Assembly (NCBI RefSeq): GCF_038003525.1
Contig: NZ_JBBOPI010000001.1
Coordinates: forward strand, 1,975,001-2,039,000
Direction of reading: 5' to 3'
Length of the DNA: 64,000 nucleotides
Source of the DNA: Solibacillus sp. FSL H8-0538
GTDB taxonomy: Bacteria > Bacillota > Bacilli > Bacillales_A > Planococcaceae
Notes under the pieces: model-generated
What the model was told of the DNA's origin: nothing
The model's database searches: none
Seen by the model: only the letters and a program-made list of their open reading frames with translations
In this document: positions 1 through 64,000 of the stretch, piece after piece
Position numbering within the stretch: position 1 is the stretch's first letter
Layout of the letters: each line of letters begins with the position of its first letter
Position numbers and translations under genes: made by a program

Positions 1-1
1 G

Positions 2-148
2 ACGGTTGAGCAAGAAATTGCCCAGCAGCAGCTTTTTGTCATTGATGCGCCGCGCTTAACATGGAACCGTGATTTTTACTGTATTCAACTAAAAGAGCAG
101 ATAAAGTCAAAAGTTGTACAGACTTTTATCGGATTTTTAACAAAATAA
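2..148 (+). CDS. LysR-type regulator, C-terminal fragment
   Basis: The reading frame is open from the left edge to a TAA at 146-148 and encodes 48 residues of a protein that begins outside the window. The visible part contains a glutamine-rich stretch, then FVIDAPRL, and ends KVVQTFIGFL. This pattern fits the last strand and helix of the LysR substrate-binding domain, which commonly closes with an aromatic F-x-x-F-L helix. It lies upstream of aspA on the same strand with about 170 bp between, so it could be a neighbouring regulator, but the DNA-binding half is not visible. The family call rests on a short C-terminus only. Confidence 0.45.
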   Translation, partial: TVEQEIAQQQLFVIDAPRLTWNRDFYCIQLKEQIKSKVVQTFIGFLTK

Positions 149-221
149 TTTTGATCATATGCTTTCATATTTTTTCAACAATCCAAAGAATCTAACAATA
201 TCAATTTATATTAAAATAATG

Positions 222-249
222 TCGATAAATAATAAAAATCAGTTATAAT
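222..249 (+). promoter_or_regulatory. Candidate sigma-A promoter of aspA
   Basis: A perfect TATAAT lies at 244-249. A weak -35 (TCGATA, 4 of 6 matches) lies at 222-227, giving a 16-nt spacer. It is followed by about 70 nt of leader and the aspA ribosome binding site. No operator or riboswitch-like fold was recognised in the leader. Confidence 0.4.
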
Positions 250-321
250 ACAAATAGAAAGCTAGACAGCCTCAACTGCCTAAATTTCCGAAGAAACATT
301 ATTGTTTTACAGGAGGAAAAA

Positions 322-1743
322 ATGGAAACAACACGTATTGAAAAAGACTTTTTAGGAACTTTAGAAATCCCGAAAGATGTGTACTATGGTATTCAAACAT
401 CACGTGCACTTGAAAACTTCCCAATTACGAAAATGACAATGCATCCTGAATTAATTCGTGCATTTGCAATTGTGAAAAAAAGTGCCGCACTTGCGAACTT
501 AAAAGTGGGGAAATTAGAAAATCATATTGCCTATGCAATCGCTACTGCTGCGGATGATATTTTAGCTGGACAACTACACGACCAGTTCTTAGTAGATCCA
601 ATCCAAGGCGGGGCTGGTACTTCAATGAATATGAACGCGAACGAGGTCATTGCAAATCGCGCTCTTGAGTTAATAAATGAGGAAAAAGGCAATTACGCAA
701 TCATTAGCCCAAACAGCCATGTTAATATGGCACAGTCAACAAATGATGCATTCCCTACTGCGATTCACATTGCAAGCGTTTTCACACTTGACAAATTAAT
801 TGTTGCAATGGAAACGATGAAGGAAAGCTTTGAACGTAAAGCAAAAGAATTTGACCATATCGTAAAAATGGGCCGTACACATTTACAAGATGCAATTCCT
901 GTCCGTCTTGGCCAAGAATTTGCCGCGTATGCAGCCGTTGTAGCACGTGATATAAAACGTATTAAACGTGCACAAGTCGCACTATTTGAAATTAACATCG
1001 GGGCAACTGCAATTGGTACAGGCTTAAACGCAGACCCTCTTTATACAGAGCATGCTGTGAAAAACATTGCTGAATTTACCGGCTTCCCATTCACAAAGGT
1101 TGAAAACTATATTGACGGCACGCAAAATACAGACGCCTATACAGAAGCATCAGGAATGCTCCGCATTGCGATGACAAACATGTCAAAAATCGCAAACGAC
1201 CTTCGATTAATGGCGTCAGGTCCAAAAACCGGCTTTGGCGAAATCCGTCTACTAGAGCGTCAACCCGGCTCTTCTATTATGCCAGGTAAAGTAAATCCAG
1301 TTATGCCAGAACTAATTAACCAAATTGCATTCCAAGTAATCGGCAATGACACAACGATCACTATGGCATCAGAGGCAGGTCAATTTGAATTAAACGTTAT
1401 GGAGCCAGTACTTGTGTTTAACTTGCTTCAATCAATAGAAATAATGACAAATGGCTTTACTGTCTTTACGAAATATTGCCTAGATCACATCGAGGCAAAT
1501 GAAGAACAATTAACAGATTATGTTGAGCGTAGCATCGGTATTGTAACAGCACTTGCACCGTATTTAGGCTATGAACGTTCATCACAAATCGCACGTGAAG
1601 CATTGCACTCTAATCGTTCAGTTCGTGAACTATGCCTACAATACGGCTACTTCACAGAGCAACAATTAGAAGTTATTTTAAATCCATTTGAAATGACACA
1701 ACCCGGCATTGCTGGCGAAGAAGCAATGGCATTATTAAAATAA
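322..1743 (+). CDS. aspA: Aspartate ammonia-lyase (aspartase)
   Basis: This 473-residue cytosolic enzyme should convert L-aspartate reversibly to fumarate and ammonia. It belongs to the aspartase/fumarase class II superfamily and has the normal length. Visible motifs are the substrate loop QSTNDAFPTA near residue 140, GRTHLQDAIP near 190, and the superfamily signature GSSIMPGKVNP near 316. The residues after the signature are VMPE, as in aspartases; class II fumarases usually have TQCE. The ATG is preceded by AGGAGGAAAA at optimal spacing. It appears monocistronic: a promoter lies upstream and a strong terminator follows at once. Its product feeds the TCA cycle, so it probably serves aspartate catabolism. 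Confidence 0.93.
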   Translation: METTRIEKDFLGTLEIPKDVYYGIQTSRALENFPITKMTMHPELIRAFAIVKKSAALANLKVGKLENHIAYAIATAADDILAGQLHDQFLVDPIQGGAGTSMNMNANEVIANRALELINEEKGNYAIISPNSHVNMAQSTNDAFPTAIHIASVFTLDKLIVAMETMKESFERKAKEFDHIVKMGRTHLQDAIPVRLGQEFAAYAAVVARDIKRIKRAQVALFEINIGATAIGTGLNADPLYTEHAVKNIAEFTGFPFTKVENYIDGTQNTDAYTEASGMLRIAMTNMSKIANDLRLMASGPKTGFGEIRLLERQPGSSIMPGKVNPVMPELINQIAFQVIGNDTTITMASEAGQFELNVMEPVLVFNLLQSIEIMTNGFTVFTKYCLDHIEANEEQLTDYVERSIGIVTALAPYLGYERSSQIAREALHSNRSVRELCLQYGYFTEQQLEVILNPFEMTQPGIAGEEAMALLK

Positions 1744-1750
1744 TACCTTA

Positions 1751-1800
1751 AAAAGACTGTCAAACAGACGAATTTAGTCGTTGTTTGACAGTCTTTTCTT
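1751..1800 (+). terminator. Rho-independent terminator of aspA
   Basis: A perfect 16-bp inverted repeat (1751-1766 with 1782-1797) is followed by a T-rich tail, 7 nt after the aspA stop. Its A-rich left flank could also let it work on the opposite strand. Confidence 0.85.
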
Positions 1801-1920
1801 ATTCGAAATATTCCAACTAATAAACAGACTTCCCATTTCACTCCGCCAAGGCAAGTTATGTCATCCATTCCTTGTAAACTAGCAATAATATTCGACCAAA
1901 CTATAAATAGTATCACCTTA

Positions 1921-2247
1921 TTAATGACGTGGTGCCAATAACATTACTGTCACACCAACTAAACATATTCCTGCACCTATCCAATCATATACATCTGGGG
2001 TTTTTTTATCGATGCCCCACCCCCATAAGACAGAAAGAACAATAAAAACGCCTCCATAGGCAGCATAAACCCTACCAAATGATGGGAATGATTGAAACGT
2101 AGCTATGATCCCATATAACACTAATGCGATTCCTCCAAATAGCCCTAAATAAGCAGACTTGCCATCCCTTAACCAAATCCATATTAAATACCCACCGCCT
2201 ATTTCGGCTAAACCTGCTAATAAAAAAAGTAATACTGCTTTAAACAA
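1921..2247 (-). CDS. YnfA/UPF0060 family membrane protein
   Basis: This 108-residue protein is almost wholly hydrophobic, with four predicted membrane helices, and matches the YnfA (UPF0060) family, distant relatives of small multidrug resistance transporters. Diagnostic features are the N-terminal [14 protein letters not shown] segment, the central [12 protein letters not shown] segment and the [17 protein letters not shown] loop before the last helix. The start is TTG with GAGGGAG just upstream at short spacing. The transported substrate is unknown. It stands alone between convergent aspA and a lipoprotein gene. Confidence 0.88.
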
Positions 2248-2341
2248 AACTCCCTCAACCTTTCAACATTCTTCCATTCAATTAATAATACAAACCAATT
2301 CTAGAAGATTCGAATACAGAATCATCTGTTACAGCTCTTGA

Positions 2342-2788
2342 TTATTTATCAACAATCAAAAGAATTTCATCTATTTTGTTTTCACAACCTATTACTTTAT
2401 AATCTATTCTTTCGTTCACTTCTACTTTTTCAACAGATCCGCAATAAGTTGTTGTAATTTCTTGTTGACCATATCCGTCTCGCGTTGTATCCACCGTATA
2501 TTTTATATTATCTCCGTGATATGCAACGTCCTTTAATATTGCATCTCCTTCTGTTGTATAAATGACTATTCGAATGGCATCTTCTTCATCTTCATTAACG
2601 TTTTCAACAAATTCTTTAAAACGCTCTAAATTCGTAATATCACCATGCATATTAACAATATCCTCTTCAGTAGGTGTATAAGCTGTACTTTTTGTTGTCG
2701 GTAAGTCCATTCCTTGTTCGTTACAGGCTCCACAGGCTACTACCATAAATACTACAGGAATTAAGAATATATTTTTAATAGAACTCAT
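2342..2788 (-). CDS. DUF4362 lipoprotein
   Basis: This 148-residue protein has a lipoprotein signal peptide with cysteines near residues 19 and 22 (VACGAC). The mature part contains VNMHGDITNLERFKEF, IRIVIYTTEGDAIL and YTVDTTRDGYGQQ, which I recognise as the DUF4362 pattern of Bacillus lipoproteins. Function is unknown. A GGGG-type ribosome binding site lies 8 nt before the ATG. It is the downstream neighbour of a second, broken lipoprotein gene on the same strand; the two probably formed an operon. Confidence 0.75.
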   Translation of the reverse strand: MSSIKNIFLIPVVFMVVACGACNEQGMDLPTTKSTAYTPTEEDIVNMHGDITNLERFKEFVENVNEDEEDAIRIVIYTTEGDAILKDVAYHGDNIKYTVDTTRDGYGQQEITTTYCGSVEKVEVNERIDYKVIGCENKIDEILLIVDK

Positions 2789-2817
2789 TCGTCCGTCCCC
2801 TTTTTGGGTGCATATAG

Positions 2818-3216
2818 TTAAGAACTAGCGCCACTAATTAAAAATACGAAAGCCTTAACTTCTTTATCATCTGAAATTTTGTATCTTGTATTGGTGTCAT
2901 TTTTATTCATAATTGTGATTGTATCATCTTCATTTAGCCATAAAAAATACTGCTCTATTGCTATTTGAATGTGATAATCCGGTACCATTATATCGACAAT
3001 GCCATCAACTTTCACTGCTTTTTCAAATAGCTCTTGTACCATTGCGATGTCAGTAGTATTCGTAATGATTTATAGCGAATTTGGTTGAACTTGTGAAAAA
3101 TCTATGGCCTCTTGTACTGTAATTTTTTTTGCTAATTGCTCTACACTTTGCTCATTATTACAGGCGCCTAAAACAACAAATAATCCTAGCATCCAAAACA
3201 CATGCTTTAGCTGCAA
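2818..3216 (-). pseudogene. YhfM-like lipoprotein gene broken by an internal stop
   Basis: A TTG start at 3216 preceded by GGGGGTG opens a lipoprotein reading frame with the lipobox LGAC and the start of a mature domain. It is interrupted by an in-frame TAA at 3070-3072 after SQVQPNSL. The same frame continues without shift through DIAMVQELFEKAVKVDGI and ends ISGASS. The second half, with GIVDIMVPDYHIQI and YFLWLNEDD, resembles the YhfM-like domain of Bacillus lipoproteins. A single base change would restore a protein of about 132 residues. The downstream part could in principle restart at ATG 3042, but without a signal peptide. This is either a real null allele or a sequence error. Confidence 0.65.
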
Positions 3217-3316
3217 ACAAACACCCCCCTATTGTAGACTTAGACGGTTAATGTATAGTTAACGTTACAATGTTTTTTATGGATCATGTTTTTAATAACC
3301 GGCAAATCAATTAATA

Positions 3317-3727
3317 TCACAATCTTTTCGCTACTAATGCCCCTACCCCAAGGACCATAAATATACCAAAAAGACACATTATAAGTAAGCCTGTTTCAAT
3401 ATATTGAATCCCCATTGCGTATGCAACAAGGAGCGCCGCACCACTGCCAAATAAAATAACGTAAAGAGCGATCATGAAATATTTTTGAATTAACAAGGCA
3501 CTGCGCTCATCATAATCCGGTACATTGCCATTTCTTTTTTGCTTGAACTTGCGGTTCGCTAAAAAAATAACTAAACCCCCAACACTACCTATTCCCATTG
3601 GCAGCAATAGTTCATAATTATATTCCCCAGTTTCCTTACCAATTAAATAAATACCGAGTACTCCACCAATTAACATGGAGCCAATAATGACAAGCCAAAG
3701 CGTCGTTTGCAGTCTTTTTACACTCAT
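3317..3727 (-). CDS. Four-helix membrane protein (DUF2178-like) paired with HTH regulator
   Basis: This 136-residue protein has four predicted membrane segments (about residues 8-28, 40-58, 84-104 and 113-133). A cytosolic loop after helix 2 carries DERSALLIQK, the DER-S-x-K pattern typical of DUF2178-type proteins encoded beside small Xre regulators. The ribosome binding site GGAGG is 7 nt before the ATG, and the start overlaps the end of the regulator gene by 4 bp, so translation is probably coupled. Its role is unknown; in related pairs the membrane protein is thought to act with the regulator, which is inference here. Confidence 0.6.
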   Translation of the reverse strand: MSVKRLQTTLWLVIIGSMLIGGVLGIYLIGKETGEYNYELLLPMGIGSVGGLVIFLANRKFKQKRNGNVPDYDERSALLIQKYFMIALYVILFGSGAALLVAYAMGIQYIETGLLIMCLFGIFMVLGVGALVAKRL

Positions 3728-3939
3728 TTCTCATCCTCCGTTTCATCTAGATAAAATAATTGTTCAAGCGGTACATCAAAATATTTAATGAGCTTCAGCG
3801 CCAACTCTAAGCTAGGGTTATATTTGTTTTTTTCAATAGCATTGATCGTTTGTCGAGTAATTTGTAAATCCTCTGCCATTTGTACTTGAGTAATCCCTTT
3901 TTTCAAACGAATTTCTTTAATGTGATTGACTACCTTCAA
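3724..3939 (-). CDS. Small Xre/Cro-type HTH regulator
   Basis: This regulator has 71 residues from a TTG start at 3939. The HTH (QVQMAEDLQITRQTINAIE) is followed by the short C-terminal helix of the YozG-like group (NPSLELALKLIKYFDVPLEQLF). The TTG is chosen because GGGG lies 8 nt upstream, while an ATG at 3981 falls inside the probable promoter. It is expected to bind DNA as a dimer and regulate its own two-gene operon. Two palindromes of the form GTAAAG-N4-CTTTAC sit over the promoter and are the obvious operator candidates. Confidence 0.85.
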   Translation of the reverse strand: MKVVNHIKEIRLKKGITQVQMAEDLQITRQTINAIEKNKYNPSLELALKLIKYFDVPLEQLFYLDETEDEK

Positions 3940-3959
3940 CTGTATACCCCCATGAAAAA

Positions 3960-4020
3960 GTAAAGATATCTTTACATTCATATTATAATAAAAGCAGCTT
4001 CATGTAAAGGTATCTTTACA
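3960..4020 (-). promoter_or_regulatory. Promoter with two operator-like palindromes for the HTH operon
   Basis: On the minus strand a TATAAT lies at 3987-3982 and a TTTACA at 4008-4003, with a short 15-nt spacer. The perfect 16-bp palindrome GTAAAGATATCTTTAC occupies 3960-3975, where transcription should begin. A near-identical palindrome (one base different) occupies 4004-4019 and contains the -35. The centres are 44 bp apart, about four helical turns, which would suit cooperative binding of an HTH dimer. Autorepression is inferred from this geometry. Confidence 0.65.
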
Positions 4021-4030
4021 CGAAGCTGCT
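3993..4030 (-). terminator. 38-bp palindrome: terminator overlapping the downstream operator
   Basis: Seventeen-base arms (one mismatch) form a hairpin that includes the upstream operator at its tip. On the minus strand it is followed by TTTTATTATAAT, so it reads as an intrinsic terminator for whatever lay upstream, now only a gene remnant, and the same DNA supplies the -35 and operator of the next operon. Confidence 0.55.
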
Positions 4031-4042
4031 GATTGACCGAAT

Positions 4043-4141
4043 TTATTCTACTTTTTCCATTTCAGCCACTGAAGCAAAAAAATCTTCCATCGTTAGTTCT
4101 GCTAAATCAATTCACACGAAGAAGCCCATGTTGTCTTCCAA
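4043..4141 (-). pseudogene. C-terminal gene remnant, unknown family
   Basis: A 33-codon frame reads LEDNMGFFV, an in-frame stop, then IDLAELTMEDFFASVAEMEKVE and a TAA. The second part has the composition of a real acidic C-terminal helix and ends just before an intrinsic terminator, as a genuine gene end would. No start codon or upstream coding sequence remains. I do not recognise the family. Confidence 0.3.
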
Positions 4142-4199
4142 ACTAGAATTTAGTTAGCTTTACATACTAAGTTTATGCACCTTCACCTAAATAAGTATG

Positions 4200-4562
4200 C
4201 TATTGATATCTAAAATCAAACCTATCCCTTGGGACATCTAATGTATGTCCGTTAATTTCAACAGTATCGTTATCCAACCAAGTAATAGCGGCAGTTTTTT
4301 CACGATAATTCCAATAAATATTTTTCGTCTTCTTGCCCATTTTATTAAATACCAATTCACCACGCATTGCATATGAAACCGTGGCACCACCGTTTATCAC
4401 ATATGCCTTTAGCGTATATGTGCCATCTAGGGAGGTTTCTTCAGTGAGATACTCACCCGTTGGTAATGAATCCATATCGAAAAATAGTTGATAAATTGCA
4501 AACGCAATGAGAACAACGAATATTCCGCCAAAAATGAATAATCCTTTAATAAATTTCTTCAT
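4200..4562 (-). CDS. DUF5412-like single-pass membrane protein
   Basis: The protein has 120 residues from the ATG at 4562, which is preceded by AAGGAG at 9 nt; a longer frame upstream lacks a site. One membrane helix (about residues 5-27) is followed by an extracytoplasmic domain with LPTGEYLTEETSLDGTYTLKAYVINGGATVSYAMRG split over two beta-rich stretches, a pattern I associate with DUF5412 proteins of Bacillales. No catalytic residues are evident. Function is unknown. Confidence 0.65.
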   Translation of the reverse strand: MKKFIKGLFIFGGIFVVLIAFAIYQLFFDMDSLPTGEYLTEETSLDGTYTLKAYVINGGATVSYAMRGELVFNKMGKKTKNIYWNYREKTAAITWLDNDTVEINGHTLDVPRDRFDFRYQ

Positions 4563-4651
4563 ATCGACAAACTCCTTATACTTCCAAATATTCAATAATA
4601 AAGGACGTCATTAATTTTATTATGTTTCTTAGATTACTGCTTCAAAGTCCC

Positions 4652-4991
4652 TTAAATTCCTTTGTTATCACGTATTTCCACAATTCTCCTTTCTGGTGCT
4701 ATTAACTTGCAGAGGTGACCATTTTCAACATGATAAATAATTTCATCCTTTTTTATTAGAAAGACACATCTCGCCCAATATAGGGCGAGATGATGTCCTT
4801 TCTTATCTACAAACAAAATTGCTACTCAGTTCTATTAATTGTTCTACTTCTTGTGTAAGCTCTTCAACCCACAAGCAAAAATGAACAAGCCCTTCACTAC
4901 TTGAATTTTTTTTTGAAAGCACTTCATCTTGCTTACCCGTTTGAAGCTCAATATAAAATGTACGCTGCGATTTACTCCGAATTTGGGGCAA
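4652..4991 (-). pseudogene. VOC (glyoxalase-like) gene split by a mobile hairpin repeat
   Basis: Two pieces of one VOC-fold gene flank a repeat. The upstream piece (about 4812-4991) encodes FYIELQTGKQDE and GLVHFCLWVEELTQEVEQLI, the usual metal-ligand strand and following helix. It ends where the repeat begins. The downstream piece (about 4652-4754) encodes NGHLCKLIAPERRIVEIRDN and then a stop, a classic VOC C-terminus of the form h-APE-h-x-IEIRD. The first 40-50 residues of a normal VOC domain are also missing. The gene is therefore truncated at its 5' end and interrupted by the element at 4755-4811. Confidence 0.65.
4755..4811 (+). repeat. Double-hairpin repeat, copy A (inserted in VOC gene; internally deleted)
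   Basis: It starts ATTAGAAAGACACATCTCGCC and contains the first hairpin of the family (CTCGCCC/GGGCGAG inside GACA/TGTC), then jumps to the terminal TTTCTTATCTACAAA. About 28 bp of the second hairpin present in other copies are absent. Its position between two halves of a VOC gene shows that this sequence inserted there. Confidence 0.75.
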
Positions 4992-5054
4992 TAGTTAGTT
5001 TCTGATATAATAAGAAACTGCCTTAAAAACTCCTAAATTGAAAGAAGAATTTTT

Positions 5055-5765
5055 ATGAAAAAGAAATTACTATTGATTGGGCTAGGGATTTTGTTAGTTT
5101 CCCTTCTATTACTTTGTACTTATAAATTAATGAATTCTAGGACATACCAATTATTTGGTGGTTTAACCAAACAAGTGGAGACAAATCAAAAAGTAGTCGC
5201 TTTAACTTTTGATGATGGCCCAACTGACAACGTAAATCAGATTTTACCTCTATTAAAAAAGTACAATGCAAAAGCTACCTTTTTTCTGATTGGTGAAGAA
5301 ATAGAAAGGCACCCAGAGGAAGCAATAAAAATTGCTGAAGGAGGACATCAAATTGGAAATCACACCTATTCTCATAATCGAATGATTTTCAAAACACTTT
5401 CTTACTGCAAAGAGGAAATTGAAAAAACAGATCAATTAATACGAAACGCGGGATATCAAGGTGAAATTGATGTTCGTCCACCAAACGGAAAAAAACTGAT
5501 AGGATTCCCGTATTATCTAAATAAACATAATAGAGACACTATTACTTGGAATATTGAACCAGATAGTTATTACTCCACGGTTTCTGACAAAGTGAATTAT
5601 GTGACAGAGCATATTAAATCCGGTTCAATTATTTTGATGCATCCAATGTATGATGAAACGGGCAAAGAACTTCAAACAATTGAAGGAGTTTTACAAGCAC
5701 TTTCAACTGAGGGATATGCATTTATAACTGTTAATGAACTTCAGGAATTATCAGGTATTAAATGA
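5055..5765 (+). CDS. Polysaccharide deacetylase (NodB domain), membrane-anchored
   Basis: This 236-residue protein has an N-terminal hydrophobic anchor (residues 4-24) and a NodB homology domain acting outside the membrane. Motif 1 is LTFDDGP near residue 51 (base and metal aspartates), motif 2 is GNHTYSHNRM near 98 (metal histidines), and motif 3 is RPPNGKK near 140 in place of the usual R-x-P-Y-G. The catalytic-histidine region ILMHPMYDETG follows near 195. It probably removes acetyl groups from peptidoglycan or a related glycan. The ribosome binding site is weak (GAAGAA). No operon partner is evident. Confidence 0.88.
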   Translation: MKKKLLLIGLGILLVSLLLLCTYKLMNSRTYQLFGGLTKQVETNQKVVALTFDDGPTDNVNQILPLLKKYNAKATFFLIGEEIERHPEEAIKIAEGGHQIGNHTYSHNRMIFKTLSYCKEEIEKTDQLIRNAGYQGEIDVRPPNGKKLIGFPYYLNKHNRDTITWNIEPDSYYSTVSDKVNYVTEHIKSGSIILMHPMYDETGKELQTIEGVLQALSTEGYAFITVNELQELSGIK

Positions 5766-5926
5766 TTCAAACGATAAAAAAGTAGCCATTTTTCGTTGTT
5801 TTTCTTCTCAACTAAGAATGCTTTTGTTGAGAATTCTGTTTATAAAAGGCTATGTTCGTATAATTTGTTGCTAAGGATGACATACCGTTATAATAATTGA
5901 ACTTATTATGACAGGAGCAATTTTCG

Positions 5927-6940
5927 ATGTGGCTAAATATGTATGAAAAATTTTCGGACCTTACCAAAGATGAACAGATAAAGCTTTTCTTTGCTATGAA
6001 AGAAGATTTGTTTCGCGATTCTACTACCAATATCTCAAATAAGATTGTGGATATTCGGGAGAAACGGTTTTCTAAATGATTAGCCTGTGAATATTGTGGT
6101 AGTATGTCTTTTAAAAGAAATGGTACATATAAAGCTCGTTAGCGTTATCTTTGTAAGGATTGCGGTAAATCGTTTAATGATATAGCTGGTAGCCCTTTAT
6201 ATGGGACTAAATATCCGCATAAATGGCTCAAATATATTGAAATGATGGTGAATGGGTGTTCGTTAAGAGCTATCGCTAAAGAATTAAAAATACATCTGAG
6301 TACCGCCTTTTATTGGAGACATAAGGTGCTATTTGCCCTGCAATCACTTGGTCATCAGAAACTTTCAGGAACTATTGAAAGCGATGAAACATTTTTCTTA
6401 GAGAGGGATAAAGGTAAAAAGAATCTTATTCATCGTAAACCTCGAAAAAGAGGTGGGTCAGCTTCTAAAAGAGGGATATCGAAGGAGCAGATATGTGTTG
6501 GCGTCGCCCACGATAGAAGTGGTCAAATCCTTTCTGAAGTTGCTGGTAGAGGACGTATAACAGCAATTGAAATAGATACTGTACTAGGTGATTACTTAGA
6601 TAATACAGCTTTCCTATTCACAGATACCGCAACAAACTACAAGAAGTTTGCAGCTATGAAAGGAATAAAGCACGAAGCCATCAATGCACGTAACAAAGAA
6701 TATGTTCGCCAAAAAATCTATCATATTCAGCACGTTAATAGCTATCATCGTCGATTAAAAGACTGGATGGTTCGGTTTAATGGTGTAGCAATAAAATACT
6801 TAAACGGCTATTTGATATGGCATCGCTTCTTAGAATTAAAAAAAATATTCCCCTATAAAGAAAATACGAATGAAATGTTATTGAATGCCTGCAAAAAAGC
6901 AAATTTCACAACTGTAATCAATATTTGGAATTTTAACTGA
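5927..6940 (+). pseudogene. IS1595-type transposase with two internal stops
   Basis: One reading frame runs from ATG 5927 to the stop at 6940 and is broken only by TGA 6077-6079 and TAG 6140-6142. The N-terminus carries a zinc ribbon (CEYCG ... CKDCGKSF), followed by a helix-turn-helix (SLRAIAKELKIHLSTAFYWRHK). The DDE catalytic domain of the ISXO2-like IS1595 family has SDETFFLE, then FLFTDTATNY, and NSYHRRLKDWM near the end. Both stops are one base from arginine or glutamine codons and look like C-to-T changes. The element is probably immobile. I could not define its terminal inverted repeats with confidence. Confidence 0.75.
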
Positions 6941-7060
6941 TTTATTTTTACAAAATTACTTATTTTACCACCAAGGCAATTTATTGAAAGAAGAAAATTT
7001 AATTTTAAATTGTTATGGCTATTATTTAACCATTAGCTTTTTAGGAAATGAGTTGAAACT

Positions 7061-7504
7061 ATGAATGGATTTACTATTAAAGGTAAGCAAGGCTTTATCC
7101 GAATTGAACTACAAAATGCAAGTGGTTTTCCTAAAGACACAAGCCATTTTGGTGGCTATGATGCTGAGGGCATCGTTGAAATTAAAAGTGGAAATTATTA
7201 TGTTTTAGGTGAACTGTGGTTTACGACTGGTGATGTATATGAGTTTTATAAGCACTTAGATAAGTGCAATTGTGAACTTAAAGGAATAGCTACTTTTTGG
7301 AACTACGAAACTTCTCTTAAATTAGAGGTTGTATTCAATCAATTGGGACAAGTTGTTTTACAAGGTTACTTTAAAGAAAAAGCACATATGGAAAATGAAT
7401 TACAATTTGAAATGGAAAGTGACCAAAGTTTTTTATCCTCAACATTAGAGGACTTGAGAAAATTTGTTGACCATTACGGAAACTCAAAAGGAATAAAAAT
7501 ATAA
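7061..7504 (+). CDS. WapI-family immunity protein (orphan)
   Basis: This is a 147-residue soluble protein. The segment FGGYDAEGIVEIKSGNYYVLGELWFTTGDVYEFYKHL, seen in two parts at about residues 27-63, matches from memory the WapI-like immunity family, which protects against the tRNase toxin at the C-terminus of the WapA contact-dependent toxin. No WapA, RHS repeats or toxin tail is present within the window. The gene follows a dead insertion sequence and is closed by a terminator. It may be an orphan immunity gene, or may simply share the fold. No strong ribosome binding site is seen (AGGA at 14 nt, GAG at 8 nt). Confidence 0.6.
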   Translation: MNGFTIKGKQGFIRIELQNASGFPKDTSHFGGYDAEGIVEIKSGNYYVLGELWFTTGDVYEFYKHLDKCNCELKGIATFWNYETSLKLEVVFNQLGQVVLQGYFKEKAHMENELQFEMESDQSFLSSTLEDLRKFVDHYGNSKGIKI

Positions 7505-7506
7505 AC

Positions 7507-7535
7507 AAAAGAGGACCTTTTTGAGGTCTTCTTTT
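7507..7535 (+). terminator. Terminator after the WapI-like gene
   Basis: Eleven-base arms (AAAAGAGGACC with GGTCTTCTTTT, one G-U pair) enclose a 7-nt loop and end in a T-rich run directly after the stop. Confidence 0.75.
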
Positions 7536-7588
7536 ATTTAATACAGTAGCAACATTCTTTTAGTACATAGTCTTATAAAATCTAAGAC

Positions 7589-7627
7589 ACAGAGTTAATT
7601 TCTACACTTTTCTAGGATTAACTCTGT
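7589..7627 (+). terminator. 11-bp inverted repeat, possible second terminator
   Basis: ACAGAGTTAAT and its exact complement flank a 17-nt spacer and are followed by ATTTTGTT. The rest of the interval to 7900, upstream of brnQ, holds a TATAAT at 7863-7868 with only a weak -35. No T-box leader or other riboswitch was recognised. Confidence 0.4.
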
Positions 7628-7900
7628 ATTTTGTTACCACCATTTTTTTACTTAGCAATAATCTTCAGGAAAAAAGCTTTAAATTATTTCTAAAAGCATA
7701 GGGAATATGGCTTCATTTCGAGCTTGCGTTAGTTCATTCACTAGTTAGGCGATTCCAAGAGAAGGACACATAGATTCAAAAGACCTGCAAGAAAAATCAC
7801 AATAAATAATATTTTTAGATTTTTTTAATTATTATACTATGGATTTTCTATTTTCTTATTGTTATAATACATTTTATGATTTTGAAAAGGAGCTTACATC

Positions 7901-9193
7901 ATGAATTCACTTACAACAAAAGAGCTTATTTTCATTAGCTTTATGCTGTTTTCCATGTTTTTCGGCGCAGGTAATCTTATTTTCCCCGCCTTTTTAGGTT
8001 ATTCTTCAGGAAGCGATGTGTGGGTTTCATTAGCTGGCCTTGTTATTACAGCAGTAGGCTTACCTATTCTTGGAGTTATCGCTGTCGGCAAAGCTGGTAG
8101 TTTAAAAACCCTTGCGACGCGCGTACATCCATTGTTTGCGCTAGTGTTCCCAATTTTAATCTACCTTTCAATTGGACCGGGTTTAGCAATCCCACGTGCG
8201 GGTACAATATCGTTCGAAATGGGCATGAAGCCATTTTTATCAGCGGATGCAAACGAAACGATGATGTTATTCGTTTATACGCTTGTGTTTTTTTCAATCG
8301 TGTTATGGCTTAGCTTAACACCATCGAAGCTTGTCGATCGCTTCGGAAAATTATTAACACCCATCTTATTGATTTTAGTGGCAATTATTTTTGTTAAATC
8401 GCTTATCTCACCAATCGATTCGTTCTCACCAGCTGTCGGTTCATATGCTGAAATACCTTTCTTCCAAGGATTTTTAGACGGCTATTTAACAATGGACGCA
8501 CTCGCTGCACTCGTTTACGGAATTGTTGTCGTTAATACGATTCGTGCGAAAGGCGTAACAGATTCTGCATTGATTTCAAAATATATGCAATTAGCTGGAT
8601 TAGGTGCAGGGATTTTACTTACAGCCATTTACGGTGTGTTAGCCTATCTTGGGGCTTCTAGCTCTGGTCTTGGCGATGCGACAAACGGAACTGAAGTATT
8701 AACACTCGGTATGGATGCACTATTTGGCCAAGCCGGTATTGTGTTACTTGGTGTTCTGTTTATCTTAGCCTGTCTATGTGTTTCGATAAGTTTGGTCATT
8801 TCTTGTAGTCAATATTTCTCCGAGCTTTTACCGTTCATGTCTTATAAAGGCTGGGCAGTTGTTATGGCTGTACTAAGCTTAGGCATCGCGAACCTTGGTC
8901 TAAACCAAATTTTGGCGATATCGGTACCGATTTTAGGGGCCATTTATCCGCTAGCCATCGTACTTATTGCGCTTGGCCTACTAAATCGCTATGTAAATAA
9001 TACTGTTTACTTATGGACGATGATTTTCACAGGTATTTTTAGCATTGTGGAAACAATTAACCATTCCTTCTTAGGCGGCGCACTGGATGGTGTATTATCG
9101 TTCTTCCCACTTTATACAGAAGGCGTTGGCTGGATTATTCCTGCCATTGTCGGAGCCCTTGTTGGCATGATTGTTCATAAAATGAAGCAATAA
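7901..9193 (+). CDS. brnQ: Branched-chain amino acid transporter BrnQ
   Basis: This 430-residue integral membrane protein has about 12 predicted helices and is of the LIVCS family, normal in length. It should import leucine, isoleucine and valine with sodium or protons. Diagnostic segments are LFSMFFGAGNLIFPAFLG at residues 16-33, GPGLAIPRAG near 88, and SISLVISCSQYFSELLP near 297. AAAGGAG lies 8 nt before the ATG. It is monocistronic, with its own promoter region and a strong terminator that begins at the stop codon. Confidence 0.93.
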   Translation: MNSLTTKELIFISFMLFSMFFGAGNLIFPAFLGYSSGSDVWVSLAGLVITAVGLPILGVIAVGKAGSLKTLATRVHPLFALVFPILIYLSIGPGLAIPRAGTISFEMGMKPFLSADANETMMLFVYTLVFFSIVLWLSLTPSKLVDRFGKLLTPILLILVAIIFVKSLISPIDSFSPAVGSYAEIPFFQGFLDGYLTMDALAALVYGIVVVNTIRAKGVTDSALISKYMQLAGLGAGILLTAIYGVLAYLGASSSGLGDATNGTEVLTLGMDALFGQAGIVLLGVLFILACLCVSISLVISCSQYFSELLPFMSYKGWAVVMAVLSLGIANLGLNQILAISVPILGAIYPLAIVLIALGLLNRYVNNTVYLWTMIFTGIFSIVETINHSFLGGALDGVLSFFPLYTEGVGWIIPAIVGALVGMIVHKMKQ

Positions 9194-9240
9194 AAAACAC
9201 GCGGCGCAAAACGATTCGTTTGTCGCCGCGTGTTTTCTTT
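9194..9240 (+). terminator. Terminator of brnQ
   Basis: A perfect 13-bp GC-rich stem (AAAACACGCGGCG with its complement) has a 17-nt loop and ends in TTTTCTTTT. It starts immediately after the stop. Confidence 0.85.
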
Positions 9241-9250
9241 TATAAGCTTC

Positions 9251-9313
9251 AAAAAAGTACTAGCACGTCAATAGGCTAGCATTGCTATTAATAAACGACT
9301 TTGCTACTAGTAC
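9251..9313 (-). terminator. Probable terminator of the membrane-protein gene at 9346
   Basis: On the minus strand GTACTAGTAGCA pairs imperfectly with TGCTAGTAC across a long loop and is followed by TTTTTTG. Confidence 0.45.
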
Positions 9314-9345
9314 GGTAAGATTTTTGGTAGATTAATATAAACTTC

Positions 9346-9822
9346 TTAATTAGTGAGCATCATATAATAATATGTTGCATCTCGAAATGCAGCATTCAGG
9401 TGGATTGAAGTTATAATAGTATAACTTAATGCAGTAACTGCTAATATAGCGATGATCACACCGCCATCTTTGAGCATTTTTTTGTTCTTCTTATGAACTG
9501 TTAGCATAGTAATAACAACAATCAAAAAGTATGATGCAACTAGTATGAGTTTAAATATAAGGTATTTAATATCTAAAACAGCAGTTCTAAAACGTTCTAA
9601 CTCCTCTGTGTTATCCTTATTTTCTTTAATAGTAGAAATATTTTCTTGATAACCAATCTTCCACGTAAATGTATTTTGTTCCTTTATTTCAGCATATTGA
9701 TAATCACCTGCTTTATCTTCACTGATAACATTTGTAGAATTAGAAAACACATTTGGGACTACTAAAAGAATAAATATCATGACCACAGAAAAGATTATTA
9801 AAGACTTCGCTTTCAATTCCAT
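9346..9822 (-). CDS. Hypothetical membrane protein, three helices
   Basis: The protein has 158 residues from ATG 9822, which has GAGG at 10 nt; a TTG at 9831 is a poorer choice. A first hydrophobic segment (about 6-25) looks like an uncleaved signal anchor. An extracytoplasmic stretch of about 60 charged residues follows, then two further helices (about 87-107 and 121-143) separated by KKNKKM. I do not recognise a family. It is flanked by its own terminator and lies convergent to brnQ. Confidence 0.6.
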   Translation of the reverse strand: MELKAKSLIIFSVVMIFILLVVPNVFSNSTNVISEDKAGDYQYAEIKEQNTFTWKIGYQENISTIKENKDNTEELERFRTAVLDIKYLIFKLILVASYFLIVVITMLTVHKKNKKMLKDGGVIIAILAVTALSYTIITSIHLNAAFRDATYYYMMLTN

Positions 9823-9956
9823 TCTCTCCAAACCTCATTACATTATAATAGCGAGTATTATAGGTTCTTACTTAACCTGCATTGCCTCCTCCAGCTTACC
9901 TCTATTTAACCCCACTGGAAATATCATACATCTGCAAATTCTACACATAAATAAAA

Positions 9957-9986
9957 CACACTAAATGGATTCACTCCACTTAGTGC
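9957..9986 (-). terminator. Terminator of the SIMPL/M48 gene pair
   Basis: On the minus strand CACTAAGTGGA pairs with TCCATTTAGTG across four bases and is followed by TGTTTTATTT, about 35 nt after the protease stop. Confidence 0.65.
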
Positions 9987-10018
9987 GCTGCTAATTTTTA
10001 TTGACGGTACGTGTTAAA

Positions 10019-11284
10019 TTACTCTACTATTTCTTTTTCATTCGCTATTTTATTGATTCTTTCGAGCATTGGTGGATGTGAATATCTAAACCATTTTACA
10101 AGTAGCGGCGGATTCACTTCACCCAATCCCGCCTTTGTCAGCTCTTGAAACGTTGAGACAGCAGCCTCTCGATCGTCCATTAATTCTATTGCATACTGAT
10201 CGGCTCTATTTTCCTGATACCTCGAAATGTAATTTGACAGTGGACTTGCTGCAAATAACAGTATGGATGTTAATAGTAAATACAATGGTAACGAATGGAT
10301 CTCACCTACTCGATTTATTTTTAATCCCGTACCAAAGCGCGCGACAGCCCAAGTCATTAGCTTTGCGGTTAACCAAAGTCCAACAAACATCGTTATAAGC
10401 GCTTCAGCGATTCCGAAATAAATATGCTTCTCTACATAGTGCCCCATTTCATGAGCCATAATGAATAGTATTTCTTTTTCGGATAAGCTGTTTAACGTCG
10501 TATCCCAGAGTACAATTCTCGAATTACTGCCGATTCCTGTAACATAGGCATTGAGTGAATTTGTCTTTTCCGCCATATTCACTTCATACACATGTGTTGC
10601 AGGGATATTTGCTTGCTCAGCTAGCGTGAGAATTTTCGCCTCTAATTCTTTATTTTTTAGTGGGTAGAAATCATTATATAAAGGGTCTATTACTACGGGC
10701 TGAATAAACATCAAGAATAAGGAGAATGGAATGGTTAAAGCCCACGCATATAGCCACCATTTTTTTGTACTTTTATTAATAAGCCAATAAAGAACGGTCA
10801 CAATTACAACGGTCATTCCGAACTCTACCCAAAAATCGATGAGGTTATCCCGCATCCAGGAATTGAAATTTTGGGTGCTAATCCCATAGCTCTTGCTTAA
10901 ATGATATCTGAAATAATCAATTGGGAATAACAATAGATACATCAAAACGGTTAGTAAAAATAAATATACAGCATTTTGCATAATTGACCATTTCTTTTTC
11001 ATTGGGGCCCATTTTTCAAACGCTTTTGAAACCCCCAAAATGAGGATGAAAAAATAGACAAGCCATTCAAACGGTGTTGCTACAAAAAAGAGGAAATTCC
11101 GTATTTTTGAATACTCCTCACTTAAGTACAATTCGCGCTCCGACATAAACACGTTTGGATCCGCAACCGTCCCTTTCAAAGCTGCTGGTATACCTCCACT
11201 TCCGCTCTGAAAAATATAAAAATACATCGCTATCGCATAAATAGCAAATAATAAAAGAGCTGTAAATCCCCATTTTTTCGTCAT
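10019..11284 (-). CDS. M48 family (Ste24/CAAX-type) membrane metalloprotease
   Basis: The protein has 421 residues from ATG 11284, with GAGGTGG 7 nt upstream. It has an N-terminal helix, several further membrane segments and a zinc-protease core: HEMGH near residue 277 supplies two zinc histidines and the catalytic glutamate, and ENRADQYA near 355 supplies the third ligand. The phrases YHLSKSYGISTQNF and YPLKNKELEAKI are typical of the Ste24 branch rather than the HtpX branch. Bacterial members degrade or process membrane-associated substrates; the substrate here is unknown. It lies 21 bp downstream of a SIMPL-domain gene and is probably co-transcribed. Confidence 0.88.
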   Translation of the reverse strand: MTKKWGFTALLLFAIYAIAMYFYIFQSGSGGIPAALKGTVADPNVFMSERELYLSEEYSKIRNFLFFVATPFEWLVYFFILILGVSKAFEKWAPMKKKWSIMQNAVYLFLLTVLMYLLLFPIDYFRYHLSKSYGISTQNFNSWMRDNLIDFWVEFGMTVVIVTVLYWLINKSTKKWWLYAWALTIPFSLFLMFIQPVVIDPLYNDFYPLKNKELEAKILTLAEQANIPATHVYEVNMAEKTNSLNAYVTGIGSNSRIVLWDTTLNSLSEKEILFIMAHEMGHYVEKHIYFGIAEALITMFVGLWLTAKLMTWAVARFGTGLKINRVGEIHSLPLYLLLTSILLFAASPLSNYISRYQENRADQYAIELMDDREAAVSTFQELTKAGLGEVNPPLLVKWFRYSHPPMLERINKIANEKEIVE

Positions 11285-11305
11285 TCCCACACCACCTCTA
11301 CTTCA

Positions 11306-11950
11306 TTAGTATTGAAATTTAACTCTTACCGCCGCATTAATTACGATTTGTCCTTGTTCAATCGGTGTCGAGATACTAGCTAAATCTAGCGCACGGTACA
11401 TGACAGGCTCCGCATTACTTTCTTCTATTATTTCTAACGGCTGTGGATTCAAAATTAAGTGCATCGTATCGGCAATTGTGCGAGCCTTCATTTGTGCATT
11501 TTGAAGTGCCAAATTAAGCGCTTGTTGGTAATAAATGTCCGCATTTTCGATTCTAAACTGCATGGCGGAAACATGGTTTGCACCATTTAATACAGCAGTA
11601 TCAATGACAGTCCCTATTTTATTCATATCAGTTATTTTAACAGTAATGGCATTTTTCACCTCATAGCCTCTAAATACTTGTTTTCCATCAATATAATCAT
11701 AATTTGGAAATATATTATATACTGCAGTTTGAATTGCCTCTCTTGGAATAGATAACGCGATAATCGATTGGATGACCTGGTTCATGATGTTGGCATTCTC
11801 CTGCTGAGCTTCACTTACCTCTTTCCCTTTTGTGCTCACTTCTATTTGAAGCTGCGCATAATTTGGCCTAACAGCAATCTTCCCATTGCCAGTTACTGTG
11901 ACAACACGTGATGAACAGGATGCTTGTTGAATTACGTTAGGAAAATACAT
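11306..11950 (-). CDS. SIMPL domain-containing protein (DUF541)
   Basis: This 214-residue protein shows the SIMPL/DUF541 pattern: VTGNGKIAVRPNYAQLQIEV at residues 19-38, then EAQQENANIMNQVIQSI, the central GYEVKNAITVKI, and a C-terminal INAAVRVKF strand. Family members are periplasmic or surface proteins of unclear role. No signal peptide is apparent: the N-terminus is MYFPNVIQQASCSS, so the protein may be cytosolic. GGAAGGTGG precedes the ATG. It is the first gene of a probable pair with the M48 protease. Confidence 0.85.
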   Translation of the reverse strand: MYFPNVIQQASCSSRVVTVTGNGKIAVRPNYAQLQIEVSTKGKEVSEAQQENANIMNQVIQSIIALSIPREAIQTAVYNIFPNYDYIDGKQVFRGYEVKNAITVKITDMNKIGTVIDTAVLNGANHVSAMQFRIENADIYYQQALNLALQNAQMKARTIADTMHLILNPQPLEIIEESNAEPVMYRALDLASISTPIEQGQIVINAAVRVKFQY

Positions 11951-12049
11951 GACATTCCACCTTCCGTATTGGTCATACTGCTCATTCTATGTTTCTATTT
12001 CTAAAAACTTGTCTAATAGATTGTAATATTCTCATACTCAGACCAAAAC

Positions 12050-12086
12050 AAATAACCCATACCATCTTATCTGGTACAGGTTATTC
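12050..12086 (-). terminator. Terminator of the yqhH-yqhG operon
   Basis: AATAACC...GGTACC-type arms (12051-12065 with 12073-12085, imperfect) lie directly after the yqhG stop and are followed on the minus strand by TTTGTTTTGG. Confidence 0.6.
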
Positions 12087-12087
12087 T

Positions 12088-12867
12088 TCATTTCAAATAA
12101 AACAATCCCCCGTTTACAATGTCAATTTTTATTTTCGTATCGTACTGTTCTTCAAGTGCTTTTTTTTCCATCTCGTAACATTCTGGTTTATCTTCTACAC
12201 CTTCATAGAAGTAATCTAATACTTGTTGATCTTTTTGCCATCTTGTTTTTGCTTCTTCGGCCCATGTATGATCATCCTGTTGGATCGTAGTGTCAATTGC
12301 CCTATCTAACCGCTCCAACGCACGGTATGGCTTGATGATATACTGCAGTAAAAACACACCATTTGGCTTGTCAGTAATCAAATTCACATTATTAAATGAT
12401 TCCTGAAATCCATCTAAAATTTGTCCATTCATTAAATTAATACCTAAAGAAAAAAGCATTTCTTTCGTTTGATCGCTAAAATACGATACTTTATAATTAA
12501 CAGCGAGCCAAGGGGTTAAAAATGGTGTTGTTTCACGATTTTCTACCCGCTCATACATTTTCACAAATGCCCCGAGTTCTTGCGTTGCCTGAAACAGTTG
12601 GCTGAGCCGTGGTGAACCGAAGTGGACAACTTCACCTAGTACCCCTTTAGGAAGCCGATTGTGATCCGTAATAAAAGTGACTTGCCTTGGACTCGGCTCC
12701 GCACCTATACTTTCAATATATTGCCAATAAAACGGACGATTCATAATTTTCTTATCCATCTCAATTGTTAGTTGAACGGTCATATATTGTTCATTATCAC
12801 TTAAAATGTCGCAATTCGTTTCTTTAAAAAAATTTTGTAAATAACGATGAACTTGTTGTGGGAACAT
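12088..12867 (-). CDS. yqhG: YqhG family protein
   Basis: The protein has 259 residues from ATG 12867, chosen because GGAGGAGG lies 6 nt upstream; an earlier frame start has none. It is similar in length and context to B. subtilis YqhG, which also follows the SNF2-type helicase gene yqhH. Segments such as VHRYLQNFFKETNCDI at the start, and RPFYWQYIE and GAEPSPRQVTFI further on, support this. The family is soluble and uncharacterised. The gene lies about 48 bp downstream of yqhH and shares its terminator. Confidence 0.85.
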   Translation of the reverse strand: MFPQQVHRYLQNFFKETNCDILSDNEQYMTVQLTIEMDKKIMNRPFYWQYIESIGAEPSPRQVTFITDHNRLPKGVLGEVVHFGSPRLSQLFQATQELGAFVKMYERVENRETTPFLTPWLAVNYKVSYFSDQTKEMLFSLGINLMNGQILDGFQESFNNVNLITDKPNGVFLLQYIIKPYRALERLDRAIDTTIQQDDHTWAEEAKTRWQKDQQVLDYFYEGVEDKPECYEMEKKALEEQYDTKIKIDIVNGGLFYLK

Positions 12868-12915
12868 GTAAATCCTCCTCCAAATGCGTCCCATTGTCTA
12901 TTAATTTTTGTTCTC

Positions 12916-14445
12916 TTATTGCACGTTACTGCGGGATAAAATATCATCTAAATCACCGACCACTTTTTCGAAGACGTCAATTTTAATATTAAGCAATTCT
13001 AAAATGTCCTTTTCAATGGTGTCTTGGATTGCTAAATTGTAAATATGAACATCATGCTGTTGGCCTAATCTATGGACACGTCCAATACGTTGCTCTAGCT
13101 TCATCGGATTCCATGGTAAATCATAGTTGATAACATGGTGGCAAAATTGTAGGTTTATCCCTTCGCCTCCAGATTCGGTTGCGATTAGTACTTGATCGCG
13201 TTCCTTAAAGAGTTGCTTCATCCAATCTCGCTTGCTTTTATTGAATTTCCCGTTAAAAAGAACGCTTGAAATGCCATTTGTATGCAAGTACCACTGTAAA
13301 TACAATTGAGTCGCTCGATATTCGGTAAATATAATAACCTTATCATTTGCCTGTGTAATAATTTCTAAAGCCTTTTCTGCTTTTGAATTTATTACTAATG
13401 CCATCAATTTTTGAATAACTTCCTCAACGTAATCAATCTCTTTCTGATCAACGCATTTTTCACGCATTTTCTCCAAGGTCAAGCAAGTCGCTTCCTTACT
13501 GCTGCACATTTCTTTTTGGAGCGTAATCATAGAGAAGGAACCCGAAAATACGGACGACATATTTTTTAGTTCTAAAATCATATCGTAAACTTCTTTTTCC
13601 TCTTTCGTAAAATGGATTGGAATAATTTGAACACGACGATTTGTCCATTCGATTCCTGTGTCCTGTCTTCTATTTCTTACCATCACCTGATTTACTAATT
13701 CCTTTAAATAATCATCATGTTCTAAATCGTGCTTCGTAGCAGAAAACGCCGATTGAAACGTCTCGTAATTCCCTAGGTGACCAGGCTTTAGCAATGAAAT
13801 TAGGTAAAATAATTCAAACACATCATTTTGCACTGGTGTGGCAGTTAACAACAAACAAAATTTCTTCTTCAAACTTTGCACAAACTCGTATATTAGAGTT
13901 TTATGGTTTTTTAGTTTATGCGCTTCATCAATGATAATCATGTCGTAATCTTGTGCTACTATACGTTCTCTATGTGGACTTTTTTTTGCAGTGTCCATAC
14001 TCATGACAAGAACATCATAGTGCTCAATTGCCGTATTTTTTTTATAAGGAATTGCAGGAATATAAAATTTTTGGTTTAATTCCTCCACCCATTGATTGAT
14101 AAGGGAAGCTGGCGCTAAAATTAACGCTTTTTTGACAAGCCCACGAACGAGGTATTCTTTCAATATTAAGCCTGCCTCGATCGTTTTACCAAGCCCTACT
14201 TCATCTGCAAGAATGGCTTTTCCATTCATCCTTTGAATGACCCTTTCAGCCACTTCCAATTGGTGGGCAAGTGGTGTGAGATTGGATAAGTATTTTGGCG
14301 ATTGAAGCCCAGAAAAATCAGCTATCAAGTTATTTTTAACTACTTCATAGCTCATATTGTATAATGTCCAATTATCCCAAGGTTCATCATTTTCCAATCG
14401 ATTTAGAAAGCCTTCTTTCCATTCAGATGACCTTTCAATTATCAT
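12916..14445 (-). CDS. yqhH: SNF2-family DEAD/DEAH helicase YqhH
   Basis: The protein has 509 residues from ATG 14445 with GGGGTGA 5 nt upstream. Motif I is ADEVGLGKTIEAG near residue 82, motif II is IIIDEAHKLKN near 172, and motif III is LTATPVQN near 201. The C-terminal RecA lobe has VIIFTEYRATQLYLQWYL, TESGGEGINLQFC and the arginine-finger motif QRIGRVHRLGQ. It belongs to the RapA-like SNF2 group that remodels protein-DNA or RNA polymerase complexes; the substrate of YqhH is not known. Pairing with yqhG is conserved in Bacillus, so the two products probably work together. Confidence 0.9.
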   Translation of the reverse strand: MIIERSSEWKEGFLNRLENDEPWDNWTLYNMSYEVVKNNLIADFSGLQSPKYLSNLTPLAHQLEVAERVIQRMNGKAILADEVGLGKTIEAGLILKEYLVRGLVKKALILAPASLINQWVEELNQKFYIPAIPYKKNTAIEHYDVLVMSMDTAKKSPHRERIVAQDYDMIIIDEAHKLKNHKTLIYEFVQSLKKKFCLLLTATPVQNDVFELFYLISLLKPGHLGNYETFQSAFSATKHDLEHDDYLKELVNQVMVRNRRQDTGIEWTNRRVQIIPIHFTKEEKEVYDMILELKNMSSVFSGSFSMITLQKEMCSSKEATCLTLEKMREKCVDQKEIDYVEEVIQKLMALVINSKAEKALEIITQANDKVIIFTEYRATQLYLQWYLHTNGISSVLFNGKFNKSKRDWMKQLFKERDQVLIATESGGEGINLQFCHHVINYDLPWNPMKLEQRIGRVHRLGQQHDVHIYNLAIQDTIEKDILELLNIKIDVFEKVVGDLDDILSRSNVQ

Positions 14446-14936
14446 GAATATCACCCCACATAATTTTTTCAATATTAGGTTGCCCCAAAATTAAATTGCT
14501 ATGTTTAATTAAAAAAAAAATTGGAAATTTATTGAATTAAAATTTTGCTAAAAAGGGTGGAATTTCGACTTTTTTCTACTTCTACAGCTGACGAGCACCT
14601 GTTTACTTATACGTCCTTTAAACATTGTTCCCACAAGTTTTCATCCTCTTTTCATAAATAATATTAGAATAATACTCTGCATTCTAGATATTTTGTCAAG
14701 CATAAATTCTAGAGCTTTTCTCACGCACAAATCCTCTATATTTCTTTAGTTTGCTCGTTTATTCGTTTATTGGAACCATTTTTGTGACGAATCAAAGAAT
14801 TAAATTTTGTCCCTCATAATGTGACACCCTTTTCATTTTTAGTAGTTTACAATGAAAATGCTTCAACCAAATCTAATAGATATCTAATAGATTCACACTA
14901 CAAAAATAGTGCAAAACAGATGATGGAGGAATCATA
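14446..14936. other. Intergenic region between yqhH and the Spo0E-like gene
   Basis: The interval is AT-rich and must hold the divergent promoters of yqhH and the Spo0E-like gene. A TTTTGTCAAGC near 14693 partly resembles a Spo0A box (TTTTGTCRAAAAT), but the match is weak. I see no gene, riboswitch or repeat. Confidence 0.4.
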
Positions 14937-15098
14937 ATGCTTAGCTTATTGCGTAAAAAGGTATTGAAGTTTTTAATTGAATTTAAAAGAAAAGTCATGT
15001 ACAAGAAGGCAAAAGATTTAGGATACACACACCCTGAAGTAGTCAATTACAGTCAAGAGTTAGATGAGTTACTGAATAAATTCGATAAAGCATCATAA
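14937..15098 (+). CDS. Spo0E-family aspartyl-phosphate phosphatase
   Basis: This 53-residue protein has the Spo0E-like signature SQELDELLNKF at residues 39-49, preceded by YTHPEVVNYS. Members of this family remove phosphate from Spo0A~P and so restrain entry into sporulation. The N-terminal half is basic and helical (KKVLKFLIEFKRKVMYKKAKDLG), consistent with the two-helix hairpin of the family. GGAGGA lies 6 nt before the ATG and a terminator follows 30 nt after the stop, so this is a complete single-gene unit. It supports a spore-forming host. Which response regulator it acts on cannot be told from sequence. Confidence 0.85.
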   Translation: MLSLLRKKVLKFLIEFKRKVMYKKAKDLGYTHPEVVNYSQELDELLNKFDKAS

Positions 15099-15129
15099 AT
15101 AGAAGTTGATTGTATTGTAGTGGTCAATA

Positions 15130-15164
15130 AAAAGAGGATGTCTTTTTATGAGACATCCTCTTTA
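15130..15164 (+). terminator. Terminator of the Spo0E-like gene
   Basis: A 13-bp stem (AAAGAGGATGTCT with its complement) encloses a 7-nt loop. It may also stop transcription from the opposite strand. Confidence 0.75.
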
Positions 15165-15195
15165 CATTGAAAAGCCTTGTATACCGCCCTTTTAC

Positions 15196-15375
15196 TTATT
15201 CATTTAATATAGACGGATTGTTTTTTGCTTTCGGCTTTTCTTTGTTTTCATTTTTATTTTGTTTTTTTGCTTGCTCATTTTGTCCGATAACACCTAGATC
15301 ATCGGCACTAATGTCAAACCCATACCCAAATTCTTCTCGACCTAATCCCTTTTTGTTTTGCTTATCTTTTGTCAA
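15196..15375 (-). CDS. Small hydrophilic protein, unknown
   Basis: The protein has 59 residues from TTG 15375, which has an exceptionally strong site (GGAGGTGA, 5 nt away). An alternative GTG at 15384 overlaps that site. The product is highly charged and lysine/asparagine-rich: GREEFGYGFDISADDLG in the middle, then QAKKQNKNENKEKPKAKNN. There are no cysteines, hydrophobic segments or known motifs. Its size, composition and position beside a Spo0E-like gene suggest a small spore-associated protein, but that is only a guess. An opposite-strand frame covering the same bases lacks a start site and is rejected. Confidence 0.55.
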   Translation of the reverse strand: MTKDKQNKKGLGREEFGYGFDISADDLGVIGQNEQAKKQNKNENKEKPKAKNNPSILNE

Positions 15376-15451
15376 AATGGTCACCTCCAGTAACTAATGT
15401 TTCCATTTTGGCCTATTTTATTCTTTTAATTTTGCCTATGTCGTTGAAACC

Positions 15452-15964
15452 CTAGTGCATCAATTTCTTTTCAAATGCTGTCATTAAAAAGCATGTAAGC
15501 ATAGCGACAGTAGTAACAACAATGCCTAGTATATAGCCCAAACTTTTCATAAATACATCTTCACCCGGTGTGCTCGGTTCCAGCGTTACATATAAATAAA
15601 TTAAAATTACAGTAAAAATACTGTAAAAGCTACTGCCAATCATGGCCATGAGCATCTGCTGCGATTTTGTACCTTGCCAACTCTCTCGAACAGCCGCCCA
15701 AAAATACATACTCACAAAAATCGCAAGTAACATGAACACCAAATACATAAATGGAATTGTAAGCCACGTCAATAATGTAATGATTCCCCACGTACTGAAA
15801 AACAACACTGCATTGCCTATAAATACAAAACCGCCTACCACAATTGCACGATTCATCCATCCATAAGCACGAAGTTTCCTTACTAGCGGACCCTCTTCAG
15901 ATTGAATCCTTGAATTAAAATAAAAAATACTCACTAACCCGATTATAGAAATTAAAAGTAGCAT
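15452..15964 (-). CDS. Hypothetical membrane protein, five helices
   Basis: This 170-residue protein has five predicted membrane segments, at about residues 1-15, 40-60, 64-88, 107-127 and 143-163. Between segments are RIQSEEGPLVRKLRAYGWMNR and a W-x-x-AVRESWQGTKSQ loop. GGAGG lies upstream of the ATG. I do not recognise the family and there is no operon partner: the small hydrophilic gene lies downstream on the same strand with a 76-bp gap. Confidence 0.6.
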   Translation of the reverse strand: MLLLISIIGLVSIFYFNSRIQSEEGPLVRKLRAYGWMNRAIVVGGFVFIGNAVLFFSTWGIITLLTWLTIPFMYLVFMLLAIFVSMYFWAAVRESWQGTKSQQMLMAMIGSSFYSIFTVILIYLYVTLEPSTPGEDVFMKSLGYILGIVVTTVAMLTCFLMTAFEKKLMH

Positions 15965-16146
15965 GTGTTTCCTCCATTACCCTTTTTCAACACAACGAAA
16001 TGAACTGGGAAAAGTTTCTAAGTTAAAACGAATTAACGTATTCGGGATTTATTTCAATGAGCAACTTCTTAATCCTGCGTGAAAAGGACAATAAAAATAT
16101 GGGTCTTTACCAAAATATGTCCTTTACTTTATAAGAAAATGTACTA

Positions 16147-16385
16147 CTTTATAGGCACATGGAACGGAAGGCGGCGAGTGTAGCTGACGGCATTCGCCTT
16201 TCGCTACAGAGCAAAGCTTCCTGCGGGAAAAGCGTGAGCCTTGAGACCCCGCACGAAGCGTTTAGGAACGAAGGCTAAGAACGCCACGTCCTGTGGCAAC
16301 GCCTTCGTGACCAACATCATGTTGGCCCGAGGAGGCTCAAGCCACGCCCGCGGAAAGCGACCGCCTGGAGTGGAATGTGCTGTCA
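16147..16385. repeat. GC-rich palindromic intergenic repeat with extra hairpin inserts
   Basis: This block is far richer in GC than its surroundings. Its ends form an imperfect inverted repeat (GCACATGGAACGGAAGGCGG against the complement of CCGCCTGGAGTGGAATGTGC). Inside are CCTGCGGGAAAAGCGTGAGC and GGCTCAAGCCACGCCCGCGG. From memory this is a widespread Bacillaceae repeat of unknown function, usually about 110-130 bp. Here it is longer because of two inserted hairpins, around 16167-16205 (GTAGC...GCTAC) and 16258-16335 (AACGAAGGC...GCCTTCGT, AACATCATGTTGG). A minus-strand frame across it is not a gene. Confidence 0.6.
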
Positions 16386-16436
16386 AGTTCTTATTTTGAT
16401 GTAGAGCCAAAAATATTATTTTTGAATTTCCTCGTT

Positions 16437-16494
16437 ATTCAGTTGAACTATATAGTCAAACTGTATATACTGAATTTATACAGTTCAACTGAAT
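16437..16494 (+). promoter_or_regulatory. Promoter and probable PadR operator
   Basis: A near-ideal promoter is present: TTGAAC at 16443-16448, a 17-nt spacer and TATACT at 16466-16471. It is bracketed by a perfect 13-bp inverted repeat, ATTCAGTTGAACT (16437-16449) with AGTTCAACTGAAT (16482-16494). A smaller nested pair, ACTGTATA with TTATACAGT, lies inside. The arms cover the -35 and the transcription start, so binding of the PadR product downstream would block RNA polymerase. Confidence 0.65.
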
Positions 16495-16510
16495 AAATGG
16501 AGGTGAGAAA

Positions 16511-16834
16511 TTGAAGCGACATAAACTATTACCTTTATCTGAAACAATGCACTACATTTTGCTGGCACTACGAGAACCACTGCACGGCTATGCGATCATG
16601 CAAAAGATAGAGGACATGAGCCGAGGAGAAGTCATAATCGCAGCTGGTACATTGTATGGCGCGGTTGATAACTTACTGAAGCATAATTGGATCGCCCCTG
16701 CTCCGTCCGAAGATAGTCGCCGTAAAGTGTATGGAATTACAAAAGAGGGCCTACACATCTTAGAAATCGAACAGCAACGCCTCGCCCACATACTATCACT
16801 ATATGAAACGAGGAATTCTAATGAAGAGGTTTAA
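16511..16834 (+). CDS. PadR-family transcriptional regulator
   Basis: The protein has 107 residues from TTG 16511 with GGAGG 7 nt upstream. It shows the PadR winged helix: HYILLALREPLHGYAIMQKIE, GTLYGAVDNLLKHNWI and RRKVYGITKEGLHILE, followed by a short C-terminal helix (LAHILSLYE) as in subfamily 2. It should bind the inverted repeat over its own promoter as a dimer. It overlaps the DUF2812 gene by 14 bp. This PadR-DUF2812 pairing is common in Firmicutes, where the membrane protein is often the regulated partner. Confidence 0.9.
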   Translation: MKRHKLLPLSETMHYILLALREPLHGYAIMQKIEDMSRGEVIIAAGTLYGAVDNLLKHNWIAPAPSEDSRRKVYGITKEGLHILEIEQQRLAHILSLYETRNSNEEV

Positions 16835-17432
16835 ACTATTCGCCAATTTAATGAAAGAGGAAGCTTGGATTAACGAACAAATGAGTAGTGGCTATGAATG
16901 CACAAACATAAGTCCAATCGGCATCTACACATTTAAGAAAAATTCGGGTGCTTCAAAAATCGCGCGTATTGATTATCAAAATTATATGCCACATGCTAAA
17001 TTTCACCATTATGTCGCAATGCATGAAGACTTTGGCTGGCAGCATTTAGCTGGTTCACGTTGGACTGGATCCCAATATTGGATAAAAGACGCAAATGGCC
17101 ACGATGAATTATTTTCAGATGCAACGTCCACAATCGCTTATTTTAAACGCTTAATGACCCATTCCCTGTTCACTGCTATATGGATGATTTTGTTTATGAC
17201 GTTACTATCAACAGAAAATAATCTTTTCGCCAAATTTTATAGTATAAAAGCACAATACTTAACGCCTGGCTTATGGGATAAAGAAGGAAGTGCCTTCTGG
17301 TTCTCTTTCCTTTTTGAAACACCTTTTGCGATGATGCGTTTCCTAATACCTTGGTTTTTCGTCATTAGTGCTGTGATGTTTATTTATTCGTTTATTCAAT
17401 ATCGAAAACATTTAAAAAATTTAACCGAATAA
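16821..17432 (+). CDS. DUF2812 membrane protein, partner of PadR
   Basis: The protein has 203 residues from ATG 16821 (AGGA 6 nt upstream), starting inside the padR gene. The soluble N-terminal half has the DUF2812 pattern: EEAWINEQMSSGYECTNI, IARIDYQNY and HEDFGWQHLAG. The C-terminal half has two membrane helices (about residues 110-127 and 172-195). Translation is probably coupled to PadR. Some family members are linked to envelope stress, but the role of this one is unknown. Confidence 0.85.
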   Translation: MKRFKLFANLMKEEAWINEQMSSGYECTNISPIGIYTFKKNSGASKIARIDYQNYMPHAKFHHYVAMHEDFGWQHLAGSRWTGSQYWIKDANGHDELFSDATSTIAYFKRLMTHSLFTAIWMILFMTLLSTENNLFAKFYSIKAQYLTPGLWDKEGSAFWFSFLFETPFAMMRFLIPWFFVISAVMFIYSFIQYRKHLKNLTE

Positions 17433-17435
17433 AAG

Positions 17436-17478
17436 TAAGCTGCGCAAAAAGTGAGATATACACTTTCTGCGCAGCTTA
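17436..17478. terminator. Terminator between convergent DUF2812 and Nudix genes
   Basis: An 18-bp stem with one mismatch (TAAGCTGCGCAAAAAGTG against CACTTTCTGCGCAGCTTA) and a 7-nt loop. It can work on the plus strand and perhaps both. Confidence 0.75.
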
Positions 17479-17539
17479 TTCATTGTCCTAATGCTTCTTT
17501 AATAGATTCGGTTTGCAAATATATAAGAAAGTCACTTTA

Positions 17540-18004
17540 TTAATAGATAATTTCGTCCTTAAACATATTTATAAACTTTCGATGACTCTCGACCATTTTC
17601 TCTGGAAGGTTTGTACATTTGAAATTACGTACTTCCAATGTTTCAGATGGATCGATTTGAAGATGACCGTCCACATCCTTTGTAATAAAAACGGCTGTAA
17701 TACAATATAACTCATCTCCATTTGGAGCTTTCATATAAAATTCATCTCCTGAAAACACATGGAGCAATTTTAAGTTTCGTATATGCAGACCAGTTTCTTC
17801 GAATACTTCTCGTTCAGCCACTTTTTCAAAACTCTCTCCAAGATTCATTAATCCCCCAGGCAAGCCCCATTTCCCTTCAGGACGTTTTTGCAAAAGGACT
17901 TCTCCACTTTCATTTTGAATGATTACAACAGAACCTGGTAAGATTAAAGGTTTTGTCCCTACATATTGCCTAAGATATTTGTAATACTCCATTTGTTCCA
18001 ACAT
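17540..18004 (-). CDS. Nudix hydrolase
   Basis: A complete Nudix box (GGLMNLGESFEKVAEREV then FEETG) occurs near residues 53-75 of a 154-residue product, matching G-x5-E-x7-REUxEExGU. It should hydrolyse a nucleoside diphosphate linked to another moiety using magnesium. Upstream, GTKPLILPGSVVII and VLLQKRPEGKWGLPGG are typical of the MutT-like group. The start at 18004 gives the usual family length; the frame stays open to ATG 18097, so a longer 185-residue form is possible. Neither start has a strong ribosome binding site. Confidence 0.82.
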   Translation of the reverse strand: MLEQMEYYKYLRQYVGTKPLILPGSVVIIQNESGEVLLQKRPEGKWGLPGGLMNLGESFEKVAEREVFEETGLHIRNLKLLHVFSGDEFYMKAPNGDELYCITAVFITKDVDGHLQIDPSETLEVRNFKCTNLPEKMVESHRKFINMFKDEIIY

Positions 18005-18277
18005 TCTCAACCATCCCTTTTCGAATTTATATTCCTCATCAACTGCTGAAGATTCGAGTGTAACATCTTTAACAAAACCGTTTAGAAAATTCCACATCTT
18101 CTATCATACTCAGAGAGCGTAGTAGAAAAGATTACTCTCATTATAATAGTTATTATATACTCATTTATTTTATCCTACGATCATTTGACTAGTAGGAACT
18201 CTGTGATTGCTTTCATTAACTCACAAATATTTAGTATAATGGAAGAAAAGGAACTTACTTGAAGGAAGGTCGATGGA

Positions 18278-18829
18278 TTGACAATCGCTCTTTATTTAAT
18301 TAGCTGTTACCTCATTGGCACGATTATGGCTGCGTATTTCGTTGGTAAATGGTACGGCACGAATTTGCGAGAAGCGAATAGTGGCAATCTCGGCGCTCGA
18401 AATGCCGGTCGAACGCTAGGCAAGGCTGCCTTTTTTATGACGATGATTTTAGATGCTTTAAAAGGCGCCTCTTCGGTATTATTGGGATTTGCATTGGAGA
18501 TTTCTCCATTAATAATCGCACTTGGAATCTTTTTTAGTATCCTCGGTCATTTGTATCCATTTTGGCTGAAATTTAAAGGTGGTAAAGGAATTGCGACAAT
18601 GGCTGGCGGTTTTTTATTTTTCAATCCGCTTTTAATAGCCGCCATGGTTGTAGGCATGCTTCTATCGCTGCCTATTACAAAAAGCCTGACACTTAGTATG
18701 ATTGGTGGTTTTATTACGTATAGTATTGCAATTATGTACGTGGATGCCAATAGCTATTGGCCGCTTCTCTTCGCCCTCATCTTGATTACATGGGAGCATC
18801 GAGATAACCTAAAAGAAAGGGTGAAATAA
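18278..18829 (+). CDS. PlsY-like acyltransferase paralogue
   Basis: The protein has 183 residues from TTG 18278, preceded by GAAGGAAGG. About five membrane helices carry PlsY motifs: SGNLGARNAGR near residue 36, FKGGKGIATMAGG near 96 and HRDNLKER at the C-terminus. PlsY moves acyl groups from acyl-phosphate to glycerol-3-phosphate. The third motif lacks the usual following G-x-E, and the sequence is clearly divergent, so it is probably a paralogue with another acceptor and not the housekeeping PlsY. The stop codon abuts the ATG of the GNAT-aminotransferase fusion, so the two genes form a tight operon. Confidence 0.8.
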   Translation: MTIALYLISCYLIGTIMAAYFVGKWYGTNLREANSGNLGARNAGRTLGKAAFFMTMILDALKGASSVLLGFALEISPLIIALGIFFSILGHLYPFWLKFKGGKGIATMAGGFLFFNPLLIAAMVVGMLLSLPITKSLTLSMIGGFITYSIAIMYVDANSYWPLLFALILITWEHRDNLKERVK

Positions 18830-20389
18830 ATGTATTGGTGCAAAATCGCACAAACAGAACACGAATTCGAGGCAATTGCGGCATTAAATTACGAAACATT
18901 TGTGGAGGAAATCCCGCAGCATACACCTACCGAAACAAGGCGATTAGTCGATAAATTTCACAGTGACAATACATACATCGTCGTTTATAAAGACCTAGAG
19001 CTTGTCGGAATGCTGGCAGTTCGTATTCAGCGGCCATTTTCGTTAGATGGTAAAATCGGAGAGGTCGAGCAGTACTTAAACGAAGAAGATTGTCTAAAGC
19101 TATGCGAAATTCGGTTACTTTCGGTGAAAAAACAGTACCGCAATGGTCGTGTATTCCTACAGCTTGCGAATGCATTGTATCGCTATGTTTTTGATGCGGG
19201 CTATAGCGCGGCAGTCATATCTGGAACAACACGAGAGGAAAAACTGTATACACAGCTTGGATTTGAAGCATTTGCACCAGCAGTTGGAGCCGAAGAGGCA
19301 CTATTTTTACCTATGGTGCTACGACGTGCAGACGGGCTTATTTTAGGGGAACGACTACAGCGCAAGGATATTTCATTTTGTCCTGGTCCTGTCGCACAAA
19401 AAAATGAACTGACCTATACAGCACTTTCTCATCGTTCGTCTCTTTTCAAATCATTATATGACGAGATGCTCAGTAAGCTATCTGAACTGAGTGGAGCCCG
19501 TTATGTGACGCCTGTTGTCGGAACTGGTACGCTCGCAAATGATCTAATGCTTGGACAAATAAAGGCTCAATTTGGCGAGCAACGTGGACTCCTACTCAGT
19601 AATGGGGAATTCGGTAACCGGCTTGTTCGTCAAGCACAAAATTGGCAGCTGTCGTTTGACGTATATGATGTGCCATTTAGTGAGCCGTATAGCCTAGAAG
19701 AACTTGAAACGTATTTATCTTCAAGTAATTATGCTTGGCTTTGTGTTGTTCACGGAGAGACATCACTAGGAATTTGCAATAATTTAGAGGCCATTACTAC
19801 AGTTGCACAGCGGTATCATGTAGCAGTATGTGCAGACTGTATTAGTTCTTTTGGAACATTCCCCTTTACGATGGACGGATTATTTATGGCGACAGCGGTG
19901 AGTGGAAAGGCGCTTGGTGCACTGGGCGGTCTGGCATTTATTTTCACCAACACAATACCAGTTGACAGTGAGGCACCTCTTTATAGTAATCTTGCTAATT
20001 ATTTTAAAAACCAAGTTCCATTCACGATGCCTGCTAGTTTTGTAGCATCTACTGTAGATGCACTAAAAAAGTATCCAGAGCGCTATGTGCTGTTACAGAA
20101 GCGGCTTAAAATGCTACTAAATGAGCCGCAACTTGATAGTTACCGCATCAAAACACATCATTATCCAATTGTTGTCACATACCAATTTCCCGAAGCGCTT
20201 GCTTATTTCGGCCGTGATGCGCGGTTAAATGGCTTTATGTTGCACGATGAAAGTGGGTATTTAAAGCAACATGCACTCACACAAATTTCAATGATACAGC
20301 CGCATTTCGAACAAGATTTGCAGCGTCTACTTGCCTTTTTATCTAACTATGAGACAACAATAATCCCATCTGAAAAACGAGGCATTTAG
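18830..20389 (+). CDS. GNAT acyltransferase-class V aminotransferase fusion
   Basis: This 519-residue protein has two domains. Residues 1-170 look like a GNAT-type acyltransferase of the FeeM/AHL-synthase kind: ALNYETFVEEIPQH, LVGMLAVRIQRPF, CEIRLLSVKKQYRNGRVFLQ and EKLYTQLGFEAF. Residues 185-500 are a fold-type I, class V PLP aminotransferase related to alanine-glyoxylate/AEP transaminases: TPVVGTGTLANDLM, VVHGETSLGI, CADCISSFG (PLP-binding Asp) and the lysine in AVSGKALGALGG. It starts with no gap after the PlsY-like gene (AGAAAGGGTG supplies the site). The combination suggests transamination plus N-acylation of an amino compound, with the PlsY paralogue adding or using another acyl group. 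No substrate can be named. Confidence 0.75.
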   Translation: MYWCKIAQTEHEFEAIAALNYETFVEEIPQHTPTETRRLVDKFHSDNTYIVVYKDLELVGMLAVRIQRPFSLDGKIGEVEQYLNEEDCLKLCEIRLLSVKKQYRNGRVFLQLANALYRYVFDAGYSAAVISGTTREEKLYTQLGFEAFAPAVGAEEALFLPMVLRRADGLILGERLQRKDISFCPGPVAQKNELTYTALSHRSSLFKSLYDEMLSKLSELSGARYVTPVVGTGTLANDLMLGQIKAQFGEQRGLLLSNGEFGNRLVRQAQNWQLSFDVYDVPFSEPYSLEELETYLSSSNYAWLCVVHGETSLGICNNLEAITTVAQRYHVAVCADCISSFGTFPFTMDGLFMATAVSGKALGALGGLAFIFTNTIPVDSEAPLYSNLANYFKNQVPFTMPASFVASTVDALKKYPERYVLLQKRLKMLLNEPQLDSYRIKTHHYPIVVTYQFPEALAYFGRDARLNGFMLHDESGYLKQHALTQISMIQPHFEQDLQRLLAFLSNYETTIIPSEKRGI

Positions 20390-20405
20390 CTTGCCTCGTT
20401 TTTTG
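20374..20405 (+). terminator. Terminator of the PlsY/GNAT-aminotransferase operon
   Basis: The stem AAAACGAGGCA / TGCCTCGTTTT begins within the last codons of the fusion gene and ends in TTTTTTG. Confidence 0.85.
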
Positions 20406-20435
20406 ATTCCTTGTGCCTTATTCCCGCCCTTATCT

Positions 20436-21158
20436 TTATTCTAAATCGAGAAATAATTCAGCTAAAACTTTATCTTTTGCTTCCAAGTAGCGTCTCGTAA
20501 GTATGTAATGAATCGTTTCTTCATAGCGGATCTCATTTATGGGCCCATCGTCAAAATTATAAATCGTGGCATTTGGATAACCTAATAAAATCGGCGAATG
20601 AGTAGCAATTATAAACTGCGCATCATGCTCTAGTTCCTTTATAATACGCATTAGACTAAGCTGACGCGTCGGGGATAGCGCTGCCTCTGGTTCATCTAAC
20701 AGATAAATGGATTTTTCCCCAAAGGCATGACGAAATAATGATAAAAATGACTCCCCATGTGATTGATGATGTAGAGATTTCCCACCGTATGCATCGTACT
20801 TCCTACCATCTTCCAATTGATCGATGTGACTTGCAAATTGATAAAATGTTTCAGCACGTAAAAAAAATCCTCTTGCTACTTTTTGCTCCCATGAAAGACG
20901 AATATAGTCACTTAAATGCGACCCCGCTTCATGTACATCATAGAGATGATTTCGACTACCACCCGCTGTATTAAAATCACATAAATCCGCAATTGCTTCA
21001 AGCAGTGTAGATTTACCCGAACCATTTTCACCTACAAAAAATGTCACATTATTCGGTATATCAAGTTCATTAAAATCTTCTAAAAAAGAAATGTTAAATG
21101 GATATCTTTGTTTTTCAGGAATTTTCTCACTTAAATACCGCACCGTTTTTAAATACAT
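20436..21158 (-). CDS. AAA/SMC-like predicted ATPase
   Basis: This 240-residue soluble protein has ABC/SMC-type ATPase motifs: Walker A FVGENGSGKSTLLEA near residue 42, signature-like HGESFLSLF near 132, Walker B IYLLDEPEAALSP near 149, and the switch histidine in IIATHSPIL near 180. It fits the single-domain predicted ATPases of the COG3910 type, which have no membrane partner. The function is unknown. It is single, convergent with the fusion gene. GGAGA lies 5 nt before the ATG. Confidence 0.8.
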   Translation of the reverse strand: MYLKTVRYLSEKIPEKQRYPFNISFLEDFNELDIPNNVTFFVGENGSGKSTLLEAIADLCDFNTAGGSRNHLYDVHEAGSHLSDYIRLSWEQKVARGFFLRAETFYQFASHIDQLEDGRKYDAYGGKSLHHQSHGESFLSLFRHAFGEKSIYLLDEPEAALSPTRQLSLMRIIKELEHDAQFIIATHSPILLGYPNATIYNFDDGPINEIRYEETIHYILTRRYLEAKDKVLAELFLDLE

Positions 21159-21260
21159 AGGCTCTCCATTCTCATTTGAATTTTAAATTTTGACTCAAAC
21201 TATTTTATATTGGGGTATTGTTGCATTAATTATACTCAAATAACAATAGCCATCACTAAT

Positions 21261-21788
21261 TCATTTCAAACTCCGCCGTTTACGTCTCAATGTGCATTTC
21301 ATAACATATTCCCAAATCCCACATAAACAAACCACCCCACCAAACAGTCCTAAAAAGACAACCGGTGAGATGATTTTCATAAAAGACAGGCCAAGCATCG
21401 TGACCCCAACAATTACATAATGATGCACTGCGTCTAAATGGTAGCTTTTCTGTTGCACATGCCAAGCGCGAAAATAACCTTGCATGGCACCAAGGAACAC
21501 CTGTAATATGAGCACAACATACAACAGCAGCTCGAATGAATGATCTAACAAGCTAACTAACACATACACAGCGCCCATGCCAATATAAATGAACGAAATA
21601 GTCCCCGGTTTTCTTTTCTGAAAGAGCCGATAACCGAACGCCGCCGCAAAGGAATGGAGCGCAAATAACCAGGCAAACATTGTGAACGTCAGCGATACTT
21701 GTTTGAGCCAAAGTATATAATACGGAAAAATCACGACCTGTCCGACTGTTACAAGTAGCGGTAAGTATTTCGTGCTTTTATTGTTCAT
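21261..21788 (-). CDS. Hypothetical membrane protein, partner of FAD oxidase
   Basis: This 175-residue protein has five or six predicted helices, at about residues 8-28, 33-50, 64-82, 86-105, 122-140 and 143-162, and a basic tail KCTLRRKRRSLK. Its ATG lies inside the oxidase gene (11-bp overlap) with GAGGAAGC 5 nt upstream, so the two are translationally linked. The family is not recognised. It may anchor or pass electrons to the oxidase, which is inference from the coupling alone. Confidence 0.6.
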   Translation of the reverse strand: MNNKSTKYLPLLVTVGQVVIFPYYILWLKQVSLTFTMFAWLFALHSFAAAFGYRLFQKRKPGTISFIYIGMGAVYVLVSLLDHSFELLLYVVLILQVFLGAMQGYFRAWHVQQKSYHLDAVHHYVIVGVTMLGLSFMKIISPVVFLGLFGGVVCLCGIWEYVMKCTLRRKRRSLK

Positions 21789-23250
21789 AAGCTGCTTCCT
21801 CGCTCAAGTAATTATCATAAAAAAGATTCACAAACACTTCATTTGGGTCTTCGGCTAGCTTATCCTGCTTAAACGTTTTCCAGTTCGGATAAGACTTTTG
21901 AAACTGCTCTGTCGTTTGATAACGATAATACGGAAGATAATAGGTACCTGCATGCGCAAGCGTTAAGTCCGTCCACTGCTGGATGATGTTTTGTGCATTT
22001 TCTATATCTTTTTTATTTAAGCCATGCTGTATTAAAATAACAAGTCCTAACATATCCTCCCGTGCATAATTCAGTGTTGTCACGTCGTCTTTCTCCACAT
22101 AGCGCACCGTAATATTATGCACTTTAAAGTCTTCATTTTTATCTTTCGCTGAGAGTAGCTTTCCTAAATCCTTCATATAATCTGCGTACGCGTCAACCGG
22201 CACAAAAAACTCCTGTAGTACTTCCACCTTACCTGGCTTCTTAAATTCCATAAATGTTGATTCGGAGCGCATGACGTTATTGCGGGTTATCGTTTCCCCG
22301 TCAAGCGAATGAATATAGCGTTTTTGTGTTGTCCAAAATAAATCTTCTAATGGCCCCCCTTGTCGTCCGAGATCTAGTGCAAGCTTACTTAAACGCATGC
22401 CTTGCTCACCTTTCAGTGGGGTTTCGGTATCCTGCTTACCTGTTTCGAGATAATTAATCGCATACATTTCCTGTAAAAACGAGCCAGGTGCAACACTTAC
22501 TCTCGCATAATGCATTGCAATCGTTGGATCATCTAGTACATGATTAAAATACGTTTCATATTCTGTCGTTTTTAGTGCTTCTGTTTGAATCGCGTACAAG
22601 TCATTTTCCGTTAGTTCAAGCGTGACATCTAAAATGACTCCGAATAATCCGTAGCCGCCGAGTACGTTAGCTAGTTGCTCCTTGTTTTGTTCATGCGTTA
22701 ACGTTTGAATATCCCCATTTGGCGTAAGCAGCGTCATTGCCTTCACTGTGCCTGCCATTGGTCCAAAGCGAATATCCCTGCCATGCGCATTAATGGACAG
22801 CGAGCCGCCTACCGTGAAAATAGATTGGGATTGCGTTACTTTTAATGCGAGCCCGTACTCCTGAATTGCTTCCTGCACATCCTCCCAAGTTGCGCCGCTC
22901 TCTACACGCACTGTCTTTTCCTGCACATTTACTTCGAGTACTTCATTGAATGTTTTCATGTCGAGCACAATGCCATTTTTATAATATGTATGTCCACCCT
23001 GAGAGTGTTGTAAACCAGCAATGGAAATGTGCTGTCCTTCTACGTTCGCCTGCTTAACAATTTGCTGCAGCGCCGCAGAATTGTCAGCAGTAACAACACG
23101 ATCAATTTTTTCCGGCAGTAGTCCTGTATAATCCGTTGTTAAATTCGTTTGTGAAAGTCCATATTTCCGCTTTTCAATCGGGATGTTAAAAAAGATGCCA
23201 GTGCCTAAAATGCACACAAGTATAGCAAGAAACCAAGTTTTTTTCAGCAT
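21778..23250 (-). CDS. Membrane-anchored FAD-binding oxidoreductase
   Basis: This 490-residue protein has an N-terminal membrane anchor (residues 5-24) and a PCMH/FAD_binding_4 domain: HISIAGLQHSQGG near 73, VRVESGATWEDVQEAIQEYG near 114 and SIFTVGGSLSINAHGRDI near 144. The C-terminal part (VHNITVRYVEKDD, YLPYYRYQT) resembles aldonolactone oxidases. It probably oxidises a sugar lactone or alcohol with FAD at the outer face of the membrane; the substrate is unknown. GGAG lies 10 nt before the ATG. It overlaps the following five- or six-helix gene. Confidence 0.8.
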   Translation of the reverse strand: MLKKTWFLAILVCILGTGIFFNIPIEKRKYGLSQTNLTTDYTGLLPEKIDRVVTADNSAALQQIVKQANVEGQHISIAGLQHSQGGHTYYKNGIVLDMKTFNEVLEVNVQEKTVRVESGATWEDVQEAIQEYGLALKVTQSQSIFTVGGSLSINAHGRDIRFGPMAGTVKAMTLLTPNGDIQTLTHEQNKEQLANVLGGYGLFGVILDVTLELTENDLYAIQTEALKTTEYETYFNHVLDDPTIAMHYARVSVAPGSFLQEMYAINYLETGKQDTETPLKGEQGMRLSKLALDLGRQGGPLEDLFWTTQKRYIHSLDGETITRNNVMRSESTFMEFKKPGKVEVLQEFFVPVDAYADYMKDLGKLLSAKDKNEDFKVHNITVRYVEKDDVTTLNYAREDMLGLVILIQHGLNKKDIENAQNIIQQWTDLTLAHAGTYYLPYYRYQTTEQFQKSYPNWKTFKQDKLAEDPNEVFVNLFYDNYLSEEAAYEQ

Positions 23251-23341
23251 ATGTAGTTAGCTCCTTCAGTGGAAATTAATTATTAATACGATTATATAAT
23301 AAAAGTTCGTTTTTGTGTAATTTTTCACTTTTAGAATAAAA

Positions 23342-23380
23342 AAGAGAGTAAAGCACCTTATAAAGTGTCTTACTCTCTTA
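23342..23380 (-). terminator. Terminator of the YcdB-like gene
   Basis: AGAGAGTAAGACAC pairs with GTGCTTTACTCTCT on the minus strand across an 8-nt loop, followed by TTTTTTATTC. Confidence 0.75.
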
Positions 23381-23437
23381 TGCTTTATTTTATCGGAATA
23401 ACCACTTTTGCAGACTTCTCAAGTTGCTTAATTTAAC

Positions 23438-24811
23438 CTAAAATTTCACAAATCCAGTGTCCACATATGTGATTTCACCTGTTACCGCATCAATGCTTTC
23501 GATATTTCCACCTGTTGGGGAATCCGGATAATCGATCATATAGGCAAGCTCATATACATTTTCATCGAGATCCGTTCGCTCAAATGTTAATTGCACGTTG
23601 ACCCGATCGCGAGCTAGTGCATTTGCTTCATCTATAGTAATCATTGGTGGTGTCAGTTTATTTAGCTCTGCATACGGAATTTTAGGCACTGTTAAGGATA
23701 GTATTCGTGCGTACGTAAAGTCTATTATCATTTCAACTGCGTGCTCATGTAGTTGAATGTCTTTGAAATGATAGACGAAGCGAATTATTATATAACTTTC
23801 CTCGCCCCATGTAGATGGACTAAATAGTGATTTTTCAAGCAATGCTGTCGTATTTGGTGTTCGTTCTAACTTATAATTTCCGTATTCTTCTCCGACAACA
23901 TATCTCAGCGCTTTAAAAGCTCGTTCATATAATTGCTCCTTCGTGTAATTATAAATAACTGGCTCTGGTACATACAAAAAATTGTAATTATCAATTATTT
24001 CATCAATTACGTCGTCTTGCACAATCGACCATGATTGTAAATGATCATCCTCGAATACTTCCACCATTGCTTGTTCATCGTCACCGACAATTAATGTATG
24101 AAGTCGTTCGGAGACAACTACATTAGGTAATTCATCATAGCCGATATTTTGTAGCTCTGGAAAATCCGATAAATATTTTATACGGCCATGTACATCGACA
24201 CCAAATACATTATAATTTGGGACATAGTTATAACTCCAAGGTCGATTAGACGTTTCTAAACCAAGTACAATCAGTTGTTCCTGACGCAGTTTTTCCACTG
24301 CCTCTTCCGTTAATATCCATGTTTCAGGATAATTTACCGTATAATCATCATGAAAAAATGAAGCACTACTGAAAGTCCCGTCCTTTTGAATCGTTACATG
24401 TGCACCGCTATTCGGAAGCGCCATACCATATCGATCATCGGTTGCCTCAAAAATTGCTAAATAATTTGCATCAAAATCAACGAGCGCATCGAGTGTTAAC
24501 GGTCGATCATCAAAAGTTTCAATAATTTCATAGGCAAGTGCTCGAATTTGTTCTGCAGGTACCTCTTTAGTCTCGTAATTCTGGCAATCACTCGTTTCGA
24601 TTATTTCACTATTTGAATAAGTCTCATCTTCATCCTCAAAAAATGGCTCGTTATAAATATTAATACACGTTATACAACCATCTTGTTCATGCACTTCCCC
24701 CGCGACATTTTCCTCTTCATCATAGAAAAGCATAATTTCAGCATCAATTATTTTCATTTTAGTTAAAGGTATTTTTGTAAATTTCTGTAGTTTATGTAAT
24801 ATGTCTTTCAC
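23438..24811 (-). CDS. YcdB/YcdC-domain (PepSY-like) protein
   Basis: This 457-residue acidic protein has no signal peptide. The C-terminal half shows YcdB/PepSY-type repeats: TPPMITIDEANALARDRV near residue 382, YELAYMIDYPDSPTGG, and the closing IDAVTGEITYVDTG, which is the standard PepSY ending. The N-terminal half carries an acidic stretch, FFEDEDETYSNSE, and a duplicated LRQEQLIVLGLE region. The function is unknown. The start is odd: AAGGA directly abuts the GTG at 24811, leaving no spacer, and the next ATG (24757) lacks a site; a non-standard start a few codons downstream (ATA, 8 nt after AAGGAG) would be better spaced. Confidence 0.7.
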   Translation of the reverse strand: MKDILHKLQKFTKIPLTKMKIIDAEIMLFYDEEENVAGEVHEQDGCITCINIYNEPFFEDEDETYSNSEIIETSDCQNYETKEVPAEQIRALAYEIIETFDDRPLTLDALVDFDANYLAIFEATDDRYGMALPNSGAHVTIQKDGTFSSASFFHDDYTVNYPETWILTEEAVEKLRQEQLIVLGLETSNRPWSYNYVPNYNVFGVDVHGRIKYLSDFPELQNIGYDELPNVVVSERLHTLIVGDDEQAMVEVFEDDHLQSWSIVQDDVIDEIIDNYNFLYVPEPVIYNYTKEQLYERAFKALRYVVGEEYGNYKLERTPNTTALLEKSLFSPSTWGEESYIIIRFVYHFKDIQLHEHAVEMIIDFTYARILSLTVPKIPYAELNKLTPPMITIDEANALARDRVNVQLTFERTDLDENVYELAYMIDYPDSPTGGNIESIDAVTGEITYVDTGFVKF

Positions 24812-25088
24812 TCCTTATCTTTACAAATGCACTTAATTTAACCGATTCTTAAAAAAAGCACTATTGTTATAACTATGTTGATTTTTTGAAAGTAATTCAA
24901 TACCAAACAAAACGCCTAAACTGAATTCAATTATTAATTCACCCTATACATGAATGTTCGTATTTTCACCCTACCTAAATAAACACTTCTACGCATATTT
25001 AATAAAACCTTTTTTAAATTGAAATGGTATGTTTTTTATTCGTATGTTAAATTTATAAATATTACCATATTTAAAGGTGGGATTTTCG

Positions 25089-25688
25089 TTGATTACTTTT
25101 ATTTTACTAACTTTATTTGTCGTGATTAGCCCGGGAATCGATACGGCACTCGTTACAAAAACGGCGATCTCACATGGTCAGCAGGCTGGCTATAAAACAG
25201 CGCTTGGCATTACGACCGGCTCACTCGTACATACGTTAGCGGCAGCACTTGGCCTGTCTGCGATCATAATGCAGTCCGCTGTAGCGTTTAATGTGATTAA
25301 ATGGGTAGGGGCGCTGTATCTAATTTACCTTGGCGTATCTGCGTTTATTCAACTTGGTCAAAAGAAGGGTGCTCAGCCGAAGAAGTTGTCTATTGGAGGG
25401 TCACCGTTTAAACAAGGGTTGCTTACGAATTTACTCAATCCAAAAGTAGCGGTATTCTTTTTAACCTTCTTACCACAGTTTGTGACGAACGAAGGCTCCG
25501 CGATAATCCAGCTACTCGCTATGGGGCTCACTTATGCTGTACTGTCAATTCTTTGGTTCATTTTGTATGTATTTTTCATTGGCTATGTGCGGGAATGGCT
25601 CATGTCACCAATCATCCAGAGCCGCATTGAAAAAGCAACTGGGATTGTGTTAATTGGATTCGGATTGAAGTTAGCGTTAGATAATTAA
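25089..25688 (+). CDS. LysE/RhtB family amino acid exporter
   Basis: The protein has 199 residues from TTG 25089 (AAAGGTGG about 8 nt upstream), with five or six helices. It has family hallmarks: VVISPGIDTALVTKTAISHG at the start, GYKTALGITTGSLVHTLAAALG, LYLIYLGVSAF and FKQGLLTNLLNPKVAVFFLTFLPQF. These proteins export amino acids such as lysine, threonine or homoserine. A GTG at 25077 overlaps the ribosome binding site and is not chosen. No regulator is adjacent. Confidence 0.88.
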   Translation: MITFILLTLFVVISPGIDTALVTKTAISHGQQAGYKTALGITTGSLVHTLAAALGLSAIIMQSAVAFNVIKWVGALYLIYLGVSAFIQLGQKKGAQPKKLSIGGSPFKQGLLTNLLNPKVAVFFLTFLPQFVTNEGSAIIQLLAMGLTYAVLSILWFILYVFFIGYVREWLMSPIIQSRIEKATGIVLIGFGLKLALDN

Positions 25689-25863
25689 GGTTTAGGTTTC
25701 GCCCTAATTGATGTGGCATCCGCTCATAACGGATAGCTAGCCACTCTATTCAACAAATTATGGAACCTATTTCCTCCCTAAACGCACATAAGCTCACTAT
25801 CCACACACCCACAACAACAGCTATGCTATAATAGCTTCATTAAATAGATTGTGAGGCAACAAA

Positions 25864-26061
25864 ATGAACGGACAGCAACGAAAAGACGTCTATCCAGGAC
25901 TTGAAGTGGATATTATTTTAAAAAAGGATCAGCGCACTGGGAATAAAACGCGCGGTATCGTTAAGGATTTATTAACAAATTCTTCATTTCACCCACATGG
26001 CATAAAAGTTCGCCTTACTGACGGACAAATTGGCCGCGTATGTGACGTTATAGGGAAATAA
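25864..26061 (+). CDS. ywbE: YwbE family protein
   Basis: This 65-residue protein matches YwbE (DUF2196) over its full length: VYPGLEVDIILKKDQRTGN at the start, RGIVKDLLTNSSFHPHGIKV in the middle, and the closing GQIGRVCDVIG. The function is unknown. GAGG lies 7 nt before the ATG and a strong terminator follows. Confidence 0.92.
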   Translation: MNGQQRKDVYPGLEVDIILKKDQRTGNKTRGIVKDLLTNSSFHPHGIKVRLTDGQIGRVCDVIGK

Positions 26062-26067
26062 AAAAGC

Positions 26068-26110
26068 AATGAGCCAGCCAAATCATCAATGATTTAGCTG
26101 GCTCATTTCT
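26068..26110 (+). terminator. Terminator of ywbE
   Basis: An 18-bp stem (AATGAGCCAGC-type arm at 26068-26085 with 26090-26107) and a 4-nt loop, ending TTTCTTC. Confidence 0.85.
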
Positions 26111-26378
26111 TCTTAAAACCTCACAAAATCCCCTTACTCCTATTGACGTATCCACCTGCCATTTAGGTCTATTCAATACATTGTTGTAGTCTTTCATTTA
26201 ATTTTTTGTAGTTAACATAAAAATCGCGTAACGGAACAGTATAATAACACCATTTATTAGTATGTTTTATATTAAATTTCTAATTCAAATTTAAAGACAC
26301 ACACTCTAAAAAACACCATATAATGCGCCGTTACCATGGTCCGGTGTTGCATTTTATTTTGCCCTAAATAGTGACCTA

Positions 26379-27104
26379 TCAATGTGAATGTGTGTCCGTC
26401 TCTGCTTCTGAATCGCCTACATATACATAAAATCTACTAATTTTTTCTTGTTCAATATATTCATCTAAATAAATAAAGTCATCAAATTGAACTAGTGCTC
26501 TATTTAGCAATTGTTCGTACCGTTGATTGGCTAGTTCTTCATAAATAAATTCCGTATCTTCGGCAATAAGCATTGGATTTGTTGATTGAATCAATGCATC
26601 CACAATCATTGATATTTGTATTCCTTCAGGGGTTTGTCTAAACTTTTCTTCCCCTGTGTAAACAATGGTTTCTACTTCATGTGCAATGCCAATCGCCGTA
26701 AGATAGCCATCTTCCGTTACTACTCCAGTTAGTTGATTGGTTGAATTAACAAGGGTAAAAAAGACCAAACCATATAATTGATTATACTCATTTATCGGAC
26801 TTTTTTCTAAGTTATTCCCTGATTGCTGAACCTGCTTATAGGTTTCATACACTTCATCGTAGACAGTATTATAGGCATTAATAAATTCTTCTACTGTTAG
26901 CCTTAATGTTGGTTCTAGTTCAATTTTCTCTTCTGCTATTTCATCCGTAATTACCGTGCGCTCATCTACTGTATTGCTTTTAGTTGGCAACTCACTATTC
27001 GATACACCTTTGTCCACTTCTTTGTTCGTTTCATCGGTTTGAGTAACTTCATCACTACACCCCATCAGCAAAATCAATATCGAAAACTGTAATATCGCTC
27101 TCAC
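26379..27104 (-). CDS. Hypothetical lipoprotein
   Basis: The protein has 241 residues from GTG 27104, selected because AAGGAGG lies 6 nt upstream and because it places a short signal peptide (ILQFSILILLMGC) directly at the N-terminus; cysteine 16 is the lipidation site. An acidic linker (TQTDETNKEVDKG) leads to a mostly helical domain with VEEFINAYNTVYDEVYETYK and IVYTGEEKFRQTPEGIQISM. I do not recognise the family. A hairpin at about 26318-26357 could be its terminator. Confidence 0.65.
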   Translation of the reverse strand: MRAILQFSILILLMGCSDEVTQTDETNKEVDKGVSNSELPTKSNTVDERTVITDEIAEEKIELEPTLRLTVEEFINAYNTVYDEVYETYKQVQQSGNNLEKSPINEYNQLYGLVFFTLVNSTNQLTGVVTEDGYLTAIGIAHEVETIVYTGEEKFRQTPEGIQISMIVDALIQSTNPMLIAEDTEFIYEELANQRYEQLLNRALVQFDDFIYLDEYIEQEKISRFYVYVGDSEAETDTHSH

Positions 27105-27271
27105 TTCAGCCCTCCTTGAATCGAATAAGTACAATAATACGCTCTTTCCTATATATGCCACATAGACTGAATCATGAAACTTTCATGTAAACCTAATTTG
27201 GACTTCCGGCGCTTAAAATAAAAGTGTTCAAAACTGAATATACTGAAGAAACTCTTCGATGGAGGTTTTGT

Positions 27272-28006
27272 ATGATGGTTAGTTTAAAGTTCAGCTTAAT
27301 GATTATGGTTTTGGTTTTCTTTGGTACGGTTATAGGAGGGGGATTGGCAAAATTTATCAGCACTACTTTAAGAGGAAATTCTAGATATTTACTACTTTTT
27401 TGCGGTGGTATTTTGGCTGGATTATTACTGTTGGATTTAATTCCTGAATCGATACATACATACAAGCCGATTGGTATAGTATTAGGTGTAACGATTGGAA
27501 TCATTTTTATGTTACTTTTACATATCGCTACCCAAAACATAAAAATGTTCCGTGTTGACCAATCTACAAATTATCTTTTATTATTCGTTGCACTCCTTTT
27601 CCATGGCATACCAACAGGAATTGCGCTAGGCATGAGTTATCAAAATGAACAATTCCAAAATCCTTCTTTACTTCTGGCAATATTATTTCATCATGTGCCT
27701 GAGGGAATGACAATGATGGTAGCGGTATTAATATCGAAATTCAAACTAAAAACCTTTTTTCTACTAAGTTTGTTACTCTCATTTTCCATTATGGTTACAA
27801 CATTTATTGGTAGCTTTATAAATTCGGACAACTTAAGATTGTATACGTTGTTCTTAGGTGCAGCCATTGGAACGTTGAGTTATATAACTTTTTATGAAAT
27901 TTTATGGAAAGAATTAAAGAGTTCTTTTACTGTTAAGTTGATTGCATTCGCACTAAGTGGCATGTTATTTTACTATTTTTACCACATTACTGTATTTCAG
28001 CATTAA
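27272..28006 (+). CDS. ZIP family divalent metal transporter
   Basis: The protein has 244 residues from ATG 27272, chosen because GGAGG is 6 nt upstream, with about eight helices. The two ZIP metal-binding helices are clear: HGIPTGIALGMS (helix 4) and HHVPEGMTMMVAV (helix 5), with histidine, proline and glutamate in the right places. It should import zinc, manganese or iron. The cytosolic loop after helix 3 (KMFRVDQSTN) lacks the usual histidine-rich cluster. No metal-regulator site was recognised upstream. Confidence 0.87.
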   Translation: MMVSLKFSLMIMVLVFFGTVIGGGLAKFISTTLRGNSRYLLLFCGGILAGLLLLDLIPESIHTYKPIGIVLGVTIGIIFMLLLHIATQNIKMFRVDQSTNYLLLFVALLFHGIPTGIALGMSYQNEQFQNPSLLLAILFHHVPEGMTMMVAVLISKFKLKTFFLLSLLLSFSIMVTTFIGSFINSDNLRLYTLFLGAAIGTLSYITFYEILWKELKSSFTVKLIAFALSGMLFYYFYHITVFQH

Positions 28007-28073
28007 CGATGTGGTTTTAACAATCGGTAAGTTTTAATCAGTTATCAACAAAATTATTTAACAGCCAATGAAA

Positions 28074-28102
28074 AAAACACCCTCGCAGTTGAAAGGTGTT
28101 TT
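28074..28102. terminator. Short terminator between convergent genes
   Basis: AAAACACC pairs with GGTGTTTT across 13 nt; both flanks are A/T rich so it could serve either strand. Confidence 0.5.
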
Positions 28103-28120
28103 AATCTAAGCAAAATAATT

Positions 28121-28519
28121 TTATTTAGTTACTTCAGTTGCTTCCGTTACATCTGAAGCTTCTGTTACTTCCGTTGCTTCAGTCGTTGTTTCCGTTACTT
28201 CAGTAGCTTCTGTTGCTTCTGTTGCTTCCGTTTCTTTTGGCTTTGTATTTACAACATCCAAACACCACTGAAACTCTTCCCAAGCCATATTCCAACCTCT
28301 GAAATATTCTTCTGAATCATCCCATTTAACTAGGAAGCTAATTACATCATCATTTTTAGCAATCGATAATGTTAAACTTGCTCCAACTCGATCACTCACA
28401 AGAACAATTCGGCCTTGTTCATTGAATTTTTCTTCAAGATTATCCTTGTCCGTAAACGAACGGCTTTGTGCCACCTCGAACAGTGTATTGTTTAAAACTT
28501 TATACTTTTGGTTTTGCAT
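28121..28519 (-). CDS. Protein with threonine-glutamate-rich tail repeats
   Basis: The protein has 132 residues from ATG 28519; ATG 28537 is an alternative. Residues 1-95 are a small soluble domain (FEVAQSRSFTDKDNLEEKF, ISFLVKWDDSEEYF, WNMAWEEFQWCLDVV). The last 37 residues are imperfect three-residue repeats of T-E-A or T-E-V, encoded by near-repeats of GTTGCTTCTGTT type, so the tail length may vary by slippage. There is no signal peptide. The family is not recognised. Confidence 0.55.
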   Translation of the reverse strand: MQNQKYKVLNNTLFEVAQSRSFTDKDNLEEKFNEQGRIVLVSDRVGASLTLSIAKNDDVISFLVKWDDSEEYFRGWNMAWEEFQWCLDVVNTKPKETEATEATEATEVTETTTEATEVTEASDVTEATEVTK

Positions 28520-28932
28520 TGTTTTCCCAACTTCCATTAATAATTTACTGCCTCTATCTATTTTACATTGCTTTTTAGAAAAAATCGTCATTTTTCTTTT
28601 TTTCTTATGTCAAAACTTTGTGCATTTACTTATGAATAACGCTTTTTTAACAACAATCTTATCTTACTCCAAATTGAAAAAAGTATTTATAATTTTGTTA
28701 ATTGTTTAAAACTTAAACTGAAGATACTTATGCATCATACAAGAATGCTTTTTCTTTTTCAAGCCCCTGAAAATCGTTCTAACCGAAATGCTATCCTTTT
28801 CTTACATACAAATCATATTATAAACGCACACTTAATTTAAAAAAGAAATACAATAATAGCCAAAATTAATATTATCATTGCTAATAGGAAACGAACAAAT
28901 ACACTTCATATATTTTCAATATCCTCTGCCCT

Positions 28933-29007
28933 TTACATCGCTTTTCTAAAATCGAGCACACTAATAATTATTAAAATGGAAATTATGATTAAAATTATTA
29001 TTTTCAA
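28933..29007 (-). CDS. Candidate 24-residue hydrophobic peptide
   Basis: A TTG start has AGGTGAGG exactly 6 nt upstream. The product is one membrane helix with a charged tail (KIIILIIISILIIISVLDF, then RKAM). A second short hydrophobic stretch follows downstream on the same strand without a clear start. Such peptides may be type I toxin-like or regulatory membrane peptides, but length alone makes chance possible. The remaining bases from 28592 to 29234 hold nothing else I can support. Confidence 0.3.
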   Translation of the reverse strand: MKIIILIIISILIIISVLDFRKAM

Positions 29008-29234
29008 ATACAACCTCACCTATCCTTTACACCTTAAACAAATAGCTATGATTCTCGTTAAGTAAAATTGCCCGCTAATAGAATTACTAAATGCTTGCTA
29101 GCTAATCCTACTAAACTATGACGATCTTCTTCCTACGTTATTCTGGATATTTTAGTGTATTGTTATCTATGTATATGGCATGTTCAATTTTTGAATTGAC
29201 TGCACCTGTCCAATGGATGATACTCGAATTAAAC

Positions 29235-29320
29235 ATTAAAAAAGACACAACTCGCCCAAAATAGGGGGAGTTGATGTCCTTACTATTGTGAATAAGAAAA
29301 TTATCTTTTTTTCCACAAAC
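29235..29320 (+). repeat. Double-hairpin repeat, copy B
   Basis: AAAGACACAACTCGCCC-AAAATA-GGG is followed by GGAGTTGATGTCC (one arm base changed), then a weakened second hairpin AATAAGAAAATTATCTTTTT and the terminal CCACAAA. It lies in the long intergenic region downstream of bdhA. Confidence 0.75.
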
Positions 29321-29322
29321 AA

Positions 29323-29361
29323 AGCAGGTAGAGAACAATGTTTTATTTTTCTCTACCTGCT
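29323..29361 (-). terminator. Terminator of bdhA
   Basis: A perfect 13-bp stem AGCAGGTAGAGAA / TTCTCTACCTGCT, 31 nt after the bdhA stop, with TTTGTTTG following on the minus strand. Confidence 0.7.
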
Positions 29362-29391
29362 TCTGTATGGAAAATAGTACTTTTCGCTCTA

Positions 29392-30447
29392 TTATGCTTG
29401 TGAATTTACCAGTATTTTGATGTGATTCTTTTCTTTCATTAATACTTCGAAGCCTTCTGTTACTACCTCATCAAGCCCGATACGCTTTGTCACAAGCTTG
29501 TCCGCTGGGAAATATCCTTTTGTCATTAATTCCATCACAGCTGGGAAAATGTCACGATAGGCTATAATTCCTTTTACTGTACGCTCTAAAAGTACGATAT
29601 TGTTCGGTTGAATGGAAGCTTCTGATTCCCAAATAGAAACGATGATTGTCTCCCCTTCAAAGCTTGTAGAATCAATAGCTTGTTTTAACACGATTGGTAC
29701 GCCTGTCACTTCAAATGCAACATCGACGCCACCATTTGTTAACTCATGAAGTCGAACTACGGCATCTTCATTTTTTGGATTAATGACTGCTGTCGCGCCT
29801 AATTCAATTGCTTTTGCAGCGCGCTCTTCTGAAAGCTCTACCGCATATATTTCAGATGCTCCAGCTGCTCGAAGCGCTTCGATAACGAGTAGACCAATCG
29901 GACCTGTTCCAAAAACAGCCGCTTTGTCCCCAGCCTTTAGTTTACTTTGACGAACTGCGTGTAATGCTACCGCTGCAGGCTCTACAAGAGCACCTTGTTC
30001 GTATGAAAGCCCTTCAGGCATTTTGTGAACCATTTTTTCGTCCACCATTGTATACTCGGAAAAGCCACCACCGCCACCAGAAAGACCGTGGAATCCTAGA
30101 TGCTTACAAATGTTATACTTCCCTTTCTTACAAGCAGCACATTCACCACAAGCAAGAATTGGCTCCACCACAACAGGATCTCCTACTTGCACTTTTGTAA
30201 CACCTTCGCCAATCTCTACTACTTCGCCAGAAAACTCATGTCCCATAACAATTGGCGCAATATCCTTACTTACATAGTGAGGTTGTTCAACGGGAATAAA
30301 TATAGGGCCAGCTGCATATTCATGCAAATCACTACCGCATATACCTGTCCAATGCACTTTAATTTTCACTTTTCCAGGTGCAATAACTGGCTCTTCCATT
30401 GTTTCTACTCGTATATCCCCTGCTTTATACCATCTTGCTGCTTTCAT
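29392..30447 (-). CDS. bdhA: Zinc-dependent (R,R)-butanediol dehydrogenase
   Basis: This 351-residue medium-chain dehydrogenase is close to B. subtilis BdhA throughout (IFIPVEQPH, FSGEVVEIGEGV, GGGGGFSEY, VIEALRAAGA, IIAYRDIFPAVMEL). It should interconvert acetoin and 2,3-butanediol with NAD. Catalytic zinc ligands are in GICGSDLHEY and GHEFSGEV. It also carries the four-cysteine structural-zinc lobe (CGECAACKKGKYNIC), which I recall as absent in the B. subtilis enzyme. The Rossmann motif is GTGPIG near residue 180. GAGGAGG lies 10 nt before the ATG. It is monocistronic. Confidence 0.85.
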   Translation of the reverse strand: MKAARWYKAGDIRVETMEEPVIAPGKVKIKVHWTGICGSDLHEYAAGPIFIPVEQPHYVSKDIAPIVMGHEFSGEVVEIGEGVTKVQVGDPVVVEPILACGECAACKKGKYNICKHLGFHGLSGGGGGFSEYTMVDEKMVHKMPEGLSYEQGALVEPAAVALHAVRQSKLKAGDKAAVFGTGPIGLLVIEALRAAGASEIYAVELSEERAAKAIELGATAVINPKNEDAVVRLHELTNGGVDVAFEVTGVPIVLKQAIDSTSFEGETIIVSIWESEASIQPNNIVLLERTVKGIIAYRDIFPAVMELMTKGYFPADKLVTKRIGLDEVVTEGFEVLMKEKNHIKILVNSQA

Positions 30448-30619
30448 AATAATACAACCTCCTCAACTTTAGTCTTACAACTCTCATTATAACATGTGGT
30501 AAATATGGAATATATTTGTGGTGTTAATTTTATATTAAATTAAAAAAATATTAACTCATAAATTTCTTCCATTCCGTTTTATTCTAGATTTTAGTATAAT
30601 GAGCTTTTTCCATAGAAAG

Positions 30620-30662
30620 AACCCCGAATAGGAACTTTTTAAAGTGTCCACTATTCAGGGTC
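30620..30662 (-). terminator. Imperfect hairpin after the AIM24 gene
   Basis: ACCCTGAATAG pairs with CTATTCGGGGT-type sequence across a loop containing CACTTTAAAAAGT, with TTCTTTC following on the minus strand. Confidence 0.5.
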
Positions 30663-30716
30663 CAGTTCAACTTCAAAAGGTGTTTTTATCTGCCCTATAT
30701 TTGCGGTTAAGAGCCA

Positions 30717-31409
30717 TTAACTCTGTGTTTGCATATAAACTTCTTCAAACGGCTGAACAATGACAAACCCGTTTCCTTCAAATCTCATTTGAATTGATTC
30801 TCCACTGCCTCTTCCAATAAAGGTTTTTAGTGAAATATCTGTTTGAAACTCAGGTTGAAGGTTTCCTGACCATGCTACTGTTGCGTTTGGATCTGTAATA
30901 ATTGGGTTTCCTGGTGTAACACGTAATGTCAGTGGTTCATAATGGGCTGCAATGGCAATCATACCTGTTCCTTCACACCGAACATTAAACAAACCACCTG
31001 CCACCATGCTTACTACTTTTCTCATAAGCTTAATATTGTGTTTAATAGATGGCTCGAATGCAAGTAGGTCATTACCATTTACATAAATTGCTTCGTTCTG
31101 TAAATGTAGAATAATGATTTTTTTCCCACTGTCAGCAAGATATAATTTCCCTTGCCCACTTGCTTTCATGAGGGCCGCCCCTTCACCAGTCAAAGCCTTT
31201 TTGAACATAGCCCCAATCCCATGCTCTAAAACACCTTCTCGTTCAAACTTAATCCTTCCATTATAAGCGACCATTGAACCAGCCTTTGCCCAAACGAGTC
31301 CATCAAGATTCACCTCCAGCAGACGCGGTGTCTCTAATTCAAAAAATCCTTCCCCCTTATCAACCTGTTCCGTGTTTTTAATAAATTCTGCAATCGAGTA
31401 TCGATTCAT
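30717..31409 (-). CDS. AIM24 family protein
   Basis: The protein has 230 residues from ATG 31409, preceded by GAGGGGTG; an upstream in-frame ATG has no site. AIM24/DUF124 features are GLVWAKAGSMVAYNGRIKFE, GEGAALMKASGQGKLYLA, FEPSIKHNIKL and the closing FIGRGSGESIQMRFEGNGFVIVQP. The family forms beta-helix-like trimers of unknown bacterial function. No operon partner is present. Confidence 0.9.
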   Translation of the reverse strand: MNRYSIAEFIKNTEQVDKGEGFFELETPRLLEVNLDGLVWAKAGSMVAYNGRIKFEREGVLEHGIGAMFKKALTGEGAALMKASGQGKLYLADSGKKIIILHLQNEAIYVNGNDLLAFEPSIKHNIKLMRKVVSMVAGGLFNVRCEGTGMIAIAAHYEPLTLRVTPGNPIITDPNATVAWSGNLQPEFQTDISLKTFIGRGSGESIQMRFEGNGFVIVQPFEEVYMQTQS

Positions 31410-31685
31410 GCTACACACCCCTCTATTTTTTAACATATACGGAAAAGCAAGCAACTATGCTTCAAAATAATCCGGTTCAATGAATCTAAGCCTCTTCATC
31501 TCATATAGCAACTATAAGCCGCTGAAAGAAAAGCACTATTAAAGCAATAAATATTGAAAATGTTGAATTTAATAAATAGGTAATCATCGCTGCGGGAATC
31601 GCATATACCTGCGTGATGAGTAGCTTCCAAGAGGCGCCTCATAGCCAAGAGATGAGGGAGTATTGATGGCGATAAGTACAACAAC
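31410..31685. other. Intergenic region upstream of the AIM24 gene
   Basis: The stretch carries no gene I can support; a 63-codon minus-strand frame has no ribosome binding site and no family pattern. It ends at repeat copy C. The inverted repeat GCGGGAATCGCATATACCTGCG near 31590-31613 is the only structure noticed. Confidence 0.3.
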
Positions 31686-31772
31686 ATTAGAAAGACACAA
31701 CTCGCCCAAAATAGGGCGAGTTGATGTCCTTACCTATGTGAATGGGAAAGTTATACTTTCTTATCCACAAAT
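31686..31772 (+). repeat. Double-hairpin repeat, copy C (near consensus)
   Basis: This is a full-length copy. Hairpin 1 is GACACAACTCGCCC / GGGCGAGTTGATGTC; hairpin 2 is GAAAGTTATACTTTC; the end is TTATCCACAAATA. It lies between the AIM24 gene and the tubby-like gene. Confidence 0.8.
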
Positions 31773-31842
31773 ATATAAATAGCGGTAAACGTGTTTTATT
31801 CATAATTCTCGCCTCCCCCAAGTTCTAGTGCATGAACATTTC

Positions 31843-32364
31843 TTAATCATTTAATAACACGGAAATCCCTTTTAATATTGGCACCCACAGCTCTTTTTGA
31901 ATGGCTGATTCAAAAATTTCTACGCTATAGCGTTGGCGTTCTAAAAAGTTAGCGAAAAAGGTAGGCGTTCTTGTTCCATTTGCTACAATAATGCCACTCG
32001 CCTCCTCTACAATTTCAAAATCCTTTACAGCAATTGTTGGCGAAAATCGGTACGTAACATTTTCTATATCTAAAATCATTTCCTTAAAAATACTTTTCTT
32101 GTCCATAACTGGCGCAATTTTAATGCTCCCCATAGGACGTCCAGACGCATCAGTAATAACGTAAACAATATGAAAAGGCTTCTTTTTATAGCGTTTTATT
32201 ACCCCTTCAAATTTCACTATGCCCTCATGTAAAAACGTAAACTGTGGGTTAATGGCAAGCTTTGTTTTCACAATGACAGAAGTTTGCGACATTTTTTCTG
32301 TAATTCTTTCGTCTCGAAGCGCTAGCATTTTACGTTCCATTGGATAAATATACACTACCTGCAT
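31843..32364 (-). CDS. Tubby C-terminal/LURP-like domain protein
   Basis: The protein has 173 residues from ATG 32364 with AGGAGA 9 nt upstream. It is a soluble beta-rich protein: VIVKTKLAINPQFTF, HIVYVITDASGRPMGSIKI, VTYRFSPTIAVKDFEIV and ASGIIVANGTRTPTFF. The DASG-x-x-MGSI pattern and alternating strands suggest the tubby/LURP-one fold that Bacillales use in small single-domain proteins. No signal or membrane segment is present. The family call is tentative and the function unknown. Confidence 0.5.
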   Translation of the reverse strand: MQVVYIYPMERKMLALRDERITEKMSQTSVIVKTKLAINPQFTFLHEGIVKFEGVIKRYKKKPFHIVYVITDASGRPMGSIKIAPVMDKKSIFKEMILDIENVTYRFSPTIAVKDFEIVEEASGIIVANGTRTPTFFANFLERQRYSVEIFESAIQKELWVPILKGISVLLND

Positions 32365-32517
32365 CGTACCATCTCTCCTCACTGCTAATAATTTTGACCT
32401 TTAGTTATGTATCCCATTTAACTATAGTACGTTCCGGAATGTATTTGGTTTCATTTATATTTTTTACCTTAATTTACAACAAAAATCTATTTGCTTTTGG
32501 CAAATAGATTTAAATTA

Positions 32518-33594
32518 TTAATTCAGTTCCATCTGTTCAATATGAGACACTACTTCGTCAAATGTAATATCCGGGTTGTTAATAATGACTCCGTATTGCA
32601 GTCCTTCTTCTTCCCACTGAATGAAACGGAAGCTACCCATGTCCATTTTCAAGCCTTTAATACCACGTACCATTATTTCTTGTTCCGAAAGTTCTGCAGT
32701 AGAAATTTCTACTTGCGAAGTGTCTCTTTTTACAAGCGTCAATGTTAGAGCCGGCACGTCATCCATGACATATTCAAATGAAAACTCTGGACGCTCCGCT
32801 ACGTTTACATTTGTTACCGACAATAATTTTATCGCATCTTCGTTAAATTGTAAGAAGCTACCGAATACCGCCTTTGCCTCTTCTATTGTCGATGGATTCA
32901 AACTGTAGTCTTCATCATCAATTGTTTCAATCGTCGCATCTGCAGGAAGTTCTAGCTCAAACTGTGCGTCATCAATATTGGCATCAAAATCAATCTTTGT
33001 ATACTCCGTGATCATCGTAACATCTGCACTTGTGGTAATCGTCTTTAATGTAATCCATGTTTTTTTATCAATCCACAGCTCCATATCACCAATGAACCCA
33101 TTTGCCTTCTCAGCCTTTGCGACGATGTGATAGCTATCGCGGCCAGCAATTTTCTCTTCACTTGCAATTGATATGTTATGTGTGTCCTGCACCATGTCTA
33201 GCAGTAACTGTGCCTGTTCTCTTGGTGACGGTGATGTATTTGAAGTAAGCGCATCCTTGTTCATTTCATAAATTATCGCGCTATTTTCTACTGTGTCATA
33301 TGTTGTTACAGTGCGACCATCATTAACTGTAATAAAATGCTCGTCATACATGCCTATCATGTCAATGCGGCGCTTGCCTTCCTTCACCCATTCCATAACG
33401 GTAGCATTGTCCTCAGCACCACCGAAATCCATTTCGTACTCGCCGTAATACGTTGTTGCCGCTACAGTTTCTTGCATCGCCTGGTCAATAATTTCCTGCG
33501 GGGAATACGATGAATCAGACGTATTGCACCCAGTTAGTGAAAACGTGAAAGCGGCTACTACCGCTGCTAAATATATAATTTTTTTTATGTTCAT
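32518..33594 (-). CDS. LolA-like lipoprotein of the two-component operon
   Basis: The protein has 358 residues from ATG 33594 (AAGGAG 9 nt upstream). The signal peptide ends in the lipobox SLTGC (Cys 24). The mature protein has a LolA-like half (TYYGEYEMDFGG, MEWVKEGKRRIDM, GRDSYHIVAKAEK, MELWIDKKTWITLK) as in sporulation/outer-membrane carrier-like proteins, followed by a DUF4367-like C-terminal segment (GIKGLKMDMGSFRFIQWEEEG split over strands). It starts 13 bp after the kinase gene, so it is the third gene of that operon and may be the sensed or regulated envelope component. Confidence 0.75.
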   Translation of the reverse strand: MNIKKIIYLAAVVAAFTFSLTGCNTSDSSYSPQEIIDQAMQETVAATTYYGEYEMDFGGAEDNATVMEWVKEGKRRIDMIGMYDEHFITVNDGRTVTTYDTVENSAIIYEMNKDALTSNTSPSPREQAQLLLDMVQDTHNISIASEEKIAGRDSYHIVAKAEKANGFIGDMELWIDKKTWITLKTITTSADVTMITEYTKIDFDANIDDAQFELELPADATIETIDDEDYSLNPSTIEEAKAVFGSFLQFNEDAIKLLSVTNVNVAERPEFSFEYVMDDVPALTLTLVKRDTSQVEISTAELSEQEIMVRGIKGLKMDMGSFRFIQWEEEGLQYGVIINNPDITFDEVVSHIEQMELN

Positions 33595-33607
33595 TGTGAT
33601 CGTCTCC

Positions 33608-35047
33608 TTAATGTTGCGGTAACCAGCAAATAACAATGGTTCCACTATTTTTTTGTGACACGACTGAAATTGTTCCCTCATGTTTTTCTATAATACGTTT
33701 TGCAATACTTAGCCCGAGCCCTGAGCCGCGCTGTCCGGCCTTACTACGAGCACAATCTACTTGATATAGGGGATCAAATAGACGCGAAGCATGCTCTTTA
33801 TCAATTCCTTCGCCACTGTTTTGTACAATGATATACAGTCCATCCTGTTTTGTGAGCGCCTCTTTGACAAACGGCTCACACCAAGATGGATAGCTGTTTT
33901 GGAAAGCAGCAATGCCAATAAACCCGCCCGCTTCTGTATAGGACCACGCATTGGACACTAAATTATCCATGACGCGCATTAGTTGCTTCGGATGTACAGA
34001 AAAGTCACCTGTCACGTTCTGTGAAACTTCTACTTGAAAGCCCTTTTCCTTACAAACGGTCTCATAATCGGACAGCAGCATTTCGAAAAATTCCTCACCA
34101 TCTACTGTTGTTAAATCAAGCGCATAGCTTGGAGATTGTAACAGTGTATACATTGTTAAATCATCTAATAGCTGCTTCATATAGTCCGATTTATTCGAGA
34201 TGACCTGTAAATACTCACGCTGTTCCTGCTCGCTCAAATCACCTTGACGCAAGCTTTCTGTGTAGGCTTGAATTGATGTGAGCGGGGTTTTTAAGTCATG
34301 TGAAAGACTAGCGATCATGAACTCCTTTTGCTGCTGCTCGGCGTTTAGTTGCTGCCGCGTTTCTTCAATTTCCTGTCGCATTGAACAGAAGCTTTTTGCT
34401 AGTTCTCCAATTTCATCACTCTTATCATGAAGCTGCGAATCCAGTGTTTCTCCTTTAGCAAAGGCCCGCATTTGCGCCATTAGCTGTTTCGCTGGGTTGT
34501 TTAACCGGCGATTTAGTAAATACACGATGAGTGCGTAAAAAACGGCAAGCATTACACTAATAGCTATGGCCACAAAATACGTGCGGTTTTTGACGTTTTC
34601 CATCCAATCCGTGCGCAAAAAAGTAATTTCGTAAACGCCGACAAGCTGGCTACCAACATACACGGGTTCTTTGTACACATACTTTTGATAATTTTGCTTT
34701 AGCTCATATAAATCTTTCAGCATAAGCTTTTTCGTTTGGAAGCTTGTAGACGTTGTGACGAGCGGGTTGGAGGAATAAAGAATTAGCCCGGTATCCGTAT
34801 AGAGCGTAATACTTTGCTGCTCATTGACGATTGGGGACAAATTTTTATAATTAGCCCCTTTTTCAAAAAGTGTTGGCTCACTGACAATTTTTTTCAGCGC
34901 AGAAAGCTCAGTCCATTGCTCGACATATTCCGCCACATGTTTGTCTTGGTAATAAGCATTGATCGATAAATACAGACCATACACTGCGCCAACTGGAAGT
35001 AACATAACAAGTAAATAGGTCAGCAACAGCCATGTTTTAATTTTCAT
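33608..35047 (-). CDS. Sensor histidine kinase
   Basis: This 479-residue protein has two membrane helices (about 6-26 and 163-183) flanking an extracytoplasmic sensor of about 135 residues, then HAMP, a HisKA domain with the phosphorylated histidine in SLSHDLKTPL near residue 255, and HATPase motifs: N box DNLVSNAWSY, G1 NSGEGIDKE, G2 GQRGSGLGLSIAK. It overlaps the response regulator gene by 4 bp (ATGA). It is orthodox and of the EnvZ/PhoR type. The signal is unknown; the lipoprotein downstream suggests an envelope-related role. Confidence 0.93.
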   Translation of the reverse strand: MKIKTWLLLTYLLVMLLPVGAVYGLYLSINAYYQDKHVAEYVEQWTELSALKKIVSEPTLFEKGANYKNLSPIVNEQQSITLYTDTGLILYSSNPLVTTSTSFQTKKLMLKDLYELKQNYQKYVYKEPVYVGSQLVGVYEITFLRTDWMENVKNRTYFVAIAISVMLAVFYALIVYLLNRRLNNPAKQLMAQMRAFAKGETLDSQLHDKSDEIGELAKSFCSMRQEIEETRQQLNAEQQQKEFMIASLSHDLKTPLTSIQAYTESLRQGDLSEQEQREYLQVISNKSDYMKQLLDDLTMYTLLQSPSYALDLTTVDGEEFFEMLLSDYETVCKEKGFQVEVSQNVTGDFSVHPKQLMRVMDNLVSNAWSYTEAGGFIGIAAFQNSYPSWCEPFVKEALTKQDGLYIIVQNSGEGIDKEHASRLFDPLYQVDCARSKAGQRGSGLGLSIAKRIIEKHEGTISVVSQKNSGTIVICWLPQH

Positions 35048-35739
35048 AACGGTTCACCGATGAAGCGGTAGCCCTTACCCCAAATCGTTTGAATGAAGTG
35101 TGGTGTTTTCACCGGATCTTGCAGTTTCTCACGCAGGCCCTTTATATGCACCGTCACGGTATTTGTATCTTCTAACTCAAGCTGCTGCCAAACTTGTGCG
35201 TAAAGTGTCTCTTTGGTAAAGAGCTGATGTGGATTTTGGGCGAGTAGCTTGAGCAGTGCATATTCTTTTTGCGTCAAGTTAATTTCCTCGCCTTCTAAAA
35301 ACAACTGCTCCTTGTCAAAGTCAGCCGTTAGCCCGTGCTGAAACTGGACTTTTGCAGATGTATTTTCCTTATTGTTATACCGTTTCCAACGGCGTAAATG
35401 ACTCGCAACCCGTGCCTTTAATTCCTCTAAGGAAAACGGCTTCGCTAAATAATCGTCAGCTCCCTGCAAGCCTTCTACCTTATCCGCATCCTCTTTGCGC
35501 GCGCTAATCATAATGATCGGCACCTCGCTCTCATAGCGAATGCTTTCACATAGCTTCAAACCGTCCATCTCCGGCAACATCCAATCAACAAGCACAAGTT
35601 CAAATGATCCTGCTTGGAAATCCTCTAGCCCTTCAAGCCCCGTCGTCGCCCACGTCACAGTGTAGCCCTCTTTTGTCAGCGTATCTTTAATAATGCGCGC
35701 AATTTCCGCATCATCCTCAACCAGTAGTAACTGTTCCAT
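35044..35739 (-). CDS. OmpR/PhoB-family response regulator
   Basis: The protein has 231 residues. The receiver domain has acidic residues VEDDAE at 8-13, phospho-acceptor Asp in LVDWMLPEMDG near 53, and the conserved lysine in LAKPFSLEEL near 102. The winged helix has NLTQKEYALLKLLAQNP, then TVTVHIKGLREKL and IWGKGYRFI at the end. It is first in the three-gene operon with the kinase and the LolA-like lipoprotein. GGGGGAG precedes the ATG. Confidence 0.94.
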   Translation of the reverse strand: MEQLLLVEDDAEIARIIKDTLTKEGYTVTWATTGLEGLEDFQAGSFELVLVDWMLPEMDGLKLCESIRYESEVPIIMISARKEDADKVEGLQGADDYLAKPFSLEELKARVASHLRRWKRYNNKENTSAKVQFQHGLTADFDKEQLFLEGEEINLTQKEYALLKLLAQNPHQLFTKETLYAQVWQQLELEDTNTVTVHIKGLREKLQDPVKTPHFIQTIWGKGYRFIGEPL

Positions 35740-36004
35740 TAGCTTCTCCCCCTACTGATATACTATCAGCCCGTTCATCATTCTTTCGAAACTTTATGAA
35801 TTCTTTATAATTTACGATAACGGAAAAATTTGTGGAGAAATAGTGGAAATTCCAATTTCAAGGGAAAATAGATTTTTTCCAATTAAAAAAAAGCTTTTAA
35901 ATGGTATTTCTTCACCATCTACAAGCCTTCATTTTACAAGCCTATTATTATTTGTTAAATTTACTGAACAAACAACATATTTCCTAAAGGAGCTGGAGAC
36001 TTTC

Positions 36005-36307
36005 ATGAAGCTCATTATTGCAAGTAATCGACAACTCCCAATTCGGCATTATCAAGAACCCTTCTGTCAAATTCAGCGAGGCTTCCGTAGTCCATCTCAT
36101 ATCACATTGCCATTCTTTGTAGAAATTCAAGCATCTGATCCCGTACGCTCGGCGACAATTTACATTGAAGAAGTGAAGCGCCAATATTTATCTTCTGAAT
36201 TTGAAATTTTTTGCTTTGACCAAGATGTTTTACTTCCATTACAACAATACTTTCGAATCGGGCTTGTTGTTAACGAGGTGCTCTGTTTGACTTTTAACAC
36301 TCGGTAA
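36005..36307 (+). CDS. Hypothetical soluble protein
   Basis: The protein has 100 residues from ATG 36005, with AAAGGAG and GGAG upstream (the latter 7 nt away); an earlier ATG at 35905 has none. Segments are SNRQLPIRHYQEPF, PSHITLPFFVEIQASDP and QDVLLPLQQYFRIGL. No known motif, signal or membrane helix is present. It lies divergent from the two-component operon. Confidence 0.45.
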   Translation: MKLIIASNRQLPIRHYQEPFCQIQRGFRSPSHITLPFFVEIQASDPVRSATIYIEEVKRQYLSSEFEIFCFDQDVLLPLQQYFRIGLVVNEVLCLTFNTR

Positions 36308-36384
36308 AAAAAGATTCGAAAATTCGCATCGCAAAACAACATCCAATAATGCGCTGTTGCAAAATCAGATGGTGCATTCTGCTG

Positions 36385-36710
36385 CTAGCTTTCTGTCTCT
36401 AACTCTGCATCTACGGCTAGGTCTTCATTTTCTGATTCGAAAAAAAATTGTAAATATTCTTTAGGATTGGCCTTTACAAATTCATGTCATAGCTTTCTTT
36501 GTTTAACAATACATATTTATGGTTAATATTACATCCGCCAATCGCATCCACATTGCCCGTTGGCGTAAGTATAAATCCCAACCTCCATAAGTCATCGTCA
36601 CTTTACTAAGTCACCATCATTAGAGCCTCTCCCATTGTTTGTATGACCGTTTCTTTAACAATCATTGTTGGATAGCCTACACTATTTCCATCTAAATCTA
36701 TCAATTATTT
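36385..36710 (-). pseudogene. Decayed gene, multiple frameshifts
   Basis: Three coding pieces in different frames line up in order on the minus strand: LIDLDGNSVGYPTMIVKETVIQTMGEALMMV in the first (given here in full only as an outline), then a piece with DDDLWRLGFILTPTGNVDAIGG leading to NINHKYVLLNKESYDMN, then FVKANPKEYLQFFFESENEDL ending ETES and a stop. At least two frameshifts separate them and no start remains. I do not recognise the family. A hairpin-like stretch with ATAATGCGC...GGTGCATT (36345-36380) follows it, similar to one at 26316-26355. Confidence 0.45.
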
Positions 36711-37149
36711 TCTTCTCAAACGATAAATAGAAAAACTCGGTAGAAGACAACAGATCCTAATAATAGCTCCGCTACAAAATAAATCCGCAGAGCATTATAT
36801 GTTTTTATTAATTATTGCGAATTGTGTATGCGTTCGGTGCAAAAAATAGTGAATAGAATTTCAATTCGTTTTGTTATTTTCGGTGGAATAGCTATACGAC
36901 ATATCCATAATTAAGTGACAAAACCCGAAATATCGCTTATTTAAAAATATGTCGTAGGTTCATTTCGTCAATTTCACTTTTGGTGAATTTTATTTTGAAC
37001 ATATTTTCTAACTTTTTAAAATTGTCATAAAATTGTTTTTATTCACACTTAAAAAATACTCAAACAAAAAACAGGATATGATAAACTAAATATGTAATAA
37101 AAAGGTTTTTTAAGGTAGGAATATACTTATAAAAAATGAGGGATATAAC
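36711..37149. other. AT-rich intergenic region upstream of the chemoreceptor gene
   Basis: No gene is visible. A 60-bp stretch at 36780-36845 resembles the DNA just after the chemoreceptor gene (39212-39275), both carrying CCGCAGAGC and TTTTATTAATT, so a small duplication may bracket the gene. A sequence like TAAA...GGATAT upstream of the start is only a poor match to a motility sigma-D promoter. Confidence 0.3.
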
Positions 37150-39135
37150 TTGAAAACTACTAAATCTTTATTGGTAAAAATCATGTTCTTTATACTGTCT
37201 GTAACACTGTTAACAACTACTGCTATGGGGTGGCTGAATTATAAAACATCTAAAGATATTATTATTAACTCATTACAAGATAATGCCGAAAGTCAAGTTG
37301 ATATTCATGCCTCTCAGCTAGGAACGTGGCTTCAAACAAGGCAATCTGAGATGGAAGTAATGGCCAACGTCGATTTAGTTCGCTTCGGACAGCAGGAAGA
37401 TATTTTAAAGTATTTTGTAGAAGAAAGAAAACGAATGAGTGGAACCTATTCTTCGATTAGTATTGGGGATACGAAAGGTAATCTAACGCTCGATTCTGGA
37501 ATAACGATTGACATTGGTAGTGAGACTACTTTTCCAGATGTAATGGCTGGTACATCAATTATTTCTGAGCCATTTGTAGATAAAGCTGATGCCAATAATT
37601 TGATTATTTCTTTTGAAGTACCTGTGTTTGATGAAAATCAAAATGTAAAAGGTCTTGTAAGTGGTGGCTCCCCTATTAATAAAGTGTTTGAAGAAACAAC
37701 GAACTTTAAAATAGGGAAAACGGATACTGTATATGTTTTCCAAAGTGATGGATTAATCATTCATCATCCAGACGAAACAAAGGTTTTAAAAGAAAATCTA
37801 CTAGAATCGGCCAGCCCTGAAATGAAAAAACTAACATCAGAAATGATTCAAAACGGACAGGGCTTTTCACAAGTCGACATCAATGGCGATGAACGAATGC
37901 TCTTTTACTCAACTGTACCGAACACAACTTGGACTATGGCTGTAGATGTTCCTTTGAAGGAATTCACATCACAACTAACGCCATTATTAATGATCACAGT
38001 TGTCTCTGGCGTGGCAGCGCTCCTTCTTAACGGATTCATTTTACTTCTCCTTTTACGAAAGATGACGAATCGAATTCGTAAAGTAGCTACTATGGCAGAA
38101 AAGATTGCAGAAGGTCACTTGTCTTTTGAAAAAGTTGAAGATTCAGGGAATGATGAAGTAAGTCATTTAGCCAATGCGGTAAATCAAATGGCAATTAATT
38201 TACGAGAGTTACTCATGAATGTCAATCATGTAACCGAACAAGTAACCGTTGCATCTAATGATTTCATCCAGGGTGTTGGACGGGCTTCAGAAGCTTCCGG
38301 AGCAATCACAAGTTCATCTCAGAAAGTATCATCTGCCACGGAGCTTCAATTACAAGCCATTCAGCAAAATACAGAAGCCATCGATCAAATGGCAATTGGT
38401 ATTCAAAGAGTTGCATCGTCTTCTTTTGATGTTTCTGAGGCTACAACTAGGACGGAACAAGAAGCCGTTCAAGGGAATCATAGTATTTCCATCGTTGTCA
38501 AACAAATGGATAACATTTACAAATCTGTTCATAAATCTAGTAATGTCGTTCAATTGCTAGCCAACCGTTCAAAAGAAATTGGCGAGATTTCTGGCATCAT
38601 TACAAGTATTTCTGATCAAACGAACTTGTTAGCACTAAACGCAGCGATTGAAGCAGCTCGGGCTGGGGAACATGGAAAAGGCTTTGCCATTGTGGCAGAA
38701 GAAGTACGCAAGCTAGCAGAGCAATCTAAAAACTCGGCTGATAAAATTTCAAATTTAATTTCTGACATACAAGTAAATACAGAAGAAGCTGTCCAAGTGA
38801 TGACAGCTGGCGCACAAGATGTTCAAGACGGGAAAGAACTTATCAACCAAGCAGGTGAAACGTTTAATAACATTCTTATAGCGATCAAACAAGTTTCTGA
38901 TCAAATTCAAGAGGTTTCATCTTCATCAGAACAACTATCTGCCTCAACAGAAGAGATTAGTGCTTCATCTGTCGAAATGTTAGTAATTGCCAATCAGTCT
39001 GCCCAGAACGCAAATACCGTTACTACACAATCTGGTTCTCAACTATCTGTGATTGAGGATATGATGAATTCTACAGATGCTTTAAATGATATGGTCATTG
39101 AATTACAAAAAGCGATGAGTAAATTTACGTTTTAA
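37150..39135 (+). CDS. Methyl-accepting chemotaxis protein
   Basis: The protein has 661 residues from TTG 37150, with GAGG 8 nt upstream. The first helix is at residues 8-28. A periplasmic-type dCache sensor (about 35-280) has [33 protein letters not shown] and the [16 protein letters not shown] ending. The second helix is at 283-305, then HAMP and a long coiled-coil signalling domain. The hairpin tip [40 protein letters not shown] is present and binds CheA/CheW. The host is therefore probably motile. The dCache type suggests a small-molecule ligand such as an amino acid. Confidence 0.93.
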
Positions 39136-39185
39136 CGGCATTCTTTGACGGGTACCCTTAACTTTTAATCTCGAACTAAACATAG

Positions 39186-39230
39186 CAAAACGCTCCGCAG
39201 CAGAATGCATCTGCCGCAGAGCGTTTTTTT
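39186..39230 (+). terminator. Terminator of the chemoreceptor gene
   Basis: AACGCTCCGCAGCAG pairs with CTGCCGCAGAGCGTT (two mismatches) across a short loop and ends in a run of seven T. Confidence 0.8.
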
Positions 39231-39284
39231 GCTTTTATTAATTGTTATGAATTGTATGTCCAGTTGATGCAAAGAATCGCCCTC

Positions 39285-40232
39285 TTATTCTACACTCTCT
39301 AAATGTGCTTTCAACACGCCACTTACTTCGGCCAATTCTGCTTCATCTAGTATGTAGTACCAATAGGTGTCGATTCTTTTCCCTTCGCCGTGTTCAAATT
39401 GCAGTTGTTCGATATCCTTATTCAATTTCCCGTACAGCTTTTGTAGGTCCATCAGTTGCGTTGTGGAGAAATTCATTTTAACATTATCGCCAAGCACTTC
39501 AAAAATATCATTTAGCTGAAGAAACATTTTCGGATTTTTCGCCTCTGCAAATAGCGCTTCGAGCAATTGTTTTTGTCTGATTTGTCTGCCGAAATCACCA
39601 CGTGGGTCCTCGTAACGAATGCGTGAAAAGACAAGCGCTTCTTCCCCGCCTAACGAAATTTCCCCTTTTGGAAAATGATACGTACGATGCGTTAAATCTA
39701 GATCATTTTTCACATCAATGCCGTCAACAACGTCAATAATGGATAAAAACCCCTCCATATTCACCGCAACATAGTGATCAATTGGAATCGACAGCATGTT
39801 TTCCACAGTTGCAACTGACATGGCGATACCGCCTCGCGTATAGGCATGATTGATCTTTTCAGTAGTATTATTACCGATAATTTCAACGCGGGAATCTCTC
39901 GGAATACTAAGCATTTTAATTGTTCCTAAAGCAGGATTAACTGTAGCCACAATCATCGTATCTGTTCGACCTGAGTCATTTTCACGTTCATCAATGCCTA
40001 AAAGAAGGATAGAAAACGGATCTTCCTGAAGGGCTTTACCTGACGTTTCTTTACTAGGAACAGCTGCATTTACTTGCGGTTCATTCATTTTATTTAATGC
40101 CTTTTTAAACGAATAAACATTGAAACTCGCAAAAAAGACGATTGCTAATACGACAATGACAATAGAGGAGATCATGATTTTTTTCTTCTTGGCTTTCATT
40201 CGTCTCTCCACTCGGCTTGATTTGCTCTCCAT
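39285..40232 (-). CDS. LytR-CpsA-Psr (LCP) family protein
   Basis: This 315-residue protein has a cytosolic basic N-terminus (RRMKAKKKK), one helix (residues 18-38) and an extracellular LCP domain: ILLLGIDERENDSGRTDTMIV near residue 75, LSIPRDSRVEI near 105, INHAYTRGG and VFSRIRYEDPRGDFGRQIRQ near 205. The conserved arginines and aspartates for the polyprenyl pyrophosphate are in place. It should attach teichoic acid or another glycopolymer to peptidoglycan. AGGGGTG precedes the ATG. It is a single gene. Confidence 0.92.
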   Translation of the reverse strand: MESKSSRVERRMKAKKKKIMISSIVIVVLAIVFFASFNVYSFKKALNKMNEPQVNAAVPSKETSGKALQEDPFSILLLGIDERENDSGRTDTMIVATVNPALGTIKMLSIPRDSRVEIIGNNTTEKINHAYTRGGIAMSVATVENMLSIPIDHYVAVNMEGFLSIIDVVDGIDVKNDLDLTHRTYHFPKGEISLGGEEALVFSRIRYEDPRGDFGRQIRQKQLLEALFAEAKNPKMFLQLNDIFEVLGDNVKMNFSTTQLMDLQKLYGKLNKDIEQLQFEHGEGKRIDTYWYYILDEAELAEVSGVLKAHLESVE

Positions 40233-40487
40233 AAATTCACCCCTTCATAATCCGCTAAAATGATACTATAATTATTCTTATATATAACTATTCAGTATTT
40301 AAAACTCATATCCTTCTAATTATTAGGTTATGATTAAATATATCTTCACCTTTTTTAACTAGAATGAATATGTAATAATTTCAGGAGTCCATTATCAAAC
40401 AAATAACTTATGATAATGGTACTTACTAATATGCTTGCAAATAATTTCCTAGATAAAACTTCACCTACCTAGAAAATTAATCTTGCT

Positions 40488-42041
40488 TCACGCTTCCCGA
40501 AAAATCTCATAATCAATGTGCAAAAAAGGAATACCGAAAATATGCATTTTATGTACGGCGGTTAAATGTATTGGTGATTGCTCCTCTATTATAAAATGCT
40601 CGTGAATGGGTAATTTAAAGACAGCTTTTTTAAAAGCTAAATACGTACCTGCATCCCCGCTAGCATTACTAGTTAAATGAAGTTTTCCGTCCTCTTCATA
40701 TAAACTTAAAATGCCTGTCATCGCTGAAAAGGGCAGTGGTAAAGCTATATTCATATATGTTTTATCAGATGTGTGTTGTGAATAGATGGCGGTAAATACG
40801 GTTTCATCCCCTATTTTCCGAATCCATGCACGAGGAGTACTGCGCCCATCTATTGCAGCATCTACTGCAACCATTACACCCGTCATTTCAACCCGCTGCC
40901 GCCCAAGCGGTAAATTAATTTGCTTGATGATGTTACTGATTCCTTTATATATGAACGCAAAAAGCTTAAACCATTTGTGCCACTGTACACTTGCATGCAA
41001 TGTATAGGAATTCGTCTGCTCATAAAAATGGGCAATGCTCTTAGGTAAATTACCTGTTTCACAATAATCAGATAGTCGATCAACAAGGCCTAAATTTGTT
41101 TTTTTAGATAGCGGAAGCTTCCCGCGAATTTGACTCACTGGGAAATCAAAGGGACGCTGTGTTGTTTCAGGTGTTTGGATTGCCCACGCAAGCATTGTTA
41201 GCACGCCAAAGAAAATACAATTAATCCAACCATGAAACGCCAACATATCGGGAATAGACACAATATGCATTCCATTCAAGTTGCCAAATGCATAGAGCAA
41301 TGACCATAATATCGAAACACATAGCGCAACAATCGATAAACGAAGGCAAAAGCCCTGTACTCGAGATAAATGAGTACGCAACGTCAGGATGAGTAATGTA
41401 TAAATTGCTACAATATATAACAATACGGACACGATTTCAATGATCCTTGAGAATGTAATGCCCACTGCGACAAGCGGTAAACCTGCCATCATTAGAATCG
41501 CAACTGGCATATACCATTTACTTTGACTAATTCGCCCAAATAGCCCGACTGATACATTCAATAAAAATCCTGAGTAATGAAAGTGAATCGCCGTTAACCA
41601 CGTAATGATCGGTGAAAAACCTGTATCAATCCCTGCAGTGTAGGCAAAAAACCATAGTCCTCCAATTAGCATATAAACAAACGCTACATCAATAGTAATT
41701 TCAGCTATATTCGTAAAACCCCGACGTAAAAACCGTTTGATCCCAATAAGCGCTATTATCAGAGTTGATAGCACGTAAACTCCTGCACAAATAATCGTAA
41801 ACAACCCGTTTGGCCAAATCATCATACCTGTTATCGCAACCATTCCAGCAGCAATGATCACCTTCTCATATAGCTTCACCGTAACGACACATTGCAACAC
41901 AGTTGGTACAAACAACAGCTGCGCCACCGTCAAATATAGAACATATCGCGGACCCGTATTAAAGAAATAGCAAAGGATTAGTAAGATGCAGCCTAAAAGC
42001 GTTAATCCATTACAAAGGTTTTTCCGTAAATTGTCCTGCAT
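40488..42041 (-). CDS. YndJ-like integral membrane protein
   Basis: This 517-residue protein has about ten helices in the first 290 residues (for example IGGLWFFAYTAGIDTGF, TWLTAIHFHYSGFLLNV, VSIPDMLAFHGWINCIFFG) and a soluble C-terminal domain of about 200 residues ending FGIPFLHIDYEIF. The HFHYSGFLLN and AFHGWINC segments are typical of YndJ. The function is unknown. Its start lies inside the upstream DUF4166 gene (32-bp overlap). In B. subtilis yndJ also closes an operon of related proteins, but here both upstream genes are broken. Confidence 0.75.
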   Translation of the reverse strand: MQDNLRKNLCNGLTLLGCILLILCYFFNTGPRYVLYLTVAQLLFVPTVLQCVVTVKLYEKVIIAAGMVAITGMMIWPNGLFTIICAGVYVLSTLIIALIGIKRFLRRGFTNIAEITIDVAFVYMLIGGLWFFAYTAGIDTGFSPIITWLTAIHFHYSGFLLNVSVGLFGRISQSKWYMPVAILMMAGLPLVAVGITFSRIIEIVSVLLYIVAIYTLLILTLRTHLSRVQGFCLRLSIVALCVSILWSLLYAFGNLNGMHIVSIPDMLAFHGWINCIFFGVLTMLAWAIQTPETTQRPFDFPVSQIRGKLPLSKKTNLGLVDRLSDYCETGNLPKSIAHFYEQTNSYTLHASVQWHKWFKLFAFIYKGISNIIKQINLPLGRQRVEMTGVMVAVDAAIDGRSTPRAWIRKIGDETVFTAIYSQHTSDKTYMNIALPLPFSAMTGILSLYEEDGKLHLTSNASGDAGTYLAFKKAVFKLPIHEHFIIEEQSPIHLTAVHKMHIFGIPFLHIDYEIFREA

Positions 42042-42621
42042 ACATGACTAACCTCCCAAACATGGGGTTATGTATTGATACATGAATCGTGAATACTTCC
42101 TTCACATCATCAAAGCCTTCTTCTACAATGACACGCCCTTCTAATTTTTTGGGAATCGGCAATTCTTTTCCCCCTAATACAAATCGTTGTACACTCGACC
42201 GAATAAGCAAGCGGCCTTCCTGTGTAACATTAAATTGTAAATCAGAATAGAATAGAGACGGGTCCCCTAAATAGTCCTGCACAACTCCTTTTACTGGATC
42301 AATCGTCATTGTCGCATCAAATTTACGAGTCTTTTCGTCAAAATACAACGTTCGCTCCCATAGCACCTTACACCCACCATTCTCTTGCATGACAGTTGTA
42401 TTGCGAATTGTAAAGGGAATCGCTTCCCCACTCTCTGGAAACAAAAAGTTCACCCTACTTGCGAGCATATAAAAAGGCTTCAACAGCTTGGACCCCGTTG
42501 CCACTTACTGCATGACACCTGTTGCATAAAAGGGCTTATCCACAGGTAACTCATATCTATGTTGGAGCATCGGGTGAAGGCACTCAAAATCATCTCCTAA
42601 TAATGTTTGATAAATGGTCAT
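42010..42621 (-). pseudogene. DUF4166 gene with an internal stop
   Basis: The frame opens at ATG 42621 with MTIYQTLLGDDFECLHPMLQ, typical of DUF4166, and runs to 42010 with a single in-frame TAA at 42505-42507 (after ATGVMQ). Downstream the domain continues normally: MLASRVNFLFPESGEAIPF, TIDPVKGVVQDYLGDPSLF and RFVLGGKELPIPKKLEGR. One base change would restore 203 residues. It overlaps the DoxX-like gene by 4 bp and yndJ by 32 bp, so coupled translation of the operon may also be disturbed. Confidence 0.7.
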
Positions 42622-43532
42622 GCACTATGTCCTCGCTTTCGTTTACACTTCTTTGCAGTCGGTAAATCTTTACTCTCCAAAAAACCAAAAATTGATAATA
42701 CCCATAGCGCTGCATTGAATGTAACCGGGTTAAATGCAGCTGTGGCAACGTGGATATTTGAATAGACAGCGCGTAATGTTAAAATTGGGAAAACAACGAT
42801 TTGAAGCAAAAATAATGGCCTTTTCCAAATTGGTAGTAACCATAGAAAAGCGAAGGCGATTTCAGCAACTCCTACTAAATAAACCATCGTTTGTACTGCA
42901 TCTTGCGGCATCCAGCTTACGTTTGAAAATAGCTTGAGCTCTTCCTCATGCATGAACAGCACTTTTGGTACAAGTCCGTGATAAAACCATACGAAGAAAA
43001 ATAGCATAATAGTCAAAACAGAAATGACAAGGCGCCGATACTGTGACGCTGGTAACTCGCCACGCTCAATCCATCTTTTCAATACATCAAAACTTAGCGC
43101 CGTCGCCCAGCCCATCTGTGGTTTGAACAGACAGTCGAATAAACGACCTAATTTCCCATAACGGATATCATAATCATACTGCGTTAGAAATGTGACGCCC
43201 TCTTGATGAGGAATATACTTCCAATAGCCTTTTCCTTCTGCAATCGGTGAAATTCTCTGGTCTGTTCCAAAATGCAATGCTGAAGTTCTCGTACCATTAT
43301 TTTTATGATGTGTGCCTGTACTTTTTCCCCAGCCTTCTACCGTAATGCCTGGTATGACTTTTGTTTTATAAGTAAATGTTTGTAGTGAATATTCACTATT
43401 TTTACCATTATATGTAATCTATGAAAAGCGCAAATCCCACTGCTCATGTAAACGCGGATTTTGGGTATAATCCCAAACCTCTTCAATCGGTGCATGCATC
43501 TCAATTTCAACGTATATCGGTTTCTTTTTCAT
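42618..43532 (-). pseudogene. SRPBCC-DoxX-like gene with an internal stop
   Basis: The frame opens at ATG 43532 with a START/SRPBCC-like domain (VEIEMHAPIEEVWDYTQNP, EQWDLRFS), meets an in-frame TAG at 43419-43421, and then continues without shift through ITYNGKNSEYSLQTF to a DoxX-like membrane half with four helices (AVQTMVYLVGVAEIAFAFLWLLP, FNAALWVLSIFGFLE). The intact protein would have 304 residues. A glutamate codon at the stop would fit related sequences (RFSEITY). It is first in the DoxX-DUF4166-YndJ operon, with ATGA overlap to the next gene. Confidence 0.7.
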
Positions 43533-43582
43533 GCTATCTCCTATACTAGTAAGTTTCGTAAAATTAAATAGTTTTTTAAGAA

Positions 43583-44524
43583 TTAATCCCCCCCGCCGCC
43601 ATCACTTCCTCCATCACTACCATCCCCGCAACTATCCATCAAACCGCACATGTCAAAAAGAAGATCACCTGCATCGACAAATAGATTATCCTCGATTTCA
43701 GTAATCTGTGTAGCCGTATAAAGCTGGGCGGCAATGAGTAGTGTATTTTCGTATTTCGGATTGGCCTTTAATAACGTAACAATTTCTTCGTGTAGCGCAA
43801 ATAATTTAGGAAAGTCATCCTTTTTAAAGTTTGCTAATGCCAGTAAACAGATGACCGCATAATGCCGATCCTGTAATTTCACATTTAGTTGCTGGATAAG
43901 CTGTGCTAACTCACGTATACGATCACATAACTTTGCATCGAATGTCCCCCGTATAATAGTCAGCATCAATGTCACATGTTGTAACTGATCACCACGTTTA
44001 AAATCTTTTCTCAGCGTGCTGTAATAATGCTCGGTAGCTTCAGCAAGTTGCTCTGGCATTTCTTCTCTTGCGGATAACATTGCAGTCAATTGCAGTGTAG
44101 GAGATGCAAACTTATTACTGGATTGCTGTTTAAGCGCACGAGATGTTGCATCCATTTTTTTCGCATGTCCTGCATTCTTTATGTATAGCGCTGCCAAATA
44201 GCTTTGTACAGATCGACGAAAGCCAACATCTTTTAGTAATTTTTCAGTAGCAAACAGGTCAGCTACTGCGGTATGTTTATTAGTTGCTGTTACGAGATGC
44301 ACGTAATAGCTATTCGTAATACTCATATTCATACGTGGTAACTGATACCATTTCGTCTGTTGTTTGATTGCTTGCTGGACTTGTTCATATGCTTCAAAAT
44401 GAAACCGGTGACCCCGAATCGTTAGCTGCGTAGCCATGGTTCTTTTAAATGGGGCAGCGTTTGTACCGAAAAAGAGTCCAATTTTCTCTAAATTGTCACG
44501 AAAAAGTGATATGATTTCCTTCAT
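43583..44524 (-). CDS. DUF4003 family protein
   Basis: The protein has 313 residues from ATG 44524, preceded by GGTAGGGGG. It is a soluble, helical, alpha-solenoid-like protein: EIISLFRDNLEKIG at the start, FATEKLLKDVGFRRSVQSYLAA, AEATEHYYSTLRKDFKRGDQLQ and LLFDMCGLMDSCGDG near the end. The very C-terminus is a glycine/serine/aspartate tail. This matches my memory of DUF4003. The function is unknown. It lies 50 bp upstream of the yndJ-type operon on the same strand and may be co-transcribed. Confidence 0.7.
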   Translation of the reverse strand: MKEIISLFRDNLEKIGLFFGTNAAPFKRTMATQLTIRGHRFHFEAYEQVQQAIKQQTKWYQLPRMNMSITNSYYVHLVTATNKHTAVADLFATEKLLKDVGFRRSVQSYLAALYIKNAGHAKKMDATSRALKQQSSNKFASPTLQLTAMLSAREEMPEQLAEATEHYYSTLRKDFKRGDQLQHVTLMLTIIRGTFDAKLCDRIRELAQLIQQLNVKLQDRHYAVICLLALANFKKDDFPKLFALHEEIVTLLKANPKYENTLLIAAQLYTATQITEIEDNLFVDAGDLLFDMCGLMDSCGDGSDGGSDGGGGD

Positions 44525-44901
44525 TGTCTTCCCCCTACCTTTTGGCATTTAATGTATATACGCAATGCAACCCCTTTAGTTTCAATTTTCCGCTTTTTTA
44601 ATTTTCTACTTTCCTTAGACGAACTACTTTTTCAGCTCCAACGCATTCTTAAGTGCATAATTTATAGAGCTACCTTAATGGATGGATGGTTTGTTAAACT
44701 CCACAAAATGCTCGTCATTCAATCCTCTGCATCTATAGTTCTAATTAGTAGTATATCCTTGTTATTTTACCTAGATGTAAATTTGAAAATTCCTGTGTCA
44801 TATTCCCTATTTCTAAGTTATCACGATTGCATTATATTAAGTCTATCGCTTTTTTAGTTGACCTGTTACTCTCGATGAAAAATTCCATCTAAAGTAGCCT
44901 G

Positions 44902-46088
44902 TTTTTTCTATATAGAAGGCATTTAATTTATAGAGTGCAACATTTTTCTCTCCACTTTTTCTCTACCTTTCTCTATACTTAAAGTAGAAGATGCCGGAAC
45001 AGAGAGAGCCATGCGTAAACGAATATTCATTCTCGAACAAGAAATACAAGCAGCGATGAAAGAAACAAAAGATGCCCGAATGTATCGACGCTACCAAGCC
45101 ATTTGCATGATGCTAGAAGGCGAGTCTTATGAAAAAATCAGCTCATACACAGGGTTATCACCTGCTACCATTTTTAATTATCGAAATGCTTACTATGAGA
45201 AAGGCTTAGCGGGTCTTGAACGAAAACTTGCCACGGGTCGTCCGAAGTTTTTAACACCTGAACAAGAGCAACAGGTATATTAAACCGTTGTCGAACGCAC
45301 GCCTGTGGATGTTGGTTTTCCCATGGAAATGAATTGGACAGCACCGTTAGTTCGCAAATGGATTCAACAAACGTTTCAAGTCAAGTACTCCGACCGCGGT
45401 ACACGTGATTTACTCTATCGCCTAAACTTAAGCTATACGAGACCAACCTATACACCGGAAAAAACCGATGTAGCCAAACAGGAAGCGTTCAAAGAAGCAT
45501 TTGAAACAGTAAAAAAAGCTCCTTAACGGACAGATGTTTGAAGATGAGTCCATGATTCGCGATTATCAAGTGATTTCGAACACTTGGTTTGCGAAAGGAA
45601 AACAAAAAAGATTCCTACATACGGTCGTCATCAAGGCGTGAAACTGATTGGTGTACTAGATTATGAAACAGGCGAAGTATTTTGCATACAGGAGGAACAG
45701 TATACAGCCGTTGAATTCTTAGCCTTTCTTAAAAAAATGTGGCGAAATACCTAGGCAAACGGATTGAGATGGTATTAGATAATGCCCGTATTCATCATGC
45801 GAAGCTGCTTCAGCCGTTTCTAGACGCGTATCGAGATGTCTTGACACTGATGTTCCTGCCTCCGTATAGCCCTGAATTGAATATAATTGAGGGTATATGG
45901 AAATGGCTGAATGCAACAGTAATTCAAAATGTATTTTTTCATAACGTTCAACAAATACGTAAAGCGGTTCAGGCATTTTTTCGCCAGATCAATAATTCGC
46001 CTGAGATTATGGTAGAGATCTTTGTCTGTAACTATAAATATTTATCGCCGTATATATAGTTAGAATTAGTGATTCCTATATAAAAAAG
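44902..46088 (+). mobile_element. IS630-family insertion sequence, inactive
   Basis: The putative ends share TTTTTCTATATAGAA-type sequence at 44902-44916 and, inverted, CCTATATAAAAAAGG at 46075-46089, with looser similarity further in (AATTTATAG against the complement of GTTAGAATTAG). The single transposase gene inside is broken. The element sits upstream of the potassium-uptake operon, so its right end may have displaced or supplied regulatory DNA there. The interval 44549-44901 before it shows no gene. Confidence 0.55.
45011..46059 (+). pseudogene. IS630 transposase, one stop and three frameshifts
   Basis: From ATG 45011 the frame encodes an HTH (SYEKISSYTGLSPATIFNYR), then meets TAA at 45281-45283, continues in the same frame to KQEAFKEAFETVKK, then shifts. 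The DDE core follows in later frames: MFEDESMIRDY (first aspartate region), LIGVLDYETGEVF, MVLDNARIHHAKLL (second aspartate) and PPYSPELNIIEGIWKWL (glutamate). Each of the three shifts falls in a run of six or seven A and each is cured by one A more or less. Confidence 0.8.
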
Positions 46089-46130
46089 GGTTGAAGCGTT
46101 TTACAACACTAGAAGAGATGGAGACACCCT

Positions 46131-47450
46131 ATGAAAAAACAACCGACAGTCATTTTAATATTCAGCTTCCTTTCATTAATTATTATTGGGACGTGTTTAC
46201 TGAAATTACCCTTTGCTGTTGAATCCACTCAGTCGATTGGCTGGTTGGATGCTATATTTACCGCTACCTCAGCTGTTTGTGTGACAGGATTAGTCGTCGT
46301 TGATACAGCGGATACCTTTTCATTATTCGGAGAAATCATTATTATCACCCTCATTCAACTGGGTGGACTTGGATCTATGACAGTCGCTTCGTTTATATTT
46401 TTACTTTTTGGGCGTTCTATTTCCTTTAAAGAAAAACTTATTTTGAGAGAAGCGTTTAACTTAGATTCGATGAATGAAATTTCACGGCTTATTAAACGGA
46501 TTGTCATATATGCTATTACAATTGAAAGTATTGGCGCTCTATTATTAACGAGTCGTTTCATTCAAGATATGCCATTTTCAAAAGCAATTTATTATGGCAT
46601 TTTTCATTCCGTTTCAAATTTTAACAACGCCGGGTTTGATCTATTCGGTCAATTTCGAAGCTTAACATCCTATGTAAATGATCCCGTTGTATCATTAACA
46701 ATTATGTCCCTCATTATTTTAGGTGGGCTTGGATTTCTTGTATTGGATGATCTCGTGCTTTATAAACTTCGACGCACCCTTTCTCTACATTCTAAAATTG
46801 TGTTAAGTATGACTGGGTTTCTCATTACAATTGGGACGCTGGCGATTTTATTTTTTGAATGGAGTAATACGGAAACCATTGGGACCTTTTCTCTGCCCGA
46901 AAAAATATTAGCAGCACTTTTTCATAGCGTCACTCCGAGAACAGCGGGAGCGAACACTTTGCTCATGGATGAACTGACGATTCCAACGCTTGCAATTACC
47001 ATTGTGTTAATGTTTATTGGGGCAGGTTCAGGTTCTACGGCAAGTGGCGTTAAAGTATCCACCGTTGCCATATTAGCTGCAACCGTTTGGAGCCAATTAA
47101 AAGGTGAGCCCGAAACGATTTTATTTAAACGTGCGATATCCACAGAGCTTATTTTAAAATCCTTTACACTCGTAAGTTGCAGTGCTTTGTGGGTTTTCTG
47201 CGTAACGATTGTTTTAAGTATCACTACAGATGGCTACCCGTTTATCGTCTATTTATTCGAAGCAACTTCTGCTTTTGGTACAGTCGGATTGTCATTAGGA
47301 CTTACACCTCATTTAACCGATGTCAGTCAGTGGATGATTATTGCGACAATGTTTATTGGACGAATTGGTACATTAACGATTCTCTTTGTCCTGTTACAAA
47401 AGAAAAAAAATAGTTACCGTCATCCATCCGGTACGATTTATATTGGCTAA
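46131..47450 (+). CDS. ktrB: TrkH/KtrB-family potassium uptake channel subunit
   Basis: This 439-residue membrane protein has four repeated M1-P-M2 units. The selectivity-filter loops are visible as TSAVCVTGLVVVDT near residue 45, SNFNNAGFDLFGQF near 162, SVTPRTAGANT near 265, and TSAFGTVGLSLG near 382, each with the filter glycine. The gating loop GSGSTASGVKVST lies in the third unit. It should move potassium (often with sodium coupling) when bound to the RCK ring. GGAG lies 7 nt before the ATG. The regulatory subunit gene follows after 13 bp. The symbol denotes KtrB/KtrD type; which one is not resolved. Confidence 0.9.
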   Translation: MKKQPTVILIFSFLSLIIIGTCLLKLPFAVESTQSIGWLDAIFTATSAVCVTGLVVVDTADTFSLFGEIIIITLIQLGGLGSMTVASFIFLLFGRSISFKEKLILREAFNLDSMNEISRLIKRIVIYAITIESIGALLLTSRFIQDMPFSKAIYYGIFHSVSNFNNAGFDLFGQFRSLTSYVNDPVVSLTIMSLIILGGLGFLVLDDLVLYKLRRTLSLHSKIVLSMTGFLITIGTLAILFFEWSNTETIGTFSLPEKILAALFHSVTPRTAGANTLLMDELTIPTLAITIVLMFIGAGSGSTASGVKVSTVAILAATVWSQLKGEPETILFKRAISTELILKSFTLVSCSALWVFCVTIVLSITTDGYPFIVYLFEATSAFGTVGLSLGLTPHLTDVSQWMIIATMFIGRIGTLTILFVLLQKKKNSYRHPSGTIYIG

Positions 47451-47463
47451 AGGAGAGAACAAT

Positions 47464-48114
47464 ATGTCAAGAACATTTGCAGTAATTGGCTTTGGCCGTT
47501 TTGGTCGAAGTGTGGCTTACAAGCTTGCTCGTGCAGGAGAACAAGTCATGATACTAGATCAAAGGGCTGAGCTTATCCAAGAAGTAGAACAGGATTTTAC
47601 ACAAGCGTATATTGCAGATGCAACGGATGAACGCGTTTTAAAGTCCCTTGATATTACGTCATTTGACTGTGTTATTTTAGCGATTGGGCATGATATCCAG
47701 GCCAGTATTTTAACGGCTATGTCCCTGAAAAACTTTGGTGCTCGTTCCATTATCGCCAAAGCACTCGATGAACGACACGGGCAAGTGCTTCAAAACATTG
47801 GGGTCGATTGGATTGTGTACCCCGAAAAGGATATGGGAGAGCGTGTCGGGAATCAAATTTTAAATCCACGTTTGTTAAATTATATTGAGCTATCTGATAA
47901 AATAAGCATAGAAGAAATAACCGTCCCTACACGTATGATCGGCCACACAATTAAGCAAATTGGTATTCGTGCCAAATATGATGTGACTATACTAGCGGTC
48001 ATTCGAAACGGTGACATTTTAGTATCAAATATTATCGATTTACCACTTGCAGAAGATGATCTAATCGTCATTCTCGGTTCAATCGAAGCCCTCCGCAGTA
48101 TTCAGAAAGTGTAA
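47464..48114 (+). CDS. ktrA: KtrA/TrkA-type RCK regulatory subunit
   Basis: The protein has 216 residues from ATG 47464 (GGAGAG 6 nt upstream). The RCK_N domain has the nucleotide-binding GFGRFGRSVAYKLARAG near residue 9, the acidic end of strand 2 (ILDQRAE), and FDCVILAIGHDIQAS. The RCK_C domain (about 135-216) has GHTIKQIGIRAKYDVTILAVIR and the closing DDLIVILGS, which in Firmicutes often binds c-di-AMP. It forms the octameric ring that gates the KtrB subunit. No c-di-AMP riboswitch is seen upstream of the pair. Confidence 0.9.
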   Translation: MSRTFAVIGFGRFGRSVAYKLARAGEQVMILDQRAELIQEVEQDFTQAYIADATDERVLKSLDITSFDCVILAIGHDIQASILTAMSLKNFGARSIIAKALDERHGQVLQNIGVDWIVYPEKDMGERVGNQILNPRLLNYIELSDKISIEEITVPTRMIGHTIKQIGIRAKYDVTILAVIRNGDILVSNIIDLPLAEDDLIVILGSIEALRSIQKV

Positions 48115-48338
48115 CTATTGATTGCATCTTCATTACAAAAGTACAGGTAGAATCACTTGTGATTCCACCTGTTCCTATCTCATTATTTTAGGCATTGTTA
48201 AATTCCATAGTTGATAATCACAAGATTCCTTAAATCCAGCATGCGCGCCTCCCACACCGTATGGCTAGCACGAATGCATTGCAGTAAAATATCAACAGTA
48301 AGATATAACAGCACCTTATTTTATTGGCACTGCCTTTA

Positions 48339-48959
48339 TTATCTATTCACAGCCATTCTTCCAAGCGGGCCATCTTCATTAATAATATCCATTAAATCAT
48401 AGACAGAAATCGGAAACATTGGGAAACCGGACGAATACGGAGTTATTTCATAAAGTTGGAAATAAATCACAAGAGCTTTGTCTGCAATGTAGTAATCTTG
48501 ATCTGGTCGAATCACCGTAAATTCACCGAGCAACTGAATGTCCCGTTCCTTTATTTGTATGTGAATTAATTCAGAAAGCCTTTTCACATAATCACTTCCC
48601 GGCTTGAATAAATCCTTCAATTCACAAATCTTCTGTTTTTCCATATCGAATGTCAAAGACTTGATGTAGGTCATACCATGTGCCGCATGATAATGATACG
48701 TGTAATTTGAGAGAGATAGGCTTAATACCTCCCGCTGATTGTTTTTTATTTCATATGAGCCAATCATCTCATCCACAGTTGTTGGCAAATTCCCCATTTG
48801 CATGAGCATAAGTTTCTTAGTCTCCATGGCAATCGCGCTATTTATTGTATGTTGCCACGGGAAATTTACTAGCCCCATTACCTGAGGATAAAAGACATTT
48901 TTATCCGCACCCCCACTTATTTGAAACGTATTTATACATACCGGAAATACTTGAGCCAT
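48339..48959 (-). CDS. DUF3298 (RsiV-like) domain protein without signal peptide
   Basis: This 206-residue protein fits DUF4163/DUF3298, the lysozyme-sensing RsiV-like fold: ISGGADKNVFYPQVMGL, EVLSLSLSNYTYHYHAAHGMTYIKSLTFDME, ELKDLFKPGSDYVKRLSEL (each shown in part) and LVIYFQLYEITPYSSGFPMF. No membrane anchor or signal is present, so it is not a classic anti-sigma factor; many Bacillales have such stand-alone copies. GGATGGGG precedes the ATG. It stands alone, convergent with ktrA. Confidence 0.75.
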   Translation of the reverse strand: MAQVFPVCINTFQISGGADKNVFYPQVMGLVNFPWQHTINSAIAMETKKLMLMQMGNLPTTVDEMIGSYEIKNNQREVLSLSLSNYTYHYHAAHGMTYIKSLTFDMEKQKICELKDLFKPGSDYVKRLSELIHIQIKERDIQLLGEFTVIRPDQDYYIADKALVIYFQLYEITPYSSGFPMFPISVYDLMDIINEDGPLGRMAVNR

Positions 48960-49026
48960 CGTTCCCCATCCTCTAAAGTTTTTACTAAATAATATTCATT
49001 AAAAAGTTTTATGTACTTAATGAAGC

Positions 49027-49109
49027 ATTAGAAAGACACATCTCGCCCAAAATAGGGCGAGATGCTGTCCTTACTTATGGAGATAAGAAAGTTATACTTT
49101 CTTATCTAC
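49027..49109 (+). repeat. Double-hairpin repeat, copy D
   Basis: This is a full-length copy with a perfect second palindrome, AGATAAGAAAGT-TAT-ACTTTCTTATCT. Hairpin 1 is GACACATCTCGCCC / GGGCGAGATGCTGTC. It lies 75 bp upstream of the collagen-like gene and, with copy E in the same orientation, brackets it. Confidence 0.8.
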
Positions 49110-49184
49110 TGGAATAGGGACGCACCCCTCCTCATTATGTCGCATAGATTAATAGGAACGAAAAACGGAAAGAAGGTATCCGTC

Positions 49185-49761
49185 ATGAATCCTTTTAATC
49201 AATCAGATAGCAATATGGATCCATTTTTCAATGTAAACCCACTGCGACCAGGTGGTGGACCGGGTGGACCAGGATTTCCAGGGGGACCAGGGTTTCCAGG
49301 GGGACCAGGGTTTCCGGGGGGACCAGGGTTTCCGGGGGGACCAGGGTTTCCGGGGGGACCAGGGTTTCCGGGGGGACCAGGGTTTCCGGGGGGACCAGGG
49401 TTTCCGGGGGGACCAGGGTTTCCGGGGGGACCAGGGTTTCCGGGGGGACCAGGGGTTTCCGGGGGGACCGGGTGGACCAGGTGGACCGGGTCATCCAGGG
49501 GGACCGGGTGGACCGGGTGCAATGCCAATGGGACCGCCACCAAGTTTCTCACCGCCAATTCCAGCATGGCAAGTGCATCCAAATAATATGCGTGGCTGTT
49601 TGTACCGCAACACATATGTTTGGCTAAGAAATGGTGATAGCTACTGGTTCTTCCCCACTTTTGTAAGCAGGTCAATCATCATGGGCTTCCGTTGGGGTAG
49701 ATTTGGCTGGATATATCACGTAATAAACCCTGATAGTATAAGGTCGTTTCAATGTTTTTAA
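49185..49761 (+). pseudogene. Collagen-like surface protein, frameshifted in the repeat array
   Basis: The frame opens at ATG 49185 (AGAAGG upstream) with [20 protein letters not shown] and passes into about eleven GPGFPG hexapeptide units. At 49452-49455 one unit has GGGG where every other has GGG. After it the reading frame with sense changes by one, continuing as [16 protein letters not shown], then [15 protein letters not shown] and a 60-residue C-terminal domain ([40 protein letters not shown]). With one G fewer the product is 191 residues. Without it, translation ends out of frame at 49586. Such short-N-terminus, collagen-stalk, globular-C-terminus proteins occur on spore surfaces of Bacillales. 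The state may be mutant, phase-OFF or a sequencing error. Confidence 0.75.
49266..49463 (+). repeat. 18-bp tandem array encoding GPGFPG
   Basis: Eleven units begin every 18 bp from 49266 to 49446 with GGACCAGGGTTTCCGGGG as the common form. The first has GGATTTCC and the early ones CCAGGG in place of CCGGGG; those from about 49302 on are essentially identical. The last unit is 19 bp long because of an extra G. Identity at synonymous sites points to recent expansion. Confidence 0.9.
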
Positions 49762-49779
49762 GAAATCTGTTGATGAATC

Positions 49780-49868
49780 ATTTAGAAAGACACAACTCAC
49801 CCATAATAGAGCGAGTTAATGTCTTAACTAATGTAGATAGGAAAGTTATCCTTTCTTATCCCCAAATA
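49780..49868 (+). repeat. Double-hairpin repeat, copy E (degenerate)
   Basis: It lies 18 bp after the collagen-like gene. The arms are worn (ACTCACCC against GAGCGAGT), while GATAGGAAAGTTATCCTTTCTTATCC keeps the second hairpin. The orientation is the same as copy D. Confidence 0.7.
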
Positions 49869-49982
49869 TAATGCGCAAAGCTTACTTTGAAAATTGGAAA
49901 CTTACTAATAGCCACAACCTAACATTTTATATTGTTCTATACATCTGCAGTTCCCTATTATATATTAAAATATGGTGATGAT

Positions 49983-50741
49983 ATGAAAACAAAAATTTAT
50001 TTTGACAACGAAAAATTCATCTCAGGAATGACTCTTAAAGACGTAGCCGAAAGCGAACAAAATAATATGGCGCTTCATTCCTGTGAAAACCTTGAAGATA
50101 TTTTGGAAAACCGCAAAAAGTTAGCTACTACCCTACAGTGCGAGCTAGGCAATTTCGTTTGTGCAAATCAAACACATAGCGCAAACTTCTACCACGTTAC
50201 ACTGGCTGATAAGGGTTGTGGTGCAGATCGACTAGATACCGCAATTAAAGATACCGACGCCCTATATACTTATGAGCCAAACACATTATTGTGCAGCTTT
50301 ACGGCCGATTGTGTGCCTGTCATTTTTTTCAACGAGGTGAACGGTTTGATCGGTATTGTCCATTCAGGCTGGCAAGGGACCGTGAAAGAAATTACGCCAA
50401 AACTTATTAACCATTTAACAAAAGCTGAAAAGTGTAATCCGTGTGATTTTAATGTTTACATTGGTGCAGCTCTTAGCCAGGAAAAATTTGAAGTGGACGA
50501 AGATGTATACGTGAAGTTTTTAAATCTTGGCTACGCAGATGATTTCATGTATTACAACTACAAAACGGATAAGTATCACATTGACAATCAACAAACCGTG
50601 AAAAGACAATGCGAGCTAGCAGGTATCCCCGCTGATCAAATTACGGTTGATGCAACGTGTACGTATATAAGTGAGGATGGTTTCTCCTACCGTCAAGACA
50701 AAAAAGCTGGACGGCATATGAGTTTTATTATGAAGAAATGA
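49983..50741 (+). CDS. Laccase-domain protein (YlmD/YfiH family)
   Basis: This 252-residue cytosolic protein of the DUF152 family is now known in other bacteria to act as a purine nucleoside phosphorylase/deaminase. Metal-site residues are visible: NQTHSANF (His), FTADCVPV (Cys) and VHSGWQGTVKEI (His), with GAALSQEKFEVDED and TCTYISEDGFSYRQD closing the fold. The start at 49983 follows GGTGATGAT at short spacing; an earlier frame start has no site. It is shorter than typical YlmD by about 20 residues. A terminator follows. Confidence 0.88.
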   Translation: MKTKIYFDNEKFISGMTLKDVAESEQNNMALHSCENLEDILENRKKLATTLQCELGNFVCANQTHSANFYHVTLADKGCGADRLDTAIKDTDALYTYEPNTLLCSFTADCVPVIFFNEVNGLIGIVHSGWQGTVKEITPKLINHLTKAEKCNPCDFNVYIGAALSQEKFEVDEDVYVKFLNLGYADDFMYYNYKTDKYHIDNQQTVKRQCELAGIPADQITVDATCTYISEDGFSYRQDKKAGRHMSFIMKK

Positions 50742-50798
50742 CAATATGTGCTGGCCACCTGCTATACGAATAAGTTTTCTTTTGAAGGAAAAAACAAG

Positions 50799-50826
50799 CA
50801 AGAGAAATCTCAATTGATTTCTCTTG
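50799..50826 (+). terminator. Terminator of the laccase-domain gene
   Basis: An 11-bp perfect stem CAAGAGAAATC / GATTTCTCTTG is followed by TTTATTTTGT. Confidence 0.75.
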
Positions 50827-50855
50827 TTTATTTTGTATTTTAAAATAAGGATTAT

Positions 50856-51539
50856 TCAGATTTTTTTCGGTTTCATACTAAGTGAATAATAGATTTGAAT
50901 GAATAATAAAATGACGCCAATGCCAATAATACTAATTAGTTGAGAGTTTCCCGTAAAAATCGAATAAAACATTAAAGTAAACCCTAATAATATTAACGTC
51001 GCAATAATCCAAAAATATAACTTATATAAACTTTTCAGCATGACATACTTTTCACCATCATCATAGCTATCAAAAAGCTCTTGTTGATAGGTTGGTGACT
51101 GTGGATCAGGCAGTTTAAACTCTGGATGTGAATAGCGCAATAAATACGTAAGTAACACTAAACCTACGAACGACGCAACAAATAACACCGTTGCATACAA
51201 TGATATTAAAGGATTCGTATCACGTTCTAGCAACAAGGCAGCTAGAAACGTAACAAATGAAATCGAGAATGAAGCCTGTGCCCACGTAACCGCTGAATAT
51301 GCTCCGCGTTCAATAGACAATTGCCACGCGTCTTCCAGCTCCACCTCTACATGCTGTTCCCCTTTCACATGTACATAGACGCTATATAGACTAGCAATTA
51401 ATAAGCTATATAAACCAATTAGAATGGCAATACAAATTCCGTTATACGTAGCAGTTGGTTGTTTTGCAGTGCCTACTAATTCGCTTAGTAAATAAAGAAA
51501 AATAGCTTTTATGAACATAGGTATTAAAAGCTTTTTCAT
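50856..51539 (-). CDS. DUF3169-like membrane protein paired with HTH regulator
   Basis: This 227-residue protein has about six helices in three pairs, separated by a cytosolic loop VHVKGEQHVEVELEDAW and a second one, QQELFDSYDDGEKYVMLKSLYKLYFW; the latter resembles DUF3169. Its ATG overlaps the regulator stop by 4 bp. This repeats the architecture of the pair at 3317-3939: small Xre gene first, membrane protein second, ATGA coupling. The role is unknown. Confidence 0.6.
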   Translation of the reverse strand: MKKLLIPMFIKAIFLYLLSELVGTAKQPTATYNGICIAILIGLYSLLIASLYSVYVHVKGEQHVEVELEDAWQLSIERGAYSAVTWAQASFSISFVTFLAALLLERDTNPLISLYATVLFVASFVGLVLLTYLLRYSHPEFKLPDPQSPTYQQELFDSYDDGEKYVMLKSLYKLYFWIIATLILLGFTLMFYSIFTGNSQLISIIGIGVILLFIQIYYSLSMKPKKI

Positions 51540-51742
51540 GACAATTCCTCTTCAGAAAATCGAAAAAAGTTTTCAATCGGCTCTTGAAATACTTTGGCAA
51601 TACGTGCTGCGATGAGGAGTGATTGCAGGTACTCCCCTCGTTCGATTAAACTGACTGTCTGCCTTGATATTTTTGCACGTTTCGCAAGCTCCGATTGATT
51701 CATCCCATCTCTTGCCCGTAACTCCTTTAATCGATTTTTCAT
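51536..51742 (-). CDS. Small Xre-type HTH regulator
   Basis: The protein has 68 residues from ATG 51742; GTG 51745 is an alternative and no strong ribosome binding site is seen. The HTH (LAKRAKISRQTVSLIERGEY) is followed by AARIAKVFQEPIENFFRF, as in the YozG-like group. It is probably the regulator of its own two-gene operon with the DUF3169-like protein. Upstream, at 51800-51880, irregular inverted sequences (ATCGCCTC, TTGGCGAT) could hold operators but no clear palindrome stands out. Confidence 0.82.
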   Translation of the reverse strand: MKNRLKELRARDGMNQSELAKRAKISRQTVSLIERGEYLQSLLIAARIAKVFQEPIENFFRFSEEELS

Positions 51743-51999
51743 CACATCTTTTAAAAAGAGATGTTTGTTGATGGTTTGAGAAAAGCCGTTATATTCGTCA
51801 AACTCACGAAATAAAAATTGCCCGGTATCCGAGGATAGATCGCCTCTATCGTTGGATAATTACAGTTGGCGATTGAAATGAAGTGTCATTTGCGGTAATC
51901 AAATTATTAGAAGAATCCTTTCTATTGGTTAATTTTTATTCGATTAAACCTTATCAGAAACGGATACTTTTTTCATTTTTTTAATGAAAAAGAGAATCC

Positions 52000-52031
52000 C
52001 GCCAAAAAGCTGACGTGATAGCTTTTTGGCG
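52000..52031 (-). terminator. Terminator of the beta-propeller operon
   Basis: A perfect 12-bp stem CGCCAAAAAGCT / AGCTTTTTGGCG with an 8-nt loop, about 55 nt after the last gene of the operon. The interval 51743-51999 otherwise shows no gene. Confidence 0.7.
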
Positions 52032-52084
52032 AGATTTTGTGTAGGTTGATGAATAATCTAGGTGAATTCATCCAATTTCTATTC

Positions 52085-52228
52085 CTAATTTATTTTTTCT
52101 ATCTTTCTTTTAAACGTTTCAACTATAATAAAAGGTATTCGATATTTTTTAGAGATTTCGAAACTATTTACTTTAGGATTTTCTTCTAATTCTTTATTAA
52201 TCAATTTGATAATATCTTTTTTTTCCAA
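52085..52228 (-). CDS. 47-residue HTH-like small protein
   Basis: A TTG start at 52228 has GAGGTGATTCAA upstream, nearly the same leader as that of the beta-propeller gene before it. The product is EKKDIIKLINKELEENP, then VNSFEISKKYRIPFIIVETFKR. The second half looks like a small helix-turn-helix or SinI/Spo0E-like helical hairpin. It follows the beta-propeller gene closely on the same strand and precedes a terminator, so it is probably its operon partner. No family is recognised. Confidence 0.5.
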   Translation of the reverse strand: MEKKDIIKLINKELEENPKVNSFEISKKYRIPFIIVETFKRKIEKIN

Positions 52229-52276
52229 TTGAATCACCTCTATTTGATTGTTTGTTCTTATTAAACTAGATATCAC

Positions 52277-53437
52277 TTAGATAGTAATTGGGGTAATTGC
52301 TATCCCATTATTCCCGATAGAAATATTCCCAACTATAAGGGAATCAATGACAGTATTAGTAACAGTATTGATGACGGAAACCGTTCTAGACTCCACGTTT
52401 GTTATATAAGCACGAGAACCATCTGGTGTGATAGCAATTCCTGCAGGTCCATTTCCTTCGGGAGCAAGAGGAATGAAAATCAGAGAAATATTTGTAGCCA
52501 ATATGATAACTGTAACTGTGTCGTTAAGGATATTCGTAACATAGACGCGGGAACCGTCGGGCGTGACAGCAATCCCAAACGGGCCTATTCCCGAAGTGAA
52601 GAAATCGATAGTAGACAAAACCGTATTTGTTGTCGTACTAATGACAGAAACCGAGTTATTTTCTGTATTTGCAGTATAAACATGGGAACCGTCGGGGGCG
52701 ATAGCAATGGCTAAAGAACCTTCTATATCTGGACCGAGAGAAATAGTAGGCAGAACGGTATTTGTTTCCGTATTAATGACGGCAACTCCCCCAAATGCAG
52801 TTGATACATAAGCGCGGGAACCGTCGGGAGTGATAACAATTCCTGTAGGAGCCTCAACATCAGAACCGAGAGAAATGGTAGTCAGAACGGCATTTGTTGT
52901 CGTATCAATTACAGAAACCGTGTTGTTTCGAAAGTTTGCAGTATAGGCCCGGGAACTGTCCGGAGTAAAAGCAACGGCATTAGGTCCTGATCCATCGGGA
53001 GCGAGAGAAATAGTAGTCAGAATTTTATTTGTTTTTGTATTGATGACCGAAATCGTATCTGCGTTAAAATTTGGTATATAGACATTGGAACCATTAGGTG
53101 TGATAGCGGGCATAATAGGTAAATCTCCAACAGGAATTAAATCGAAAACCGTGTTGGTAGCTGTATTGACCACATGGACAACATTTTCATTGAAGTCTCC
53201 TGTTACATACGCAAACGGACCAAAATCGATGGAGCTAATCGAACAGATGGGGATGATGCGTGTTCCGAATACACCAACGAGAATCAGTTTTCCTTCATCT
53301 ACTCTGTAAATACGGCCTTCTAGAGTTTCACAACTTTCCGAAAGCCTAACCGAAATAAACTGGCCTTCTAATTCCTGGAGTGTCATCCTTAAATCTTGAA
53401 AACATATACTTTCCGGCTTTATTGGTCTTATTCCCAA
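52277..53437 (-). CDS. Seven-bladed YVTN beta-propeller with N-terminal LSm-like domain
   Basis: The protein has 386 residues from TTG 53437 (GAGGTG 5 nt upstream). Residues 12-70 look like a small SH3/LSm-type beta barrel (LEGQFISVRLSESCETLEGRI, GVFGTRIIPICSISSIDFG). From residue 75 on there are seven blades of about 45 residues built on TPDGSRAYVTN and VSVINTTTNTVLTTI, the YVTN family. Several blades are close to identical in DNA, suggesting recent duplication. No signal peptide or anchor is present. The barrel resembles that of some Bacillus spore coat proteins, so a spore-surface role is possible but unproven. Confidence 0.75.
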   Translation of the reverse strand: MGIRPIKPESICFQDLRMTLQELEGQFISVRLSESCETLEGRIYRVDEGKLILVGVFGTRIIPICSISSIDFGPFAYVTGDFNENVVHVVNTATNTVFDLIPVGDLPIMPAITPNGSNVYIPNFNADTISVINTKTNKILTTISLAPDGSGPNAVAFTPDSSRAYTANFRNNTVSVIDTTTNAVLTTISLGSDVEAPTGIVITPDGSRAYVSTAFGGVAVINTETNTVLPTISLGPDIEGSLAIAIAPDGSHVYTANTENNSVSVISTTTNTVLSTIDFFTSGIGPFGIAVTPDGSRVYVTNILNDTVTVIILATNISLIFIPLAPEGNGPAGIAITPDGSRAYITNVESRTVSVINTVTNTVIDSLIVGNISIGNNGIAITPITI

Positions 53438-53554
53438 AATATCACCTCTTTTTTTCTTGTTAATCTTTAACATTGTATGTATTGAAATCAGTAGCGTTAC
53501 ATAAATAAATTAACTTGTTCCTAGATTATTCACCGGCCAACGCAAAATACCTTA

Positions 53555-53773
53555 CATTTCAACCGTCCCATTAAATTATCCAATGATGGAGGCGCACTTT
53601 CATCTGATACAGGTGAATTGATTTTCCGTGAGTTTGACGAAAAAATCGGCTTCTCGAATACCATTGCTAAACATCTCCAGTTGAAAGATGAACGTACTTA
53701 CTGTATTCACAAAAATGAACAGCTACTTCATCAAAAAGTCTACCAAGTAATCACAGGCTATCACGGTACGTGA
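53555..53773 (+). pseudogene. IS1380-type transposase, N-terminal remnant
   Basis: A 72-codon frame without a start codon encodes NRPIKLSNDGGALSSDTGEL, IFREFDEKIGFSNTIAKHL and LLHQKVYQVITGYHGT before a TGA. The order SNDGG, FREFDEKIGF and Q-K-h-YQ-h-h-x-GY is typical of the start of IS1380 transposases. The catalytic domain and both ends are missing. Confidence 0.7.
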
Positions 53774-53875
53774 GTTTTCGCTTTTTCTCTAAACTTAAAT
53801 GTAAAATTATCGAATTTTTAATAGGTCAAACCCAAGTTATGGTGTTGAACCCATTTAGTATAGAAATATAAAAAA

Positions 53876-53911
53876 ATAGCTTGTGAAAATCACGAAGATT
53901 TCACAAGCTAT
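53876..53911 (-). terminator. Terminator of the amino acid permease gene
   Basis: A perfect 13-bp stem ATAGCTTGTGAAA / TTTCACAAGCTAT, with TTTTTTATAT following on the minus strand, 14 nt after the permease stop. Confidence 0.85.
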
Positions 53912-53925
53912 AGGCTATTCGTTCA

Positions 53926-55308
53926 TCATTGCTCCGTCTTTTTCCCTGTAGCCAATTTGTCACGTTTGCCAATACCAAATCCATAATAGCTAAGAACAAT
54001 GATAGTTAGGAATATAATCCCGACAATGAGCGAGGCACGTGTGTCATCATTGAACCACATGCCGACTAACACCATTAGCAAGAAGGCAATTGTTAAATAA
54101 TTTGTTACAGGTGCAAATGGCATTTTGAACGGATGGTTTGCCATTTTTGCGCCTTGTTTTTTTCTAAATTTAATTTGACTAATTAAAATTACAAACCATG
54201 GCACCATACCAGGTAGTACGCTTGCGCTGTACACATACACAAATAAGTTATCTGGTGCAATATAGCTTAGCACGACACCAATGAATAAACCGAGGATTAC
54301 ACCAAACGTACCAACTAAAGGTACACCATTTTTCGTTAATTTCGTAAAGAATTTTGGTGCCTGGCCATTCACACCTAATGTATAAAGCATGCGCCCTGCA
54401 CTATATATACCGCTGTTACAGCCAGACATTGCCGCTGTTATAACAACAAAATTAATAATTCCGGCAGCTGCTGTAATTCCAACTTTCGCAAATGTCGCAA
54501 CAAACGGGCTACCAAGTGTACTTAACTGATCCCATGGGTAAACCGTTACAATAACAAAAATAGCACCAATATAGAAGATTAATATACGCCAAATAGTACT
54601 ATTGATCGCTTTTGTTAATGTTTTTTGTGGATTGTTTGTCTCACCCGCTGTAATTCCGATTAGCTCTACACCTTGGTAAGCTGCTACAACTAGCGATAGT
54701 GCAAAGAAGAACCCAGTCAAGCCACCTGCAAAGAAGCCACCATTTTCCCAGAGATTTGATAATCCAATGGCGATTCCTTCGTTTCCAAAACCGAAGAAAA
54801 TAATTCCAAACCCAGCAATAATCATTAAAACGATTGTGACAATTTTAATCATTGCAAACCAAAATTCAAATTCACCGAATAATTTAACTGATACTAAATT
54901 CGCAGCCCCAAGAATAATCATTGCAATTAGACCTGGAATCCATGTTGGTAAATCTGGGAACCAATACTTCATATACGCCCCAACTGCGATAATTTCTGAC
55001 ATCCCAACGATTACCCATTGGAACCAGTTACTCCACGCTGTTATATAACCAGCTAATGGATGGATATATTTATAGCCCAATGTCGCAAATGAACCGGCAC
55101 TTGGTTCTACATACAACATTTCGCCCATTGCACGCATAATTAAAAAGATAAATATCCCCGAAATAGCATAAGCAAGTAGTACGGATGGGCCTGTCCATGC
55201 AATCGTGCTAGCTGAACCCATGAATAAGCCAACTCCGATTGTCCCCCCCAAAGCGATCATCTGAATATGACGTGCTTCCAAACCTCGCTTTAATTCTTTG
55301 TTTTCCAC
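53926..55308 (-). CDS. APC-superfamily amino acid permease (AAT family)
   Basis: The protein has 460 residues from GTG 55308 with AGGAG 8 nt upstream. Twelve helices are predicted. The start [32 protein letters not shown], seen in two overlapping parts, is the standard amino acid transporter signature. Others are [39 protein letters not shown], and [15 protein letters not shown] near residue 220. It is a proton symporter similar to B. subtilis YbgF, YbxG, RocE and HutM; the substrate is not determined. Copy F of the repeat lies directly upstream and may overlap its promoter. Confidence 0.9.
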
Positions 55309-55348
55309 TTGTCTCACTCCTCTTACATTGTTGACTAACACTTAAGCA

Positions 55349-55432
55349 GTGGATAAGATCGTTTAACTTTCCCATCCACATAAGGAAGGACATCAACTCG
55401 CCCTATTTTGGGTGAGTTGTGTCTTTCTAACT
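55349..55432 (-). repeat. Double-hairpin repeat, copy F
   Basis: On the minus strand it reads TTAGAAAGACACAACTCACCC-AAAATA-GGGCGAGTTGATGTCC, then a diverged second hairpin (GGAAAGTTAAACGATCTTATCCAC). It ends about 40 bp before the permease start, so it lies in the leader or promoter region of that gene. Confidence 0.78.
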
Positions 55433-55825
55433 AAGTGCTCTAAATTGAAAGACTCATCATCTTTCCTTCGTAACAAAATCTATTTTACTTATATTATAAT
55501 AATAAATCCTCAAGAAAAACACAAATGTATTTTTAGGAAAAACAGTGTTTATTCAATATTTACAAGGTCAATAGTGATGTTACCGCTATTCAAAGTTAAT
55601 TTATTTATTATTTTAAAATATTTTTAATGTTACAATAAATCAAATAATATGAACGTAAAATTGAACAGTTTAACTGCATTGGTTATTATTAGGAACAGCA
55701 ATTGTGAGTGGATCTATTGTCGCGATTATCAACAGTAAACTTTAATAGCGCCAAAAATATAAAGAGCAGAATAGAAAAATATTCCATCCGACTTAGTTTG
55801 CACTTAATAAAATCTGTTCTTATTG
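55433..55825. other. AT-rich region between permease and endonuclease Q
   Basis: No complete gene is visible. Around 55640-55745 on the plus strand, two out-of-frame pieces (NVKLNSLTAL and WLLLGTAIVSGSIVAIINSK) look like the remains of a small membrane protein with a frameshift. Confidence 0.3.
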
Positions 55826-57013
55826 TTATTGCAATCCATCATTCAAGTGCGGATCTATTACTTTTCCATACTTTCCCCCACCGCCAACCGTGAAGGACAG
55901 CTCACCTTTTCTAGCCAGATCAATCATACGTGCTAGTTTTAAAGGCACGACTTCAGTTAATTCCTCAATAGTTGTTCGATGCAAAATATTCATTTCAGTG
56001 CCAAATACGTGCAGTAAACGTTCGAATGTTTTCGGACCAATACCTGGAATAAAATCTAGTGGTACTTGATGAATATATGGTGGGCGCACGCGCGGAGGTT
56101 GTTCACTATCGGATAATTCCTTAATGCGTGCCGCCACACCTTTAATGAGATTGTGCCTGTTACACGCGGGACACTTCGTTGCACTTTCTTCTACTTGAAC
56201 GCCGCAACTTGCACATACTGTTTGATAATATTTCCCAAGCAATGGATTTAAACCATAGTTTGCAGCAATTTCCCGGTCGTCTTGTTGTTGGAGTGCTTTT
56301 TGCAATTCACTGAAGCTTGCTTGTTGAAGCTTTATTTTTTGGTATTCCCGCGCCATTTTCCCTACTGAATGTGCATCTGAATTCGTCAGGAAGGGATAGG
56401 CTTGTAGCTCACTTATGCCACTTACCATATGTGTGTCCGAACTAAGGCCTAGTTCAATTGCATCTATATGCTCTGGATCAAATACTTCGCTCACGCTTGA
56501 CTTAACGCCTTTGCCATACAAACTTTTAAACGGTGTAAACACATGCGCAGGAATAAATAAACCTCCAAGCGCCTTTACCTTTTGTTGAAGTTCAATTCCC
56601 CCGCAATAAATACGTTGCGTGCTTAAATTGATATTTTTCACATGGAGACTCATCCAATTTGAAAAAGCCTTCATACAGTCAAGCGTTGGAAAATACGCTA
56701 AAACGTGAATCGGACCGAGACAATACTGATCATAAACTTCAATTTCTGAACCTAGTATTAATGTTGTGTCCTGAAAACGTAAGCCTCCGCCAGCTACTTC
56801 CGTCATTTCTCCTCTGCGTAACAAATTTTCAATTTCTATCATTACTTCTGGAGAGTGACAGTCAATAATACCAATCATATCGAGCCCTTTACGATGACTC
56901 GCCGCTTGTAATATCCGAAGAAGTGTTAACGTCCTACTACCTGTAATTTTTACAGAACGCCCACCTTCTGTACGTCCGATATGAATATGTAAATCTGCAT
57001 AATAATCGTTCAT
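55826..57013 (-). CDS. Endonuclease Q family protein (YqxK-like)
   Basis: This 395-residue protein has a PHP metal-dependent phosphoesterase domain (YYADLHIHIGRTEGG at residues 4-18, GIIDCHSP, FLTNSDAHSVG near 208). A zinc ribbon (CASCGV ... CPACNRHN, about 265-287) and a C-terminal helix-hairpin-helix (FIPGIGPKTFERLLHVFG near 325) follow. EndoQ nicks DNA 5' of deaminated bases such as uracil and hypoxanthine. The domain order and length agree with the bacterial and archaeal family. GGAGTGA lies 7 nt before the ATG. It is a single gene. Confidence 0.88.
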   Translation of the reverse strand: MNDYYADLHIHIGRTEGGRSVKITGSRTLTLLRILQAASHRKGLDMIGIIDCHSPEVMIEIENLLRRGEMTEVAGGGLRFQDTTLILGSEIEVYDQYCLGPIHVLAYFPTLDCMKAFSNWMSLHVKNINLSTQRIYCGGIELQQKVKALGGLFIPAHVFTPFKSLYGKGVKSSVSEVFDPEHIDAIELGLSSDTHMVSGISELQAYPFLTNSDAHSVGKMAREYQKIKLQQASFSELQKALQQQDDREIAANYGLNPLLGKYYQTVCASCGVQVEESATKCPACNRHNLIKGVAARIKELSDSEQPPRVRPPYIHQVPLDFIPGIGPKTFERLLHVFGTEMNILHRTTIEELTEVVPLKLARMIDLARKGELSFTVGGGGKYGKVIDPHLNDGLQ

Positions 57014-57169
57014 CTATTGTTCACTCCAGTTAGAAATTCAGTGTACATGTAGTGTTATGCTAAAGCAGCAAATCCACACCTATTAATTTTCCAGCGCAAT
57101 TATCTAAAAGAGTGTTTTTACTTCTTAAAATAAGAAAAGTTCATTCTCTTGGGAATGTCTAGACATTAC

Positions 57170-57200
57170 TAAAAAGTTATACTTTATTACCCACAAAAAA
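57170..57200 (+). repeat. Partial copy G of the double-hairpin repeat
   Basis: Only the right part is recognisable: AAAAGTTATACTTTATTACCCACAAAA, matching GAAAGTTATACTTTCTTATCCACAAA of full copies. The first hairpin is missing, so this is a remnant or a chance match. Confidence 0.4.
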
Positions 57201-57201
57201 A

Positions 57202-57240
57202 GGTAAGACACTCATCTTTAGACAAGTGCCTTACCCTATT
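57202..57240 (-). terminator. Terminator of the GGDEF gene
   Basis: GGTAAGGCAC pairs with GTGTCTTACC on the minus strand across about 14 nt and is followed by TTTTTTTGTG. Confidence 0.7.
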
Positions 57241-57251
57241 TTAAGCAGCCG

Positions 57252-58205
57252 TTAATTACATGAAGAAATCCGTTCCTTTGCTTTCTTTTCATTCTTATGT
57301 TTATACATATCATTATCCGCTTCGATAAATAGTTGGTCCATTTGCTGTAACGAACTCCCCCGGTATGCTTGGCCAATTGACATGCTAATTTTGAAGTTGC
57401 CTGCAGCAGCGTTAAATTCTCTAATTGCTATATGAATACGGGCAAGTAGCTCGTCCACTTGAGCCTGCGTTATATCAGTGAGCACAATTGCAAACTCATC
57501 GCCGCCGATGCGAGAAACGCTACCTTCATCATCAACAACGCTTGTTAATAGCCGCGCACTTTCTTGAATGAACACATCCCCCACTCGGTGGCCGCAACTG
57601 TCATTCATTTTCTTTAAGTTGTCTAAATCACAGATGATGATGGCAATAGGCGCATTCATTTGTTGATCGTAATATTCAAACTGCATTTCAAAATAATCGT
57701 GGTTGTAAATAGCCGTTAAACGGTCATGTGTTGCTTTGTACTCGAGCTTTTTATGGAGCTCCATTGTGGTTTCGATGTTGCGGAAAATGCCCTGAATGGC
57801 AACAATTCTTCCATTTTCATAAATTGGCGTGGCGTATTCCTCAAACCAAATATAGTGCCCTTCATTATTTTTCAAACGCAAGCTGATGGGCTTACAATAA
57901 TCGAGCTGACCGTGTTTCTTTTTCTTTAACGTATCGTAATCTTCCGGGTGGACCATGTCAAAAATCAAATTAGGATTTGCCAAGTGCTCGTTCCATGCAT
58001 TCGGTCCGATTATATGATTAATGGCTTGACTTAAATATCGGTACTTCATCACTGGATATATTTCGCAGTAATATAGAATGTCTCGCATATTGTCAACCAC
58101 CTGAATTAGGGGGACTAAACAATTTAGCTGCTTTTGTATGCGGCGACGTGTCACATCTAAATAAACACAAAGCCCCATGAGAACTACTATCCCAACTATT
58201 AGCAC
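57252..58205 (-). CDS. PAS-GGDEF diguanylate cyclase with one membrane helix
   Basis: The protein has 317 residues if begun at GTG 58205, which is 9 nt after AGGGGG; ATG codons at 58214 and 58211 are nearer than is optimal. A single helix (residues 2-18) anchors it. A PAS/PAC domain follows (LKNNEGHYIWFEEYATPIYENGR, VAIQGIFRNIE) and then the GGDEF domain: HDRLTAIYNHDYFE, ICDLDNLKKMNDSCGHRVGD and the active-site SRIGGDEFAIVL. The inhibitory RxxD site is not obvious. It should make c-di-GMP in response to a cytosolic or membrane signal. No partner gene is adjacent. Confidence 0.87.
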   Translation of the reverse strand: MLIVGIVVLMGLCVYLDVTRRRIQKQLNCLVPLIQVVDNMRDILYYCEIYPVMKYRYLSQAINHIIGPNAWNEHLANPNLIFDMVHPEDYDTLKKKKHGQLDYCKPISLRLKNNEGHYIWFEEYATPIYENGRIVAIQGIFRNIETTMELHKKLEYKATHDRLTAIYNHDYFEMQFEYYDQQMNAPIAIIICDLDNLKKMNDSCGHRVGDVFIQESARLLTSVVDDEGSVSRIGGDEFAIVLTDITQAQVDELLARIHIAIREFNAAAGNFKISMSIGQAYRGSSLQQMDQLFIEADNDMYKHKNEKKAKERISSCN

Positions 58206-58640
58206 AATCATCATCCCCCTATTCCCTTCCACTTCCATGCCAAACCAATTAACTTATACATCTAAATTTCCAATTATTTATATTCATTATAACGACTTTT
58301 TTACTATTTTCATAGACCAAAATACACATATAGCAATGCTATTATAATTATACTATTTAAAATTTGCCTACTAAGCGTAAATTAAAGCATTAAATAATAA
58401 AATTTGGATAATTTTATTATTTAATGCTAATGTTGTTATTTCTATTTAAAAAGGATTCCATTAGTTGAGTAAGGTACTGAAAATGCTTCGTCATTATCAA
58501 ATGTAAGGTTTTCAATTTCCTTTTAGTTTAGTCCAGTAAATTTCCCGATTTCCATCTCTGTCTTAAAAACTCAGTTGGCGAAACATCGAGAAATTTAGTA
58601 GTTGTGCGATGGCTTTTCGTATCCATTTTTTATTCAAACT
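58206..58640. other. Intergenic region with a possible gene remnant
   Basis: Near 58530-58625, minus-strand pieces in two frames (AIAQLLNFS and VSPTEFLRQRWKSGN) loosely resemble the DNA-binding end of an AraC-type regulator, but the match is short. The rest is AT-rich and shows no gene. Confidence 0.25.
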
Positions 58641-59627
58641 TTACAATTTAGCTTCATATTTCTTCGCAGTCCTCACTTCTACTGTCAGAACGCCATGACC
58701 ATAAATTGTTGTTATTAATAAAGGGGCACCACTTATATTTTGAAATCTGAAATCTAATGTGCCATAGGAAACGGTAGCATCTCTTCCTTGTGGCACGTAG
58801 CCTACAGATAAAGAATGATGATGTCGTTCAACAATGTTAACTGGGACATGATCAACTGCGTTAAATAAGGTTGAGGACGTTTGGCAAATACCACCACCAA
58901 TGCCCATGACAAGCTTCTTATTGACTATTTCCGGTGCAGGTTGGTAACCAGTTGCTTCAGTTCTCGGTCCTACCATTGTATTAAAAGAAAAATGATCCCC
59001 ACTGCCAATGATGACATTATTTAAAGCCTTTGCTGAAAGTTCAATATTTTTATTTCTGCCTACATCAGAGGGATTAAAATAGGTCGTAAAAGAGGCAACA
59101 ATCACCTCATCTAAAGAAGGAATGTCTTCGGTTTTATAATTACTTTCGGTTACATACAAGGGCAATTCAACGTCCTCACCTGAAATTGATGCCGCCAAAA
59201 TCTTTTCCACCAGTTCACTTTCTTTTAAAATAACTAATGGGCTTCCGTTAATGACCTGACCATCTTCACCCAGTTTATCAAGAATCATTTTTTGGTCGTA
59301 TCCTTGTTCTGTTTCTGTACCTCTTGCTAACTCTTTCGCTATTTTCTCAAGTTTCAGTTTATAAAATTCAACATCAGTTTCATAGCCTAACTCTTTCGGT
59401 GATAATGTGTGAATTATTTCTAACGTAATTGGATCAACTATCGTTACGACAGCAGGCTTTGTTACTTGAGGAATTTCTTCTTTTTCATCGGGAATTGTTT
59501 CCTCTATATGTTGTTCTAGTTCAGCATCCTTTTTCTCTACAGCTGCTTCATCATTCTCCGATTTTTCTAAACAGCCTGTTAACCCCATTAAACTGATAAG
59601 AAACAGCGTCACAATCCATCTTTTCAT
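58641..59627 (-). CDS. VanW-domain lipoprotein
   Basis: The protein has 328 residues from ATG 59627 (AGGGG 9 nt upstream). The signal peptide has a lipobox LTGC (cysteine 19), followed by an acidic linker rich in EEK. The VanW domain occupies about residues 170-325: ASFTTYFNPSDVGRNKNIELSAKALN, FSFNTMVGPRTEATGYQPAPEI, GIGGGICQTSSTLFNA and FRFQNISGAPLLI. VanW proteins are envelope proteins of unclear biochemistry, first noted beside glycopeptide-resistance genes; no van genes are here. The YoaR-like architecture suggests a cell-wall role. Confidence 0.88.
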   Translation of the reverse strand: MKRWIVTLFLISLMGLTGCLEKSENDEAAVEKKDAELEQHIEETIPDEKEEIPQVTKPAVVTIVDPITLEIIHTLSPKELGYETDVEFYKLKLEKIAKELARGTETEQGYDQKMILDKLGEDGQVINGSPLVILKESELVEKILAASISGEDVELPLYVTESNYKTEDIPSLDEVIVASFTTYFNPSDVGRNKNIELSAKALNNVIIGSGDHFSFNTMVGPRTEATGYQPAPEIVNKKLVMGIGGGICQTSSTLFNAVDHVPVNIVERHHHSLSVGYVPQGRDATVSYGTLDFRFQNISGAPLLITTIYGHGVLTVEVRTAKKYEAKL

Positions 59628-59741
59628 CGCAATCAACCCCTATTTTTAAAATGGGCACTTATTTTCGCTAAACTTAACTAATTTATTCTCGATTGGATGA
59701 AAGTGTGTTTGCAAGTTAGAATGTGTCGGTACACGAAAAAA

Positions 59742-59774
59742 GCCAGGAAGCGTTGATGATCAACGCTTCCTGGC
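59742..59774 (-). terminator. Terminator of the LysM-CAP gene
   Basis: A perfect 16-bp stem (GCCAGGAAGCGTTGAT with its complement) is followed on the minus strand by TTTTTTCGTG. Confidence 0.88.
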
Positions 59775-59789
59775 ATACTATATATATTC

Positions 59790-60398
59790 TTATTTTTTGA
59801 TAAACATTTGTGTCCAGTAGTTGCCGTCCTTCACATAGCCTACTCCCATATGAGTATAGTCTTTGTTAAGAATATTTGCTCTGTGGCCTTCACTGTTCAT
59901 CCAAGCTTCCACTACTTCAGCAGCTGTTCTCTGACCTTGTGCAATGTTTTCACCTGCAGCTTTATAGTTAATACCAAAACTTTTCATCATATCAAATGGA
60001 GAACCATATGTTGGACTTGTATGGCTGAAATAGCCTTTGTCATGCATGTCTTGAGATTTGTACTCTGCCACTCTAGCAAGTTCCCAATCATTTTTTAAAG
60101 CAGGAAGACCAGCGTTTGCTCTTTCTACATTAACAAGTCTTAGTACTTCTTGTTCAACAGTAGTGCCTTCTTGTGTAGGAACACTAATCTTTTGTCCCGG
60201 GTAAATTAAATCAGGATTTGCGATTTCTGGATTTGCTTCGATTAACTCAGAAACGCCAGTGTGTGTTTTTACTGCAATTTTCCAAAGTGAATCTCCTGAA
60301 ACTACTGTATATGAATTAGCCGCTAAAGCGGAAATAGGTACTAATAAAGATAATGATAATACAGCAGCACTTGTAACTTTAAGAACTTTTCTAAACAT
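59790..60398 (-). CDS. Secreted LysM-CAP (SCP/PR1-like) protein
   Basis: This 202-residue protein has a Sec signal peptide cleaved near ALAAN (residues 26-28), a LysM domain (YTVVSGDSLWKIAVKTHTG to YPGQKISVP, about 30-73) that should bind peptidoglycan, and a CAP domain (about 83-200) with NVERANAGLPAL, HDKGYFSHTSP, GENIAQGQRTAAEVVEAWMNSEGHR and GVGYVKDGNYWTQMF. It resembles YkwD and the N-terminus of the spore protein SafA. The CAP histidines and glutamate of the cavity are kept. AAGGA lies 8 nt before the ATG. Confidence 0.92.
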   Translation of the reverse strand: MFRKVLKVTSAAVLSLSLLVPISALAANSYTVVSGDSLWKIAVKTHTGVSELIEANPEIANPDLIYPGQKISVPTQEGTTVEQEVLRLVNVERANAGLPALKNDWELARVAEYKSQDMHDKGYFSHTSPTYGSPFDMMKSFGINYKAAGENIAQGQRTAAEVVEAWMNSEGHRANILNKDYTHMGVGYVKDGNYWTQMFIKK

Positions 60399-60622
60399 CT
60401 AATCAATCCTTCCTGTTTCGTATACATTTATGATAAATAGTTTTGTAGAATAATTCATCACTAAATATATGGATGGATTTTTACAATTTCATTACACAGG
60501 GAGGGATTAGATTGAAGAATGTTGAAATACCACAGTTCTTACCATTTAACTTGTTAATAAACTTGTAATATAATTGTAATAGGTAAATATTACTGCATAA
60601 AAATATATAAATCTACGTAAAA

Positions 60623-60660
60623 AAGCAACTCCTCTCTTTAGAAAAGAGATTGAGTTGCTT
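60623..60660 (-). terminator. Terminator of the serine hydrolase gene
   Basis: AAGCAACTC pairs with GAGTTGCTT around an inner CTCTTTTCTAAAGAG stem-loop and is followed by TTTTTTACG on the minus strand, directly after the stop. Confidence 0.75.
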
Positions 60661-60662
60661 CA

Positions 60663-61754
60663 TTAAACCATTTTTATTTTGGATAATTGACGTTGAACAT
60701 AGTATACAAAACGCAGACTTTTTGCTACATATCCGTTATTATTAAAATTCCCTATGATATAAACATCCATAACAGGATTGTACAGCATAAAGGAACCAGT
60801 AGATCCTAAATGTCCCCATACACTGTATTTTTTAATAATTGGTAGCATCTGTACCTTCATTAGCCCATAACCATATTCTACACCTATCCACAATTTTCTC
60901 CATTGCTTCATTTGCATAAGCGATTGTTGTTGAATGAGCTGGTTTTCTACTAGCGCTTTCATACATTTGAATAAATCCTCAGATGTACTCACCGTTTGTC
61001 CCCCGGCATAGAAGCTACTGAAACTACGATGTTGTTCAACATTTATTTTTTTGTTTTTTAGATTAATAGATGCAACAGCAAACTCACTTCGAATAACAGG
61101 CGTTGAGTATTGAGATAAATAGCTACTGTTCATTTTTAAGGGTCCGAAAATGTATTCATGCAGTACTTCATGATACGGTTTTGACATGACACGTTCGATA
61201 ATCAATCCTAACAAATTATACCCCGTATCTGTGTAATGACACTTTTTACCTGGGGGAAAACGAGCATCCATATTCTGCTTGGTCCACTCAATCGTCTCTT
61301 GTGCTGTCCAAAAACGTTCAGGCTCATCTAGCAGAAGCTGTAAAAATGACTTTCCAGCATGTGGTTCATCCTCAAAAAAATCAGGTAAGCCAGATGTATG
61401 ACTGACTAAATGCTCGATGCGAATATCGTTTGTATAGTCCTTGCCTTTATACACATGTAAACCATGTATTAAATCTTTATCTAAATACTTCGAGATCGGA
61501 TCATCATAGTGAAGCATTCCCTCTTCCACTAATTTTGCAATAATAATAGCGGTAAAAGTTTTGCCAATGCTTGTTGTATGGTACGGTTGCTTTTCATTTG
61601 CAGGTGCGTCTTCAGTATGTCCAAATGCCATATTCCAATGAATGTTAAGCTTATCGGAATGTACGAGCAAAAACGCATTGCTTAAATTGGCATCTGATTC
61701 CACCATCTTTTGCAGTTTATTTTCTACTGCTAGTTTAACTTCTTCTATTTTCAT
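60663..61754 (-). CDS. Class C beta-lactamase-like serine hydrolase
   Basis: The protein has 363 residues from ATG 61754 with GGGAG 6 nt upstream. The nucleophile motif S-x-x-K is SIGKTF near residue 62, the Y-x-N motif is YTDTGYNLLG near 170, and the third motif is HLGSTGS near 317. It has no signal peptide, so it is a cytosolic or loosely associated esterase/peptidase of the PBP4*/EstB type and probably not a true beta-lactamase. It is monocistronic. Confidence 0.88.
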   Translation of the reverse strand: MKIEEVKLAVENKLQKMVESDANLSNAFLLVHSDKLNIHWNMAFGHTEDAPANEKQPYHTTSIGKTFTAIIIAKLVEEGMLHYDDPISKYLDKDLIHGLHVYKGKDYTNDIRIEHLVSHTSGLPDFFEDEPHAGKSFLQLLLDEPERFWTAQETIEWTKQNMDARFPPGKKCHYTDTGYNLLGLIIERVMSKPYHEVLHEYIFGPLKMNSSYLSQYSTPVIRSEFAVASINLKNKKINVEQHRSFSSFYAGGQTVSTSEDLFKCMKALVENQLIQQQSLMQMKQWRKLWIGVEYGYGLMKVQMLPIIKKYSVWGHLGSTGSFMLYNPVMDVYIIGNFNNNGYVAKSLRFVYYVQRQLSKIKMV

Positions 61755-61869
61755 CATTCGCTCCCTTTCGTCAAACCCCTTCATAACTGAATATTGTATT
61801 GGTGAGAATGAATAATAAGAACAAAAGGGCTTTTAGGAAGGTTCCTGTTCGGTTTTTAATTATGTAGAA

Positions 61870-62028
61870 TTGGTAAATACTATTGCGTACGTTAAGTACC
61901 TTTAGCAAAAGAAAACAGAAAGTGTAGATGCATTAACTCCATTAATGGATACAAATGAACATAGCTGAGGTACAGTTCGTTCTCATGGTGAAGGTGGGCT
62001 TGCTGATTCAATCGTCTTACAAACGTAA
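61870..62028 (+). pseudogene. Short gene remnant with two internal stops
   Basis: A single frame reads VNTIAYVKYL, stop, QKKTESVDALTPLMDTNEHS, stop (TGA, one base from TGG), GTVRSHGEGGLADSIVLQT, stop. The composition is protein-like, but I do not recognise it. Nothing else coding is visible between 61755 and 62263. Confidence 0.25.
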
Positions 62029-62213
62029 CCCTCTCCGTCTAAAAAAGAGGATGTGATTTAAGCAATGAACGAAAATCTAGTTGCTTATTACATAGTTTGA
62101 GTGAAGATTTATTTAATGCTGTCATTGCAAATAATAATCGCAAAGGACATATCCTAACATACAAGAAACTTCAACACATTTCTACATTATTTTCATTTTA
62201 AATCGATAAAAAG

Positions 62214-62253
62214 CCCCTTTAAAAAGCAATTAGTTCATTACTTTTTAAAGGGG
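62214..62253 (-). terminator. Terminator of the arsA operon
   Basis: A perfect 13-bp stem CCCCTTTAAAAAG / CTTTTTAAAGGGG is followed by CTTTTTATC on the minus strand, 11 nt after the HesB-like stop. Confidence 0.85.
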
Positions 62254-62263
62254 ACAAATAAAT

Positions 62264-62545
62264 TTAGCAGCTTGTCGGTGCGTAGCCTAGTAGTACTAGA
62301 CCGATGTTTCCGTTTTCTTCTTCTGCGTGAATTGTTACGTCTGTTAATTGGGCTTCGATTGTTGGGTCAACCGCTACTGCGATGCCTTCGATTATTTTTA
62401 CTTTATCTGTTTCTTGGGCAGGATCAAGTGCCACACTTAAATTCATCCCGCAGCAACCTTGTATGCCAAAGAAACGTAATGATTTTACTTCTGACTCTGC
62501 TAATACTTGCGTTAAATAAGTTTTACCTTCTGGACTAATTTTCAC
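62264..62545 (-). CDS. HesB/IscA-like small protein
   Basis: The protein has 93 residues from GTG 62545, with GGAGAG 8 nt upstream, overlapping the ArsA stop by 4 bp. It shows a HesB-like fold pattern: MKISPEGKTYLTQVL, then LRFFGIQGCCGMNLSVAL, and it ends GYAPTSC. The paired cysteines after FGIQG and the C-terminal cysteine replace the usual IscA C...CxC set. It may bind iron-sulfur or another soft metal. Close coupling with ArsA suggests a metal- or metalloid-linked role, which is inference. Confidence 0.7.
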   Translation of the reverse strand: MKISPEGKTYLTQVLAESEVKSLRFFGIQGCCGMNLSVALDPAQETDKVKIIEGIAVAVDPTIEAQLTDVTIHAEEENGNIGLVLLGYAPTSC

Positions 62546-64000
62546 TTTACAGTCTCTCCTTTAAGTGCGTGTAAACCTGTAACGCCAACTGGGGCTTCTT
62601 TCACCCAGGGAATTGCTACAAAACGGTCACCGCTCTTTTGTTTGATTTCTTCTAACCATTTAACCTCAGCAAGGCGCTTAAGTAAAAGTATCTTACTTTT
62701 TGTATCAACCAGAGCGAACGATTGATTTACAACCCACCAATCTACATTTAAACCTGCGCGAAGTAGGTCTTGTTGTAAGCGTGTTGCCTCGTATACTGGC
62801 GTTGCTTCTGGTAGCGTTACAATCGCGACACTTGTATAGTTTTTATCACGTAATCGCGGTAAAAGCTTGGCAACAGAAATAGGAATGTCGCCTTGTGAAC
62901 GACTAATTTCACGGTGATAGCTTTCCGTTGCATCTAACAACAGCAGTGTATGACCGGTTGGCGCAGTATCAATAATAATCACTTTATCTTGATGTTCTTC
63001 AACAACATTGGCAAATGCACGGAATACCGCGATTTCCTCGGTACACGGAGAGGCTAAATCTTCTTTCACAAAGGCTAGCCCTTCCTCATTCATCGTTTCA
63101 CTCGCTTTTGCTAATACTTCAGCCTCATAATTGGCAATTTCGACTTTGGGATCAATACGACTTACTGTGACATTTTCAATTTGGTCTTCACCAAGTGTCC
63201 AGTTGATATGTGCTGCTGGATCCGTTGTGGTTAAATGCACACGCATCCCTTCTTCTGCCAAACGCAAAGCAATATAAGAAGCTACCGTTGTTTTCCCAAC
63301 GCCGCCTTTTCCCATTGAGAAAATAATTTTTGGTTTACGAGTTAAATAATCCGCAATCATTTCTTCCACATGTGGAATCAAAAGACTATTACTCCCTTGT
63401 TGTACATGTGCAACAGGTTCATCTGTCATCCAAGCTTGCATTCGGTCAATACTTGATAGAGAGTAAGGTACAAACGGTAAGCTATATTGTTTAAAACACT
63501 TTAAGTCTATTGACATAGTTTCAAGTGCAGCCGATTGACGACTAATAAACGCTTTTTCAACAGCATCTTCACTGCTAGATTGCATTAAACCATTAACAAT
63601 GAGTACTTGATTTTCTATGCCTATTTCAAATAACTCACTTGACGCACGAGCTGCTTCCTTTAACGGATTCGTTTCAGGGCGTGTCACAAGCATTAACGTT
63701 GTCTGGTCGCCATTCGTTAATTGCGCAACAGCATCTTTATACATTTCACGCTGAGGCTCCAGTCCTTTTAGTGGCCCTAAGCAAGACGTACCTGTTGTGT
63801 TTTCATCTAAAAATGTAGACCAAGCAGATGGCAACTGTAATAAGCGTAGTGTATGACCTGTTGGTGCGGTATCAAACACGATTGTATCAAATTCATCCAC
63901 GATTTTAGGATTCGTTAATAATGAGGAAAATTCATTAAATGCCGCTATTTCCACCGTACATGCGCCAGATAGTTGCTCCTCCATGTTTTGAAGTACAACT
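62542..64000 (-). CDS. arsA: ArsA-type ATPase, N-terminus outside the window
   Basis: The frame is open from the right edge to a stop at 62542 (486 codons visible). A duplicated ArsA/GET3 architecture is clear. The first half shows only its later motifs (TIVFDTAPTGHTLRLLQLP, MLVTRPETNPLKEAARAS). The second half is complete, with P-loop FSMGKGGVGKTTVASYIALR, switch I TTTDPAAHI, and switch II IIIDTAPTGHTLLLLD. About 100 residues with the first P-loop must lie beyond 64000. ArsA powers arsenite extrusion with ArsB; no arsB, arsR or arsD is seen here. The conserved metalloid-binding cysteines (SCLG and SPCTEE) are visible. Confidence 0.88.
   Translation of the reverse strand, partial: VVLQNMEEQLSGACTVEIAAFNEFSSLLTNPKIVDEFDTIVFDTAPTGHTLRLLQLPSAWSTFLDENTTGTSCLGPLKGLEPQREMYKDAVAQLTNGDQTTLMLVTRPETNPLKEAARASSELFEIGIENQVLIVNGLMQSSSEDAVEKAFISRQSAALETMSIDLKCFKQYSLPFVPYSLSSIDRMQAWMTDEPVAHVQQGSNSLLIPHVEEMIADYLTRKPKIIFSMGKGGVGKTTVASYIALRLAEEGMRVHLTTTDPAAHINWTLGEDQIENVTVSRIDPKVEIANYEAEVLAKASETMNEEGLAFVKEDLASPCTEEIAVFRAFANVVEEHQDKVIIIDTAPTGHTLLLLDATESYHREISRSQGDIPISVAKLLPRLRDKNYTSVAIVTLPEATPVYEATRLQQDLLRAGLNVDWWVVNQSFALVDTKSKILLLKRLAEVKWLEEIKQKSGDRFVAIPWVKEAPVGVTGLHALKGETVK

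Follow-up and report, generated by a model that had tools for sequence, protein, structure and literature searches.

A PlsY paralog and a GNAT–aminotransferase fusion protein form a conserved gene pair in Bacillota that may take part in lipid acylation

We found that a divergent paralog of the acyltransferase PlsY (PlsY2) and a protein joining a GNAT domain to a class V PLP-dependent aminotransferase domain (the fusion protein) are encoded by a conserved gene pair, which we read as an old two-gene module of Bacillota for lipid acylation. All parts of the module belong to known superfamilies. A sequence-only reading of this DNA knew of no described pathway with this gene set, and we found no published description of it in 5.39 million open-access papers. 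Judging from sequence, and with a probability of roughly 0.35, the module makes a doubly acylated (N,O-diacyl) amino compound or aminolipid, with the PlsY step first. This apparently unstudied pair, present in hundreds of Gram-positive bacteria, may make a nitrogen-containing lipid; the pairing is solid and the product is a guess. Whatever is made, our results delimit a subfamily of PlsY whose acceptor site is rebuilt and a conserved fusion protein, named in one plasmid record only as "aminotransferase class V-fold PLP-dependent enzyme".

Layout of the locus

The window is the whole stretch of DNA analyzed, 64,000 nucleotides from Solibacillus sp. FSL H8-0538. Both open reading frames have the coordinates and strand originally reported for them (Table 1). 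The TTG start of plsY2 lies 8 nt 3' of a Shine-Dalgarno-like AAGGAAGG, and its stop codon (18827–18829) abuts the ATG at 18830 of the fusion gene (18830–20389, + strand, 519 aa), so the earlier observation that there is no intergenic base is correct. The shared terminator was likewise found: a single terminator-like hairpin, with its 5' arm inside the fusion gene, follows the second gene. The description "fused in an operon" applies to these genes insofar as they are adjacent, but the actual fusion is between the GNAT and aminotransferase domains inside the second protein. NUDIX and AAA genes on the opposite strand flank the unit and are not part of it. The host genome has one further PlsY, canonical and separate from plsY2.

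Table 1. Features of the plsY2–fusion locus (positions in the window)
Feature	Position	Strand	Basis
Shine-Dalgarno-like AAGGAAGG upstream of plsY2 TTG	18262..18269	+	sequence reading
plsY2 (PlsY paralog "PlsY2", 183 aa, TTG start)	18278..18829	+	PF02660, 5xj5, residue table, clade
GNAT domain of fusion, residues about 1–172, FeeM/OlsB/LuxI type	18830..19351	+	PF21926, PF13444, AF2, Foldseek, conservation
Class V PLP aminotransferase domain, residues about 181–519, AEP-transaminase-like	19370..20386	+	profiles, AF2, conservation
Terminator-like hairpin, 14 pairs, T-run, overlaps fusion-gene stop codon	20371..20405	+	

Distribution and linkage of the gene pair

In tblastn and HMM searches, 22 of 61 relatives and 163 of 261 genomes of the same family carried the complete fusion, which was also present in other families of Bacilli. 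In a phylum-wide draw of 348 genomes it occurred once besides the window's own, in a genome of another Bacillota class where plsY is immediately followed by the fusion gene. A collection-wide GTDB scan gave fusion matches in 512 stretches, from which 80 named loci were retained. PlsY is directly upstream of the fusion in 45 of these 80, amid several unrelated sets of other neighbors, and in almost every linked locus measured the two genes are −14 to +9 bases apart. This adjacency, the unrelated flanks and the tight spacing indicate that the two genes are kept together as one operon, and conservation across so many unrelated neighborhoods rules out chance. The pair is therefore not unlinked in most genomes, an outcome that would have spoken against the original proposal, and the unlinked genomes examined keep the paralog elsewhere.

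The GNAT domain of the fusion protein

Residues 16–167 of the fusion protein match the Pfam families FeeM (PF21926, 2.4e-9) and Acetyltransf_5 (PF13444, 1.4e-7) with scores of 37.6 and 32.5 bits, above the respective cut-offs of 27 and 22.4 bits; among 49 members, the two families match 48 and 49. The AF2 model of residues 1–174 has a pLDDT of 91.8, and the highest query-normalized TM-scores among its best 50 Foldseek matches are to LasI (0.78), BjaI (0.74), TofI (0.73) and FeeM (0.72). The family matches and these TM-scores favor the FeeM/LuxI type, proposed from sequence alone, over an ordinary acetyltransferase. When PDB fold matches are ordered by E-value, acetyltransferases and AHL synthases are mixed, and the lowest E-values belong to acetyltransferases. 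Residues D41, R68, E93, R95 and R104 are invariant in 153 fusion members, and conservation within the protein is highest in the GNAT domain (mean column identity 62%, vs 51% overall). This domain has in common with FeeM and the LuxI AHL synthases the GNAT subfold, the E/R core motif and the above-cut-off FeeM match, but is about 14% identical to FeeM and LasI in fold alignments and differs from them in being joined to a PLP domain.

One-sided dependence of the fusion on PlsY2

The expected co-occurrence of the two genes holds in one direction: each of the 22 relatives with the fusion also has a PlsY of the PlsY2 clade, whether next to the fusion or elsewhere. Seven of them have no plsY adjacent to the fusion, and all seven have a copy with the same signature elsewhere. 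Among the 163 fusion-positive family genomes, the PlsY2 motif was matched directly in 145. Because our first motif pattern overlooked variants (GARNTG, GARNVG and copies with T for N), pattern-negative genomes were re-examined by protein search, and nearly all of the remaining 18 proved to hold variant-motif PlsY2 copies. No PlsY2 copy was seen by protein search in G117 (81% complete), and the operon PlsY copy in G264 has T41. The converse fails, since 35 family genomes have the PlsY2 signature without the fusion (Fisher p 3e-19, kinship ignored), which excludes strict two-way co-dependence.

Several loci appear to record loss of the fusion. In two genomes of the Lysinibacillus group (G076 and G093; loci L237 and L238), the fusion is reduced to a C-terminal remnant behind plsY2, which is intact in G076 and shortened in G093. 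In another genus plsY2 lies beside a bacilliredoxin gene, and among related genomes the fusion is either between them or cleanly absent (L253–L256 compared with L240, L242, L244, L246 and L247 for presence or absence of the fusion between plsY2 and the BrxC gene); a PAP2 phosphatase gene is divergent upstream at these loci (bacilliredoxin and PAP2 named by Pfam). In a PlsY tree, linked and unlinked copies form one clade (support 0.89; one long-branch outsider), inside which the operon copy from the other class is the first branch. This topology and the fusion remnants suggest that the operon is probably ancestral, with the fusion lost repeatedly and PlsY2 retained. On this basis the fusion probably depends on PlsY2 or on what PlsY2 makes, whereas PlsY2 does not need the fusion; because PlsY2 without the fusion is common, including cases of decayed or excised fusions, the fusion protein probably acts on the product of PlsY2. 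Neither this dependence, nor the rebuilt PlsY acceptor pocket, nor the aminotransferase's loss of its substrate arginine was mentioned in the sequence-only reading.

In the clade where the genes are unlinked (L086–L121, about 30 genomes), the fusion gene is followed by convergent genes for a helix-turn-helix/repeat regulator and MFS transporters. These flanks, as judged by eye, together with the FeeM/LuxI type of the GNAT domain and the absence of linkage throughout a large clade, would suit a different reading in which the fusion protein makes a soluble N-acyl amino compound or signal by itself. Its PLP domain would supply or interconvert the amine, its GNAT domain would acylate it from acyl-ACP, and PlsY2 would only tune the local balance of acyl-phosphate and acyl-ACP. 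We regard this as possible but rather doubtful, as a copy from the PlsY2 clade is still present in those unlinked genomes that were examined, and the regulator and transporter flanks are confined to the one clade.

The acceptor site of PlsY2

The plsY2 product matches PF02660 at 1.3e-38 and the solved PlsY structure 5xj5 at 9.9e-16; its TIGR00023 score of 126 bits falls short of that model's equivalog cut-off of 137 bits. In Aquifex PlsY, residues S35, R45, K104 and N180 clamp the phosphate of G3P, S142 and H177 bind its 2-OH, and T41 and H92 bind the acyl-phosphate; T41A and changes at R45 or N180 cost most of the activity, and removal of the S142 hydroxyl costs ~70% (PMC5700162). All eight of these residues are kept in 34 of 34 canonical PlsY sequences. 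PlsY2 has the motif SGNLGARNAGR, with a T41R change in Aquifex (aaPlsY) numbering. In our residue table of 103 operon copies (near-duplicates counted), position 41 is Arg in 101 and T41 is retained in two, as it also is in the operon copy from the other class. Position 142 is Met, Gly, Leu, Ala or Phe and Ser in none of the 103, and R45 is lost to Ser or Asn in 34 (R45S in 31). S35, K104 and H92 are kept, H177 is mostly kept, and N180 is mostly kept yet variable. The window's PlsY2, with T41R and without S142, thus does not have the full canonical G3P pocket.

Given how strongly the published mutants at T41, R45, N180 and S142 are impaired, the acceptor of PlsY2 is likely to be something other than G3P. 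The description of plsY2 as a divergent PlsY is confirmed by the PF02660 match, the residue changes and the separate clade, and the residue table and tree weaken the idea that it is a mere PlsY duplicate. PlsY2 shares with canonical PlsY the PF02660 family and conserved H92, K104 and S35, but differs in T41R, the loss of S142, variable R45 and N180, and its separate clade, and a canonical copy coexists with it in the genome. Members of the subfamily thus defined, with its rebuilt acceptor site, likely carry the annotation of a second G3P acyltransferase. That annotation would be right if PlsY2 were a G3P isoenzyme for another chain or condition, with the fusion acting on something unrelated in the same regulon. 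The kept S35, K104 and H92, the mostly kept H177 and N180, the persistence of PlsY2 without the fusion, and its degV neighbors (see below) are in keeping with such an isoenzyme. We nevertheless consider it unlikely in view of T41R, the loss of S142 and the frequent loss of R45 or N180, at positions where aaPlsY mutants are impaired (PMC5700162), and because it leaves the dependence of the fusion on PlsY2 unexplained.

The aminotransferase domain of the fusion protein

The Pfam family Aminotran_5 matches residues 198–360 of the fusion at 1.9e-7, and the best NCBIfam model is PhnW/AepZ (TIGR03301, 1.5e-27, below its cut-off). The full-length AF2 model has a pLDDT of 93.3, and the closest solved relatives of the PLP domain are 2-aminoethylphosphonate (AEP) transaminases and PntC-AEPT. 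The domain was correctly recognized as a class V PLP domain, and its PLP machinery is intact: the HxETS, SSFG and SGK motifs are present, the PLP lysine K360, D336, E310 and T311 are found in 153 of 153 members, and H308 is nearly invariant. The substrate-binding Arg of the FRIG motif, present in three AEP transaminases (7e7g, 1m32 and 9kk8) and a paralog in the same genome, is Gln (Q485) in all 153. An invariant H201-R202 pair stands where AEP transaminases have W-D. The fusion therefore has the PLP lysine and HxET/SSFG motifs in common with PhnW, but the Arg-to-Gln change and the sub-cut-off score rule out an AEP transaminase proper. Fold and profile matches also suggested the architecture of Mycoplasma penetrans MetRS (9os7). 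The N-terminal region of that protein and PntC-AEPT do carry a further domain N-terminal to a class V AEPT/AGAT-like one, but this partner is a nucleotidyltransferase, not a GNAT domain (PMC13215547), and we rejected the match.

Loss of the Arg with K360, D336 and T311 kept fits a substrate without an alpha-carboxylate, and a phosphate-bearing substrate of this kind is plausible from the residues. Phosphoserine aminotransferase from plants uses a His-Arg pair to bind the phosphate of its substrate, whose carboxylate is contacted by an Arg on a strand (PMC6043687). SerC of the window's genome was not found for comparison among the loci looked at, so the phosphate point rests on the literature. 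An aligned His-Arg pair is also present in the AGAT domain of M. penetrans MetRS, which acts on keto acids (PMC7694997); the pair is thus not phosphate-specific, and a phosphate substrate is only a lead. Against the pathway proposed below, S142 is also absent from another PlsY subfamily, two operon copies and the one from the other class retain T41, and the His-Arg pair is not specific.

With AEP transaminases as nearest relatives and ordinary acetyltransferases among the top fold matches by E-value, the fusion might instead carry out a soluble acetyl-CoA pathway of transamination and N-acetylation, as in amino-sugar or phosphonate metabolism, with an indirect link to PlsY2. This seems to us unlikely, because the closest folds by query-normalized TM-score (best 50) are AHL synthases and FeeM and because the phosphonate-transaminase Arg is Gln in 153 of 153. 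Least probable is a PLP domain acting as a lyase, racemase or beta-replacement enzyme whose amino product the GNAT domain acylates: the usual substrate Arg is gone in every member and there are scattered weak matches to beta-eliminating lyase models, but the HxETS, SSFG and SGK motifs and the nearest relatives are those of transaminases.

A proposed pathway to an N,O-diacyl aminolipid

In the pathway that we favor, every substrate and the order of steps of which we infer, PlsY2 would first O-acylate a phosphorylated keto compound such as dihydroxyacetone phosphate (DHAP). The PLP domain would then aminate the keto group of the acylated product, and the GNAT domain, part of the same protein, would transfer an acyl chain from acyl-ACP to the new amine, so that the end product is an amide-bearing aminolipid acylated on both N and O. 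Our guess at the simplest concrete route would run from DHAP through 1-acyl-DHAP and 1-acyl-serinol phosphate to an amide analog of phosphatidic acid. That these enzymes make such an analog, as a new Gram-positive phospholipid class, is a long shot. The amino donor is a gap in the scheme, since Gln in place of Arg would weaken the binding of ordinary donors (Glu, Ala), and the persistence of PlsY2 without the fusion means that what PlsY2 mainly acylates need not be passed on to the fusion protein.

The module resembles OlsB/OlsA, GlsB and OlsF in pairing a PF13444/LuxI-like N-acyltransferase with an O-acyltransferase; in known cases the N-acyltransferases of ornithine lipids and other aminolipids use an acyl-ACP donor (PMC11631085). 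It differs from OlsBA in that its O-acyltransferase is PlsY-like (PF02660, acyl-phosphate, polytopic membrane), not PlsC-like, and from OlsB in that its GNAT domain is joined to a PLP enzyme and matches the OlsB model negligibly (E 0.014). In a review of bacterial aminolipids the O-acyltransferases are related to PlsC, and the terms "Bacillus" and "gram-positive" are absent from its text (PMC11631085). Should its product be an N-acylated lipid, the module would give Bacillota a way to aminolipids that, in contrast to the OlsBA type, has a second enzyme of PlsY type and a domain of its own for forming the amine.

Neighbors of PlsY2 and other PlsY types

Copies of plsY2 in the unlinked clade have a gene of the DegV family (PF02645) downstream. 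DegV genes are near 20 unlinked plsY2 copies (L202–L205, L208–L210, L220, L227, L228, L248–L251 and L258–L263), compared with 0 of 34 canonical plsY loci, for which the flanks were shorter, and 1 of 80 fusion loci; in the operon from the other class a degV gene lies ~1 kb upstream. FakB proteins are members of the DegV family. They bind fatty acids for phosphorylation by FakA (PMC12288450). The degV neighbors of unlinked PlsY2 fit the use of acyl-phosphate and suggest a channel from fatty acid kinase to PlsY2.

Many family genomes have a third PlsY type of about 205–215 aa beside canonical PlsY (L198, L200, L201, L207, L211, L212, L214–L219 and L221–L224). It has S41, mostly V, L, I, S or H at position 35, and I, L or V at position 45; lacking the R45 phosphate clamp, it probably uses yet another acceptor. 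Two loci (L225 and L226) have PlsY2-like copies bearing the changes K104E and H177A. They lie 3' of a gene that by eye looks like pdxS and are followed by a GNAT gene; these copies are probably not working acyltransferases of the known type.
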